Positions 1 through 64,000 of a DNA stretch of 64,000 nt are shown one piece after another (within the stretch, counting starts at the first letter, position 1; each line of letters starts with the position of its first letter). This DNA is from Norana najaformis. Lineage: Eukaryota > Annelida > Clitellata > Crassiclitellata > Hormogastridae. Position numbers and translations under genes: made by a program. Location of the stretch: the NCBI GenBank assembly GCA_964023275.1, contig OZ029913.1:46131976-46195975 (forward strand), in the 5' to 3' direction. The notes beneath the pieces are model-generated. The model made no database searches, was not told the origin of the DNA, and saw nothing but the letters and a program-made list of their open reading frames with translations.

Positions 1-862
1 CTCTTCTCCCTTGATGACATTCTCTATTTCTACAGCACCACTCTTTCCACGATTCCAGACAACACGATCATACTAATACAAAATTCTGCTCCAATTCTAA
101 CAACCTCTAGTACCATTTCTCTCTGAAGGCCTTCAAATCATTCAGTCGAAGTCTACAGCGCGATTACTAAAGCATTCGTGATCATCAGCATATGTCAACC
201 CTTAAATCCGCCACAGATAGATACCATCACCTACTAGCCACGGATAAAAGAGATTTTGCTCCTCAGTAATTCATTCCCAATCCTCTGGCATTCATCTTCT
301 CTGGAAAACCATAAATCAACTCCTCCATCGGAACTCCTCAAGCCCACTTCCAAATTCTCTTCCATCCTCTTCAATATCCGAATCGTTCTGCTCTTTCATT
401 TCAGACAAAGTCACTACCCTCCATCTTTCTCTTCAATTTCTTCTTCCCAAAACCATTAATAATCCATATGATGCTGCTTCCCCCTCTCAGACTCCACATT
501 CTTCCCACATTGAAACTTATTGCCCGTCTTCCAACCATCATCAGACTGAAATATTACATCTGTTAAAATCTCAGCCAAACAAACCGTGCGAACTAGACAC
601 TGTGTCTACCACTTTATTGAAAGACTGTGAATTTTTTCTTGCTCCCATCATTACCAAAATAACTAACCTCTCCTTGTAATTGCTAATTGTAAATTAGCTT
701 CTTTAAATTAGCTTCTTCTCTTCAGACACTCTCCAGTCACTCCTCTTCTCAAGAACCATCATCTGACAGAGAATCTTCTCTAACTGCCGATCTGTTTCTA
801 ACCTGTATCTCATCTTCAAATTAACTGAACGTATTGTCCTATCTCGGATTAAGGATCACCGT
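1..862 (+). mobile_element. CR1/L2-like non-LTR retrotransposon, 5' part of a split copy
   Basis: Degenerate reverse-transcriptase coding DNA. Around 560-660 a frame gives the linker before the RT domain (…CELDTVSTTLLKDC…, ITKITNLSL), and 760-860 gives the start of the RT fingers, resembling NYRPVSNLYLISKLTERI followed by LSRIKDH. Several frameshifts and stops make it a pseudogene. The reading breaks off in the RIKDH motif at about 860 and resumes near 3785, so an element inserted here. The 5' end lies outside the window. Confidence 0.75.
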
Positions 863-925
863 GTAAAAAAACTTTTAATTATTTTTTGTTCCTGTGCAGC
901 AAGCGTAATTTCCTAATTGTTTATA

Positions 926-979
926 CCTCAAAAGTATAGAAAATGGCTACTATTCCCCGTAAACTTTGCTTTTGTGACC
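926..979 (+). repeat. Left terminal inverted repeat of the element at 863-3780
   Basis: Matches the reverse complement of 3671-3724 with a few mismatches; the outer part of the repeat (about 880-925 against 3725-3768) is more diverged. Confidence 0.75.
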
Positions 980-1065
980 TGCAGGACAGTGAAATTATAA
1001 AATTTAACTACTTTACAGAACATTCCAGATGAATTCAGTGTTGAGTAAACTTGGAGTAACTGCTA

Positions 1066-1128
1066 GAACTTTCTAGAAGTTTCGAGAATATTCTAGAACG
1101 ACAGAGAACCTTCTGGAACTGTCCAGAA
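1066..1128 (+). promoter_or_regulatory. Heat-shock element array of 13 phased units
   Basis: HSF-type sites are alternating GAA and TTC triplets every 5 bp. Here GAA starts at 1066, 1076, 1086, 1096, 1106, 1116 and 1126, and TTC at 1071, 1081, 1091 and 1111. Only the slots at 1101 (aca) and 1121 (gtc) deviate, so 11 of 13 units are perfect and the first seven are uninterrupted. A TATA-like box follows at once (1129-1136) and the gene relic starts about 80 bp further on. This is far longer than the three units that define a functional site, so a heat-inducible promoter is a strong inference. Confidence 0.85.
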
Positions 1129-1136
1129 ATATAAAT
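1129..1136 (+). promoter_or_regulatory. TATA box of the transposase-like gene relic
   Basis: 'atataaat' directly follows the heat-shock array and is about 80 bp upstream of the first in-family codons. A transcription start near 1155-1175 would fit. Confidence 0.6.
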
Positions 1137-1417
1137 TACAGTGTAAATACAGTGGCCTTAAGCCCACCAGTTCAGTTTAATTGTAGCTGCCTAAGTTGAT
1201 ATATATCTGAAATGGCATCTGAAGGCTGCAAGCATCTGCAGACGCATTTTGCTATGTATGCAGCCAATTTATCAAGACAAGAGCGAAAAAGTACTCCGTG
1301 GAAGCATCTGCTAAGATGTGTGAAACTTACAAGGCATATTTCGGCATTCCTGTTGGGGATCAAGACAAACCCTGGGCACCTCATTTCACCTGCGAGCACT
1401 GAAATAAACACTCAAGG

Positions 1418-1636
1418 GTAAGATGGACAATTGATACTTGCTCAGATGGCGAAATTTTATGTTATAAAAGTTTTAAAAGTTTTAAATGTTGTAATTTCAC
1501 AATTTTTTGAAAATTTTCAAAGTTATTGAACAAATATATGATATATGAAATATGTTGCGAAAATGTCTTACACATTAGTCATGGGAGAAATACATTTATT
1601 TTGTTATGATCACAATTTAATTTTGTTCTTTTGCAG
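1418..1636 (+). other. Spliceosomal intron in the transposase-like relic
   Basis: Begins GTAAG and ends TTTTGCAG after a T-rich tract. Joining 1417 to 1637 restores the family pattern of a cysteine region followed by W-Y-R-E-E-K-R-A-M. AT-rich, no stops shared with an exon reading. Confidence 0.65.
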
Positions 1637-2588
1637 GATGGTACAGAGAAGAAAAGAGAGCTATGAAGTTTGCTATCTCAAGAATTTGGCGAGAACCCAC
1701 TGACCACTCAAGCAATTGCTACTTCGGCATGGTGGATCCTTCAAAACGTCGGAATGGCAAGAATGCACCTTCTTTCAGACATTGTCTTGGTGCCACACTG
1801 CCCTGAGTTTCCTATACCCACTCCTCTGAAAGCAATCGTCCAGAAGAGAGCAGTAAGTCATAGAGCAAGGAAGACATTGGAGCTCCAGATTACAATTTCC
1901 GAGATGAGGAGAGAAACCCATACTATCCCAATCAAAAAGACCTCAACAACTTGATCAGAAATCTTGGTCTCACCAAGTCCAATGCCGAGCTTTTGACGTC
2001 TAGGCTCAAGCAGTGGAATTTGTTGGATGAAAGTGTGTAATCGCAGATCAGTGTCATCAAGCTTTTCCAGCTTCTTCACCAGTCAAGATGGGCTCTGCGT
2101 CAAGTGGGAGCCACTGGTGAACCTCAGAAGGTGCTGATGCCACCACTGCACATGAAATTGGGGCTCATGAAACAATTTGTCACAGTTCTAGATAAGGAGC
2201 CGCCAGCCTTCAAGTACCTTCAAGACTTCTTCCCTAAGCCGTCTGAGCAAAGGTCGAAGCCGATGTCTTCGTCGGACCACAGATAAAGAAGATCCTGGAG
2301 TGCAAAGTATTCCCCAAGAAGCACAATAGGAAGGAGAAAGCGGCTTGGAGCAGTTTTGTCGCAGTTGTTAGGGACTTCCTGGGCAATCACAAAGCCGAAA
2401 ACTATATGGAGCTGGTTGAGACTCTGATGAAGAACTACAGCAAAATGGGCTAAAGAATGCCCCTCAAAGTTTATATCCTTGATGCTCATCTTGATAGATT
2501 CAAGGGGAACATGGGAGCGTACTCGAAGGAGCAAGGCGAGCGCTTCCACCAGGATACACTGGACTTTGAACATCGCTGGCAAGGACAG

Positions 2589-3430
2589 TGTAATGTTTTA
2601 TAGACCGTTGCCACGAAACGTATTGTATAGAAAGACGTTTGGCAGTCAATATGAAACACTAGTTAGTGATCAGTCTAAAACATTTGTTGGTGGCTAGCGG
2701 TGATACTGGCGTCTCTTCGGGGTTTTCTTCGGCGTCTTGGATCGTTAACGAAGATTGTTCAGTTTATGCTTTTTATTTCTAACAACGAATCTATGTACAA
2801 CCTATTTACAGGGTCAAGATGTTCTTAGACATACTGCAGTTTCACTCTCTTGCTGCTAACGCACTTTCGCCTGTTTCAGCCAAGAGAGGCTTCCTCTTCG
2901 CACGTCGCTGAGAGTGAACCCCGACTCGCTTGTCCGCTTCCTTTTTATTCTTTCTTCCTGCTCCACGCGGCAGACTTCAATCGCATTCCTTCTCCCCTTC
3001 CATACCTCGCAGCATTATCACCCTGTGTTCTGCTGGCGCCAGACTTCAATCGCCCTTCCATCTACCCTCTTCCATCGCTGCATCATCATGGCTCGCATTT
3101 CAGTGCTCTGCTGTCTATCTCGCTGATCGCACTCCTTCCAGTCCCCTCGCTTGCACGCGTTGCACTTTGGAGCCGTGCTTTGCCACGTCTTCGTATCTGT
3201 GTGCCTTTGCCTCCTTCCCTCTGCCTGTTCTCTCTGTCGTTCTTTCGTCTTTGCATCAGTCATGCTTGATTGTTTCTGCCCTTTATCTATAGCTAATTTG
3301 ATTATAAATTGCCCTTTATCTATAGCTAATTTGATTAGGCCTATAAACTACAGTTAATTAATTGTTTTTATATTATATGTCCTCCATTTATGGCCGTCTT
3401 TCGCATCATCGTCTCCTCGGTTCCATTACA
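2589..3430. mobile_element. Solo LTR, 842 bp
   Basis: Starts TGTAATG and ends CATTACA, a perfect 7-bp inverted terminus of TG…CA type, flanked by the 5-bp duplication GACAG (2584-2588 and 3431-3435). Removing it together with one duplication rejoins the host gene relic in frame (W-Q-G-Q-Y-N-D-N). No gag or pol is present, so it is a solo LTR of a Ty3/gypsy- or BEL-type element. A complementary AATAAA near 2770 hints at minus orientation. It contains two copies of a 27-bp direct repeat (3278-3304, 3312-3338). Confidence 0.8.
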
Positions 3431-3670
3431 GACAGTATAACGATAACACGATGGGAGACTACATTCTGGGGCTGATTCGTGAAAGTGATTTACAGTATAA
3501 TCGAAAAACCACTCACTTCTAAATCTGTTGTGGTCATTTTTGTATAACTGTTACGAAAATACTTGTTTATATTGATTCATATGTTGTTTTCTGACTTTAT
3601 TTGCTCGAAAACACGCAAATTCGCCCGTTTCTTCATTGAAAATAGGTAAATTTCGAAATATCATTGTCCT

Positions 3671-3724
3671 GGTCACAAAAGCAAAGTTTGAAGGGAATAA
3701 CAGCCATTTTCTGTACTTTTGAGG
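3671..3724 (-). repeat. Right terminal inverted repeat of the element at 863-3780
   Basis: Reverse complement of the left repeat. Together the pair brackets the pseudogene and the solo LTR and marks the insertion as a DNA-transposon-like unit. Confidence 0.75.
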
Positions 3725-3780
3725 CTTAAGCAAGTAAGAAATGGCACTTACTACCGAGGCACAAAAATCGTGTTACTTAG

Positions 3781-5313
3781 CTATTCGACTTACAACTCAC
3801 TCCTTAACCTAAAACAGTGGGGTTTTCCCAAACAGCATTTCTAAATCGCACATAACCGAAATCTTACTTTCCTCTACAGTATGATTGCTTCTGCCATCTT
3901 TCACCAACAGGTTTCTTGCCTCTGCCTCCTTGATATTTAAGCCACCTTTAACTCCATTGATCACAGTATCTCCAAAGACTTTTAACCTGGTTTGGTTTTT
4001 TTACATTATTCTTCTCTGGATACAAATCTATCTTTCCTCCAGCTCTTTTTCTTTTTAAAATATCGGAAACCCCATCTCAATCATGGCCTTTCACTTGCGG
4101 AGTTCCATAAGGATCTGTTCATGGCTCTTTCTGCTAATTGTTTACACTGCCCCACTCAGTTCACTCGTTAAAGCATCCTCAGTTGACCATCACATCTATG
4201 CTGACGACACCCAACTATTCACATCTTTCTCTCCTAACTGTTTCGACGACTCTATAATCATCTTTTCCGTTTGGTTAAACAAATCTCGACCTGGATGACA
4301 TTTAATCTCCTGTGCATGAACCTATCTAAATCTAATTTCGTACTAATAGGTCTGCATGATCAGCTTAAGAAAATTCCTGACTCTTTCAGCTTGGACTCCA
4401 GTTCCACCCACACCTTTAATACTAATTCTCCTGTTCGCAACTTATACCAAAGGTTTGGTTTTCCCGATCACATCACCCACCTTTCCCGCTCTTGCTTCAT
4501 GCATGACCCTGACCTTCGCAGAATTCGCCCTATGCTTGGCTTCAAAACTGCATCTACCAGTGTCGCATCCATAGTCCATGCAAAATTTGACTACTGCAAT
4601 TCACTTTTCCTGAATATAGACACAACCCAAGTAAGCCGCCTTCAGGCTATCCAGAATGCTCTTGCTCTGGCTGTCACTAAAAGCCCGAAACACCATCACA
4701 TCACTCCTGTTCTCAAATCACTTCACTGGCGTAAAATACCTGAACGAATAGAGTACTAAGTCTTACCACTTACCTACAAAACACGCCAATCCTGCCAATC
4801 CTCCTATCTTCGTTAGTTATTTACAATCCAACCACTCCGTTCAACCCGCTCTTCTTCTAACCTAACACTTCTCCGCCCGCCCATCACCTATTCTTTAAAA
4901 TTTGGAAATTGCTCACTAGCCATATCTGCTCCACCCCTCTGGAATAAACGCCCGCCAGAGTTACGACAAGTATCTGATCCATCCTACAAACTTACCGACA
5001 GTACAACTCTTGCAATCTCTGCCCAAGCCTTTCACTCAAAGCTGGTAACATTCCACAAATTCTACCCTGATTAGGCCTAGGCCTACTCCTCTTCCAATTA
5101 TCCCTCCCGTCGCTCCAATTCTAAACATCACCCACCGTAGCCGTATGACTATCTTCCTGCCTGATCCTTGGCTCTTGATCTGGAACCGTATCTGACCTTA
5201 GCTGCCTATCGATTTTGTTTGACTGAGAGCCTATGAATAAGCTAATTCTCGCTACTGAGCTTTCTTTGGGCGCTGTAGAAACCTTGAGTTTATGATCATG
5301 ATTATGATTCTTC
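3781..5313 (+). mobile_element. CR1/L2-like non-LTR retrotransposon, 3' part of the split copy
   Basis: Continues the element broken at about 862. In order: the QSAF-type block (about 3810), a decayed AAFDTIDH-type palm motif (about 3945), the CGVPQGS-type motif with a stop (about 4095), the catalytic YADDTQLF (about 4197-4220), LQAIQNALA and LKSLHWRKI (about 4640-4740), and the C-terminal PLWN block (about 4930). A noncoding 3' region ends in degenerate 'gattatgatt' repeats at about 5290-5313; the same tail recurs at 7800-7955, 6570-6720 (reverse) and 33600-33662. Frameshifts make it inactive. Confidence 0.8.
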
Positions 5314-5880
5314 CACAGATAACCCAAGAATATTGAGGTGAAATACACACTAAACTCTAACTGGTAGTTCTTAGTGAACACACTATTATGTCCAAACTTA
5401 TACTGAAGAATGATAGACAATGATTGCAGGAGTATACTGCAGGCAAGTAAAATGCATAGGGCATCTATGGAGAGCATGATGAAGCCTGCCTTTCTGAATA
5501 ATGCAAATCTGAGAATAATGCTGGCCCCAGTGCAAGCAAGGGCATCATAAACAATAAACTGGTGAGTTGGTTGACAGGACAATTAAGCTAAGCTGACCGA
5601 TCGGCTAAGGTGATCAAATCTCAATTCGCCGAAAAGCAAGTTGATCGATCGACAAGTCAGCGAAAGAAAGATTTATCTAAATAAAGCGTGCTTCGTACCA
5701 CACAATCAGAATTAGTGAAGTATTGGGTTATTGAAATATTAAAACTGTGCTAAATAGACAAGCTATTTTTAAGGATCGTTGGTGAACGACTGTCTTTCAT
5801 CCAGATCAATGATATCGCCTTTCAATCAAAGACTGCCTTTTAAATCTGTCATGTTTCAGCGACATAGTAATTCGCTAATT
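5314..5880 (-). other. Unassigned segment with a hydrophobic open frame
   Basis: A minus-strand frame from about 5582 to 5314 encodes two hydrophobic stretches (FALFRKAGFIMLSIDALCIL, then LLACSILLQSLSIIL) before it runs into the reverse complement of the retrotransposon tail. It could be a second exon of the membrane-protein frame at 5891-6484. There is no recognisable family, so coding status is uncertain. 5600-5880 shows nothing recognisable. Confidence 0.25.
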
Positions 5881-5890
5881 CACTAATCCC

Positions 5891-6484
5891 TTAGTTTGCG
5901 GATGTTAAGTCGTTAATACAGTAATTAATTGGTGGACTGGGCCAGTTCGTCAAATGGAATAAATAGAGGCAGCACTTTGGCCTATATACTGACCGACAGA
6001 TGACCATCCGATGTCTGGCTCGCCTCGTGTCCTTTGCAGCTGACCATAGCTTGGTCAGTCTGTAGGCCAAGATTCGCCACACGAGTCGACCAGTTAGAGC
6101 GACAACAGAAAGAACGGCCAGCACAAGAATGACAACGTTTTCGTCAAAACTGTAATACAGCGCATATGACACGTAGGCACTCGTACCCAGCACGAACACG
6201 ACTAGGACAATCAACTTCAGCCATTTCGAAATGACTGTTGGAAGGCGAGAAATCAGTTCACGTGTCATCAGCTGTTCAACGGAATCAAAGGATTCGCCTA
6301 CAAAGCATTCCGAAAAGACCTCAGTCGTCTGGATTGACCTGGCTGAGCACGGTCCATCGTTGTTGAGTTTTGGGTGATCTTCGAGCTGCAACGCGAGGTC
6401 TTCTGTCTGAAGATCACGGTCCTTGTCCTTGAGCTGCTGGCGATTCCATTCATCCACTTCACGTTGTAATTCAGTCGACGACAT
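5891..6484 (-). CDS. Possible host membrane-protein exon (197 codons from first ATG)
   Basis: I do not recognise this protein. From the first ATG (6484, context gtgcaATGtcg) it begins MSSTELQREVDEWNRQQLKD, a charged, probably helical N-terminus. Two hydrophobic segments follow at about residues 93-113 (LKLIVLVVFVLGTSAYVSYA) and 119-139 (NVVILVLAVLSVVALTGRLV), then a basic stretch with KDTRRARHR. The composition looks like real protein rather than transposon sequence, and the GC content is higher than in its surroundings. The last 30 or so residues look unstructured and may be intron read-through. It sits between two inward-facing retroelement tails. It could equally be a chance open frame. 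Confidence 0.35.
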   Translation of the reverse strand: MSSTELQREVDEWNRQQLKDKDRDLQTEDLALQLEDHPKLNNDGPCSARSIQTTEVFSECFVGESFDSVEQLMTRELISRLPTVISKWLKLIVLVVFVLGTSAYVSYALYYSFDENVVILVLAVLSVVALTGRLVWRILAYRLTKLWSAAKDTRRARHRMVICRSVYRPKCCLYLFHLTNWPSPPINYCINDLTSAN

Positions 6485-6569
6485 TGCACCTCTCTCCAGG
6501 TAATGCCGTGCTCCAACGCTTATTGACCTAGCCAAAGAAAAGAGATCACCGGATGTGGTTTAAACGTTC

Positions 6570-6735
6570 GAAACCTCTTAATCGTAATCTCGAGATTTCT
6601 AGAGCGCCCAACGAAAGCCACGTCGCGGGGACCAGCTTATTCGCAGGTCGACGATTTGATCCATTACCTCGACGTAGTATCCAGACATCAGATAAGAAAC
6701 TAAGACGCAGAGAAGAAAAGGCTGAGTGAAACAAA
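6570..6735 (-). mobile_element. CR1/L2-like 3' tail fragment, reverse orientation
   Basis: The reverse complement reads 'aataagctggtccccgc' and then the 'gggcgctctagaaatctcgag' and 'attacgatta' type tail, the same 3' end as at 7870-7955 on the plus strand. Only the noncoding end remains. Confidence 0.7.
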
Positions 6736-6739
6736 AAAA

Positions 6740-7555
6740 TACAAAAGGCTCAAGTTAGGCAAGGTAGGAATATTTGATTAATCGTCCATTTAAAGATGTG
6801 TCCTCACCAGCGCTACTAATCCTCACACGCGAGGTCCTCAGCTTATTTGCTAGAATTTTTCGCTGCAGCGTAGTTACGACAACTGGAGACTGTTTTTCAA
6901 CGGGTTGCATCGCACAATATCGAATGAGACACAATGATTCTACAACCGCAACTAGCCTCAGAGGCAAACGCAGATCCAAATATTGTCATTGATGTCTCAT
7001 TTCACGTGTGGTAGATCCCAATGTCTTTTCACGCGATAATCCCAATCTTAACGACACAAACAACATCTAATTTGATGAGATCGCTTCTACAGCGCAGGTT
7101 ATTGACTTACAGGCAGACCTATTCCAATTAGGCCATTTACACGTCGCAACAGATCAGTGCCGTGGTAATGTGCATGAGAAGCATACAAAATATTAGCCTA
7201 GCTAACAACTACTGTCATTTACGTAAACCTTCTGTACGCCTATATAACATAAAGGTCGATACGTAGATCTAAAGGGTGAAAGTCAATGGTCTATCACCAT
7301 TAACTGCACTCAGTTTCACTACGAGCAGCCATCTTAATCCTTAGAAAAGCCAACCCTCGTGTGTCGACTGTCATAAATTACCTGACGTGACCACATTAAT
7401 CATGGGAAGTGTGTCTAGTGGTAACCTGATTTTCCTCAAGTGGTCTTTGTTCAAGTTCTTCAGTCGCAGCTCACGGCAATTCAGCTGTTTGGATTGAAAC
7501 GAGGCGCCATTAGTTAATACATCAATCGAATCGTTGTGACATGGAGTTGGCCCAA
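6740..7555. other. Unassigned region
   Basis: Short open frames on both strands (for example 6755-6979 minus) have no recognisable family, splice structure or repeat. I see nothing supportable here. Confidence 0.4.
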
Positions 7556-7955
7556 TTATCCATAGCCAATTATCCATAGCCATAGCTGCCCCACCACTCT
7601 GGAATAAACTCCCCCTAGAACTGCGACAGTTTCCTGAACCATCATACAAACCCATCGATGCTCCACCGCTTGCAATTTCTGCTTTGGCCTTTCACTCAAA
7701 ACAGAAAACATTCCTCTTTTACAGATCGTTTTCTGACACCCCTTCTTCCTCTTATGTCTCTCTTCTCTCCAACCCCAAACAACAACACCCATAGCTGCCA
7801 CGCTCTCTCTCAGTCTAACTTTTGGATCTTGACCTGGAACCGCACCCTTTTGCCTATCGATTTTGTTTTGACTGAGCGCCTGTGAATAAGCTGGTCCCCG
7901 CTGCGCGGCTTTCGATGGGCGCTGTAGAAATCTCGGAATTACGATTACGATTATC
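7556..7955 (+). mobile_element. 5'-truncated CR1/L2-like retrotransposon end
   Basis: A frame at 7585-7720 gives the C-terminal RT-element block (APPLWNKLPLELRQFPEP, then LAISALAFHSKQKTFLF). The noncoding 3' end follows with 'gaataagctggtccccgctg' and a tail of 'attacgattacgatt'. It belongs to the same family as the split copy at 1-5313. Confidence 0.8.
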
Positions 7956-7959
7956 AGTG

Positions 7960-8386
7960 TCTTGGCAGAGCGATTTGCGACTCCAACGATCAAAAGGGTT
8001 TTACTTTTCAGCACAGCTGTTAGCGCGAAATTGTCCATCCAGGTGGGAAAATAAATAAAGGAACTTGAAGGAAAAGACTGTACTCGATCCATTACAAATG
8101 GCTTTTTGACTCGGTTGCCATAGATAGAACAGTAAACTTAGCGGCAAATTATTTAGGGTGACCGTTATTCTGCTAGTGAAAACCATTTCAAATAATACTC
8201 GATTTTTTCGCTGTTGTCGCACTGGCCCTGTGGGCAGCAACATTTGGGGACCTGCGCTCTGGTACGAGCATGATTTCACAGGTCTAATCTAAAAGGGTAT
8301 AAAATCGAGTTACATAAAAAGAATAAGACTAAGGACAAGATAAACTTATATCAGATTGTCTCTTATTCGAGCGATTGCCATCGAGC
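7960..8386. other. Unassigned region
   Basis: No recognisable coding, RNA or repeat signal. Confidence 0.4.
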
Positions 8387-9063
8387 TCACACATGATCCA
8401 GGTTTATTATTTGACCAGAATTTATAAAGTCTTGATTCCTACACACATTTTTCTTCGTCGTATTCATAAAGCTGAAGCCTCGCTCACACTCCACGCTAAA
8501 TGCCTTGGAGGTGACACATATGAGCTGTGCTAACACACCAAGTTCTTCATTATCCAGGATGTAAGACACAACATTGTCCAATGTCTTTATCATTCCAGTC
8601 ATAAATTTTCTTGGTCGCAATATATTTAAAATCACGATCTGTTTGTAAGCATGCTTATTATATTCGTCGTCATTTCTGTCAAGTAGATTACAACACTTCA
8701 CTGGTAATCTAGCAATTCGGATTTGTCCAACATCTAGCTCTCTGCGTCTGCCAACGAGTGTAACTCAAACACCTGCCATTCTGCCAAATCGTCTTTAGGA
8801 AATCTGCAATCAAAGACTCGCAGAGTCGCTCAATACTGTGACGACCCGGGTGCTACTACTTTAAGGCTAGTGCAGGGTTCGACTCTGGTGGTCTACCTAG
8901 AGCTTTTCTGAGGAAGAAGAAGTCGACACGTGTTGACGTAACAGAACTCACTTTTATTTCTTCAACAATCTTAACTAGGAACTGTGCACGGGTTCGAGTC
9001 CAGATCCAACTGTTTGCTAATAATCTGAAAGTACTCCACAGGACGGCTATACGTTTGCAATCC

Positions 9064-9620
9064 ACGGGTAATCCAAAGAGAATCGTCGACAGACACAGAC
9101 GACGAGTAGGCCTAATCCAATGAGAATCGTCGACAGACACAGACGACGTGTAATATAATCCAATGAGAATCGTCGACAGACACAGACGACGTGTAATCCA
9201 ATGAGAATCGTCGACAGACACAGACGACGTGTAATCCAATGAGAATCGTCGACAGACACAGACGACGTGTAATCCAATGAGAATCGTCGACAGACACAGA
9301 CGACGTGTAATCCAAAGAGAATCGTCGACAGACACAGACGACGCAGACGACGAGTAATCCAATGAGAATCGTCGATAGACACAGACGACGCAGACAACGA
9401 GTAATCCAATGAGAATCGTCGACAGACACAGACGACGCAGACGACGAGTAATCCAATGAGAATCGTCGACAGACACAGACGACGCAGACGACGAGTAATC
9501 CAATGAGAATCGTCGACAGACACAGACGACGTGTAATCCAATGAGAATCGTCGACAGATACAGACGACGACGTAGACGACGACGACGACGACGAGTAATC
9601 CAATGAGAATCGTCGATACT
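9064..9620 (-). repeat. Tandem array inside the LTR, unit about 36 bp
   Basis: About 13-14 copies of a unit with core 'aatccaatgagaatcgtc' then 'gacagacacagacgac'. Some copies are lengthened to about 48 bp by an extra 'gcagacgacga'. The overlapping long open frames here are by-products of the repeat, not genes. Confidence 0.9.
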
Positions 9621-9710
9621 CCAACAGACGACATCCGTACGCGACGACGACCAACTGACGACTGCTGACTGCTGATAAACGTCGCCCTTTTATACACATC
9701 GCGCTGGTCC

Positions 9711-9850
9711 ACTGGAGCGTTGCTATGGACTGGAGCGTTGCTATGGATTCAGTCCACTGGAGCGTTGCTATGGACTGGAGCGTTGCTATGGACTGGAGCG
9801 TTGCTATGGATTCAGTCCACTGGAGCGTTGCTATGGATTCAGTCCACTTA
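9711..9850. repeat. Second tandem array in the LTR, unit 18-32 bp
   Basis: Seven copies of 'tggagcgttgctatgga', some separated by 'ttcagtccac'. Lies just upstream (in LTR orientation) of the predicted TATA box, a U3 position where enhancer repeats are usual. Confidence 0.85.
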
Positions 9851-9999
9851 GTCCAAGTTCACCACAATACACCGGGCTACAGCGGCTGTTTCAACGTCTT
9901 TTTGTAGTTGCTTAACAGCTCTTTAACATCATAATTTCAGTAAACGCATTCTCCGAGGTACCACGAGTGTTAATTGGCAAGTTTTCCTTTCACTAAATT

Positions 10000-11254
10000 A
10001 TTCGCTTTGACACGTCGTCAAACAGCGTCTCTTCAAAAGTTTTACAGAGATCAGTTAACCCCCCAGGAACTGCGTTTAGAAGTTAGTGCAGCATCTAATT
10101 GAGGATCTGTTGGATGATGCTTTTGGAATTTGGTTTTCGCTTAACAGCGACCGTCGGTTGAGGCTTTGTGCATTATGATGCATTTAACTTGTGTTAAAGA
10201 AGCCTCCAGATTAGATGAGATATTTTAACCCTGTTAAGCAATGCTTGTACGAGAGGTTATTGCTTTTACTCACCTGTTCTTAACAACCTGTTCTTCTCAG
10301 TGCGCCGCAATTTTCTATTATTGCGTTGACTGCCAACTTAAGTGGGAACATGGGTTTAATGAATCGTATGGGACTATGCCACGTCAGCATGGCGGATTAT
10401 AGCCTACATGACGATTTTATAAAGGACTAATCTGATATGACAGAACAGATTTTAAAATTGAACATTGGTTGATGTCACCGAGCAGACAATGGTAATGGAC
10501 GGTTGGCAATGGTCATGCGCAGATCAGCGATGACAGTTGGCCGCCACTGGAGAACCAAACGACTTTTACAGTATAAGAGGAGGTTTCCTGAGTTCAGTCA
10601 GGAGATACCCTCGTTGGTGCATGTTGGTATAGACGTGAAGAAACATTTGCTCGTGTGTGTTAGCGTGTGTTTGAGGTCGAACTTTCCTTAACTTCGATCA
10701 TCATTCGTGTAAGAAGTTTCCTTAGTGTGTAGGAACTTCGAAAGAAACTGGGATTTACCTGTTTTCGGAAGCGGCGATAGTCGTATCGAACTGTGATTGT
10801 ATCGACGGAACTTTTCGTTCGATAATGTTAAGCGAACTGCAACACGCAATCGCGCTTTGACGAAAACAGAGTGTACGAAAGCCTCGTTTGTCTCGTCGTT
10901 CAGTAGTTTGGAGCGCGCTGAAATAACTACGAATTTTCGGGTAATAAAGTCGGAAAGTTTCAAGAAAAATGGCGAATATCCATCGTCTGCTTACGGATGC
11001 CTGTTCTCAACGTTTGCCTGGAGATGGACTTTGGTAAAACGCACTTCTTCGAGAACGATACCTCGAGATCAACGATTCTTCACAAGGACTGAAGCCTGGA
11101 AAGTCAAGAGTTCATCGGCGGGAGGGAAGAAATTAAATCAGCCTACCTCTTTAATTGACTTAGCAAGCTTAGTAGTTGGCTTGTAGTAGTTGTAGAATGA
11201 GGTAGTTATAGAATATTAGTTTAATCGAACTGAACATACTATCTTGATTAATAG
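10000..11254. other. Unassigned flank of the intact inverted-repeat element
   Basis: A 129-codon open frame at 10797-11186 (+) is rich in Ser, Thr, Lys and Arg, matches no family I know, and has no visible splice or promoter context. The remainder shows nothing recognisable. Confidence 0.35.
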
Positions 11255-11363
11255 CACTGGTCAACATAGAAATCGTTACTGACTGGAAAAGGCCCTAATG
11301 TGTAGCATCTTGGTGTGCTGAACACGAATATAACCATAAAAAATTTTTATTGGCTCTCGTTTT
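11255..11363 (+). repeat. Left terminal inverted repeat
   Basis: Imperfect; best-conserved blocks are the outer 12 bp, 11314-11331 and 11349-11363. Pairs with 13489-13607. Confidence 0.75.
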
Positions 11364-11508
11364 GAAAATATTTCATATAGTTCATTTTTTATGTTTCACC
11401 ATGTAAATTTATGCAGTAGGACTGCGACAATATCCTAAATAAGTCTAGAATGATGTAATATTCCACCTCATTGCATAATCCCATCATGGACACATCATGC
11501 ACAGTTGA

Positions 11509-11572
11509 TTACGTCATTTTCTGATGCAATGTAAAACTACAGCCAGTCGGCTGCTGACGTAAGATGACGTCA
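11509..11572 (+). promoter_or_regulatory. CRE/ATF-type site cluster
   Basis: Four bZIP-type sites in 64 bp: TTACGTCA (11509-11516), TGATGCAAT (11522-11530, form of a C/EBP-ATF composite element), TGACGTAA (11555-11562) and the perfect palindromic CRE TGACGTCA (11565-11572). The last two sit in a larger palindrome, ctgctgacgt / acgtcagcag (11551-11576). The TATA box is 10 bp downstream. In animals such sites bind CREB/ATF factors; stress- or cAMP-responsive control is inferred. Confidence 0.7.
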
Positions 11573-11581
11573 GCAGTGTAC

Positions 11582-11590
11582 TATATAAAG
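11582..11590 (+). promoter_or_regulatory. TATA box of the 563-codon gene
   Basis: 'tatataaag', 123 bp upstream of the start codon; predicted transcription start about 11612, giving a 5' leader of about 90 nt. Confidence 0.7.
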
Positions 11591-11704
11591 CGAGTCGGAA
11601 CGGTTGAGCATTTACAATATTACAGACTTTGTGCGAGACAGTTTAAGTTACTGTTTTATAAAACTATTATTACTTTATCCATTTAGATACAATACAGAAC
11701 AGTA

Positions 11705-13396
11705 ATGCCTCGGAAGTGCGTAAATACTGTGGACAACTTTTGTTACATTTGTGGGGAAGTGACATTTGCCAACCAGAAGAAAAGTATCACTTATCAAGTC
11801 AAGAAGGCATATCATGCTTACTTCGAATGCAAGGTTGGTGACCAAGACAAGCCATGGGCCCCGCATATATGCTGTGCTACATGTACAACACAGCTTTCAC
11901 AGTGGTTGAATGGCAAAAGACCATCAATGCCGTTTGCAGTTCCCATGGTGTGGAGAGAGCAAAGCAACCACGTAGATGACTGTTACTTCTGCTTGGTTCC
12001 TCCTCTTTCCGGTGGAATAACGAAGCAAAAGAAGTCGACAATAGTCTACCCAAACATTCCGTCAGCATTGAGACCAGTTCCACATGGTGATGGACTTCCT
12101 ATTCCAGAACCTCCAGCAGAATATATTTTCCTTGATTCATCTGATGAGGACAAGGGTGAGCCGACATGTTCTTCTCCTGGTCCGTCAGCGTGCAGTGATC
12201 CCGATTTTCACTGTGGTGCATCATCAACCCCACACAGAATAACACAGGAAGAACTAAATGACCTTGTTCGTGATTTGGACTTATCCAAAAACAAGGCAGA
12301 ATTGCTAGGATCAAGACTCCAACAATGGAATCTTCTAGAAGAAGATGTCACAATTACTTCATATAGAAAGCGCCATCAGCAGTTGGAACCTTTCTTTATG
12401 AAGGAAGGTAATCTGGTATTCTGTTCCAATATTGACGACCTCATGAATGCCTTACAGATCACTCATGACCCACAAGAATGGAGACTCTTTGTAGACTCTT
12501 CAACACTGAGTCTTAAGGCTGTGCTTTTGCACAATGGAAATCGTCTTCCATCTATTCCATTAGCGCATGCTGTCCACATGAAAGAGACATACGATAACCT
12601 AAAACAGCTACTGCATTCCATTGACTATAACAGGTACAAATGGCACCTGTGTGGTGATTTGAAGGTAGTTGCCATTTTAATGGGACTGCAGCAAGGATAT
12701 ACAAAATATATGTGTTTCTTGTGTGAGTGGGATAGCCGAGCAAGAGAGTTGCACTACGTGCGGAAGGAATGGACTCCCAGACAAAACATGGCAGTTGGAC
12801 AGAAGAATATCCAGCACCCAGCTCTGGTCGAGGCTCACAAAATCCTACTACCACCCCTTCACATCAAACTAGGTTTGGTGAAGAACTTCGTGAAAGCCAT
12901 GGACCGCACTTCGCCAGCTTTCCGATACCTGCATGAAAAATTCCCTCGACTCAGCGAAGCAAAGATTAAAGAGGGAGTTTTTGTGGGTCCTCAGATTAGA
13001 GAACTCTTCAAAGATGACCGCTTCAACAACTTGCTGGAGGGTGATGCGAAACAAGCATGGAATGGTTTTCGTCTAGTGTCTACAGACTTTCTGGGGAATG
13101 TTAGGGCAGAAAACTACAAGGAACTAGTAGAAGACATGCTCAAGCAGTACCAGAAATTTCGCTGCAATATGTCTCTGAAGATGCATTTCTTTCATTCCCA
13201 TCTGGATTTCTTCCCTGACAACTGTGGTATGGTTAGTGACGAACATGGCGAACGTTTTCATCAAGATATCGCAACAATGGAGCAAAGGTACCAGGAAAAA
13301 TGGTCTACTACAATGTTGGCTGACTACTGCTGGACACTCCGCAGAGATGCTCCCGAACAGCTGTACAAGAGACAGGCAAAAAAATCTAAGAACTAG
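11705..13396 (+). CDS. Uncharacterised protein, candidate DDE transposase (563 aa)
   Basis: Intact single-exon gene. Residues 1-100 are cysteine-rich (C13-x2-C16, C42, C57-x2-C60, C93-x2-C96), a plausible zinc-binding region. An acidic low-complexity linker (about 140-180) precedes the core. In the core, FVDSS (D264) is followed by SLKAVLLHNGN, then CGDLK (D318) with a CFLCEWDSR knuckle (C337, C340), then HSHLDFF and SDEHGERFHQ (E513/E516). The order D…D…E with β-strand-like surroundings fits an RNase-H-fold transposase, but I infer this from spacing and have no structural proof. The protein belongs to a widespread animal family that I recall only as uncharacterised. Its position inside inverted repeats, and a second copy at 863-3780, support mobility. 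The start is the first ATG after the TATA box. Confidence 0.7.
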   Translation: MPRKCVNTVDNFCYICGEVTFANQKKSITYQVKKAYHAYFECKVGDQDKPWAPHICCATCTTQLSQWLNGKRPSMPFAVPMVWREQSNHVDDCYFCLVPPLSGGITKQKKSTIVYPNIPSALRPVPHGDGLPIPEPPAEYIFLDSSDEDKGEPTCSSPGPSACSDPDFHCGASSTPHRITQEELNDLVRDLDLSKNKAELLGSRLQQWNLLEEDVTITSYRKRHQQLEPFFMKEGNLVFCSNIDDLMNALQITHDPQEWRLFVDSSTLSLKAVLLHNGNRLPSIPLAHAVHMKETYDNLKQLLHSIDYNRYKWHLCGDLKVVAILMGLQQGYTKYMCFLCEWDSRARELHYVRKEWTPRQNMAVGQKNIQHPALVEAHKILLPPLHIKLGLVKNFVKAMDRTSPAFRYLHEKFPRLSEAKIKEGVFVGPQIRELFKDDRFNNLLEGDAKQAWNGFRLVSTDFLGNVRAENYKELVEDMLKQYQKFRCNMSLKMHFFHSHLDFFPDNCGMVSDEHGERFHQDIATMEQRYQEKWSTTMLADYCWTLRRDAPEQLYKRQAKKSKN

Positions 13397-13488
13397 TCTA
13401 TGACCTGGTTTTTACAAATATTAACTGTAAGTGTATCACTATTGGCATGCATTGTGCGATATAAAATTACTTCATTTCAGATTACAAA

Positions 13489-13607
13489 AAAACTAGAGCC
13501 AATTCGGCATTTTCACTGTCATATTCGTGTTCAGCACATACAAATTGATAAGAACTGACTAATTTCATTTCAGTAACATGACTTTTGTAAAAATTTGTTG
13601 TCCAGTG
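13489..13607 (-). repeat. Right terminal inverted repeat
   Basis: Reverse complement of 11255-11363 with several small insertions, so it is slightly longer (119 against 109 bp). Confidence 0.75.
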
Positions 13608-13859
13608 TAGTTTATTTCAATAATAAAACAATATTAAACTTTACAGTGAGTTTGAACAAGCCATCATTTCATCAAGATCAAGTTCATCATTTGAGATTGA
13701 TAAGATAAGACTTGGGATAGATGTATCTTGACAAAAATCTTTAGTCATTTGCATGTACCTTTTCCCAAGGACTTATAATTGTAAGAGAGGTCATGCCCTC
13801 TAGGGATTTTGAGTTAAGTTACAATCTGGCACAAAGGTAGAGATTTCAAAGGGTACAAC

Positions 13860-14780
13860 CGGTTGTAGCCTGAAAGGATTGCTACATTTATAAGGAACCA
13901 GTACGGAGACCAACTTGTCAAGTGGTCCAGCAAACTATGCATCATTGAAAATGATTATCTGGAGGGCAGCAAACTGCTCATCTTTGATGGGCACAGCTCC
14001 AACACATCACAGGTTGTTACAGCGGCACTAGAAAACAACATGGAACTGTTTTGTTGACCTGCTCGTACAAGTAGTATTCTCCAGCAGTTGGATGTGGGCA
14101 TCTTCAAGACCACGAAAGGGGCATGGAGAAACTGTCTTCAAGAATTTTATGATGCAACATGCTACAGCAATGTCGACAAGCGAGCTTTTCCTGGGTTGCT
14201 GACATTTTTGGTGGATGCTGGGGCATTTTCAACAGGCAATGCAATCAGTACTTTCGAGGCCCATGGAATATATCCACTGAACAGGAATATATCCACAGGC
14301 AGAAGATTAGCCTACTAGTGACAAGCTGTCGACATCTGTGCCGTTAACACATCCAGTTGAACCTGATGTTGACAGCGGTAAATCTACTTGGAATAAGCTT
14401 AATTAAGCTTATTCCAGGAAACAGCAGATCTTTTCAAGTAAGCTTGTCATCCACATCACCAGAAACAATGAATTCACCTCGTAAAGGAATTGAAACAGCA
14501 ATTATGGCTCAGCTGAGGCAGATCATTCCTCACTGTAAGCTTACAGATGACAAGCGGGTTCATATAAATTGAACATTGGCTGGATGTTTGACTTCTGAAG
14601 AGGCAAGTAAGCGCTTGAGGGATGCTGAAGACAAGACATATGGGAGCACTTGGATTACCAGAAACAAACTACTACAAAACCGCAAAAGCTACCAAAGTCA
14701 AAGGCACGACTGGGTTATAACACGTGGCAAAAGAGGACTAGCAAATATCACAAGCCATTGCTCAGTAAATGACAGCTGGT
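13860..14780 (+). pseudogene. pogo/Tigger-like (DDE_1) transposase relic
   Basis: Coding remains match the C-terminal half of a pogo-type transposase. LLIFDGHSSNTS (about 13983-14018) carries the second catalytic aspartate, FC-PARTSSILQQLDVGIF (about 14050-14105) has an in-frame stop, and GAFSTGNAISTFEAHGIYPL (about 14220-14280) is the conserved block before the end of the domain. SPRKGIETAIMAQLRQIIPH and LTSEEASKRLRDAEDK (14470-14640) are the usual C-terminal tail. Stops and frameshifts make it inactive; the N-terminal HTH domains are absent. Confidence 0.7.
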
Positions 14781-14849
14781 AGTGCGAACAAATTTGGCTG
14801 ATCAGTGGCTGGCAGGAAAACCAATCCCCGGTTAATGCCAGCACAGCAC

Positions 14850-15358
14850 TACAAAGTCCAACATTGCCAAACTGCAACGAGTCCAGAACTCGTTAGCCCG
14901 ACTAGTGACAGGAACCCCCAGGTTTGATCATGTCACTCCCATACTCACAAAGTTACACTTGGCTGCCTATCAGTTCCAGGATCACTTACAAGATAGCTCT
15001 CCTTACACGTAAGACTCTCTCAACCAATCGGCCTGCTTATCTGTCATCGTCCTTACAGCGCTATCAGCCATCCAGATTTCTGCGTTCGGCTACACAAAGC
15101 TGTTTGTCTCTTCCTGACATCCGTGACTATCGGTCTGAATTCTCCAGATGCAGATTCAGCAATTCTGCACCAGTCATCTGGAACAGTGTTCCTGTTCACA
15201 TTACTCACAACAACATCTTGTTAGACATATCTGTAAAGCGGCCTAAGACCTATTTGTACCGTCTTGCTTTTGTTGTCTGACCGAAGCGACTCATCCACGC
15301 CTACGATTCCTCGCTCAACCGATGGACACATGGCGTGTCAACAAATGTCTTACTTACT
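14850..15358 (+). mobile_element. 5'-truncated CR1/L2-like retrotransposon end with (CTTA)n tail
   Basis: Frames give LQRVQNSLARLVTGTPRFDH, then LPISSRITYKIALLTRKTL and SNSAPVIWNSVP, the standard C-terminal blocks. The 3' end is '…ttacttacttacttattta'. It lies within or just after the pogo-like relic. A 37-bp stretch of its 3' region recurs alone at 17758-17795. Confidence 0.8.
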
Positions 15359-15359
15359 T

Positions 15360-17420
15360 ACTTATTTACTAATGCTTCTGATGTTAAGCCATTGTTAACT
15401 GACACTACTTCATCGGCTGAAACGGAGCAGTCGCCAACTAAGATGACATTCACTGAGCGAGTAGTAGATGTTTCACACCATGACATTAATAAGCTTCAGC
15501 ATTCATCTTCTGAGATTCCTGTTCAGCTTTCAGCAAGCAAGTTTTATGGTACAAGCAACATTCGCAAGCCATTGAGATATGCACTTTGATATACTTGCAG
15601 CCAACAAACTTCAAACTGTAGATATGGGGGAAACATTGACATTGTCAGTGTTTCCCGTAACCATGTCAGTGTTTCCCGCAGTGAGGGTTACTTTGACATT
15701 AGAAGGGTAGTGACAGTTTTCTGACAAATTTAGGCACGAAACTCATTTTATGGTATAATGTTGTGCAACATGAGCTGACGTTTCTTTACAGATCTGTTCC
15801 ACTGCAAGTGCATGCTGCTGTCTTGTCACTAATTCGATAACGAATGCAATGAAACGCCAATATGTTTTTGTTAATCATTTTGCTGTTTATGATGCGTTAA
15901 AAGCTCTTGCCTTGATAAAGTTTGCAAAGTTCATGGTTTAATTATTTTTTGACTTAGTATATGTTGCACGAACAGAAGTACTTGACCAAATGTGATGCAG
16001 ATAATGTTCCATTAAACTGTAACACTTCCAACTGGATTTTTGGAGAAGATGCCAATTTTACCCCAGGTATGGGGTAACATTGACATTTTGGGTGATGGTA
16101 CATTCAAAAATATCAGTTATTGTGACACATTAGCACTCAGAATTACTGTCATTAAGATAGAACAAGTAGTTTATTAATAACGTTTTTCACGAATGTGATC
16201 TTTCATTTTCCACTGGCTTTGGAGTGCGGACGTCTACAAAGGGGGAAGGGGAGGGTAAGGCCAAATGCGGACAGATGCGGACAAGGGGGAGGGAGGGGTC
16301 CAAAATAGGTCATTTTTTCTTAAGTCCTTTATGGACGACCCCTTTACGTATGCCCTTAATGGACGACCCCTCATCTATGCAATTAATTAGGAATTTTTTG
16401 AGGACTGTATCAGAGAATTCATATATGGGAAGTTTAGTTCTCACCATGTGAACTTCACTTTACATTACACAAGTATGTAGTGTAATTGCTATAGTTTATG
16501 GATTTTTTCTGAACTTCTTCACATTGGAGTGATTTTGTTTTACATGGATGACTGACAGATTCATTCTGCATTATGATAATGGTACTATAGAAATCCTTAG
16601 ATTAGATTATGTACATGTAAATAGCTGTTTAAATAGCTCCATTAAAAGCCATTCTCTTAAAAGATGGGCACAAGTGAGAAAACCAAACATTGCATAAATT
16701 TACACTGATTTCTGTTAATCTGTCTGAGTTTTTTACAAACTAATAATACTGGAAACTAAACAGCCAGTTAAAGAACATGCACTAACCATGTGACAATGGC
16801 ATTCAAAACACAGGCTTAATTAATGGCTTGCATCTCCTGATACACTGACAAATACCTCTGCCTGGTTTTAAAAACAGACTACTCAGGACGACTGAACTTT
16901 ATTAGGCAACTAACATCTTCAGATAATTTTATTGGGAAACATCACAGCTGTTGGTAATGTCAACCGGCTAAACAACCTTCAGATGACCAACCAAATCATG
17001 CAAATTAGGCAAAAGGTTTGCATGATTTGATCAGGCACCAAACAGATCGAGAGGATCACTGCATATGGCTCATCACATCTTGTCAGATGACCAAAATTTC
17101 AGAAGGGAGACCAATATTTTCAAAAGACTGAACCAGGTATTTCAAACACCTTAACTATTTTGCAGGCAATAGACACCTTCACACGAATGAACATCAGAAG
17201 TTTAAATTAACAGCAAAACAGTAGTCATTCAAGCAGTGAATCCAACTGCTTCCTATGGCCATTGCAACAAATACACATGTTGCAGATATCATTTCAGCAG
17301 GTCATGAACTTTGCCCTATGATGTCATCATTCTGGCAGGCAGAGATTGCCAGGATACTAAACACCTGTCATAGTGCTTTCATGGATTAGCCTGTTCGGTT
17401 GCTAAAAGTGTTGTGTCCTT
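15360..17420. other. Flank downstream of the RASA1-like gene
   Basis: No gene recognised. 15335-15589 (+) is an 84-codon frame rich in Ser and Thr, perhaps the tail of the pogo-like relic. 15640-15680 holds two copies of 'gtcagtgtttcccg'. 16241-16298 is G-rich. The 3' UTR of the RASA1-like gene should lie at 17422 and below on the minus strand. Confidence 0.4.
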
Positions 17421-17422
17421 GT

Positions 17423-17494
17423 TTATTGGTTCATGTAATGCTTCTTGTGATTGGTCAGCATTTCCGTGACTGTGACCAACTTTTTGATAAACGG
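17423..17494 (-). CDS. RASA1: RASA1-like terminal exon with stop codon
   Basis: 72 bp, 24 codons including TAA (17423-17425). The acceptor is TTTTTTTGTAG. It reads PFIKKLVTVTEMLTNHKKHY and MNQ-stop, matching the RASA1 C-terminal helix (…KKLLAITELLQQKQNQY…). An AATAAA hexamer overlaps the stop codon (17422-17427). Confidence 0.88.
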   Translation of the reverse strand, partial: PFIKKLVTVTEMLTNHKKHYMNQ

Positions 17495-17757
17495 CTACAA
17501 AAAAACAAATGTCTTACAGCAATATAACAAATCTTGGATTACAGATTCTGAGCAAATGATGGCTAAAATAATGTTTTAATCAATCTGCACTTACAATTAA
17601 AATCAAGAAAACAAATCCAACTGATCTTAACAGAACATAAATTCAGGAGTGACTGTCAGCAACAGCATAAAATGGAGTTGAAATACATAATCTAAAGTCA
17701 AGAATAGAAAAGAAGAGAAAGAAATTATGCTATTTGCAGTGTTACATGTTCAGCCTA

Positions 17758-17795
17758 TGCCTACGATTCCTCGCTCGGCCGATGGACACATGTCA
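17758..17795 (+). repeat. Isolated 3'-end fragment of the retroelement at 14850-15358
   Basis: 'gcctacgattcctcgctc' and 'ccgatggacacatg' match 15300-15336 with two or three differences. The surrounding sequence is not related, so it is a very short insertion or a decay remnant inside the last RASA1-like intron. Confidence 0.6.
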
Positions 17796-18387
17796 TGTTA
17801 CCTATGTTGCTTGGCTGCCTTTCTGTAGCTTGTCTAAAACTGAGGAATTAACACATTGAGGTCAATCCTTGTTTCAGTAAAAAAAAACATTTGTTCTGCT
17901 GTCCCTACGTCCAAACATCCATCTCTTCGTTTTACTTCCTTCGACAGATTTCAACCAAAGATGTCAATCAAACTATGTATTATTCTAATGGCAGTTTTTT
18001 TTGGCGGATGTGTTGCAACAAACTGGTCCTTCATCAAAACCCAAATTTGGATCTTGATACAGTTCTTTGCCAAGTCCATAAGAAAGCAAACTTAAGATTC
18101 ATATTTTAGAGCTATTAGACAGCTATGTTCCAGAGCTTTTGAGATGTACTTTTTCCAGTATTTAAAAGGCACTATATAAATTTTCAGATACAGCTGTGGT
18201 AGAGTTCATTTCTTCCGATTATGATGAAGATTCTCGCCCAGTTCGCATTGTACAGTTTTCATCATTTGTCATTCAGCACTTGAATGTTCTTCTAATGATT
18301 GTTTGACATAATGCGAGCGAGATTTTAGTTCAATTGAGGAGGGAGCCAGAAGCCTAAGCCTAAGACAAACCTTATTCTGTTTTACCT

Positions 18388-18903
18388 GGTAGTGTCGATA
18401 AGACACTAGACACTACTCCGACTACATTTCTAACTGCGTTCTATCTCTGAGAGTAGAATCTCAGAGCTAATCGACTGATCTGTATGGTATCTCAAACCAG
18501 ACTGACTTAGTATAGATTCTGTCTGAGGTTCCCTCGTCCGGCGATATGTGTCGGACCCCCACTGGTCAATAGTTATGGAGTTACTCCGGGTAGTCTATTT
18601 GATTGGACGCTATGATTCTCCTTGTCTGAAATCTTCAGCTTAGTTTGTCTGCGTACTTCTCTCAGACTGGTTCCGTGTTGCTCTGTTGATTTTGGCGTGT
18701 CCGCTGGCTTGACTTCGTTTCGATCTGCGTCTGTATCTGTACATGTGTGGCCTTATGTATTCTTGCCTGTCTCTGCACAGCTCTCTGATTGGTCTAGTGA
18801 GTCAGTTGTATGAAATCTAAGATTTCTTCTACCTGTCTGGACAAAGTAATAAATCAGACGCCCTACTGACTACTCGCTGACCGGGGCCGCTGATGTAAAC
18901 CAG
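18388..18903 (+). mobile_element. Possible LTR remnant
   Basis: A GC-richer block begins TGGTAGTGTC and ends GTAAACCA (TGGT…ACCA termini), with AATAAA near 18848. It is followed after 4 bp by 'ttggtatcag', which resembles a tRNA primer-binding site. No second LTR, target duplication or coding sequence was found, so the assignment is weak. Confidence 0.3.
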
Positions 18904-19519
18904 GTGTTGGTATCAGTTCTCTGCGATTAGCTGTCCCTTCATCCTAACCTCCAATAACTTCTATAATGGCTAGACTTACTGTGCAGTGTGATATACTACA
19001 ATAGCCTACTCAAATTAACTTGGCTATACATACATACATATATCTGCTACCATGTTTGTGTCATATGATCTTTCAACCCCACAGCACCTGTTGGTTGAAA
19101 ATTAAAGCTGATGAAGGCAAATTAATGTGAAGTTATCACAAGGATGACCACTGCCTTTAAACTGGATTATTGTAAATAGGCAGTTAGTTATTCTGTTAAA
19201 GGTTGTTTAGTATTTAAATGACAACAAGTTGCACTTGACTCCCATGACTCCATGGGCCACTCATTTTCTCTGATTTGTAGTTTACAAAGATAAACACAGT
19301 TGACAGTCAGCAAGTTAAAAGGTTCAATAAATTAATGATTGGATAAGGCACTCGACCCCAGAACAGTTTCAGATGGTAGGATAATTTATTCCTACAATTA
19401 TACCCATACCTTTCTTTCCAATTACACTTGTACCTCCCTTTCGAATCTGCTTACTACAAATACCATCTGATGAAACAGCATTGATTACTGTTCACAATAA
19501 CAAAATAAGCTCCATGAAC

Positions 19520-21058
19520 AAAGAATAACTGCTCTCATTCTACTTGATCTGTCTGTTGCTTTTGATAGTTCTGATCATGATACACTCCTTCACTGCCTCA
19601 AACACTAGTTTGGCTTTTCTGGTCCTGGTCTCAACTGGCTTGCATCTTACCTGCATCTATGTATGAATCACTCTGTATGAATCAACTCACTTCAATGCCA
19701 ACTTTCTTAAACTGCAGTCTTCCACAAGGTTCTGTACTAGGCCCACCACTGTTTACACCATTCACCATTCATTTCAAACATTCATATAGCACCCCTCTAA
19801 GATACTTACTCAAAAGTGCTTCCAGCACAGTCTTGGTGGAAGTCCTTACTGAAAGTTTTCAAGATGTGGAAGATACATGTAGCATCCATTGCTAACAGAA
19901 CATGCAGATTTAAAGGTAGGCTTATCCAGCTGGATGGATCAAACACTGAAAAGTGATTGCACTGTCATTCAAGAGGAACAACAAGTTCACCTTGAGCTGT
20001 GGAACAAAGATTTTTGCAGCCAGCCAAACCTCAGATGGGGCAAGAAAGCTCCAGTAAGTAGGTGGGGCATCTCGCAATGTCATTGCCAGACCCACATCAA
20101 AATCTTAAAAGTAATGTGTTGCGAAACATGCAGTCAATGAAGTACGTCATGCATATAATATACCACTCCACTCGTTCCACGGCTTACTGAAAGCTCTCTA
20201 GACTACCATTTGTACGCTGACAATACCCAGCTGTTCCTTTCATTTGACAGCTCTTCATTGAATTCAGCTGATGCTGCTACTTACTTCTGTTTTGGATATG
20301 TCCAGACTTGGATTGCTAGAAAAAGCTTCTAAGACTGAATTACTTCAAGCAGGCATAAGTCAACAACTCTACAAGTCTTATCGGCTGGCATCTGTTCAGT
20401 AGGATGGACTGACTGTTGATTGCTCTGAACATGCATGCATTTTAGGCAAACATATTTGACTCCATAATTACTTAAAATTTCTGACCATGTTAAAACCATG
20501 TGCAAATCAGCTGACTTTCACATTCAGGATATTGCACAAACTACAAATGGTTCAAAATTCTCAGACCAGAGTCCCCAAGTCTTGGCATACTGCACCCATG
20601 TTGCACTCATTACACTGGTTGCCCATCCAGCAAAGAATCCAGTTTAAAATCTGTCTTATAGCTAGCTCATAAGGCATTACATTTAAACCAGCTGACCCTA
20701 TCTCTGCTCCTTGCTAACCCCTCATACCAACAAATAGTCCACTCAATTAATGGATACTCTGACTCTTGCTGTGCCTCACACTAGAACACTGTTAGGATCT
20801 CAGGGATTTTTGGCAGCTGGTCCAAAGCTCTGGAATTCACTGCCTAGGGCTGTGCATTCTGTCGGCTCTCTAAAGTCATTCAGAGCTAAACTTAATACTC
20901 ATCTCTTTCAACTCGTACCCACTGTACCCTGACCTCTGGTTTCTTCAACCTATTGGATTTTGACCAGGCTTCTCAAATGGATTATGATCACTTGAAGAGA
21001 CCACTGACTGATACTTTGCATCTTATGATTACAGCACTACAGAAGTCATTAGATTAGA
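19520..21058 (+). mobile_element. CR1/L2-like retrotransposon copy, decayed
   Basis: In order: ALILLDLSVAFDSSDHDTLL (about 19530-19590), FGFSGPGLNWLASYL (about 19610-19655), LPQGSVLGPPLF (about 19720-19755), YHLYADNTQLFLSFDSSS (about 20205-20260, second D of YADD changed to N), and GPKLWNSLPRA plus SFRAKLNTHLF (20820-20915). The 3' end is '…agaagtcattagattaga', shared with the reverse copies at 39225-39420 and 47325-48030. The interval 19856-20182 is foreign to the RT reading and is bracketed by 'cttactgaaag' repeats. Confidence 0.8.
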
Positions 21059-21113
21059 ACAGAATTATATAACATTGCAAACAAGGGACAACCACTTTTC
21101 AGGACAAGTGTAC

Positions 21114-21236
21114 CTTGGAATTGCTAATCTGTTGCAGTTCTTCTAGGTGGACTGTACATATCTGGTGTATTGTAGCGAGACTTCGAGATATATCAATTGA
21201 TGCTGGCTCTGGTGGCAGTGGAGGCTCATCAACATT
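21114..21236 (-). CDS. RASA1: RASA1-like exon h
   Basis: 123 bp, 41 codons, acceptor TTGTAG, donor CCAAG|GTACAC. It reads NVDEPPLPPEPASIDISRSL, then ATIHQICTVHLEELQQISNS and K, matching the RASA1 C-terminal region after the GAP domain (…DLSRDLAALHEIC…EL…LSN). A retroelement tail on the other strand ends about 55 bp away at 21058. Confidence 0.9.
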
Positions 21237-21761
21237 CTACAACAACATTATCATCTAGTAACTGTTCATTAAGATCGTAATGATCAGGTTACCAGTTTCT
21301 TTTTGTTGTTTCTGTTGTATTTTGTCACAGATAAGATGCATTTAGTGCACCTCTTTACATGACTCACCTAATGAACATAAAATGTCATGTACTGTTCTCT
21401 GATGTTGCTCATTTCTATTCAGCTCCCTTTATTCTGATGTCATTCAGGTCTGGATCACATTTTCCACTTTTTTTTAATCTGAACTCTTGGTATCTGTGAG
21501 GTTTCTGGATTTGTCAGAATTCTTCTGGTTGAAGACGACTGTGAACTGTTTCACTTCACAGCAGCCAGTGATTAATACCATGTGCATCATGACAACAACT
21601 TCAGATTCATCAGCAGGAGCCCTCTGAAGTGGTGCTACACAAAAATTCATCTACATTTTCATTACATTACAAATGCATTATACTGAAAGGAATAACCAAT
21701 TGCAGTAATCACATCAGATTTTTATTAGTGCAATTCAAGTCAATCAATCTAGAACACTTAC

Positions 21762-21839
21762 AGAAAGTTCATCCAAGAAATTTATTATGCGGAGTTTGTT
21801 TTCCTGGATAAATGGATTGATCACCTCCATGTGTGGCTC
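21762..21839 (-). CDS. RASA1: RASA1-like exon g
   Basis: 78 bp, 26 codons, acceptor ATCTTAG, donor TCT|GTAAGTG. It reads EPHMEVINPFIQENKLRIIN and FLDELS, matching the RASA1 EPYME..NPFI….FLDEL block. Confidence 0.92.
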
Positions 21840-22312
21840 CTAAGATCAGAAAAGAGACAGATACTGGTATCTTAATTTACAAGAAAAGAAGTGCATGGTC
21901 ATTTAAGAAAATTAAAAAGCATATGTATTACCATATCATTATTATATAATTTTCAACTTTTGCTACAGACCTCAGCAATACCTACAAAAGGTTGCTGCAC
22001 TGCTAAAGACTTTGGCAGACTTTGAATTAAAAATCAATTATTTAAAATTATGTGAAGTGCGGTGAATCATGGTCACATAGAGACATGGTTGTTGTGCAAC
22101 TGCTCCAATTGGTCTGCATCACCTAAATGTGGTAGAGTAACAAAAAATACAGTACACTGAACATAACTGAAAGTTGGCAGGGATTAAAAGAGCCTAAACT
22201 AGCACAGTGTTTGCTTTAAAACAGTCTGCGTTTTGTAATTTTAAGGAGTTTTACTACCATATCTCATGGATTAAAAACACAGCTGGAACAAACTTCAAAA
22301 TATGAAAATAAC

Positions 22313-22395
22313 CTTAGCTTCTCCAAGGTTTGCAAGTTTTATCAAACAGTTGGCAACAAGCTTCAATGTGCGAGCTGCCATCTGAGAAGGAACCT
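22313..22395 (-). CDS. RASA1: RASA1-like exon f
   Basis: 83 bp, acceptor TTATTTTAG, donor TAAG|GTTATT (weak consensus). It reads EVPSQMAARTLKLVANCLIK and LANLGEAK, matching the RASA1 S-P-x-x-AARTLTLVAKS…LANL block. Leaves in phase 0. Confidence 0.9.
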
Positions 22396-22869
22396 CTAAA
22401 ATAAGAGAAAAAAACAGTTTTGTTAACCATCCTTATGTGGACAATAATAATTAATACTCTTCAGCCTTGAACATAAATTAATGTACACAGACTATACCAT
22501 GTCATCTAGAATCAATTAAAAACAACCAGAAGAGTTCAACATAACAAAACAAGTGAGAAAAGATTCATCTCAGCTGGTCATATGTGAATGATGTTGTCAA
22601 CAACTGAAACAAGAATTAAGCAGCAAATAATGCCAAGTCATCAATTGCAAGGTCCAATCACATTATAAAAACACAAGGATCAGTTCACTGGCGTCTATAG
22701 AGTAACTCATTGTTGGCTATACACACTGCTCTATTTCTTGTTCTGAACTTTCAGTGTTTCTGGGCATCTCCTTGTAACATTTCACACGCATTTGCAGTCA
22801 TTTTGCATCCACATCCATTTCTACAGTGTTTTCCATGTATGGCTTAAATTTTGATAATTTGGCTTTTAA

Positions 22870-23460
22870 TAATTCATGGTTTGCTCTTGCTGATACCATA
22901 AAATGTCTGCAGACTTCCAGAATTCACTTGCATGTCACCATCATCATCAATAGCATGCCCCTCTGTGGAGCATTGCCTTTGCCACAATTCTCTGCCAACC
23001 AGCACAGCACGGTCCTGGGCTTGTCTCCAGGCTGTGTGCAGCCAAAGGTTCAGCAGCCGAAGATCCGCCTCGACTGTACGAGTCCATGTGTGTCCTAAGA
23101 GAGCCAAGAATCAAGGCTGGAAGAGCCCTAGAATTGTCTTGTCTGCTGTCGCTACATGCAAAGCGCCCAAACATCTGGAGTCGTCGTGTTTCAACCATCT
23201 CTGAGATTGGCGACTGTTTAGCGTGTCTGTATAATTCTGCACTGGTTATATGTGCAGTGAACAGAATTTGCAAGATTTGCTGTAGACAATGTTGCTGGAA
23301 GGCATCCAGTTTCTTCTCAAGGGCCACCACGAATGTCCAGGTTTCAGCTCCATAAAGAAGAATAGGTAGTATGTAGGCTGTAAACAAGCAGATTTTGGTG
23401 TCAAGCCGAATATTTAGTTTCCAGATTCCTCAATCAAGGCTGTCCATATATACGTCATCC
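22870..23460 (-). mobile_element. RTE-like non-LTR retrotransposon C-terminus
   Basis: Minus-strand frame reads AYILPILLYGAETWTFVVAL, then KLDAFQQHCLQQILQI, ITSAELYRHAKQSPIS and RRLQMFGRFACSDSRQ, the C-terminal region of 'endonuclease-reverse transcriptase' proteins. Another frame continues with TWTRTVEADLRLLNLWLHTA and a GATGAT-rich end. A second copy of the end lies at 42470-42830. Confidence 0.8.
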
Positions 23461-24640
23461 GCTTACCTGGTAAATCATGAATTCCTTTGTACTGCAATGA
23501 AGGAATTTACAGAAAGCGACTGTTCAGTGGGGACTGTCGGTGCAGAAAACCTGGGAGCATGATTATCTGAATGACTTCTGAATGTTTATCACCATTCTCC
23601 TTCTACAGCACTAACTGCCAACAGTTGCTCCAAATACTAATTAACTTAATGTTCTTCCTCAAGTCCACATCTTGTACTGCAAGCAGACACAGCTGTTTTG
23701 CTAGACAGACTAGATTAGACTTTCTTGATTGAAAACAGCTGTTTTGCTAGACAGACTAGATTAGACTTTCTTGATTGAAACTGTAATGCGCTTCTAGTCA
23801 TTCACTGCAGTTAAACTTGTACATCTAAAAATGCAGTGAGTAAAGATTTAATTACTTTCATTATTGCTACAGTCAAGAAGTAATTTGTTCCTTAACATAG
23901 TGACTTACTTAAAGTATAATGTGTTACCATTACAAGTTACTAACATTTATAATTCTTATTTGTAATGCAATACAACCCTACAATGTGGCAAGTCCTGAGA
24001 TGCAATGGTTCCACATCAGGACTTTGGAACTCGTAACTTCAACGCTTAGGCCCAAAAAAAAGGCAAATCAGTTTTATCCACATTTTAGTACACGATACAG
24101 GAGACTTTACTTAAACAACTTTGCACTGACCACTTTTGAGAGCTCCAGAGAAGCTACTTACATGCCAAGTCATGTCAGCAGCATGCCTTACATCTCTCGT
24201 AGCCAATATTTTACCATGCATGTATGGGCAACAGAGATTGGTCCCCACTACGGATGTTGCTGTAGGCCATAGTCGGCCAGCTCAGGTAGAGGGCATCCAA
24301 TAAGCTGAAGACGAGTAGGAGACGACACGTTTATTCGCATCATTCAATATACCACATCAAGAAACGATCTTCATCGTATCTACCTTACAAGCTTAAAATC
24401 AGTGCTTATAGAGGGCTACACAATGTTACAAGGGTCGAAGCGTATATAAGAGTCGTCACCTTGTTTGGCTATATAAGATACTTGGGTACAGGGTTCCGGG
24501 TTCCCAAATATTTCCACAATGCAGTTGTAATCACTCAAAGTTCACCCACGTTTGTCTCTCTATCTCTCTGCACATCTCTCTGTCTCTCCCTTAAACCTCT
24601 CACATTATTTCAAGTAAATGTCTTTATTTATACATATGTA
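23461..24640. other. Intronic sequence
   Basis: Intronic part of the RASA1-like gene. Apart from the 46-bp duplication at 23689-23780 I see no recognisable element; the short open frames lack support. Confidence 0.4.
23689..23780. repeat. Perfect 46-bp tandem duplication
   Basis: Two identical 46-bp units (23689-23734, 23735-23780), beginning 'acagctgttttgctagac' and ending 'cttgattgaaa'. No divergence, so it is recent. Confidence 0.95.
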
Positions 24641-24674
24641 ACAACATATGTATAAGTGTCTTGATATATACATA

Positions 24675-25718
24675 CAGTGCTGGCCATAAGTTTGGAATCA
24701 CTTAGAAATGTATGAAATTTTCTTATAAAAAGCCTCAGAAGAAATTGTAACTGTAATTTTTCTCAATGAAACTGTAACAGTTTATTCAAAACTCACATAC
24801 TAAGTAAATGGATAGTCAAATGTCAACTTCAGATGCTGACTTTGAGTGCTGTCCTTTGTTAGCCAGGACAGCCTTGAGTCTTGCTGGCATGGAATTCACA
24901 AGACTTTCACAATAAGCTGGGCTGATGTGGTTGACCCAGACTCGCTTTATGGCGTCAACCAACGATACCTTTGATGTTGGATGCTCCTCAGACACCTTCT
25001 GCTTCATAAACATCCACAGGTTTTCGATGGGATTGAGGTCGGGACTGGATCCAGGCCAAGGACCCAAGATATGAATTCCCCGTCTATTGATCCATCTTGT
25101 CACAGTCCTTGCCCGGTGGCAAGGAGCTCCATCATGTTGGAAAGTGGTGCAATTGAGGATCCCCATGTGTGTTTCTAGTTTATCCTCAAGGATTGATTGG
25201 TATACCTGACCATTTATGGTCGTGTTTGGAGGCATGAACCAAATTCCTCCTCGGCCGCTACCGCTGAAGCTGCCCCAGACCATCGTCGTCGGCGCCTGCC
25301 TGACAGTCGGCACGACGTAGCGGATGTTGTAACGCTGGTTAGCAGGTCGACGGACATAGCGGCAGGCCGAGTAAAACTGTGTGAACGTCGATTCGTCAGA
25401 GAACATCACCTTCATCCAGTCTGCCTTCGTCCAGTTCTTGTATTTCGCGCAGAAAGCCAAACGATCCTTTATGTTCTTCTTGCTCAGTTTGGCTTTCTTT
25501 GCAGGTTTCCTGGATGGCAGTTCGAAATCCACAAGCAGCCGTCTTCTGACAGTCCTTGCACTCACAGGTGGCCTCCCCCGAGTCCTTGCACTCACAGGTG
25601 ACCTCACCGCTGCTCTGATTTGGGACGAGGACCAGGTTGGGTGAGCCATAGCTATAGCGATCAAATATGGTTTTCAACAGATTGTGCCTGGGTGATTCCA
25701 AACTTATGGCCAGCACTG
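24675..25718 (-). mobile_element. Tc1-like element, 1044 bp
   Basis: Inverted repeats of about 27 bp (CAGTGCTGGCCATAAGTTTG…) at 24675-24701 and 25692-25718, flanked by the TA duplication typical of Tc1/mariner (24673-24674, 25719-25720). It holds one long transposase frame on the minus strand. It is shorter than the usual 1.3-1.6 kb because the transposase N-terminus is missing. It sits in an intron of the RASA1-like gene. Confidence 0.93.
24816..25649 (-). CDS. Tc1-like transposase, N-terminally truncated (277 aa)
   Basis: From the first ATG (25649) the frame encodes the full DDE catalytic domain. VMFSDES holds the first Asp, FQHDGAPCHRAR the second, and PGSSPDLNPIENLW the Glu, with 35 residues between the second Asp and the Glu (Tc1 proper has 34). 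Family transposases are about 340 residues with two N-terminal helix-turn-helix domains; here the paired HTH region is mostly gone, and the left part holds a short internal repeat (SPVSARTRGRPPVSARTVRR). No stop or frameshift interrupts it, so decay is recent, but without its DNA-binding domain it is probably not autonomous. Confidence 0.85.
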   Translation of the reverse strand: MAHPTWSSSQIRAAVRSPVSARTRGRPPVSARTVRRRLLVDFELPSRKPAKKAKLSKKNIKDRLAFCAKYKNWTKADWMKVMFSDESTFTQFYSACRYVRRPANQRYNIRYVVPTVRQAPTTMVWGSFSGSGRGGIWFMPPNTTINGQVYQSILEDKLETHMGILNCTTFQHDGAPCHRARTVTRWINRRGIHILGPWPGSSPDLNPIENLWMFMKQKVSEEHPTSKVSLVDAIKRVWVNHISPAYCESLVNSMPARLKAVLANKGQHSKSASEVDI

Positions 25719-26034
25719 TATGTAAGAACAGCTACCATTTAAGCTGATTATAATGTAAAGTCAAACAGAACAGGATCGGAGTGCAGCCTCTAGGCCTACC
25801 TTACATAAGTATATATCAAGACACTTAAGGTATATGCCACCTTTTCATAGCTTCTGAAAAGCACTCATTAGATGGTCATCTAACTGATCAAAAACAGGTG
25901 CAACTTAAGGTAAACACAGAACATATGTGGAGCTGAAACAGCACATATATCAAGTAGAAGACTGTTCCAAAAGGAAGGTCTGATGCACAAGAAGGTCTGC
26001 TTGAACTGATGTGTGGAAGCAAGGCACTACCCCA

Positions 26035-26375
26035 CAGGTCGGGAGTGCCTCTGGTGAGTTTATCTTCAAGTGGCACATTTAAATTTGCAACTGTAATTAC
26101 AATCAGTGACTTGTGATCCAGCTGACTTGATACAGGAACAAATAGCGTCTGATATATATTGGGTCAACTAATATCATGTACAGTTATTACTGAGAATGAG
26201 AATTGGCAAATTAAATGATCAGAATTAGTTTCTCATATGTAGGCCTGGCTATCTCTACCCTGCAGGAGACAACCAACACTAGGCTGCTCAGACAACAGTT
26301 TCACTGATTTCAATTACAATTGCAAATTTAAATGTGCCACTTCAAGATAAACTCACCAGAGGCAATCGCGACCTG
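26035..26375. repeat. Foldback element, arms about 74 bp
   Basis: 26035-26107 is the reverse complement of 26302-26375 at roughly 90% identity (shared core 'gcctctggtgagtttatctt' and 'tggcacatttaaatttgca'). The 194-bp spacer has no coding sequence. On the minus strand the left flank (about 25890-26060) faintly resembles a retroelement C-terminus. Confidence 0.75.
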
Positions 26376-26379
26376 AAAA

Positions 26380-27485
26380 CATAATTTAACCATGATCAAA
26401 CAGAATGGTTTTCAAGAATTTGCAAAAAGAGGCAAAGAAAGGCCAAGAAGCCAAATTCCCATGGCTGTGATGGCATATACATGCAGATAGGGGTCTTGTC
26501 TGCAGATGATTCCACGACCAGTAAATAAGCGATAAAAGGTACTAAAGCTCTAAAGCAAAGTATATCTAAATAATATCAGAGGCGCAAAGTAACTTTCATG
26601 TAACTGTTAGATGTGATTTAATCAGTCTCTTTCGGCAAAAACTGATTTAAACCATCAGCATAACAGAGGTTGGTGTTTACATGCCAAGGTGTAAACCCGA
26701 ATGAAAAAGTAATACATTGATGGTCACTATAGATGTGAGTGGTGCAACAGTGTTGTATATGTATTTTTAAATCCAGTAACTGTGCAAAATGTAACATATA
26801 AAAGATGGTTAGCACAAGCTTTAAACAAGTTAATGAATGAAAATGCAGTCAATGTGCATTATAAAAAAACAAATGCATAAAATCTATGGTCAACTCCAAA
26901 CTTCTTCGAGTTACAGGTTAAACCTAAATTAGCTTTTTTCAACAAAAGTTCTTCCAGAAATGAACTTATTTGCTGAGTTGGACAACCTCCCAAGATGACC
27001 ACTTCACCTCATTGACTCTTTGTTCCTTTTGACTACCATTCGCATTGACAATGTTGCTGTTTGATGGCAATTATTGATTCAAAAAGGTATTTTTAAACTT
27101 TGCAATTAATATTAATAATTTACTGATACCATAGTTCTTTCTTTGTAGATGACTATTTTTGTTAAACTGTTTTGTTAAAAATATCTGAAAACTAATACTG
27201 CCTTAAAACACCAGTAGTTTAAAATTGTTATAAACATGTAGGAACTATAAAAAAATATACATGGATTAAATTATTAAAAACATTTATGGGTTCCAGTTGC
27301 TAAAATATCTACAGAATAAAATTGTTTAAAATGTTTATAATTAAATTTTTTCAATCTATGGGTTAAAATTTACAAATATCCAAATAAACATTCTGCTAAA
27401 AATATTTACTGGCTAAAACTGTTAAAAATATCTGTGGATAATGAAACTGTTACAGTCAATTGACATCAAGAAAACCAGACAATGA
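26380..27485. other. Intronic sequence
   Basis: AT-rich intron between RASA1-like exons f and e; nothing recognisable beyond homopolymer-rich DNA with many 'aaaatatct' and 'gttaaaa' words at 27130-27450. Confidence 0.45.
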
Positions 27486-27490
27486 GTCAC

Positions 27491-27558
27491 CTGTTATTAA
27501 GTTGAACTGTTTCGGATTAAGTATTGCCAGACATACCAGCCTCAGGAATATGAAACCA
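27491..27558 (-). CDS. RASA1: RASA1-like exon e: FLR-motif exon
   Basis: 68 bp, acceptor TTTTGCAG, donor ACAG|GTGACT. It reads (S)GFIFLRLVCLAILNPKQFNL and IT. The FLR motif, which stabilises the arginine finger, is intact, but the proline usual in the C-P-A-I position is leucine here (CTG, 27528-27530). Confidence 0.92.
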
Positions 27559-27714
27559 CTGCAAAACAACAGAAGATTCTCTACAGCTGTCTAGTAACTG
27601 GCCAATAAATCTTAATCAAACACTTCTGCAGACTGTAAACAGGCAAACAAATCCCAGGGTTTACGCTTTCATGTGGACATGGCCATTCAAATGCGAAAAT
27701 AGGAGGCTTTGACA

Positions 27715-27893
27715 CAAATGAATAGATGACTACATGCATGAATAGGCTTGGACACGTATGAATGGGCTTGGACATATGAATAAGCTTCACTATGTATGAA
27801 TAGGCTTGGACATGTATGCATGGGCTGCAACATTTGCGAATGGGCTTGGATATGTATGAATAGGTTGGAACATGCATGAATACACTTCAACAC
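27715..27893. repeat. Degenerate tandem repeat, unit about 21 bp
   Basis: About eight diverged copies of 'atgaataggcttggacatgt'. The periodic Cys/His/Pro/Ser-rich open frames on the minus strand come from the repeat and are not a gene. Confidence 0.8.
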
Positions 27894-28589
27894 ACTTGCA
27901 CAATGCGCAAGTCCAAGTTAGCTTGAAACTTTCTGCGATTTATAGTTGATGCCTCTCCAAAGACCCTGTCTTACTGTTGCATCACCAAATCAGAGATTTC
28001 CTAATGACAGATGGCATTTGTAAGTCTGACGCTTGACAATGTCCAAACGAGAACCAGTCTATCTGTTAAAAGTCAACTGACTCAAAATGGTGGTCAGGTT
28101 TTGGTGACATGTGCCCAGCCACCATTCAAAAATGCTTGAAATCCAAAGAAGATTAATAAATAACTCTAAAACGCAGATTTGGGGACAGAAATCTGAACAT
28201 ACGATAGTTATCACGCAAATTCCGCATAAGATGAACTAATCTATCAAAATGAATTAGAAGTAAAATCAATGGGACCATTTGCCACATGGTGGGCATATCA
28301 AGCTGAACAAATGGGTCATGTATGTTGGTGTCCAGGTGTGCTACACGTATTATTGGTAACCAAGCTAGTTCGGAAGACTGTCCATTCTGAAGTGGTTCTC
28401 ATCGGTTAACCATCTACAAATTCCATCAGACAGCACAGACCTGGGAGCATGGGGGACTATAGAGTTAACAGTTGGTGAGGGTCACTGCATGTTGCAACTG
28501 CTTCATTCAGAGCAGCGTTATGCTTCATATTGGGCACAATAAAATATAGGAACTCTGAACATGGATGAACATGGATGCTGTAAATACTG

Positions 28590-28730
28590 AAAATGTTTTG
28601 CTTGTACAAAAGCAAAACAGTTCTCTGTTCTGATATGTGGACCACCTCTCTGGAATTCCTTACCCCAGAGCTAATTTCCTGATCCACTGTACTCCATTTC
28701 AAAATACAGTTAAAACACTATCTGATGGAG
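28590..28730 (+). mobile_element. Retroelement C-terminal fragment
   Basis: A short plus-strand frame reads GPPLWNSLPQS, then a decayed SISKYS block, the terminal block of CR1/L2-like proteins. It abuts the minus-strand copy that ends at about 28776. Confidence 0.5.
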
Positions 28731-28769
28731 TCTTTGTGTATAATGGACAAAAACTATGTGCACAGTTTA

Positions 28770-30350
28770 TAGGTCCATTTATTTATTTATTTAAAGCACT
28801 TGTGACACACGCAATGTCAGTAAACCTGAACCTGAGGCGCGGATGTATATTTGCTAGGGGCCAATATGGAGTCATGCAAAAGCCAGGGTGAAGTAGTGAG
28901 TCTTAACAAGTGATTTACAAGATAATAGGGAGTTTGCAAGACGGGTTTGGTAGACGATTCCAAATGCGAGGAGCACAACAGTTAAAGGCATGTGATCCTA
29001 CAACTGTCCTGAACCTAGATTCTTGCAACAAACCAGTATCAGAAGAACCCAAGAATCTGGGAGGGCGATATGGAGTCAGCAAAGATATGATGGAAGGCCA
29101 GTGTTCTGAGCCTTAAAAGTCAAGCATGCAATTTTTAACTTAATACGCTACTCAACAGGAAGCAAGTGAAGTTCATGAAGGTGCTCTAATGCATTTGATG
29201 AAGAACATGTAACAATCCTAGAAAGAGAGTTTTGAACCCTTTGGAGCTTTTTCACATTAAAAGAGGATATACCGTATAACACCACATTTGCATAGTCTAA
29301 TCGGGAACTAACAAGTGCACATGCCACTGTTTTAGCCATGTCATTAGTCAGAGAATGTCTGATGTGACAAAATGCCTTGATATGGTAGAAACAAGACCTA
29401 CAAATCGAAGATACGTGTGAAGTCATAGCAAGCGACTTATCAAGGGTGACACCGAGAGTTTTGATTTTGTCTGATAATGGGATTTTGGTTCCTGCAAGGT
29501 CAATAGAAGAATGCGAAGTGAAAGACTGTATATGCTGGTGATTTGTGAAAAGAACTTCCTCTGACTTATCTGGATTGATTGCAAGATCATTAAAGCAGAA
29601 CCAAGTGTGAAGAGAAGAAAAACAATGTTCAAGTTCAGTTTTAGCTGAGGAATCTGTTGCAGAAAGAGCAACGCAGAGTTGACTATCATCAGCACATTGC
29701 TGGACCAATGTGTTATGCATGCATGCAATTTGACAAATGGGCGAAATAAAAATAGAAAATAGGAGAGGTCCAAGGACAGAACCCTGAGGTACACCTGAAC
29801 AACAGGCAATAGGGTCAGAGCAAGATGAGTTTATTGCCACTTGGTGAGAACGATCATTGAGATAAGAAGATATCCAGTGAAGAGAAGGACCAGTAATTCC
29901 AAAAGATGTGTAGAGTCAAGACAGCAGAATACCATGATCTACAGTATCAAATGAAGCACTCAAATCAAATCAAGAATATATATAAAAAAGAAGAGATGCT
30001 TTGCCACAATCCACTGAATTAAATATATTGTTAAGTGTGCCAGTAAGAGAATGATGTTTACAATAAGCCGACTGCAAAGGACTAAAATTTGGAGAAGATG
30101 TTACACGCCTCTGAAAATGTATGAGAAATAGACATTCAAGCAGTTTGGAGATATTATTCAGATTGGAAAAAGGCCTATAATTAGCCAGACAGTCCTTATC
30201 AAGATCAGGTTTTTTTAGTAGGGGTGTTACAAGAGCAGTTTTAAAAGCAGAGGGGAAGCGACCTTCACAAAAGGAGAGATTAGCCAGGTGAGCAATGAGG
30301 ATAGAAAACACTATACCTACAAAAGGTCTATACCTTTGCACAAACACCAT
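28770..30350 (-). mobile_element. CR1/L2-like retrotransposon, long decayed copy
   Basis: Minus strand, in order: ANLSFCEGRFPSAFKTALVT, PLLKKPDLDKD and NYRPFSNLNNISKLLE (about 30320-30130), then after a frameshift the frame at 29148-29840 with CCSGVPQGSVLGPLLF, QCADDSQLC (a variant of YADD), GVTLDKSLAMTSHVSSICR and KKLQRVQNSLSRIV. The C-terminal block (APRIWNRLPNPS) is at about 28960-28900, and the 3' tail is (aaat)n at 28776-28792. The same family gives the truncated copy at 56140-56730. It lies in the RASA1-like intron in the same orientation as the gene. Confidence 0.85.
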
Positions 30351-30354
30351 TTTG

Positions 30355-30870
30355 CATTTTTCTGCACTGATATGATGCCTTATTGATTTTGACTCAAACC
30401 TTTTTCAACAATCTTTTAAAGGCGTAAACGACTGGGCTTTGAACCATCGACTTGCCTGATTGTAGCATAGTATTAACTCAAGAAAAGACACACAGTCTTT
30501 GATTTTTGGTTGTACATTAATTAAACAGTTCAATCACAACAGTACTTGAATCATCACAATTTCTAAGCACACGAATCTATCAACAAAACTTTCAAACTTC
30601 ACACCTGGCAGACTACCGGTACAAAATCTTCCTCAACAATGCATTTGTGGCTGTAAATATAAGCTCTGTCCTACCACAGCAGCAGCTAAGTTCAGACTGG
30701 TTTAGACCATTAGATCAGTCCATTACCCTTGTGAGCATATGCAAGTCAATGTTGTGGAAAATTCCATCATGGTAAGCTTGCCAGCCAATCACATACAAGT
30801 CATCAGCATAACTTTGAGGAAATATCCAATAAATTACACCGGTATCGGAGGTTTTGAGGCATGTCTCAGA
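30355..30870. other. Intronic sequence
   Basis: Nothing recognisable. A B-box-like word on the minus strand near 30440 is not part of a credible tRNA. Confidence 0.4.
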
Positions 30871-31830
30871 TGATACAGACAACAAGTTTTCATCTTCGGA
30901 TGACGAATTTATAGGTGATTTGCAGGTCAGCAGTGACCACCTTGTGTGGAATCAGCCTAGTATGTGATATATTGCAAAGTCTGATACAGAACCGCAGTGC
31001 CTGCTGGACTCAGCACTGCTGAATGACGATGAAGTTGGACAGGTAACCAATGCAATGCTGTTTTATCTTATTTTTCTTTTGTGTAAATTTCTTGATAGTT
31101 GTTTTGAGAAAATATTGTGATTGTGCTGACTGAAAAGTCTACTGATAGTTACTGATAATCAAATTGAAGGAAAATTACATAACGAAAACAGTTTGATGGC
31201 AAAAGTGGGCGTGTTGGTCGATCAGCTGATTGATGATGAACGATGCTTTTTCCATTCATCCTATCTAATTCTGATTTATATCATTTTTCCATTACTAGGC
31301 AGCATCTGCACCTGTTGAAGATCGTATAATAATCATTGTGAATGTCAGAGGTGGAACAAGTTGCTGTCGAGGTCGTGGTCATAAACGCAGTCGAGGTCAT
31401 GGTGAAGGTCAGCGTCCAGGCGATCACTTCAACAGGATGTCACTCAACCAGCCGACAGAAGCTTCTGACAATGACCACTGATACTGGCAAAAGGAATTTT
31501 CCATAAAGAACATTCCATTTCCTGGGACACCAGGACCTTCAGACAATGCCAGCCACTGTGTAACACCTACAGAGTTCTTTTGGACTGTACATTAGTGACA
31601 CACTGTTACTGACACTTTGGTTCTTCTCCTGTACCAAGGCTGCTTAACAAGCACTTTTCATCTAAATCACATGTCAGACAAAGGTGCAGAGTCAGTGCCA
31701 AGCATAAAAATCCAAAGACTGGCAAATATAAGGCATTAAGACTGTTACCTGTTGCAAGAAATGCAGTGTTCATCCGTGCATCGGTGACTGTTTTACACTT
31801 TGGCATTCTAAGGCTGCTATATAAATCATC
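30870..31830 (+). pseudogene. piggyBac-like transposase relic with an intron
   Basis: An acidic N-terminal stretch (FSSSDDEFIGDLQVSSDH, about 30890-30945) runs to a GT-AG intron (31043-31298). The next exon reads AASAPVEDRI and an Arg/Gly-rich stretch, then FSIKNIPFPGTPGPSD (about 31500-31545), like the start of the piggyBac core. After a large deletion the C-terminal cysteine-rich end appears: RCRVSAKHKNPKTGKYKA and, one frame over, CCKKCSVHPCIGDCFTLWH (31690-31805). The catalytic core is absent, so this is a deletion derivative. Confidence 0.65.
31043..31298 (+). other. Probable intron in the piggyBac-like relic
   Basis: Donor ACAG|GTAACC, acceptor CCATTACTAG|GC. Flanking frames are open on both sides. 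Confidence 0.45.
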
Positions 31831-32054
31831 TTTTGTTCACAGTAAGATATGACTTTCACAGCCTGAAGTCTGGTGATTCAGAAAATGTATGCATTGTCAT
31901 ACTTAACTGTAACCCTCACTGCACTGTTGCCATTTTACCATGTGTACCATTAATTTACTCATTTTCGGGGGAAAAATTCGGGCGGGAAAGGGTTAATTTA
32001 AAAGGACTAAGATTGCAACAATATTACTGAGCAAAAGATGCAAAAGGATCTCAC

Positions 32055-32141
32055 CTTACAACTCTTGTTCTGACTAAGAAGTCATTTGGCCATTTTTGTT
32101 TCACCTTCCGTTGTAGGCAACCACAAATATAGCGTAGCACC
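32055..32141 (-). CDS. RASA1: RASA1-like exon d
   Basis: 87 bp, acceptor TTTACAG, donor GTAAG|GTGAG. It reads VLRYICGCLQRKVKQKWPND, then FLVRTRVV, nearly identical in pattern to the RASA1 LRYIYGCLQ…KWP…RTRVV block. Enters and leaves in phase 2. Confidence 0.93.
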
Positions 32142-32449
32142 CTGTAAATCAACAAATATGAAACAGCTTTAAATTTTCACGTATATGACCTGCACACGTT
32201 TATAACCCATGGAAATTAGGAAAACATGCAAACAAATTTGGTACAGCCTCACACACGTATACCCCACAGGCCCACAAAGACCATAAAGAAATAGTCCGTA
32301 AGCGCTAACCCATGTCTTAAAACACCTGAACCTTTATGCACAGTTTATTCTACTAGATTCTCATTAAACTGAATGGAACTGTGGATTTTTCAACATTTCT
32401 CTTACTAAAATTGCAATGTTTTAAATGCTATGGGAATGATAATTTGTTT

Positions 32450-32999
32450 AATTAAAATTCTACTTGCTTCAGGTGGCCAAAAGAACATCATATCATTTCT
32501 ATGCTAATGAAATACTCAAATTTACATTTCTTTTGACAGTACTTAAATCTTTGCATTGGCTTCCTGTTCAGAAAAGAATTTTTCTAAAATTGGGACTTAC
32601 AGTTTTTAAAACATTAAACTCTGGCCAAACAAAATATTTAGATTAGTCCTCATTCCCCAGACTAATCGTTATTCAACCAGGTCAGCTGAATGCCTTTCTC
32701 TGGTTGTGCCAAAACCTAGAACGGTTCTTGTGAAAGGGGTTTTTTGGTTGCTGAACCTACATTTGGAATTCTCTTCCAGCATCTGTGTATTATGCTCAGT
32801 CTCGTGTCATGTTCTCAACCGAAGACATACCTTTTTCAGTTTGCTTAAATCTGATGTAGGCTGCCTCTCTGTTTCATTGGACTGACTTTTTCGATATATA
32901 TCTGACTCTGGCTTGAATTTGGTGCTCCATCGTTTGACGCCTGATGCACTAGGCACCGGAACTATTGAAGTTTCTAATTAATAATAATAATAATAATAA
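32450..32999 (+). mobile_element. CR1/L2-like retrotransposon end with (TAA)n tail
   Basis: Reads VLKSLHWLPVQKRIFLKLGL, then TVFKTLNSGQTKYLD and a WNSLPASVYYAQS block. A noncoding 3' region ('ggtgctccatcgtttgacgc' … 'gcactaggcacc') ends in taataataataataat (32978-32999). The same 3' region recurs at 58850-59130 (+) and, reversed, at 39690-39760. Confidence 0.8.
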
Positions 33000-33539
33000 T
33001 GTCTCTGAAAATGTGATAGCATAGGACGCAGTCAAACACACCTTTGTTTTTATAGTGCATATCATCAGGTGTGGGGTTTGTAAAAACTTTGTATAACTTG
33101 AATTAACTTCATGATACCCACTAATACGGTAGTTCCAGAAAGCCATGTTAGTTGGGCCCATAGCTGACTTAATAGTTTACAAGTGCATTTCACATAGTAT
33201 CTTTGGTTGCTATATTTAGATTTCTTGGGCTGTAAAGTAGTGCCAAGAAGTCAGGTTTGATAACAGCGTAACACATAACAACATTAACAAATCTTTAACA
33301 TATAATTAAGTTAGAACAATTATAGTCTTTAGCAGTCACTTCTAATTCAGCCACCTGCCACAAATTCGTTTACTGGTGTTCTGCAACTTACAGTACTGTA
33401 CAGTCTAGAAAATAAGGTAGGCTCTTGGAACCATCTGCATAAAATAAACTGGTATAACCTGCACACTGAGATAACCTGCAGGTGGGGTACAGGTTTGTAA
33501 AATCTGATATAACCCTTTAATATAACCCCATAATTTTGT

Positions 33540-33662
33540 TCTTCTTATGGCATCTTTGGACAATCCCTCTGACTTGATGCAGCACTAGTGAATAAACTGG
33601 TGCTCTGCGCTTAGCTTTAAAGTAGTGCTTTAGAAATTCTTGCGATTATGATTACGATATAA
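33540..33662 (+). mobile_element. CR1/L2-like 3' tail fragment
   Basis: 'gaataaactggtgctctgcg' … 'gtgctttagaaattcttgcg' followed by 'attatgattacgat', the tail of the family at 1-5313. Only about 120 bp remain. Confidence 0.65.
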
Positions 33663-34289
33663 CTCGCGGGAATATGTTACACGAAACAGTACTCATCAGC
33701 ATGCAAGTACAATGCCTTCAAATACCATCCATAAATTCTAGCCAATTGTAAGTAATCATAATGGTATTTTTAATTTTAAGCAGAGCAGTCGGTTTTAATT
33801 TTTGAATATTTACTTTTCATTTCTGCTTATATAAAGGAAGTACTGTTTTAAAGTAGTTTATTTGATCGATATCCTGCTTTAATGTAAAATTTTGCAGGCC
33901 ACTTCTGTTTTATTTGGACCCATCCAATCTCACCACATAAGGCTTGTGCTTTTAGCAAGTCTCCAACATAGCTGCAAATCTGACGTATACCAGGCACCCT
34001 AGCATTTCAGTGAGCTTGTGAGCTCACCCACAAAAGTGAAACTTCTTGACTTTCTTAATGGTAGTTAAGTTGCCCCATCTTTCTAATCACTGTTTGGTTT
34101 CAGTCATCATTAGAATGCTCTTTTACACTCTCTGCCTACTTGCCATATAAATTTTACTGTACCTATTGTTCGTTCAATACATGTGATACTTCCAGCCAGC
34201 ACAGTATGTCACCATAGGGCAAAGTCAACTATCCTATTCTGAAGTCCCTTTTATGACTACTTATTTTATCTCATTCAGCCAGCTACATG

Positions 34290-36350
34290 TAAGCTGCCTA
34301 TGCATCTCTGTTTGGTTGGTGTCGGTCATGCTTCACACTGTTCACACTGCACTACATCCCCATCTGGTTCAAGGACACACGTTAACATCTCCCTAGCTTG
34401 CCTTCTGCTCCTTCTGCCTACTGACACAGAACTGAATCCTGGCCCTTGTTGTCTTCACATCATTGATTTTTGTCACCTAAACATTCACTCTATCCATAAC
34501 TAATCCCCATCACTCTTAAATTATATCTGTAATCATCCCACTGATATTCTTGCTTTAAACTAAACCTGGCTTCATTTTAGATATAAATAATACCTTCATA
34601 TCTCTTTCTCTCCTGATTGAGCCTTAGCTGGAGGGTCAAAGTGGAGGGGTAACCTTTCTCTACGAGTCCCATCTTAAGCTGTCTTGCTTCCCTCTTCCTA
34701 TTCTGCCCCAAAGTATTTTGAATGTCTTGCCATGACTCTTGACCTGCGTCAAGCGTTGCGGAATAATAGGGGGCAAACATTTATCAACCTCCATCACTTC
34801 TGCTCCCCGGCTTTCTTGCAAAATTTCAAATGTACTTCTGTTTGATCTCATATCCTTCAGAACTCATTACAACTGGCAATTTCATTATACATTTGTATAC
34901 TTCAGACAACTCAATAAAATTCAAAAACCTTCTCTCAGCCTCTTACTCATGACTCAAGCAATAAGCTTTCCTTCCTCCAGTGCCCATGGTTTGGTCTACC
35001 CACTTCTCAAGAAGCCAACCCTTTCTCCAGAAGATTAATCAAGTTACTGTCCCATTTCTACCCTAAACTTCATTCCCAAGGTCCTTGAGAGGATTGTAGC
35101 TGATAGGCTTAGCTGTCACTTGTCATCTCACTCAAAAAACGCCTTCTTTTCTGTCAGCCTATTGTAATATTATAAACGCCATTCAAATGAAACTGCACTA
35201 CTTGCTGTCCATGCTGATACAATCTGCTCTGTGGACAAAGGAAAGGTCACTGCTCGCATCCTTCTTGGCTTGTCAGCTGCCTATGATACAGATGACATGC
35301 TTCTTCTTGATGCTGTCAGCCGGTTTGATTCTTACTTGCATCCTCGCACTCAATTGGTCCATATATAGGAATTTACCTCAACATCAACTGTTTTGCCGCA
35401 GTGCTCGGTACACGGCCATCTCCTTTTTACCCTTTATACTATACCACTAGGTGCAGTTCTTGCTGACTGTTCACTGCATTACCATTTATAAGCTGACAAC
35501 ACAGCTTTTGATTTCTTTCACAGTTCCACTTCTGTCCATTCTCTGCAACTACTCTCGGCTGTTTTTCCAGATATACAGGCTTGGATGAAATTCGGTAAGC
35601 TTTTTTAGAACCCCTCCAAAACTGAATTCCTTCTTATGGGTTCAAGACAGCAGCTGCACAAGTTTAACTTGCATACTTCTATTAACCAGTTGTCACTTCC
35701 ACTGAGTCTTCACTTAACTGGGTGTCATATTTGATTTCAATACGACTTTCTCAGAGCATATTCAAGCCACTTGCATATCTGTTCATTTTCGTAAACAAGA
35801 CATCCACAGAGTAAGACCACATGTACCTTGGAATTTCTTGATTCCATTGGCTAACACTCTAGTTTCTTATTACTTTTAAATGGCATCACAGAGACAAATC
35901 TGCCCAAATTACATATGTTTAAGAACTCCTTGGCCAGAGCTATAACAAAAACACCCAAATTCCAACATACCACCCCACACAGCAATCACTGAACTAGCTT
36001 CCTAAACAAGAAAGAACTTCTCTCATAATTTATAAAGAAATGCACATTGGTTGTCCAAAAACACACAAAGTCCTTTGCAGAAACATAAAATTACTTGAAA
36101 CAAATAATAACAATGAAATGCAGACTTGGTCACAGCAGAGGTCCAAGCATACAAGAATTACTGAGCAAATTCCATGCAAGATCAACCAATTTTTAAAAAA
36201 TGAATATAAAAGGCAAAAATGGCCAAAACGGCTGCATAAATGTGCAGAATGTCCAAATTTTAGAAAGTCACTGTTCAACTTTTTTGCATTCAAACATCAT
36301 TTACATCACCAACGTGAATAATGCCTTTAGGTGCCCTTAAAACGCACTAT
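34290..36350 (+). mobile_element. CR1/L2-like retrotransposon with endonuclease start, heavily decayed
   Basis: The 5' part reads LLLLPTDTELNPGPC…CHLNIHSI (34405-34495), the N-terminus of the endonuclease domain. The RT part begins with GLVYPLLKKPTLSPED (34990-35035), then NFIPKVLERIV, a GKVTA-LLGLSAAYDT-type block (35245-35290) and later C-terminal helices up to about 35950. Almost every motif is in a different frame, so it is old. It lies antisense in a RASA1-like intron. Confidence 0.75.
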
Positions 36351-36575
36351 ACAACTGTAGTATCCCTACATGTTTGTAATGGTTGTTAGACATGTCTGTA
36401 ATTCACATATAAATAATAGCAAAACTGCATCAAGGCTAAATGAAGTGATTCTAATTATTTCTTTCCACAGCAACAAAAAGCAGACTGCACCGAAAAAGAA
36501 GCAGTTGTGCATAAAGAAGGCATGAACAGAGGCGCCTGGCATGAGGCACTCTGCTGCACGGCACTTGCTACTTAC

Positions 36576-36691
36576 ATTGGATAAGTTTCTGCAGCAGCAA
36601 TGATAGCATTAACAACATCGTTGAGGAGAAAAATTAGATGTTTGGAGTTGATGTCTGCATCTGCTGGGTTGTCCAACATGTTCGGATTGAT
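36576..36691 (-). CDS. RASA1: RASA1-like exon c
   Basis: 116 bp, acceptor CATTTAG, donor CCAAT|GTAAGT. It reads INPNMLDNPADADINSKHLI, then FLLNDVVNAIIAAAETYP. This matches the helical segment between the finger loop and the YIxGCLQ block. Leaves in phase 2. Confidence 0.88.
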
Positions 36692-36699
36692 CTAAATGA

Positions 36700-38065
36700 A
36701 CCATGAAGAACAACATGAACAACTTATTTATTACAGTAACATCATGTCGTCTGCTTCACGCTTCCTTACAGGTCATGGAATTAATTGTTTTATCAGCTGA
36801 ACTGAAAATATTAAATAGCAAACCCGTTGCTGTACAACCTTTTATTATCTGGCAGCATGAAAAGGTCAATGCACAATACAAGTGTCTAGATACAAACAAA
36901 TTTAACAAATAACAAACTTTTACTAGTATAATCAGATTTGTGTTGTTCAGAAACTGAAAGCCTTTCAAAAATAGGGCCTTTGGCTATGCTAGGAGATGTC
37001 AAATAAAATCAAGCAATGTTAACTAAATTTCATTTATCAGCCTTCATCAACCAGGCTCTCTGAAACCATATCTTTAAGTGCACTGGTTGATTGAAGACCA
37101 CCTTGTAGTAAGCCAACAAGTGAATGACAACTTTCTCCATCTTATCCAGTTACATAGCTAAGCAGTGAATTTCCAATCTGACATGAAGCACAGGCATTAC
37201 TGTTTTGCTGCACTCAGCACTTACATAATGGCAGAGTGTGAAACTGCCTTCATTATATTGTCTATCTGCCTGAAGGTTCTTGCACTTCATATCAATTATG
37301 ACTTTGCAGTTCTCAACACTAAAGAAGCTTTTGCTGCTAATTAATGCTTTGTCATATTTTAAAACTAATAAAGAGGTGGCCACAAAATTCTTAAATATGA
37401 CTGCATGAGACAGAGATGTGACCATTCCCTTACAACTGACCAGCTAAAGGTCATCTAGTAATTATTTAGTATTTAGACAACTTGTGTGCATGAGCATTTC
37501 ACCATTTTCTGCACACTCATTCTGGAGCATAGTTGTGTCCATGATGTTTCCAATTGACTCCATCTATGGCTACTTACCAGTTCAGTCGTCAGCCTGTCAG
37601 CCTTTGCATGTGTAATCAGTGTTTGAAATTTAAGAAAGCCATAAATAATGTGTAACACAAGGTCTAACATGCATAGGTCTGCCATCTGTATACAGGTATA
37701 CCTAGGTCATGCAACCAATCACGCAACTCTTCCAACATTTTGAGAGTGGCAGAAGGTATTACAGCTAAAAGTGCCTAGTGTAAGTTTGTTCAGTTTTGAA
37801 GCACAGTTTGTCTGAAGATTTTGACTTTATCTCCAACAAAATTAAGTGTTATCGGGTGCCAGAAAATGTTTGTGTTGGTGGTACAAGTCGTATACTGGTA
37901 CAGAGGCACGCCAAGCTCTTCATAAGTCACCACTGTTGGAAGGCATTCAGCTTCCGTTACAGGTTTTTTGGAAGCATTCAGGTTGCACTAACATAAAGGA
38001 CATGCACAGGTAGTATATAAGTTTGAAACAGGCAGATAGTTTGGTGTATGCATGTATGTATCACT
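36700..38065. other. Intronic sequence
   Basis: Between RASA1-like exons c and b. Open frames at 37150-37425 (-), 37473-37685 (-) and 37796-37996 (+) show no recognisable family. No structured repeat seen. Confidence 0.4.
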
Positions 38066-38074
38066 AAATTGTAA

Positions 38075-38935
38075 AGCGCCTTTTAAGTAACTCACAAAGG
38101 CGCTGCAGCATGGCTACCTAACGGTCTCTAAATACGAACGTCTTGAGACGGGCAGAAAATGTTTCTTGAACTGTTGAACAGGTGAGGGATTGGATGTCTG
38201 GTGGAAGAGTGTTCCAGAGAGATGGCCCCACAGTGGAGAAGGCGCGGCCCGCCCGAGCAGACGTACGAGAACGCGGTACAATGAGTTGACCATGTGTCGC
38301 CGATCGCAGTCTCTGTCAACCAGGTTGATCAGCAACCGGCTTGATGAGCTCATTGATATAATCCGGCGCTGAGCCAACGATCGAGGACCTGACCATGAGG
38401 AATATTTTGAACTGTAACCACCATCTGGACCCTCGAGACACAGGCTGCGGTGTCAGATGGATGGCAAGTCGCATATATCTGCACATCATGGGCATATTGA
38501 TGAACCAGTGCACCGAGATCTGTGACGACCTGGGTTAGATCGGCAGTATAGAGTATGTAGAGGAGTGGCCCGAGAACCGAACCCTGTGGCACGCCACAGA
38601 GAACCGGTATACAGCTCGATGCATCCCTCCTGACCTCAACCCTCATAGTCCTCCCGTCGAGGAAAGAGTGTATCCATTCAAGTGTCCGGCCGTGCAAAAC
38701 CAAACGAGGTTTCGAGACGAGTCAGGAGAATCTGATGATCCACAGTGTCGAATGCTGCGCTTATATCAAGGAGAGCGAACAGCGTGACCTTCCCTGTGTC
38801 GATTGCATCAGAGATGTCGGAGACAAGTTGAAGGACCACCGTCTCAGTCGAATGGCCCTTCCTAAAACCGGACTGACTAGTCAAGTTGTAGTATTCGAGA
38901 TTCTTTGCTACAATCTGCCCATCTGGTCGCTCAGT
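38075..38935 (-). mobile_element. Non-LTR retrotransposon RT region, third subfamily
   Basis: Minus strand: SQSGFRKGHSTETVVLQLVS and LLDISAAFDTVDHQILLTRL (38880-38720), then RTLEWIHSFLDGR, LCGVPQGSVLGPLLYILYTA (38610-38550), HQYAHDVQIY (first catalytic Asp of YADD changed to His) and SSSRLLINLV in the C-terminus. GC-richer than the surrounding intron and less frameshifted than other copies, so probably younger. The 5' end and endonuclease are missing. Confidence 0.88.
38076..38105. repeat. 9-bp stem hairpin in a retroelement 3' end
   Basis: AGCGCCTTT (38076-38084) and AAAGGCGCT (38097-38105) form a perfect stem with a 12-base loop. A diverged version sits at 50568-50596, and shorter 'agcgctatataaat' forms occur at 18165 and 49022. 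Confidence 0.7.
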
Positions 38936-39224
38936 ACAGAGACGGTAACGAAAACTTCTTTAACGAACTACAGAAAACTGCAATATACCTGTTCAGCAGT
39001 ATCATCAGCACCAAGAATTTGCAATTTTTGTTAAGTTTCTTTAAAAGTCTCAATTATTACTCTTTATTATTTTGCCAGCATTACAGTTTCACAGCCCTTA
39101 GAAAGGGTTTCCACAGATGTAGAACAGCATATCTTGTTACTCCTTTCTTAAACTGATCAGTGGAGATTCTCCTTTCCTAAAATCATCAGTGGAAATTTAT
39201 GGCTGTGAATTATGATAATCATGC

Positions 39225-39420
39225 TGGTAGAGTCATCAGATAAATCCAAACAAAAGACTTCTATACTGCCATTATCAAAATGCCCAAGGCATCAATTGAT
39301 GGTCGCTTGAAGTGAAATAACAGCTAAAAATCATAATCCATTGATGAAGCCATGCTGAATTCCAACAGGTCAGAGAAACCAGAAGCTAGGCTATTGTGGG
39401 TGAGATCAGATCTAGTATCT
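39225..39420 (-). mobile_element. 3' tail fragment of the 19520-21058 family
   Basis: Plus strand reads 'actgccattatcaaaatgcc', 'caaggcatcaattgatgg' and 'aatccattgatgaagcca', matching the reverse tail at 47340-47450. It ends 69 bp before RASA1-like exon b. Confidence 0.6.
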
Positions 39421-39488
39421 TACACAGCAAAAGAATTGAGTTGAAACACTTGAGACATGTGCAAATGCAAAAGTTCAACTATGCCTAC

Positions 39489-39631
39489 CTCACATGACTG
39501 CTTACTCTCCATGATCTTATTTATTGTCCCATGTACAGCCGTGTGGAGGAACTGCGTGCTTGTCATCTTCATATACTGGTCCATCAGAGTTGATGCCAAA
39601 GTATTCCCTCGAAACAAATTCTCCTTTGAAT
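39489..39631 (-). CDS. RASA1: RASA1-like exon b: arginine-finger exon
   Basis: 143 bp between acceptor ACTGACAG and donor GAG|GTAGGC. It reads SKENLFRGNTLASTLMDQYM, then KMTSTQFLHT and NKIMESKQSCE. The Arg in LFRGN corresponds to the catalytic arginine finger (Arg789 in human p120GAP). Enters in phase 1, leaves in phase 0. Confidence 0.93.
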
Positions 39632-39689
39632 CTGTCAGTTTCAACAAGAATTAATGTTAATTAATTGATTGTCAATATTAATTAATAAT

Positions 39690-41050
39690 TAATAACTTCT
39701 GTTGCACTGGCACAACAAAACCAAGCTGCATTCAGTTCAATAATGATCAAGAAGATCAGTCAACAAAGACGAGGAGGCAGCCTATGGTGGATAAGCAATT
39801 TGAAAAAGGTAAGTCTTAAGTTACGAAAAAAATGACACAACACAAACTCCCAAGTAGAACAAACAGATAAAGGAGCAGAGTTCCAAAATCTAGGTCCCTC
39901 AATCAAAAAAGTCCATTCAGCAAGAACAGTTCTAGTCTTTGGTATCACCCGACAAAGCAATCAGATGACCTGGTTAAATAATGATGTCTGGGGAATGAGG
40001 ACTGATTTTAGGTATTGTGTTGGCTAGAGTGTAATGTTTATAATTTATAAGCCTCAACAATTACCCATTCAAGAATAATAGATAAAAATTCAAAGTTGAG
40101 ATGGAGTCTGCAATAAGACAGGTCACTGAGTTGAAAGGAGGTTCCTTTGTGGTCAACAGGATGTCTATTTAGCAATGAACAAACTATGGTATGAGTAGAT
40201 GAAAAGGGTCTGCGTTGGAACAGATGGAAAGGATCCCTCATGCAATGAGAAAATGAATATATATGTAATGAATCGACCCAGGACATCAAAGCACTCTTCC
40301 AGAAGAGATACACGAATAGTGTCAAGGAGACACCTTTTATAAGGTGAAGAAAAGATGAGTCTGCAAAACTCTGCAAGACTCGTTGGCTGGGAGCAGTCTA
40401 AGAAAAGAGATGAAGAACTAGGATGAAGAAATGTATCACATACAGAGTATACAGAGTAACCAACAAATTTCAGCCTTATACCAGAAATTTTATCTGCAAA
40501 GAAGGTGAAAAATTTATAGGGAAAGTTCTTGGGTAGCTGAGAACAAAGTAGAGGATACATTTAATTCCTCTCTATGTAATGACTTATTTAAGGCCATCAC
40601 AAAGTTTCTGGTGAAGCAGAACTTTCAGCAATTAAATTTTTAAATATGCAGATTTGGCAGAAGAAACACGTTTTCCCACAAATTTGCACAGTTGCTTAAA
40701 ACTAGTGTGGTCAGAGAGAAGGCAAGAGTGGTGCCACCAATGCTCTAACTGACTTCTGTGATGCCTAGCTGCAGAAATGACAAAGTTAAATCAAGACTGT
40801 GATGTGTGCTCAACTACTCTCTTAGTTTTAAAAGGAATTGGCCTGTAGCACATATGACTGAACTGAAACAGCAACACCAGGAACCAGATAAAATGATTGG
40901 GCTGAGTTAAAAAATAGACCAGACCACAGTGATGTATGGTGCAAATCCAATGACAGGCCTGTCTCCATCAGATTTGGTAAGGGGCAGGAAGAAGAATAAT
41001 GTACAACATAGAAGCAAGCAATGTAATGGAGCACCCATAATAACAGTGAC
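39690..41050 (-). mobile_element. CR1/L2-like retrotransposon lacking its RT core
   Basis: Minus strand: a block before the RT domain (FAEFCRLIFSSPYKRCLLDT-like reading at about 40400-40340, FFADKISGIRLKF at about 40500, ITYIFIFSLHEGSFP at about 40260), then a jump to the C-terminus (LIEGPRFWNSAPL, 39900-39865) and an AT-rich tail of TAAT repeats at 39660-39700. The catalytic palm is deleted. It is the same 3' end as at 32450-32999. Confidence 0.7.
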
Positions 41051-41059
41051 AGAAATTAA

Positions 41060-42465
41060 ATCAGCAATCACTGTAACAGAATTAAAACACAAGGAAAAGA
41101 GGCACCGCAAGTAAAAAAAAGGAGTTACCTAAAGAGAAAAGTTCTTCTTCAGTTCATGGGTGATTAATTAATGAAGATACCAAAATAAGCCAGCAGTTAA
41201 AACCATAAAATTAAGTGAATGTGGAGAAGGCTTGCTGTGCCTATCCACGATGTCATGTGCGCAAACAGCACGCGAATCAACAAGAAGAGAAAATAAATAA
41301 GTAAAACTTATCTCAGAAACATAAGAAAAGAAAAAAATTAGCCAGAAAATAAAAATTTGAAAATCAAAATCAATAATTTAACTGTTAAAAAATGACAAAA
41401 TTTATATAAAAGAATTACAAGAAATTAAAAATGAACATATCGTGTAGACTAGACTGCCTCCCTGCTAATTAACCTGCAATTTAAAAAGAATACTAAGTGG
41501 AACTGCAATAGTTTTCATAATCAATGTGAAGAATTCACAAGAAGTTTCTTAAAAACAACAAAAAACAACAACAACAACAATACTACTACTACTAATGATA
41601 ATTAGTATTCTCCATAGTCAGAGTATCGAGTACTCATGACTTACAATTCTGATTATCCCCTCATTTTATAAAAATGCAATCTGTCTGAATATATGCATTT
41701 ATTTTATTGAAACTTTTGTGCTGTTCCATGTTCTAAACTAATCTACTACTATTCATGTTTTCTCTTTAAAATATTGCTTTATGGAAAATACAACTTTTTA
41801 GCTGAGGACCTTAGGAAAGTAAGATCCTCAAGAGAGGTAATCTATATAACAACTTTCATTTGTATAACTATTAGCTCCTCTTTGTATAATTTCAACCACG
41901 CTAGAGCAACACATGCAACCTTCTACATAACTGTCATGCTCAGAGCCTCACAATTGTAATCAGTCGGTGATCATTATGCAATAATTCCTCACTGGATGGC
42001 CAATCATAAATCAGAGACCTCATGAAGGCATGTCGACCAACTGGCGACATCTACATAATATTATTATTTTGAATATTAAGTAGACTGCGCTAGTAATTTC
42101 TTTGTTGCTATTATTATGGAACTTGCCAATGGTCGTAGTCATACTCACAGGGCAAGTTTTTCTTCTAAAAATTTTCAACATTTGCATATAACCTGGAGAT
42201 GATTATAAACTAGTACTTGTAACAGAATTAAGCATTCTTGCTTTCACTGACGACTTTACTAAATTACATAACCACAAAAGTAACAAGAATGCATTTTCAC
42301 AAGTATAATTAAATAGGCTATGCATGGTTTATTCAGCATTGTAATTGCAACTTGCAACTTCTATAGTGCTGGTATCTAATTCCCAAGACTTCAACCATTG
42401 GTGCATCAAAATCAAGCCCTGTTCCCTCCGGAGGAATTAATAAATTGTCCGCCAATATTGATCTG
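41060..42465. other. Intronic sequence
   Basis: AT-rich. A short compound microsatellite, (AAC)n followed by (TAC)n, lies at 41555-41595. Nothing else recognisable. Confidence 0.45.
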
Positions 42466-42469
42466 CTGC

Positions 42470-42830
42470 ACAAGGCTGCAATACTAAAACGTAAGCGTGT
42501 CTCTAATTACGGCTCTGCTAACCATCCCAGTCTTGAGCTCATCTCCAGCTTGTGTGTCGCCAATGGGGGTGAAGATCATCCTCCACCGACCAAGTCCATA
42601 TGCACCTGGGCCGACCGACTGGTATCTTAAAGCTCCTAGAGTGGCAGAAATCAAGGCTCGGAGCGCTCTAGCATGGACCTGCCTGCTATCGGACCATGTG
42701 AAGTGTCCAAACAAGCAATTATTGCATGTTTCAAGAAGGCATAAATTAAAGATGACAGAAGCTGACAACACAGATGAAGAAAGTGAAGACCGCACAAAAG
42801 ATAGTAGCGAACCTCCTTTTCATCCACACT
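42470..42830 (-). mobile_element. RTE-like retrotransposon C-terminus
   Basis: Minus-strand frames read WSDSRQVHARALRALISATL and then a VEDDLHPHWRHTSWR block with AQDWDG, matching the C-terminus at 22870-23200. 5'-truncated and frameshifted. Confidence 0.7.
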
Positions 42831-42839
42831 TGATTTAAT

Positions 42840-43870
42840 GTACATACTTATTAGTGTTAAGTTTCAATGTGGGGATTAGTTACAGTAGTCAATTATGAAT
42901 TTAGTGTAATTTTAGCTGGCCAGCAATAGAGTAAGTAGGACTTTAACATTACTAAATTCCAGCGTAAGTAGTTAGCTAAATTTAGTTTAGATGGGGAATT
43001 TATGCTGACTTGACTGAGCATTTCCAGTGCAAATCAAACGTCCAATGAAAACGTTATGAACAGTGAAATGTCAAAATCGCAATGGATTTTACAGACGACA
43101 TTTTACCATAAAAATGGATGAGGTGATCATGTCTTTGCCTGGTTTAGTGTCTACATCACAGCCTTGGCGGACGATCTGTGAGGCGTATTTAAGAAGAGAA
43201 CGTTGAGAAATCAAGAGTCTTGTGTTGGTCACGGAAGCGATAAGACTGTGTGGATTGCCTTCACATTTCTTGAGTAAAAGTGAAGATTTGGCGATTTAAG
43301 CGTAATTAATTACTGCAAGATTTGCAATCAGTTACGTTATAGTTTCTGCAGAGGAAGCTGTAAGACTTACCGAAAGAAAGAGAGTTGATTCGGTCAAAAG
43401 GGAAATGTGAAAAGAAATCCTTAGCCAAAATGTGGCTAAATGGTGGTGAATGAACATTTATCGCAATGCAAAGTGGTCAAACTAAATCCGTTAAAACTTG
43501 TCGAAGATAAGTTGTCATTTTCAGTAGAACTACTGCTAAAACAAGTCAGAAGTCGGTGAACTGGTCATTGCAAAGTTACTTCAAAGAAACAGCAAAATCA
43601 ATCAACAAATTCGATGGGGGATCAACGTCTGCTGGCGAGGATGCCATTTCGAAGCAATTGAAGAAAAGAGCAAAGTGCACAGTCACACATAAGAAAACCA
43701 AACTATGGACGTTACATCCAATGGACAGCGAAAGGAGTCGAGTTTCAAAGAACTCAAGTGAGAGGGAGGTCATTAAATTATTCATAAGTTTAGTGATTAG
43801 CTGGCCATATAAGTAGGTTAACTAAGACATTCTTTGAAACTGCATTTTTTTAAATTAAAGTCTTTCTGGA
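42840..43870 (+). other. Unassigned region with a promoter-like stretch and short open frame
   Basis: 'gcgtatttaagaag' at about 43183 followed by an open, stop-poor leader resembles the 5' region of a mobile element gene. The frame at 43556-43816 reads MNWSLQSYFKETAKSINKFD, then a Lys/Ser-rich sequence that I do not recognise. No terminal repeats were found. Confidence 0.25.
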
Positions 43871-43876
43871 AATAGC

Positions 43877-43904
43877 TTATATATATTATATATATATATA
43901 TATC
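43877..43904. repeat. (TA)n microsatellite
   Basis: tatatatattatatatatatatat, one interruption. Confidence 0.9.
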
Positions 43905-44428
43905 ATTAAAGGCCTTATTCGTTGACTATTCATAACGAGCCAAAACATTAATAGTCAATTGAATGAACAAATGCTTGAGAAAGGTGTAATCAGCATGAGA
44001 TCGATGTTGTAACATGGCGCTGCTCAAGTGTCTGTTCCTATTCATATAACACCTTTGCATCACCACAGATTCAAAGAATAATAGAGTACCACAAAGATTT
44101 CCCATAAGCCCTAGCAGGACTTTTTCAAAGTGATACAAAGACATGGACTTCAATGACCAAACACAAATAAACATTTCTGGTAAATTTAATCTGTTTGTTA
44201 TAAACAACCTGTAAACTCTGGACTTATTAACATGCATATTTGTTTAATTGTTAACAGTGTCTTACTATCATCATTCAATATATTATCATTGGATGCCTTC
44301 AGCTGGCTGGAGTTATTTATAGAACCAAGTAAGTACTGTCAAATCACAAATAACAACAAATGTTGGAAATCTTTAATTCAAAAGTGCAAAAATAATTTTA
44401 TTTAAACAAAGTTATTTTTGAGCAATTA

Positions 44429-44470
44429 TTTGCTAATGATGGCCAAGTACTTTTGGCCGTCATTAGCAAA
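44429..44470. repeat. Hairpin, 16-bp stem with 10-base loop
   Basis: tttgctaatgatggcc (44429-44444) pairs with ggccgtcattagcaaa (44455-44470) with one mismatch. Confidence 0.85.
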
Positions 44471-44589
44471 TGTGATTATACTCAGTGTGGCCCGAAATCT
44501 GTGTATAGTTACATCTTAAACACCAATGCGACCTATGTATAGACTCCACAAAAATTTTGCCATTTTTGCATCATTGTGTCGTATACTGA

Positions 44590-44622
44590 GGAGTGACTTA
44601 TAGTCCGAAAAATATGGTAATA
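44590..44622. repeat. End of a hAT-like miniature element
   Basis: 'gagtgacttatagtccgaaa' then 'aatatggtaa', whose complement (TTACCATATTTTTCGGACTA…) resembles the termini at 57152 and 58388 and the fragment at 60493. No partner end found nearby. Confidence 0.45.
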
Positions 44623-45642
44623 CACTAGACTAGACTAGACTCCAAATGAGAAGCAGGACGAACACTGTCCCACATCAAAATCAAATTCCTAAGACCTTAG
44701 AAGCAGTAATGGTAAAAATGTCTAACTTAATGTGAAGAAAATTAAAACTGAAATGATATATATGAGCTATTTGAATAAACATAGTCAGTGTATATGTCAT
44801 TTCAAGGCAAAGGAAATGATGTAGGGGCCTACAATACATGAAAAGAGATATCTGGGGATGAAGGAAATTTTCCTAAGAAACAGATCAACAATGGCAGAGG
44901 ATTATAAATGTTAAAAATTAAAGAAATAAAATATTATGACTCAAATTTTACACATCAAAATAGCAGTTTGTACAAATGAAAATCAGCATAAGCTATGCAA
45001 AGTTAATGATCATTTGGCAATAACTTCAAGCTAGTGTATCACCGCTCAAGGTAATTCCGTAATACACAGTTCTTTCAATAACACTCATCAGGAGTGGTTT
45101 TATGGATGACAGACATTTCACCTGAAACATAAATACAGCTACCCGCCACAGCCTAATTCTGGACATTTCATTGCATATCATATTATTTTACAACAAAATA
45201 CTATTTTTATGTAACAACAAAAATTAAAGTCACCAAAATATAGCCCAAATGAGACATTTGGACATTTGCAAATATTTTGAAACAAATTTTGTGAATCTTG
45301 AAACAACAAAAAATTTTCTCAGTCAAGCAAGGATGTCATGGCACTATATAAATAGTCTTATAATTATTATAATTATTATTATTATTTTAGATATAAATGA
45401 TGTAGAAAAAATAAAATTAACAAGCTTAGGTGCATAAGTGAGTATTGTCCACCAGCCTTTGCCTTAAGAAAATTTAGTAAATATAGAGTGATAGAAACAT
45501 GTTCAGAAGTCGTTGTTTGAGCTGAATATCATCAAAGAAAGTTACATTTTGCTTCAAAAATCTATATTTAAGCAACTTTTAAGAGGATTGCACTCAAAAG
45601 TTTTTCATTTGCAAGAAAAAAACTAATAAAAAGTTAATATTT

Positions 45643-45734
45643 GTAGCCATGCATAAAGAAACCTCACTTAAGTTGGAAAAATTTGAAAGTAGCCATGCAT
45701 GAAGAAACCTCACTTAAGTTGGAAAAATTTGAAA
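45643..45734. repeat. 46-bp tandem duplication, one mismatch
   Basis: Units 45643-45688 and 45689-45734 ('gtagccatgcat…aagttggaaaaatttgaaa') differ at one base (a/g). Same unit length as the unrelated duplication at 23689. Confidence 0.95.
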
Positions 45735-46589
45735 GTAGGATTAATTATGCATTGGATTAGGCTGGAAGAGTTGAATAATGTCGTGAACAACGCATGCATT
45801 CATTTCACATTTTTAATGGAATGTCTCCCTGCAAATGCTTAAAAATTGCAAGTTCAATTTGATATAATTTAGCTGTCCTTAGTAAATTAAATAGACTTTT
45901 GTATGCAAAATTAGTTATATAACTTTAAGTTTAGTATTACATCTTTTTAGACATATATTAGGCAGGGTCATGCTAATGCATGGTCACATATGCATAACTA
46001 TCTTGCCTATGTCGTTTTGCAGACTACAGAGTAGTCACTAGCTTCACAAGTTTCGTTGATTAATCGGTGAGATGATGCAAGCAGCGCTGTGTAGGCTATA
46101 AAATTATTCTAAAACAAACTGTCAAGTGACGAATTTCAAGATGATTGAACACACTCATAATCCATGCCACAGATTTATCGGAAATCTATATGTTAGCTAA
46201 TCTACTGCAGCAGCATTGGGTTATCTGTTTCTCCGTAAACTCTGTAGGCCTATGCAAAACTACTGAGAACTGAAAGTTTGCCACTGTTACTAGAATTCCA
46301 TTGATAAATCCCTAAATTGTGTAGCCCTACAATCAATGCCAAACGGTGCAGAAAATTGAGGACCACTCCTCTAATTTCTGCTAGAGTTCCGTGAATCAGT
46401 TTCTGACAACAATAGCATAAGCTAAGTTTATTGAAATGCACTCTATAGGCAATGTATGTTACAGCCAATTGCTAAGGGGTGTGCACATCAGTTAAGGTCA
46501 ATAATAAACAATAGGCAAAAGTTCAATAGGCAATAAGCTTACTGAATGCATCTATCCACTAGGCATATTCAGCATACATATTCAACTAA

Positions 46590-46592
46590 AAA

Positions 46593-46634
<42 letters not shown>
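46590..46634. repeat. (TA)n microsatellite
   Basis: About 22 TA dinucleotides with one TACA interruption. Confidence 0.95.
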
Positions 46635-47324
46635 CACTGTGAGGACTAGTTAACTGGAAATCATCAGGGACCAGCCATCAAAACAGTAAACCAGGCCACC
46701 TGTAAAAGGACCCAGACAGCCATGCTCATTGGGCCCTAGCTGGCCCATTCATCCATGATGTATCAAATCTGGGCTTATTGCGTATAGCATATTCATTTCA
46801 GGCTTCATTTCGTGCACACAGACTAAGAGGGAATAGTTATGCAACCATGTGCTGCACTTGTTTAAACCAATTTATTGAGAAACTGACCATGTCTGAAGGA
46901 ATTTTGCTTACATTAAATTCATAATATTCAACAAAATCTTCAGTAGTATTGTACATACACTGGCTTGGTTGATTTAAGGGGTTCAAGCTAAGTGGTGTTG
47001 TAAACTAGGTTCATGTTCCCTAGGTGGAGTCAAAATAGCTGTTCAAATTTATTTCTGGCCATTTATTTTATTTAAAAATTACTCTAACAAGTTCAACATT
47101 TTCTGTGCTACAAATTTTATGATCACAATCTTGGATTATGGGTAGAGACTGAAGCTTTCTGGAATACTTGTTCTAATTCGAATGAACAGTTTAATCAATA
47201 AGTGTGCAGGGTACATCTACATCTGTTTATCATTTAAACTAATGGCTCACAATTTTAAAATGTTCGATCTCCCAGGGCCATCTATGAACAGTTTTCCAGT
47301 GATTCTGACTTCGGTACGTACTGG

Positions 47325-48030
47325 CTATCTAATCTAATCTAATGACTTTTATAGCACCGTTATCACAATGCCCAAGGCATCAATTAATGATGGTTGCTTC
47401 AAGTGAAATCATAATCAAAATCACAATCCATTCAAGAAGCCAGGTCAAATTCCTATAGGTCAGAGGAACTAGAAGTTAGGCTAAGTAAGCAAGTTGAAAC
47501 AGATGAGTCTTAACTTTAAATCCGAATGACAACAAGGAAATGAGAAAACAAACAGAACTTGGCAGCAAATTCCAAAGCCCTGGACCAGCATCAGAGAACG
47601 ATCAAGAACCCAACACTGTTCTGGTACAAGGCACAACAAGAGTCAGTGTCCAGTGATCAGGTACAATATTTGTTGGTAGGATGGTTGTGCGTGGAACAGA
47701 GAAAGGTTGGATGGTTTAAATGTAGTGTTTTGTGAACTATAAGACAGATTTTAAACTGAATTCTTTGCTCAATAGGCAACCGATGTAACGAATGCAATAT
47801 TGGTGCAATATGCTGATACTTAGATGTTTTTCTTATGGTTCTGACCAGAGAGTTTTGAATTATCTGTAGTTTGTGCAGATCTCTCTTAACGAAGCAAATA
47901 AGAAGTGAGTTACAACAGTCAAGTCTGCTGGAAACCTATACATTAGCCAGTGAAATTAAAACAGTACGAGGCAAAAGAGATCTGATTCTATGAATATCTT
48001 GCATGTGAAACTGTTTACAAAATTTAAGCT
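47325..48030 (-). mobile_element. CR1/L2-like retrotransposon end
   Basis: Minus strand reads RTVLISLANVYVSSRLDCCN, then HKLQIIQNSLVRTI, HIAPILHSLHRLPIEQRIQF and a decayed WNS-type block; the tail is '…agtcattagattagattaga' (complement of 47328-47350). Same family as 19520-21058. Confidence 0.8.
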
Positions 48031-48034
48031 AACC

Positions 48035-48985
48035 TAAAATTGTATAATAGAAAATCTCAGTAGCAGAATATAAAACCAAAACAACCATTTCTATTTAACA
48101 TAATTTAATAAGATGCAACAGAAATTATAAACTGTAAAGAATCCTCTCTCTAAACTGAGCTGTCAGGAATATAATTTGGTAAATGCGAGAAATTTACTTC
48201 CAATTTTCTTTATTTTGTGGTTTTGTTAAAATGAACTTTGCCTCTGAAGATGGGAATAATAACTTTGTAAAGTTGGTTTTAATTTTCCTCTGTCATTTCA
48301 ACAAGCTGTGAAGTGAAAAGTAAATATTTAGATAGGCAACAGATCAACAAGTTATAAGTTAGGTTCCCATAAATATGGTAATTCCTAGTTTTCAAGATAT
48401 CGAGCAATTAAAGCCATAAGAATTTAATGGTGAAAAAAGCATAAAGCACTTAAAAACAGTTCTGATTACTAGCTTCAGTTTTTTTAGATGGGAAACTGAA
48501 ATATAAAACTTTCTTGCTATCAAACTCATTTTGGTAAACTTCACCAAAAACAAATGTCACTTTTTCTTGGAGTGGTCCAAGAATAGAAAAATTTGAACTG
48601 ATTTATAGGGTCCTCACTCATTTGAGGACGAAATATGAAAACTTAAATTGGGGGTTTGCTAGGCAGTGAGAAACTTATATGTCAATAAGGATAATAACGA
48701 TAATAACAAATTATAATAATAACTTTAACTTGACGAGATTTAGCCAACCCAGACATTTTATTTCTCTGCAGCCTTATTTATAATTCCAGAGAAATCATAT
48801 GTACCCGGGGCAAAAAATTAAATAAAAAAATAATGAATTCACTTTCCAGTCATCAAACATGAATCTGAGGTTTCAGTTAACATAAAGACTACATAAATGA
48901 TTCCATCACTTTATATAACCTACTGCTGCATATTTACAGAAGTTCATTTATATTTAAATCACTTCCAATCATTTCAAAATATAGA
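48035..48985. other. Intronic sequence
   Basis: AT-rich; nothing recognisable. Confidence 0.45.
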
Positions 48986-48989
48986 CTTT

Positions 48990-49085
48990 GGCTGCTATAG
49001 TTGTCTTTGTGAGGTTTTTAAAAGCGCTATATAAATATCCAGATACATACAAACATACAAATACATACATACATACATACAAAAA
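48990..49085 (+). mobile_element. Retroelement 3' tail with (ATAC)n
   Basis: 'tttttaaaagcgctatataaatatccagat' pattern (49015-49043) followed by acatacaaacatacaaatacatacatac, a common 3' end for CR1/L2-like elements. Ends 287 bp before RASA1-like exon a. Confidence 0.55.
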
Positions 49086-49371
49086 CACCCAATGTAGCAG
49101 TCCACAGAGTTCCTTGCTTGGGATTGAGCAGCTCTTATTCTCTGGAATCAGACTCACAGCGCTCTCAATTCTTAAATGTGAATGCAGTGGGTCCAAATTT
49201 AAGAAAAACTGTACCTAAACCAAGGTGCACATTTCATGTTGTCATAATAACACAGAGCTCATCCTGTTCTATCATGAGACACAGGCTTTTCAAATTCAAC
49301 TTGTTACCAAATATCAATATAGCCAAGGCCTGTCTACTAGCAAAGCTATAAGGCATAGAAGCATTGCTGGC

Positions 49372-49537
49372 CTTCATTTTCGATGTCCAGATCTGTAAGC
49401 GTCTTCAGCAAGTGAGCTTCCTGTTGTTCGTGACGGAAGATCTGAAGCAGAGCTGTTGCCAGTGGAATACGATCCTGGCTGGAAGTACAGACACTTGACA
49501 GAGCAAGAACAGTCTCAAGATCTTTGGCCAAAAGCAG
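49372..49537 (-). CDS. RASA1: RASA1-like exon a: start of RasGAP domain
   Basis: 166 bp, 55 codons plus one base. The acceptor is TTTTGTAG. It reads LLLAKDLETVLALSSVC, then ATALLQIFRHEQQEAHLLKT and LTDLDIENE, matching the first helices of the GAP domain. To join the next exon in frame (G + AT = Asp) the donor must be AAG|GCCAGC, a GC donor; no GT is available before the stop that follows. No exon for the preceding C2 domain could be found upstream. Confidence 0.9.
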
Positions 49538-49539
49538 CT

Positions 49540-50865
49540 ACAAAACAACAGTATCAGAAATCCAATAATGATATGTTCCACCTCTTAATGAAAACCTCTT
49601 GCATGACCTTTCAGAAATTTGGAAAATGTGCAATATAAATGATCAGACACATACATATACTCTCTGTAATGTAACTGTAACAATCAAATACACAGCAGAT
49701 TCTCGAGTTACAGGAACCAACAAGCTCTGCTCAGCCATACTCAAATTAAACTTGCTCAAAAAGGAGTAAACACAATACAAAGTTGAATGTTTAAACTATC
49801 ACAATAGAATTTAAGCCAGTGGAGAAAATAACCAGAGAACAGTGGGAAACATTCCCATGGACGCCAATGACATCATTAGTGTCAACAACATTGGCAGTTT
49901 TATTCTTCATCTTCATAAATTTAATATTTATGCCTTACTTTAAAATACACTATTCTAAACCTTAAAATACTCTATTCTATTTTAAAGTTAAAAGTAAAAG
50001 ACATGATAGGTTTTATCTTTGTTGACCACAAAGTCTCAGTAGTACTAGTCTCAATAAACCCAAGTGGTTTCCAGTTTCTGATGTTATTCCTGAAATCAGC
50101 AACTTTAAGTCTGCCTTTGCAGCATGGTTGCCAGGTTTATTTACTACTTTCATTACTACCAACAAGTCTGATAATTCTATTAAACATTAAGACAGGTAAC
50201 ATGCACCAAGTCGCAGTAAAGCTCTAAAATTTAAACTAAAATTATTTGTGACGGATTTACACTTTGCAACAAAATCAAATCAGCATTCAGTGTTAGTGAC
50301 TGCCCACAATAGTAAATCATATCAGTCCAACTTGGGCTTGGAATTTCCTATCGCTAATGCAAAAGTCAAAATCATTTTAGGATCCATTTTTAGGAATAAC
50401 TTTCTCGACTTATCTATGGTCGTATATGGTAACCTTGATGAAAAATAAGGATGCTATCAGACTCTGATAAACCAACAAAGTTCTACAGCCCTGCATGAAG
50501 TAGTATTAAGTAATTCTGAGACATAGTCAATTTGAAGGTTACTTAAATTAGATATCTAGACATTAACAGCACCTTTTAATTACCTCACAAAAGTGCCACC
50601 TATGGTAACCTATTGTTAAAATATTGTTAAATGTCATTATGTTAAATGTAATAAAGAACAGAAAGTATGTCAGCAGTAAAACAATGCACAGATAACTGGA
50701 AGAATCACCAGTGGTGGGCCATCAGATTCTTTTCCACAGATACTTAGGGTCATGAAAGCCATTGCCAAAAACTGTCCTGATTTCAAGAACTTTACCTCAG
50801 CATACCTCTGACTAACACAATGCCATTATATACACAAGAATGATGAACAGTTTGTTATAAAAATA
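49540..50865. other. Intron or upstream sequence of the RASA1-like gene
   Basis: No C2- or PH-domain exon recognised. A diverged copy of the hairpin at 38076 lies at 50568-50596. Short open frames at 50003-50227 and 50248-50448 (+) are unsupported. Confidence 0.4.
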
Positions 50866-50869
50866 ACCT

Positions 50870-52230
50870 AGTCTTTTAACAACGATCCTAAATTAATTTG
50901 TACACACAATTTTTGATCTCTTGATCTGGTGATACAATAGTTATGTCAAATAATCTTACTTGTGAGAGACCTACACAAAGTCAACCATGACTAATACTAA
51001 TGGTTTTGATAACTAAAGACATATTTTCTCAAAAGTCTACCTTGTGACTTGTTGATAGTCATAGAAAAAGCTCATCATATAAGGAATTGCTTACATTTAA
51101 ATTTACATTTAAAATGCATGTTAATGTCTGATGGGATAAATGGTATTTGGGCTATAAAAATAATTTATGCAATAATCATAAAAACCACTATAAGTTTTAC
51201 TGTTGGATTAGTTCGCGATATACTATGCATTTGTTTCAAAGACTCAGCAAATGGATTCATATATTGTAACATCAAACCCAATCTCTTCATCACAATTTGT
51301 AAACAGTCTCAATTAGTAGCTAAATGTTTGTCTGTTGCCTCAGCCGAATCAAACACATGCAGTTGTCCATACCCTGATTTGTTCAGTTCGTTTGTGTACA
51401 GTGGAGAAACCTGATGGAAAATTTCTCTACGAATACAAAAACAGTAGGGTTTGATTCCTGAAGGTGCTTTAATTTGGCTCCCACTGAAGTGAAGGCTAAA
51501 GCAGCATCATATTCCCTAATATGCCCTCGATAATATTTAGCTTCAGTTGAGTTTGTTGTGAATAATTCTTTCAGTAAATCAGGCATCTGGGATAAATGTT
51601 GGAGTCAAACTTTTCCATCGTGACAGCATTTGGTGTATTTTTTTTAGAAATGTTGCACTCGTTCAGCCAGTAAAGTGCACCACAGTAATTGCAAGTCTGA
51701 GTCATATTTCTGCAATTATGTTCTTTAATGCTTTCAAGAGTTTTAAGCTGAAAGCCATTAACACCTTGCAATATAATTTCTGGAGCACGTTCTTTCAATC
51801 TACGTAGTTTAGCTTGCCTTTTCTTGCTTAGTGGATATCCTCTTGATTCCAAACTGCGATAGGCCCATGTTCTTCAATCTCTGTTGGCTTGATTTCTTTC
51901 GGTTCTTTCTAGATCTCTTTCTTTGTCCAACTCATTTGCTCTTTTCTTGCTTCTTTGATCTCTGTTGGCTTAATTTCTTTCAGCTCTACTGCTATAGTGT
52001 CTTCAGCAGACTTATTTGCTTGCTTCAATCTTCTTCTTGCATTCATGTTGCAATTCATCTTGCAACAATAACAACATAAATATTTTGTAGCTACAACAGT
52101 GCAACAGCAGCAGTTACAACACTTGTACATGTTACACTTCCTTACATTTCTTAGCCTACATTTCTGTTGAAATCTACACTTTACATCACATGAACATAAA
52201 CTGCCTTGTGACTGCATGATGCCAGTCAAT
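50870..52230 (-). pseudogene. Helitron Rep/helicase relic with its core deleted
   Basis: Minus strand, in order. 52100-51860 has repeated KEIKPTEI words. 51850-51570 gives SKKRQAKLRRLKER and CNYCGALYWLNE, the N-terminal motif of Helitron proteins. 51590-51420 gives PDLLKELFTTNS and YRGHIREYDAALAFTSVGAK, the conserved helitron-like N domain. 51400-51200 gives GYGQLHVFDSAEATDKHLAT and MNPFAESLKQMHSI. The HUH nickase and most of the helicase are absent. 51120-51040 then gives a FKCKFKCKQFL block and AFSMTINKSQG, the C-terminal helicase motif, and 50990-50880 a decayed end. Stops and frameshifts throughout. Confidence 0.8.
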
Positions 52231-52234
52231 TAAT

Positions 52235-53440
52235 CATTCAATCAATTCAGTCAACTGGTCAGTCAAGTAATTTAAGTAAATCAGTGACTGAATTTGGTGT
52301 AAACATGGCCATACCAAGTACCAAAGTTCCCACTTACTGATACATTAACAGTTGCAAGCATGTATTCTACCTGGTTATTTATATAGTGCCTTTAATGAAC
52401 CTCTCAGTAGTGTTAAAATGTAAAACAGAGATGACGGTTGCTGGTTTAATGCCTCATCAAAAAATAGGCAATGCCAGTTCTTTATATGGGCACAAACTCA
52501 TAGAAATCTGGTGCTATATCATTCATGTGACTGCAACTGAGTTGCATCAGCAGTCAGCAATGATTCAAAAATGCCATATGAATTATGCACATTGCTTACC
52601 TTAGATCTTGGTCAACACCGATGCAGACCACGGACTTGTCTAGATCCCAGTTTTGACCTGTCAAACTCTTAATCCATCCAATGCAATACTAATAAGTGAA
52701 ATTTTATATCTCAGCCACAAATATATATCTTACAGATTACACCACTGCAGCGCCAAACACCTGTGGCAGATGGCATCATAATCTCAACTGTGATTGGTTG
52801 ACATGGCGGCATGTATTATATTATTGTAATCTTGATTGTGATTGGCTGAGACAGTGACATTTCTAAAATGATATTTTACTGAACTTACAATATTTTACAT
52901 CTTAGCATATCATAAAGTTGAAGAATACCATCTACACACCATGAAGTAAATGCTTACAATCATATGTTGCATTATATATAAGGCTCATATTATTCACCAG
53001 AGCGCCGTTTCCCTAAACATTCAGTAGGCCAAATGCCTAATTAGCATCTGTTTCATTCATATAGTGCACCACTGTTGACCATCCACATATGGCACTAATA
53101 CATAAAGATTAATGCACTTGAAGGAGTTCGGCTAGGCAGTCTAAATGGAGTGAAAAGAAAGACAGCAATTAACATTTCTTTAATTTCTGACAATCTTGGT
53201 GAGCTTGAAACTACTGCCACCTTCATCTAGGGTTGAGAACATCCATTTCACTTTTGCTTAGTATGCATATATTTTAGCTGCCATCCACCTGACAAAGGCC
53301 AGCTACTGGTTTTCTCACTTCTTTTTCAGCTGTGACTGTATACCCAACTTCAGTTCTTTGTCACCCGCCTGTCCTGCCACTGGTTCTTTGTCAGCTCGTT
53401 TCAACAGCCATTTGCAACATTTTATTCTGCTGACTCTTCG
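52235..53440. other. Unassigned region
   Basis: A stretch on the minus strand at 52607-52697 is bounded by AG and GTAAGC and reads WIKSLTGQNWDLDKSVVCIG, but its family and phase could not be tied to the RASA1-like gene. Otherwise nothing recognisable. Confidence 0.3.
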
Positions 53441-53454
53441 CCTTAAGGAGACAC

Positions 53455-53500
53455 AGGGAAGACAAAACGAACCTGGTTAGTACTTGGATGAGTGACCATT
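53455..53500 (+). ncRNA. 5S rRNA-derived fragment
   Basis: 'cctggttagtacttggatg' (53472-53490) followed by 'agtgacc' is the internal part of animal 5S rRNA, covering the box C promoter region. The preceding 'ggaagacaaaacgaa' is a shortened match to the 5S segment before it, and the following sequence is unrelated. A 5S pseudogene or a 5S-headed SINE; not a functional 5S gene. Confidence 0.65.
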
Positions 53501-53829
53501 TATGAAATACTATGTCACCTGATGCCCACTCAGTCCTCCACCCTTTATTGGTCAGTAAATGATCAACAAGACAAGTTGAGAGGTTAAAGGCACCTTGTTG
53601 AATTGCTGCGGTTGAGTTTGCATCTCACCTGAATAATCCTTCAACCTCAGGAGGATTACACTTGTTGAGGTGTTTCTACAGTGGCATGTAAACAAGTGAG
53701 TTACCTTAACCTTTACTGAACCAATTCAGCATTCATGCAAGTTTATGCCTTCTTCTTAAGTATTCTTCCCTCAGGAAGGTCCAGGAATCCAAGAATGCCA
53801 TAGGATATGGATGGGAGTTTATGTGACTA

Positions 53830-54060
53830 TGCATCAGGAAAATTAATATATTACATTATAAGTCTCATAAAAGCACAGCACACATGACTATCTAACTGAA
53901 CTGAACCAGTGTGTTTTAAGACAGTGTTTAAAAGTATGTTGCACAGAGTTAAATGCAACAGTGTGCAAATGCAACGATAGACTGTTACAGGAGGAGGGTC
54001 CATCACATCAGAAAGCATGATGGGCTCGGAATGAAGCTTGGTCCTCCTAATCTCTACGGG
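53830..54060 (-). mobile_element. Retroelement C-terminal fragment
   Basis: A minus-strand frame reads GPSSCNSLSLHLHTVAFNSV and later KTHW, the 'PRLWNSLP…L…SFK..LKTHLF' terminal block of CR1/L2-like elements in decayed form. Confidence 0.45.
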
Positions 54061-54064
54061 CTGC

Positions 54065-55680
54065 ACAGTGCAATGGTCACCAACTCAAGTCACATGACAC
54101 TAGAACACAGAGCTCTCTGATGTATGATGAAGCAGTGCCGACAAGTGAAGCACATGCCAGTAAAATTTGCTCTAAAACAGAAAGCCAGTGTAGCGTTTCT
54201 CACACATATTCCAATATATGTGAAAATTTCGGCTTGTTGGCTACTATTCAAGTGACACAGTTGAAGACAGACTGAGCTGGTGCAACTGAAACTTAGGCAG
54301 AAACTTCAGTCACGTTATGATCAATGCAACACTGAATGACAGCGCCATATGATCTGTATCTGGTGCCACTAGTGGAAGCAAATAAAGGTTCACGTGGTCT
54401 GCCACTGATAGGTCTCTGTCCAAAAGCGTATCAGGTTGCTGATGAGGAGTTCTTAATTCCATTCAGAGAATCGCAGTGTAATTGATTATATTTCTCTAAT
54501 TGTGATGTAGGCCCAAATTTACTTACATGCTTTGTAATGCAGATATCTTGGAATTAATTGTAACTTGCAACTTCTGTAGCTAGTTTCTGAGATGACTTTA
54601 GTTAAATATTTGGTTGGAACTCGGGTGAATTAGACAATCTTACAGCAAACTGACATCCTTAACAAAGCTTAAATTGTTGGGATAAGCTGAGTCTTTAATT
54701 TTCTGTTGGACTTTGTAAGCAACAAAAACAACAGGAAAAAAACAATCTCAACTGAGAAAGAGATAAACAGAGAGAGACACAGACAGAATGAGAGAGAGAG
54801 ATAGAGAGAGGGATGGAGGCAGAGAATGAGGGAGGGATCTTCATCTTCATCTTTGTTTACTGATCCCAAAAAAGAAACTGACACAGATATAAGTTAACCA
54901 TGAAGTATGCAGGTTACTGGGGTACAAACGGCAGATCCAGAAGGGACCAGAGTCCCGCTTAATTAGGGCCACCTATTACGAAACAATACACTTGGCAACA
55001 AAGAACTTTGAAACAATGAAATTTGGAAGAAGCAACTTGTGCAATTTGCTGATTGCCAATGAAGATAAGTAAATATTTAATATATTTAAACTAAAGGAAA
55101 TATTTTAACTAAATGAGAAGAAAATGACCTCCTAGGCAAAGAATAAAACTCAAGAACTAAAAAAGTACAACTTATTACAGATTATAATTGTTTGTCATAA
55201 TTAGAAAATTACACAGTTGTTTTCTTAAATAAACCCAAATTAGGCAAATTGTGCATCTGCAAAGGTAATGTACTCCATATTGATGGTCCAATGCATTTGA
55301 TAATAAAATACCTTTTTTGTTTGTGCAAATATAATACAGAAGTAAAGCAAACAACTGCAGCAGCAGCCTTTTCATGAAATTTTGAAAAGGGATTTTGGAA
55401 TCTTAAGTGATAAGGAGTGGCCAAAACTTGAATGTCATTAAACTTGTCAGCAATAAAATTGGCATCACTAACCATTATTCAGTTAATATCAATACAATAT
55501 ACAATTTTACTAATATCGCCTGCTTTGATTAATAAGCGAATAACACTCCAAGTCATTTGAACATTATGTTCGCATTTTGCAATTTTATCCGCATAATTTT
55601 GGCACTGAGCCGAAATTCTGATTTGCTTCAAATTGTAACGATGTTTAATAAATTTGGATTTTTTTTAATCAGTGGGATTT
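54065..55680. other. Unassigned region with GA-rich tract
   Basis: 54755-54840 is (GA)n-like, giving spurious Ser/Leu-rich open frames. Nothing else recognised. Confidence 0.45.
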
Positions 55681-55689
55681 TAAAAATAT

Positions 55690-55885
55690 TTTTGATATAA
55701 TCATTATCCCACAACATCTCCAAGCACCCAAGGTCATCTCTGAACTGGCTAGACACCATCAGAGACGACTTTGGGTGCCTGAAGATGTCAATGGATGAGG
55801 CAGGAAGACTGGCGTTCGACAGATATGAATGAAGAAGCTGCGCTGCCCGATGTGCAGACCTGCACATGAAGGACTAAGTCAGTCA
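55690..55885 (+). mobile_element. Non-LTR retrotransposon C-terminal fragment
   Basis: A plus-strand frame reads SLNWLDTIRDDFGCLKMSMD, then EAGRLAFDRYEWRSC, the terminal W-x-D-x-I-R-x-D-L…A-x-D-R-x-x-W-R pattern of endonuclease-RT proteins. Confidence 0.6.
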
Positions 55886-56029
55886 GATATAATATAGATT
55901 TCACTCGACAAGAATTCAACAGTGCAAATGTCATCCAAGGTTGGCATGGCCAATTTGTGTACAGACCCCGAATGTGGGATAAATAGGTCAAGCTTTATCA
56001 TAGGCTTCCTTATATTTATCACACACAAA

Positions 56030-56092
56030 ATTATGAGAGAGAAAGAGAGACAGACAGACAGACAGAGGGAGACAGAGAGAGACAGAAAAAGG
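56030..56092. repeat. (GA)/(CAGA) microsatellite
   Basis: gagagaaagagagacagacagacagacag… with minor interruptions. Confidence 0.9.
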
Positions 56093-56139
56093 AATAGATG
56101 AAACTCAAAGCATGTGGAAAGTGTGCAGAATGAGTAAAG

Positions 56140-56730
56140 GCATTTTTATTTATTTATTTAAAGCACTTATAACATGTGTAAATGTCAGTACACCTGAATC
56201 TGAGGCACGGATACACATTTGCTAAGGGCCAAGATGGAATCAGGCAAAAGTCAGGGTGAAGAAGTTAGTATTAAGAATTGATTTAAAAGATGATAGTGAG
56301 TTTGCAAGTTGGTTTTTTTGCAGTAGGTGATTCCAAATGCGAGGAGCACAGCAGCTAAAATCACGTGATCCTATAATTGTCCCAAACGGTTCATGCAACA
56401 AACCAGTATCAGCAGAACACAAGAATCTAGGAGGGCAATATGGAGTCAGTAATGTATTAAGATGGAAGGCCAGTGTTCTGAGCCTTAAAGGTCAAGCATG
56501 CAATTTTAAACTTAATATGCCACTCAACAAGAAGCCAGCAAACTGCATGAAGGTGATTTAATGCATTTGGTGAAGAAGAACATGCTACAACCCTAGAAAG
56601 AGAGTTTTGAACCCTCTGGAGCTTTTTTACATTAAGAGGATATACCATATAACACTGCATTTGCTTAGTCTAACTGAAAACCAACAAGTGCACATGCCAC
56701 TGTTTTAGCCATGTCATTGGTCACAGAACT
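56140..56730 (-). mobile_element. 5'-truncated CR1/L2-like retrotransposon
   Basis: Close relative of 28770-29330: minus strand KKLQRVQNSLSRVVACSSSP (about 56640-56570), HIKFKIACLTFKAQNTGLPS and CAPRIWNHLLQK (56360-56320), ending in (aaat)n at 56146-56162. Stops present. Confidence 0.85.
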
Positions 56731-57151
56731 GAAGATAGAGTGTTAGTCAGAAGCCTTGAAGATAGAGTGATAGCACCTATAGAGAAAGTGCAAACTACAG
56801 GATGCCGAGTGTGACTGGACATTAGAATGGCACTCAAAAGCTTATAAAGTAAATTTTTTGAACACTCCCTAGTAATGCTCCTTTTGATATACTAAATTAT
56901 GTGCAAAATATCTGTGGCATTTCATTATTTGGGGGCCACACTGGGGCAAAGTACTCAATGGTGGTAAGCCCACTATATTTATAATTTAAACACTTATGGA
57001 ACAAATAGAAATACTGTGCACTTTTTAATGCTACAGCAAAAGTCCACTAATGTGCAGACAATGGAAGCATCACTTAATAGTGGAATGTGTGCTACTGAAT
57101 TATGCTGAAAAATCTAAGTATCTGCAAAATACATGTTCCCACTAAAAGGAT

Positions 57152-58388
57152 TACCGTATAAACTCGACTATAAGTCGAGAAATTTATGTCTATTTCAGGG
57201 CGACAAAAAAGGTCTTCGACTTATACTCGAGAGACAAAATAGACGGAAAATTTTCGGACTGAATATTCAACATTACTAAAATGGACTTAAACAATAAACC
57301 CTCAGTTTATTTTAGTTATCTTTGTTTTTATATTGTTTTTCAAGAAAAATCACATTTCAACAAATTACTGACTACATATAGATCAAAACGAAATATTCTT
57401 CTCTTATAACAATGTTATTATATACTTATACGATATATTTCATGCATCGAAAGCGATGTCCTTTATTATTGCTTGCTGAGACCTCTGCCAAAAGAAATCA
57501 AATATCATGGATACGCGCAGTAATGTCGAGCAAGAGAAAGACCTCCAACATAGGTGTAGAGATGTGTGCAAAACGAGGTAGTCGGGCTGCGAGCCTAGCT
57601 GATAAACCGTATGAAAGGGGAAAGTCGCTGCATATTACGTACCCAATGAGGGGGAGGGGGTGATCGAATTTAGGCGATTTTGCGTACGGGTGCGTATGGC
57701 GAGGGGGGTGGGTCTCGACAAAATGTGTACGTACGCAAAATAAATTTCCACATTAGCCTATTTATAACACTGTATTAGCCTATAGTCGTCCGATGGAATT
57801 TATTACATTATATAAAAGCCATGTGCAGTTATTCTGTGCTGAGAACCAGGTCGACCAAGGTAACTGAGTCACAGGCAGTCGGACATACAGACAGGTCGCC
57901 AGAGGGAGCGACTATAGCAAGATTTGACAGAACCCTGAAAAATTAATGGAATGCAGGTCAGACAACTTGTATCACTGCCATCGCCATCTGGATGTCATCT
58001 TTGACCAGTCAGGCAGTACTAAGGGCTGTAAGCCGACCCGCTAAATTAGTTCCTTCAGTTACAAAACCATATACATGTACCTTATGTACATATGGTTTTG
58101 TAAATATGAGGTGGATACATATATACCCATATTCGTATAGTCGCCCTTTATAATTATATTCCCCACACAGTCTCTGCATGTTAGCCGAAGAAAGCTCCCT
58201 CTGTTAAATATATGAGGGGTATGAAAATATAATTTTCTTTGCATACGTAATATATGGATGGGCCCATATTATAAGGCTGTATATATGGGTTCGACTTATA
58301 TTCGAGCCGTCGATTTTGGACGCAAATTTTCTCAAAAAAGTACACTTCAACCTATACTTGAATCGACTTATAGTCGCGTATATATGGT
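57152..58388. mobile_element. Nonautonomous inverted-repeat element (hAT-like termini), 1.2 kb
   Basis: The left end 'taccgtataaactcgactataagtcga' pattern (57152-57179) is the complement of 58360-58388 with a few mismatches. Inside are further short palindromes (58065-58105) and a G-rich stretch (57648-57720). A frame at 57412-57663 (MSSKRKTSNIGVEMCAKRGS and on) might be a transposase N-terminal remnant, but I cannot assign it. No 8-bp target duplication could be confirmed. Confidence 0.55.
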
Positions 58389-58849
58389 AAATTTCCAAAT
58401 TTTCTGACTACTGTTGAATAATTGGCAGTGTTCTTTTTGCCTCTCTTCAGCAGTCTATATGCATATGGCTTTGTCTGCATCCTATTTTGCTGAATAGCAC
58501 TTCACATTTTTGTTGAAGCCCGATTTGAATCTATATCTGTTAAAATGATCCATAGTTTGGCTGGGCTGCTTAGCCATCAGAAACAATCTTTGAGAAACTT
58601 GCCTGGTGGTTTTTCTTCCACAGAGAAGAAACTTTGACATTTGCCCTCTTACATCAATCAGAAGCTACCTCAGGCTCCAATAATTTCTATATATCTATTA
58701 TATATGTATATGTCTATAAATATTTACATGTATGTGAAATAGTGATAGATGACAGTACAGTCATATGCAATATTTCTCACCAATATCAGCAATGAGAAAC
58801 AAGAAAGAAATGCTTGTAGTACAGTATACTGCCTTTCTCTGGTAAGATC

Positions 58850-59130
58850 CAAGACTAAGAACATTTCTTGGTGATTGGGCTTTTCAGTTGCTGGACCTAG
58901 ATTCTGAAATTCTTCCTGTATCTGTTCATTCTGCTCGTTTGCTTGTGTCATTTCGTTTTCAACTTCAGATTTACCTTTTCTAAATTGCTTATTCACCATA
59001 GGCTGACTCTCTGTGTTGATGGATTGACCTTCTGGATATTGACCTGATTGTGGCTTGGTTTTGGTGCACCATCAGTTGATGCCTTGTGCACTAGACACCA
59101 GCATGATAGAAGTTATTGATTGCTGCATGT
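58850..59130 (+). mobile_element. CR1/L2-like retrotransposon end
   Basis: Decayed C-terminus (FSVAGPRF-NSS) and a 3' region 'ttggttttggtgcaccatca' with 'gcactagacaccagcatgat', matching 32900-32970. Confidence 0.65.
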
Positions 59131-59714
59131 ACATGTACTGCCGTCTGCTAAGCTAATGAGTCAGCTAATACAAAGTGTCAGCCTAAGTACCTCACATTAA
59201 TGACTTCTGTGTATTAATTTGGTACGACATTGTCGTATTAACCGAATTAGCTTGTTCCTGGATTTGTACTGTACTTATTAACAGAGGAGATAAGTTATAA
59301 ATATTAGTTAAATGGATAGACCTATAACAATCTCCCAAAATAGCATGTGTTCACTTTATGTTGAGGTCTTGATGTAGCTTTGAGATAGTGTTCCAAGTAT
59401 ACGACTGCAGTCAGGCACATGTTACAGATATTAATCTGCCTTCATGTTCATAAATTAGCTGATGTTCAAAACATTTAGTCAGAAAACAGTTTTGCTTTCA
59501 GTTTCTCAACTTCACTGTTTAATGACCATTGATTAGATGGTATCTGGGTACTGTTCTGATGCTAAGACACCACTGGAAGTATTTTGCGCTTGCCTTTGCC
59601 TTTCATTGTTTTTGAGGATTTTATTATATTCCTGGATGAGAGCTACATACACTTATTTCTATCCTGTCATTCATAACACTCAAACCTGCCACATTCTGCT
59701 GAATTGCCACAAAG

Positions 59715-60490
59715 TAAACGTCATAGTCCCGTGAATTTAGCTCTTTTTCCAGCCAGCCAGATGGTAACCCAAGAATACTGAAGGATCTTGTGGTGTTTGT
59801 GGAAACAAATCTGTAAGCTGCAGTAAAGCAATGTTTTTTTCACTGAGATGCAGACATTCAGGTGAAATGTCAGAGCCAGGCAATGTTCTTGTTGCCTGCA
59901 CCATTTTGTCTTTACTTGCAGCAGTAATCTGATCATCAAAGAACCTGAAGGTGACAAGTGAGACGGGACAGAGCTCTCATTGTCACTTTTACCACGTCAA
60001 CATTGATAGCCTTAACTTTCACCAGTCGCTTGTAAGATCAGTGAGTGGAGTCCGAATGGAGAAAGAAGCAGTAAATCAGGACTTCAGATAGACAAACCAG
60101 ATGAAAAGGTTCAGGTTCACGAATCTTTCATGTGGAACTGGGATCTGAAGAGGAAAATCCTGAGGGACTATATTGCCTTAGCCATCCCTCTGGCCCTGTG
60201 CATGCCCCAGGAGCAACAGAATGCTCTCTCAAGGAGGGACAGAATCAATGCAGATCAGGCCAAGCTCTAGCAGCTCCCTGTAGTCATCGTGGGGATGACT
60301 TCTTCCTGTAAGCATGCCATAGAAAATTCTATAGCATCATTCATCAGTTCCTTGCTGCTGCTGAAAAACGTTGCTGCATTGTCGTACGACACAAGCCATC
60401 AGCCATTCTGTCATGGTCCATTGATAGTCAAGCCAACAAGCTGCACAAGTCTTCAAGGATAACCTCAAACATGACATGCAAGATGAACTA
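59715..60490 (-). pseudogene. Relic of a widespread uncharacterised gene family
   Basis: Minus-strand fragments, reading down from 60330: GRSHPHDDYRELLELGLICI, then a HAQGQRDG-G-IVPQDF stretch, then FFDDQITAASKDKMVQATRT (59945-59885) and LPGSDISPECLHLSEKNIAL (59880-59825) with LTDLFPQTPQDPSVFLGYHL. I recall proteins with the same order (…YRELLEL…, …FFD..V…K..MV.A…, …EKNIA..QL.DF…) as an uncharacterised, multi-copy animal family, probably transposon-linked. Frameshifts and stops prove inactivity. Function unknown. Confidence 0.5.
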
Positions 60491-60492
60491 CT

Positions 60493-60525
60493 GTATTTTC
60501 TGGACTATACGTCGCAGCTCTTTAC
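60493..60525. repeat. End of a hAT-like miniature element
   Basis: 'tgtattttctggactatacg' and 'tcgcagctc' resemble the termini at 44590 and 57152. No partner found. Confidence 0.4.
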
Positions 60526-61363
60526 ATGAGCTTTGAGAGTTGCGACTTGCAGAACAGTGTGGCTTATGCGCAGAAATTTCAAAAGTTCTTTGAATAAGTT
60601 ATATTTAGTAAAGATCACCAACAAATAAAGTAAATATTGATCTACTGCACAAGGCCACAAAAATAAACTGTATGCCTGTTTCTATATGAAGTAATTTAAG
60701 AAAGACTAATAAATAAGATACAACTCATAATGATAAGACACCTGATTACTATATTTCTATATAACTGCCTGCTTATCTATTTGAAAAACTTACAGATGCA
60801 CAGTCTGTAAAACCGAATGAGGAATGGAAGAATGTCTGCTAGGGAGCCAATACCCTTACTAAAATATGAATAACAGTGGTTTCCTATAGCACCTATTTAA
60901 CAGGTACACAACATCAGGTAATTTGATACAATTTTAAGGAATGGTTCCCGAGAATGGAATCATGCGGAAACTGAAAAAGCTCATTGCCCGTGTCTTCTTG
61001 TGATATCAGATTAACAGTTTTCCAGTGTGTGTATGTATATAATAAATAAATAAATATATATGTATGTACAAAGTATATACATGCATAATTTTTAATGAAG
61101 CCTATATATATTATATAAATTGCTGTAGAGTTATATAGTATATACATATGATATAATATTAAAACCAAGAAAGACGCAGAATTCAAATCAGATATGCAGC
61201 CAGAAATAGGCAATTGAACTTTTGGGTAATATGTCAATCAATACTTCAATACTTAGACAAGTGCTTGGGGTGCTGACTTTGTTTGCTACAGCCAATAAAC
61301 TATTTTTGAGGTGCAGGCTGGTAGAAAACTTATAAACTTTGGGCCACTGACCAACATGTTTAT
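60526..61363. other. Unassigned AT-rich region before the satellite
   Basis: A minus-strand frame near 60920-61010 (EDTGNELFQFPHDSILGNHS) looks protein-like, but it has no family and no clear splice sites. Simple TA-rich repeats at 61030-61160. Confidence 0.3.
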
Positions 61364-64000
61364 AACAGGGATCTGACTCCAAATACACATTTGAAAAGGT
61401 TCCTAATGGACTTGCTGGCTCTGATCACTGCTAAAATAACAGGGATCTGACTCCAAATACACATTTGAAAAGGTTTTTAATGGACTTGCTGGCTCTGATC
61501 ACTGCTAAAATAACAGGGATCTGACTCCAAATACACATTTGAAAAGGTTCCTAATGGACTTGCTGGCTCTGATCACTGCTAAAATAACAGGGATCTGACT
61601 CCAAATACACATTTGAAAAGGTTCCTAATGGACTTGCTGGCTCTGATCACTGCTAAAATAACAGGGATCTGACTCCAAATACACATTTGAAAAGGTTCCT
61701 AATGGACTTGCTGGCTCTGATCACTGCTAAAATAACAGGGATCTGACTCCAAATACACATTTGAAAAGGTTCCTAATGGACTTGCTGGCTCTGATCACTG
61801 CTAAAATAACAGGGATCTGACTCCAAATACACATTTGAAAAGGTTCCTAATGGACTTGCTGGCTCTGATCACTGCTAAAATAACTGGGATCTGACTCCAA
61901 ATACACATTTGAAAGGTTCTTAATGGACTTGCTGGCTCTGATCACTGCTAAAATAACAGGGATCTGACTCCAAATACACATTTGAAAGGTTGTTAATGGA
62001 CTTGCTGGCTCTGATCACTGCTAAAATAACTGGGATCTGACTCCAAATACACATTTGAAAGGTTGTTAATGGACTTGCTGGCTCTGATCACTGCTAAAAT
62101 AACAGGGATCTGACTCCAAATACACATTTGAAAGGTTCTTAATGGACTTGCTGGCTCTGATCACTGCTAAAATAACAGGGATCTGACTCCAAATACACAT
62201 TTGAAAAGGTTCCTAATGGACTTGCTGGCTCTGATCACTGCTAAAATAACAGGGATCTGACTCCAAATACACATTTGAAAAGGTTCCTAATGGACTTGCT
62301 GGCTCTGATCACTGCTAAAATAACAGGGATCTGACTCCAAATACACATTTGAAAAGGTTCCTAATGGACTTGCTGGCTCTGATCACTGCTAAAATAACAG
62401 GGATCTGACTCCAAATACACATTTGAAAAGGTTCCTAATGGACTTGCTGGCTCTGATCACTGCTAAAATAACAGGGATCTGACTCCAAATACACATTTGA
62501 AAAGGTTCTTAATGGACTTGCTGGCTCTGATCACTGCTAAAATAACAGGGATCTGACTCCAAATACACATTTGAAAGGTTCTTAATGGACTTGCTGGCTC
62601 TGATCACTGCTAAAATAACAGGGATCTGACTCCAAATACACATTTGAAAAGGTTTTTAATGGACTTGCTGGCTCTGATCACTGCTAAAATAACAGGGATC
62701 TGACTCCAAATACACATTTGAAAAGGTTCCTAATGGACTTGCTGGCTCTGATCACTGCTAAAATAACAGGGATCTGACTCCAAATACACATTTGAAAAGG
62801 TTCCTAATGGACTTGCTGGCTCTGATCACTGCTAAAATAACAGGGATCTGACTCCAAATACACATTTGAAAAGGTTTTTAATGGACTTGCTGGCTCTGAT
62901 CACTGCTAAAATAACAGGGATCTGACTCCAAATACACATTTGAAAAGGTTTTTAATGGACTTGCTGGCTCTGATCACTGCTAAAATAACAGGGATCTGAC
63001 TCCAAATACACATTTGAAAAGGTTTTTAATGGACTTGCTGGCTCTGATCACTGCTAAAATAACAGGGATCTGACTCCAAATACACATTTGAAAAGGTTCC
63101 TAATGGACTTGCTGGCTCTGATCACTGCTAAAATAACAGGGATCTGACTCCAAATACACATTTGAAAAGGTTCTTAATGGACTTGCTGGCTCTGATCACT
63201 GCTAAAATAACTGGGATCTGACTTCAAATACACATTTGAAAGGTTCTTAATGGACTTGCTGGCTCTGATCACTGCTAAAATAACAGGGATCTGACTCCAA
63301 ATACACATTTGAAAGGTTGTTAATGGACTTGCTGGCTCTGATCACTGCTAAAATAACTGGGATCTGACTCCAAATACACATTTGAAAGGTTGTTAATGGA
63401 CTTGCTGGCTCTGATCACTGCTAAAATAACAGGGATCTGACTCCAAATACACATTTGAAAGGTTCTTAATGGACTTGCTGGCTCTGATCACTGCTAAAAT
63501 AACAGGGATCTGACTCCAAATACACATTTGAAAAGGTTCCTAATGGACTTGCTGGCTCTGATCACTGCTAAAATAACAGGGATCTGACTCCAAATACACA
63601 TTTGAAAAGGTTCTTAATGGACTTGCTGGCTCTGATCACTGCTAAAATAACAGGGATCTGACTCCAAATACACATTTGAAAAGGTTTTTAATGGACTTGC
63701 TGGCTCTGATCACTGCTAAAATAACAGGGATCTGACTCCAAATACACATTTGAAAAGGTTTTTAATGGACTTGCTGGCTCTGATCACTGCTAAAATAACA
63801 GGGATCTGACTCCAAATACACATTTGAAAAGGTTCCTAATGGACTTGCTGGCTCTGATCACTGCTAAAATAACAGGGATCTGACTCCAAGTACACATTTG
63901 AAAAGGTTTTTAATGGACTTGCTGGCTCTGATCACTGCTAAAATAACAGGGATCTGACTCCAAATACACATTTGAAAAGGTTTTTAATGGACTTGCTGGC
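61364..64000. repeat. 74-bp satellite array, about 36 copies, open at the window end
   Basis: Unit 'aacagggatctgactccaaa' … 'ggacttgctggctctgatca' … 'ctgctaaaat', 74 bp, or 73 bp where one A is lost from 'gaaaagg'. Copies differ mainly at a 3-base variable spot after 'aagg' (ttcc, tttt, ttct, ttgt) and at a/t in 'aac(a/t)ggg'; otherwise they are nearly identical. The array continues beyond 64000. The unit is not a multiple of 3 and encodes nothing. Confidence 0.97.

Follow-up and report, generated by a model that had tools for sequence, protein, structure and literature searches.

The EnSpm, Mirage, Chapaev, Transib and RAG1 proteins are united by common zinc motifs, with Chapaev3 forming a sublineage of Chapaev (PMC12730594, in part). 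The available passages of PMC4079192 give CAC..GTG ends, duplications of 3-4 bp and the C(2)C, LH and H(4)H motifs as marks of Chapaev, and, for Chapaev3, the duplication TWA with A before it and T after it. Chapaev3 genes are mostly single-exon, Merrow and Garfield having two exons, and Garfield_BM is 2289 bp long and codes for 556 aa (same passages of PMC4079192). Chapaev3 (Kapitonov and Jurka, 2008, as cited in an excerpt of PMC4411706) bears the Chapa zinc domain, which is common to the RAG1 N-terminus (PMC4411706, same excerpt). Chapaev has also been equated with DUF1280 (PMC3985635, in part).

The element described here lies in a 64-kb window, by which is meant the whole stretch of DNA that was analysed. 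We read it as a full-length cut-and-paste DNA transposon belonging to the Chapaev3 group, on the strength of its fold, motifs, termini, size and architecture, and give this placement a probability of roughly 0.85. Membership of the wider Chapaev-Transib-RAG1 ('CMCT') clade is highly probable, and the element has probably been active recently. The preliminary description had claimed an undescribed or unassigned superfamily, which is here replaced by placement in a group that has already been described.

Termini, flanks and surroundings of the element

The element spans 2353 bp (11255-13607) between two copies of TAG (Table 1). Its outer 12-mers, CACTGGTCAACA on the left and a right-hand sequence with the reverse complement CACTGGACAACA, agree at 11 of 12 positions. 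These repeats and their TAG/TAG flanks had been recognised in the preliminary description, as had two inner inverted-repeat blocks, located here as the 50-nt subterminal arms (78% complementary) and the GTTACTGA octamer pair. The first 18 nt of the arms are identical and absent elsewhere in the window, and GTTACTGA has two more copies within it. In viral contigs the 18-bp inner repeat had no match, while eight bacterial matches among genome contigs were regarded as chance; an Rfam scan of the window returned no match.

Table 1. Features of the element and of its decayed relative (window positions)
Feature	Position	Strand	Remark
Decayed relative, another subfamily	878..3772	+	likely bounds, by eye
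Left target-site duplication TAG	11252..11254		A just before
Left terminal inverted repeat CACTGGTCAACA	11255..11266	+	
Inner octamer repeat GTTACTGA	11275..11282	+	inverted partner at 13570
Subterminal inverted repeat, left arm	11314..11363	+	first 18 nt same as partner
Cluster of three CRE/ATF-like sites	11509..11572	+	TTACGTCA 11509, TGACGTAA 11555, TGACGTCA 11565
TATA box-like TATATAAA	11582..11589	+	
Intact transposase gene	11705..13396	+	single open frame, 563 aa
Zinc-finger region (predicted)	residues 1-141		
RAG1/Transib-like catalytic core (predicted)	residues 176-558		
Subterminal inverted repeat, right arm	13489..13538	-	
Right terminal inverted repeat TGTTGTCCAGTG	13596..13607	-	
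Right target-site duplication TAG	13608..13610		T just after

The ends were compared with 2000 resamples drawn from a first-order Markov model of the sequence on either side of the ORF (600 bp upstream, 500 bp downstream). Of the 2000, 63 contained a 12-bp inverted repeat (at most one mismatch) together with matching 3-bp flanks, so that this combination alone is not rare, and none retained it with CAC at both ends, a condition taken post hoc from the literature after the ends were known. The intact open frame and the conservation of its catalytic and zinc residues would also be seen if the gene were a domesticated transposase, now a host gene, with flanking repeats present by chance. Such an origin is nevertheless extremely improbable given the absence of CAC-ended repeats with matching flanks from the resamples, the 50-nt inner inverted repeat, the decayed relative about 8 kb away and the finding that most of the best 120 of 1992 relatives of the protein sit on contigs of at most about 2-3 kb, as is expected for a repeat.

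The preliminary description had placed a decayed copy bracketed by terminal inverted repeats at 863-3780; the relative and its arms were borne out, with the bounds more likely to be those of Table 1. Four tblastn pieces containing stops (1235-2582) show 31-47% identity, a fifth piece (E 0.35) being left out, and a C-terminal piece lies at ~3433-3513. The arms (883-979 and 3671-3767) are 97 nt long and 80% complementary. At the ends placed by eye, the outermost five bases on the 5′ side have lost their match to the 3′ end, and a candidate duplication TTA (875-877 and 3773-3775), likewise placed by eye, has no A..T flanks. Residues ~216-348, which include both catalytic Asp and the CxxC, are missing, and the stretch at ~2588-3433 (~850 bp) matches none of the family proteins compared, with no inverted repeats of at least 11 nt in 2560-3480.

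Other repeats occur in the window. An intact-looking Tc1/mariner-type transposase ORF of 277 codons lies on the minus strand at 24816-25649 (Pfam DDE_3, 4.4e-13; HTH_Tnp_Tc3_2), and a satellite array of about 36 copies of a 74-bp unit (98% matches) occupies 61362-64000 and continues past the window end. A tandem array of 38/47-bp units at 9064-9582 contains two long overlapping minus-strand ORFs, which are probably not genes. Near-identical sequence surrounds CCAGTG at 29098 and 56470 and is probably an interspersed repeat; near the first of these, the ORF at 29148-29720 resembles by eye a reverse-transcriptase fragment, with no Pfam match at 1e-3.

The transposase gene and its kin

The 563-codon gene reported earlier is open throughout with no stop. 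C13/C16, C57/C60, C93/C96, D264, D318, E513 and E516, the residues singled out in that report, are present and invariant in 70 aligned proteins. The C(2)C, LH and H(4)H motifs with DDE were found in 182, 180, 180 and 179 of 182 proteins, and C13, C16, C57, C60, H89, C93 and C96 are kept in 171 of the 182, with gaps in nine others. An RNase-H core, on whose presence the earlier claim of a transposase hung, is predicted, in a RAG1/Transib-like form. RAG1 and Transib lead both structure comparisons of the predicted fold, with Foldseek TM-scores below 0.5 and Transib entries tying with the P element, which makes the Chapaev3 placement slightly weaker. The original picture is supported in these respects: the element is a self-contained DNA transposon, it codes for a DDE transposase for which an RNase-H fold is predicted, and it is flanked by a 3-bp repeat.

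By sequence, the window protein has no meaningful match in Pfam (best E 0.19) or the PDB (best E 2), and an NCBIfam scan of four proteins gave one stray match only (E 0.071). This would be in keeping with a transposon from a DDE superfamily not yet described, but the leading place of RAG1 and Transib in both structure comparisons and the near invariance of the Chapaev motif set in the 182 proteins make that very improbable. The best hit of a PDB profile search, a FYVE-domain chain (E 0.12, profile positions 4-46), was judged irrelevant; nothing was found at E<=0.001 in a viral structure library, and no mention of the motif ERFHQD in open-licence papers.

Transib and RAG1-like elements (HzTransib, BbRAGL, RAG1) differ from the element in that their proteins have no sequence match to its product, which has no Pfam match to a RING domain, and in that the element holds no second ORF of at least 150 aa and its duplication is 3 bp rather than 5 bp. 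A 5-bp duplication is the rule in Transib and RAG1-like elements. EnSpm/CACTA and Mirage elements share with it the CAC..GTG ends and the zinc motifs of the CMC group (PMC12730594, in part). Neither PF02992 (EnSpm/CACTA) nor PF06869 (Mirage) is among the families listed for 70 + 62 relatives. EnSpm elements are usually larger.

The closest likeness is to Chapaev3 (Garfield, Merrow, Conan; Repbase Chapaev3-x), families compared here by description, in the CAC..GTG ends, the 3-bp duplication between A and T, a length similar to that of Garfield_BM, the C(2)C/LH/H(4)H motifs with DDE and the Cys-rich N-terminus. The CAC..GTG termini lie inside the terminal inverted repeats, and the duplication of this one insertion reads A-TAG..TAG-T, the last base of TWA being replaced by G; Garfield and Merrow have two exons, in contrast to the one open frame of the element.

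A homology search with the window protein gave 1992 matches, with a frog (Ranitomeya variabilis), a beetle (Pyrocoelia pectoralis) and a moth (Mythimna loreyi) as the three named sources among the best 120. No relatives were found in viral contigs scanned with the protein and alignment A1, in genome contigs scanned with A1, or in plasmids and phages. DUF1280 (PF06918) has no Pfam match in the window protein and is absent among the families listed for the relatives (best 25 of 30 for 70 relatives, 25 of 28 for 62); its absence from the lists for 132 relatives is consistent with a wide distance between Chapaev3 and the other Chapaevs, without proving it. It also fits an unnamed lineage within the Chapaev-Transib-RAG1 clade that would stand apart from Chapaev3 as its sister, with its own target preference and the same working mode, as do the TAG duplication in place of TWA and the lack of any named Chapaev3 among the best 120 of the 1992 relatives and the best 120 of 2385 matches to the relative P0114. 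This lineage is nonetheless unlikely, since the element has the size, the single-exon gene, the CAC..GTG ends, the flanking A and T and all three Chapaev motifs that descriptions of Chapaev3 give, and the candidate TTA of the decayed relative is of the form TWA.

Putative promoter and proposed mechanism of transposition

The window holds 13 copies of the TATA-like TATATAAA, among them the one at 11582. Just upstream of this copy lie three of the five window positions of TKACGTMA, which we take to be CRE/ATF (CREB/ATF-type) sites and putative promoter elements, suggesting that the transposase gene is expressed via host CREB/ATF-type factors. The cluster lies partly inside a palindrome, CTGCTGACGT..ACGTCAGCAG. 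No AATAAA or ATTAAA occurs between the stop codon and the element end, the first AATAAA downstream of the gene being in the flank at 13622, 15 bp past the element end.

In the mechanism proposed, a promoter with the TATA box and CREB/ATF-like sites would drive the single gene, and the transposase would bind the 12-bp ends and subterminal repeats, pairing both element ends. By analogy with its structural kin Transib and RAG1, it may then nick at the CAC ends and form hairpins on the flanking DNA via D264, D318 and E513 (or E516), residues that would be grouped around a C337/C340/H494/H499 zinc site. Joining of the excised element to its target with a 3-bp stagger would yield TAG/TAG. The N-terminal Cys-rich region is presumably a Chapa-type zinc domain of ZAD-like fold, with a likely role in dimerisation and/or DNA binding.

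The predicted N-terminal zinc domain and its possible wider meaning

In the predicted structure, 66 residues between 8 and 140 align with the ZAD fold. The window protein has no Pfam match to zf-AD. In the relative P0114 this model scores 19 bits against a cut-off of 28, and 23 of 131 distinct relatives match it below threshold, with E values of up to 10; RAG1_imp_bd is likewise sub-threshold in three of 62. The ZAD, by which a large family of insect C2H2 transcription factors is defined, is similar in its four-Cys pattern and, going by the predicted structure, apparently in fold, but the sequence matches fall under the Pfam cut-off and a transposase core, not C2H2 fingers, comes next. Common ancestry of this ZAD and the zinc domain at the N-terminus of Chapaev3-type transposases (the Chapa domain in RAG1) is suggested tentatively, with the odds against it. 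Open-licence papers yielded no mention of ZAD together with Chapaev and no title on a common origin, and the available part of PMC10547256, on ZAD, makes no mention of one.

The element is a candidate addition to Chapaev3 that is intact, has a single gene and shows an unusual duplication, TAG. Biochemical work could make good use of such an intact RAG1-fold transposase, since the biology of Chapaev elements was called largely uncharacterised in 2014 (PMC4079192, in part). The ZAD-like N-terminus, if homologous, would link insect gene regulators to the transposases that are kin to RAG1, and the dimerisation domain of insect ZAD regulators would then derive from transposons related to the lineage from which V(D)J recombination arose.
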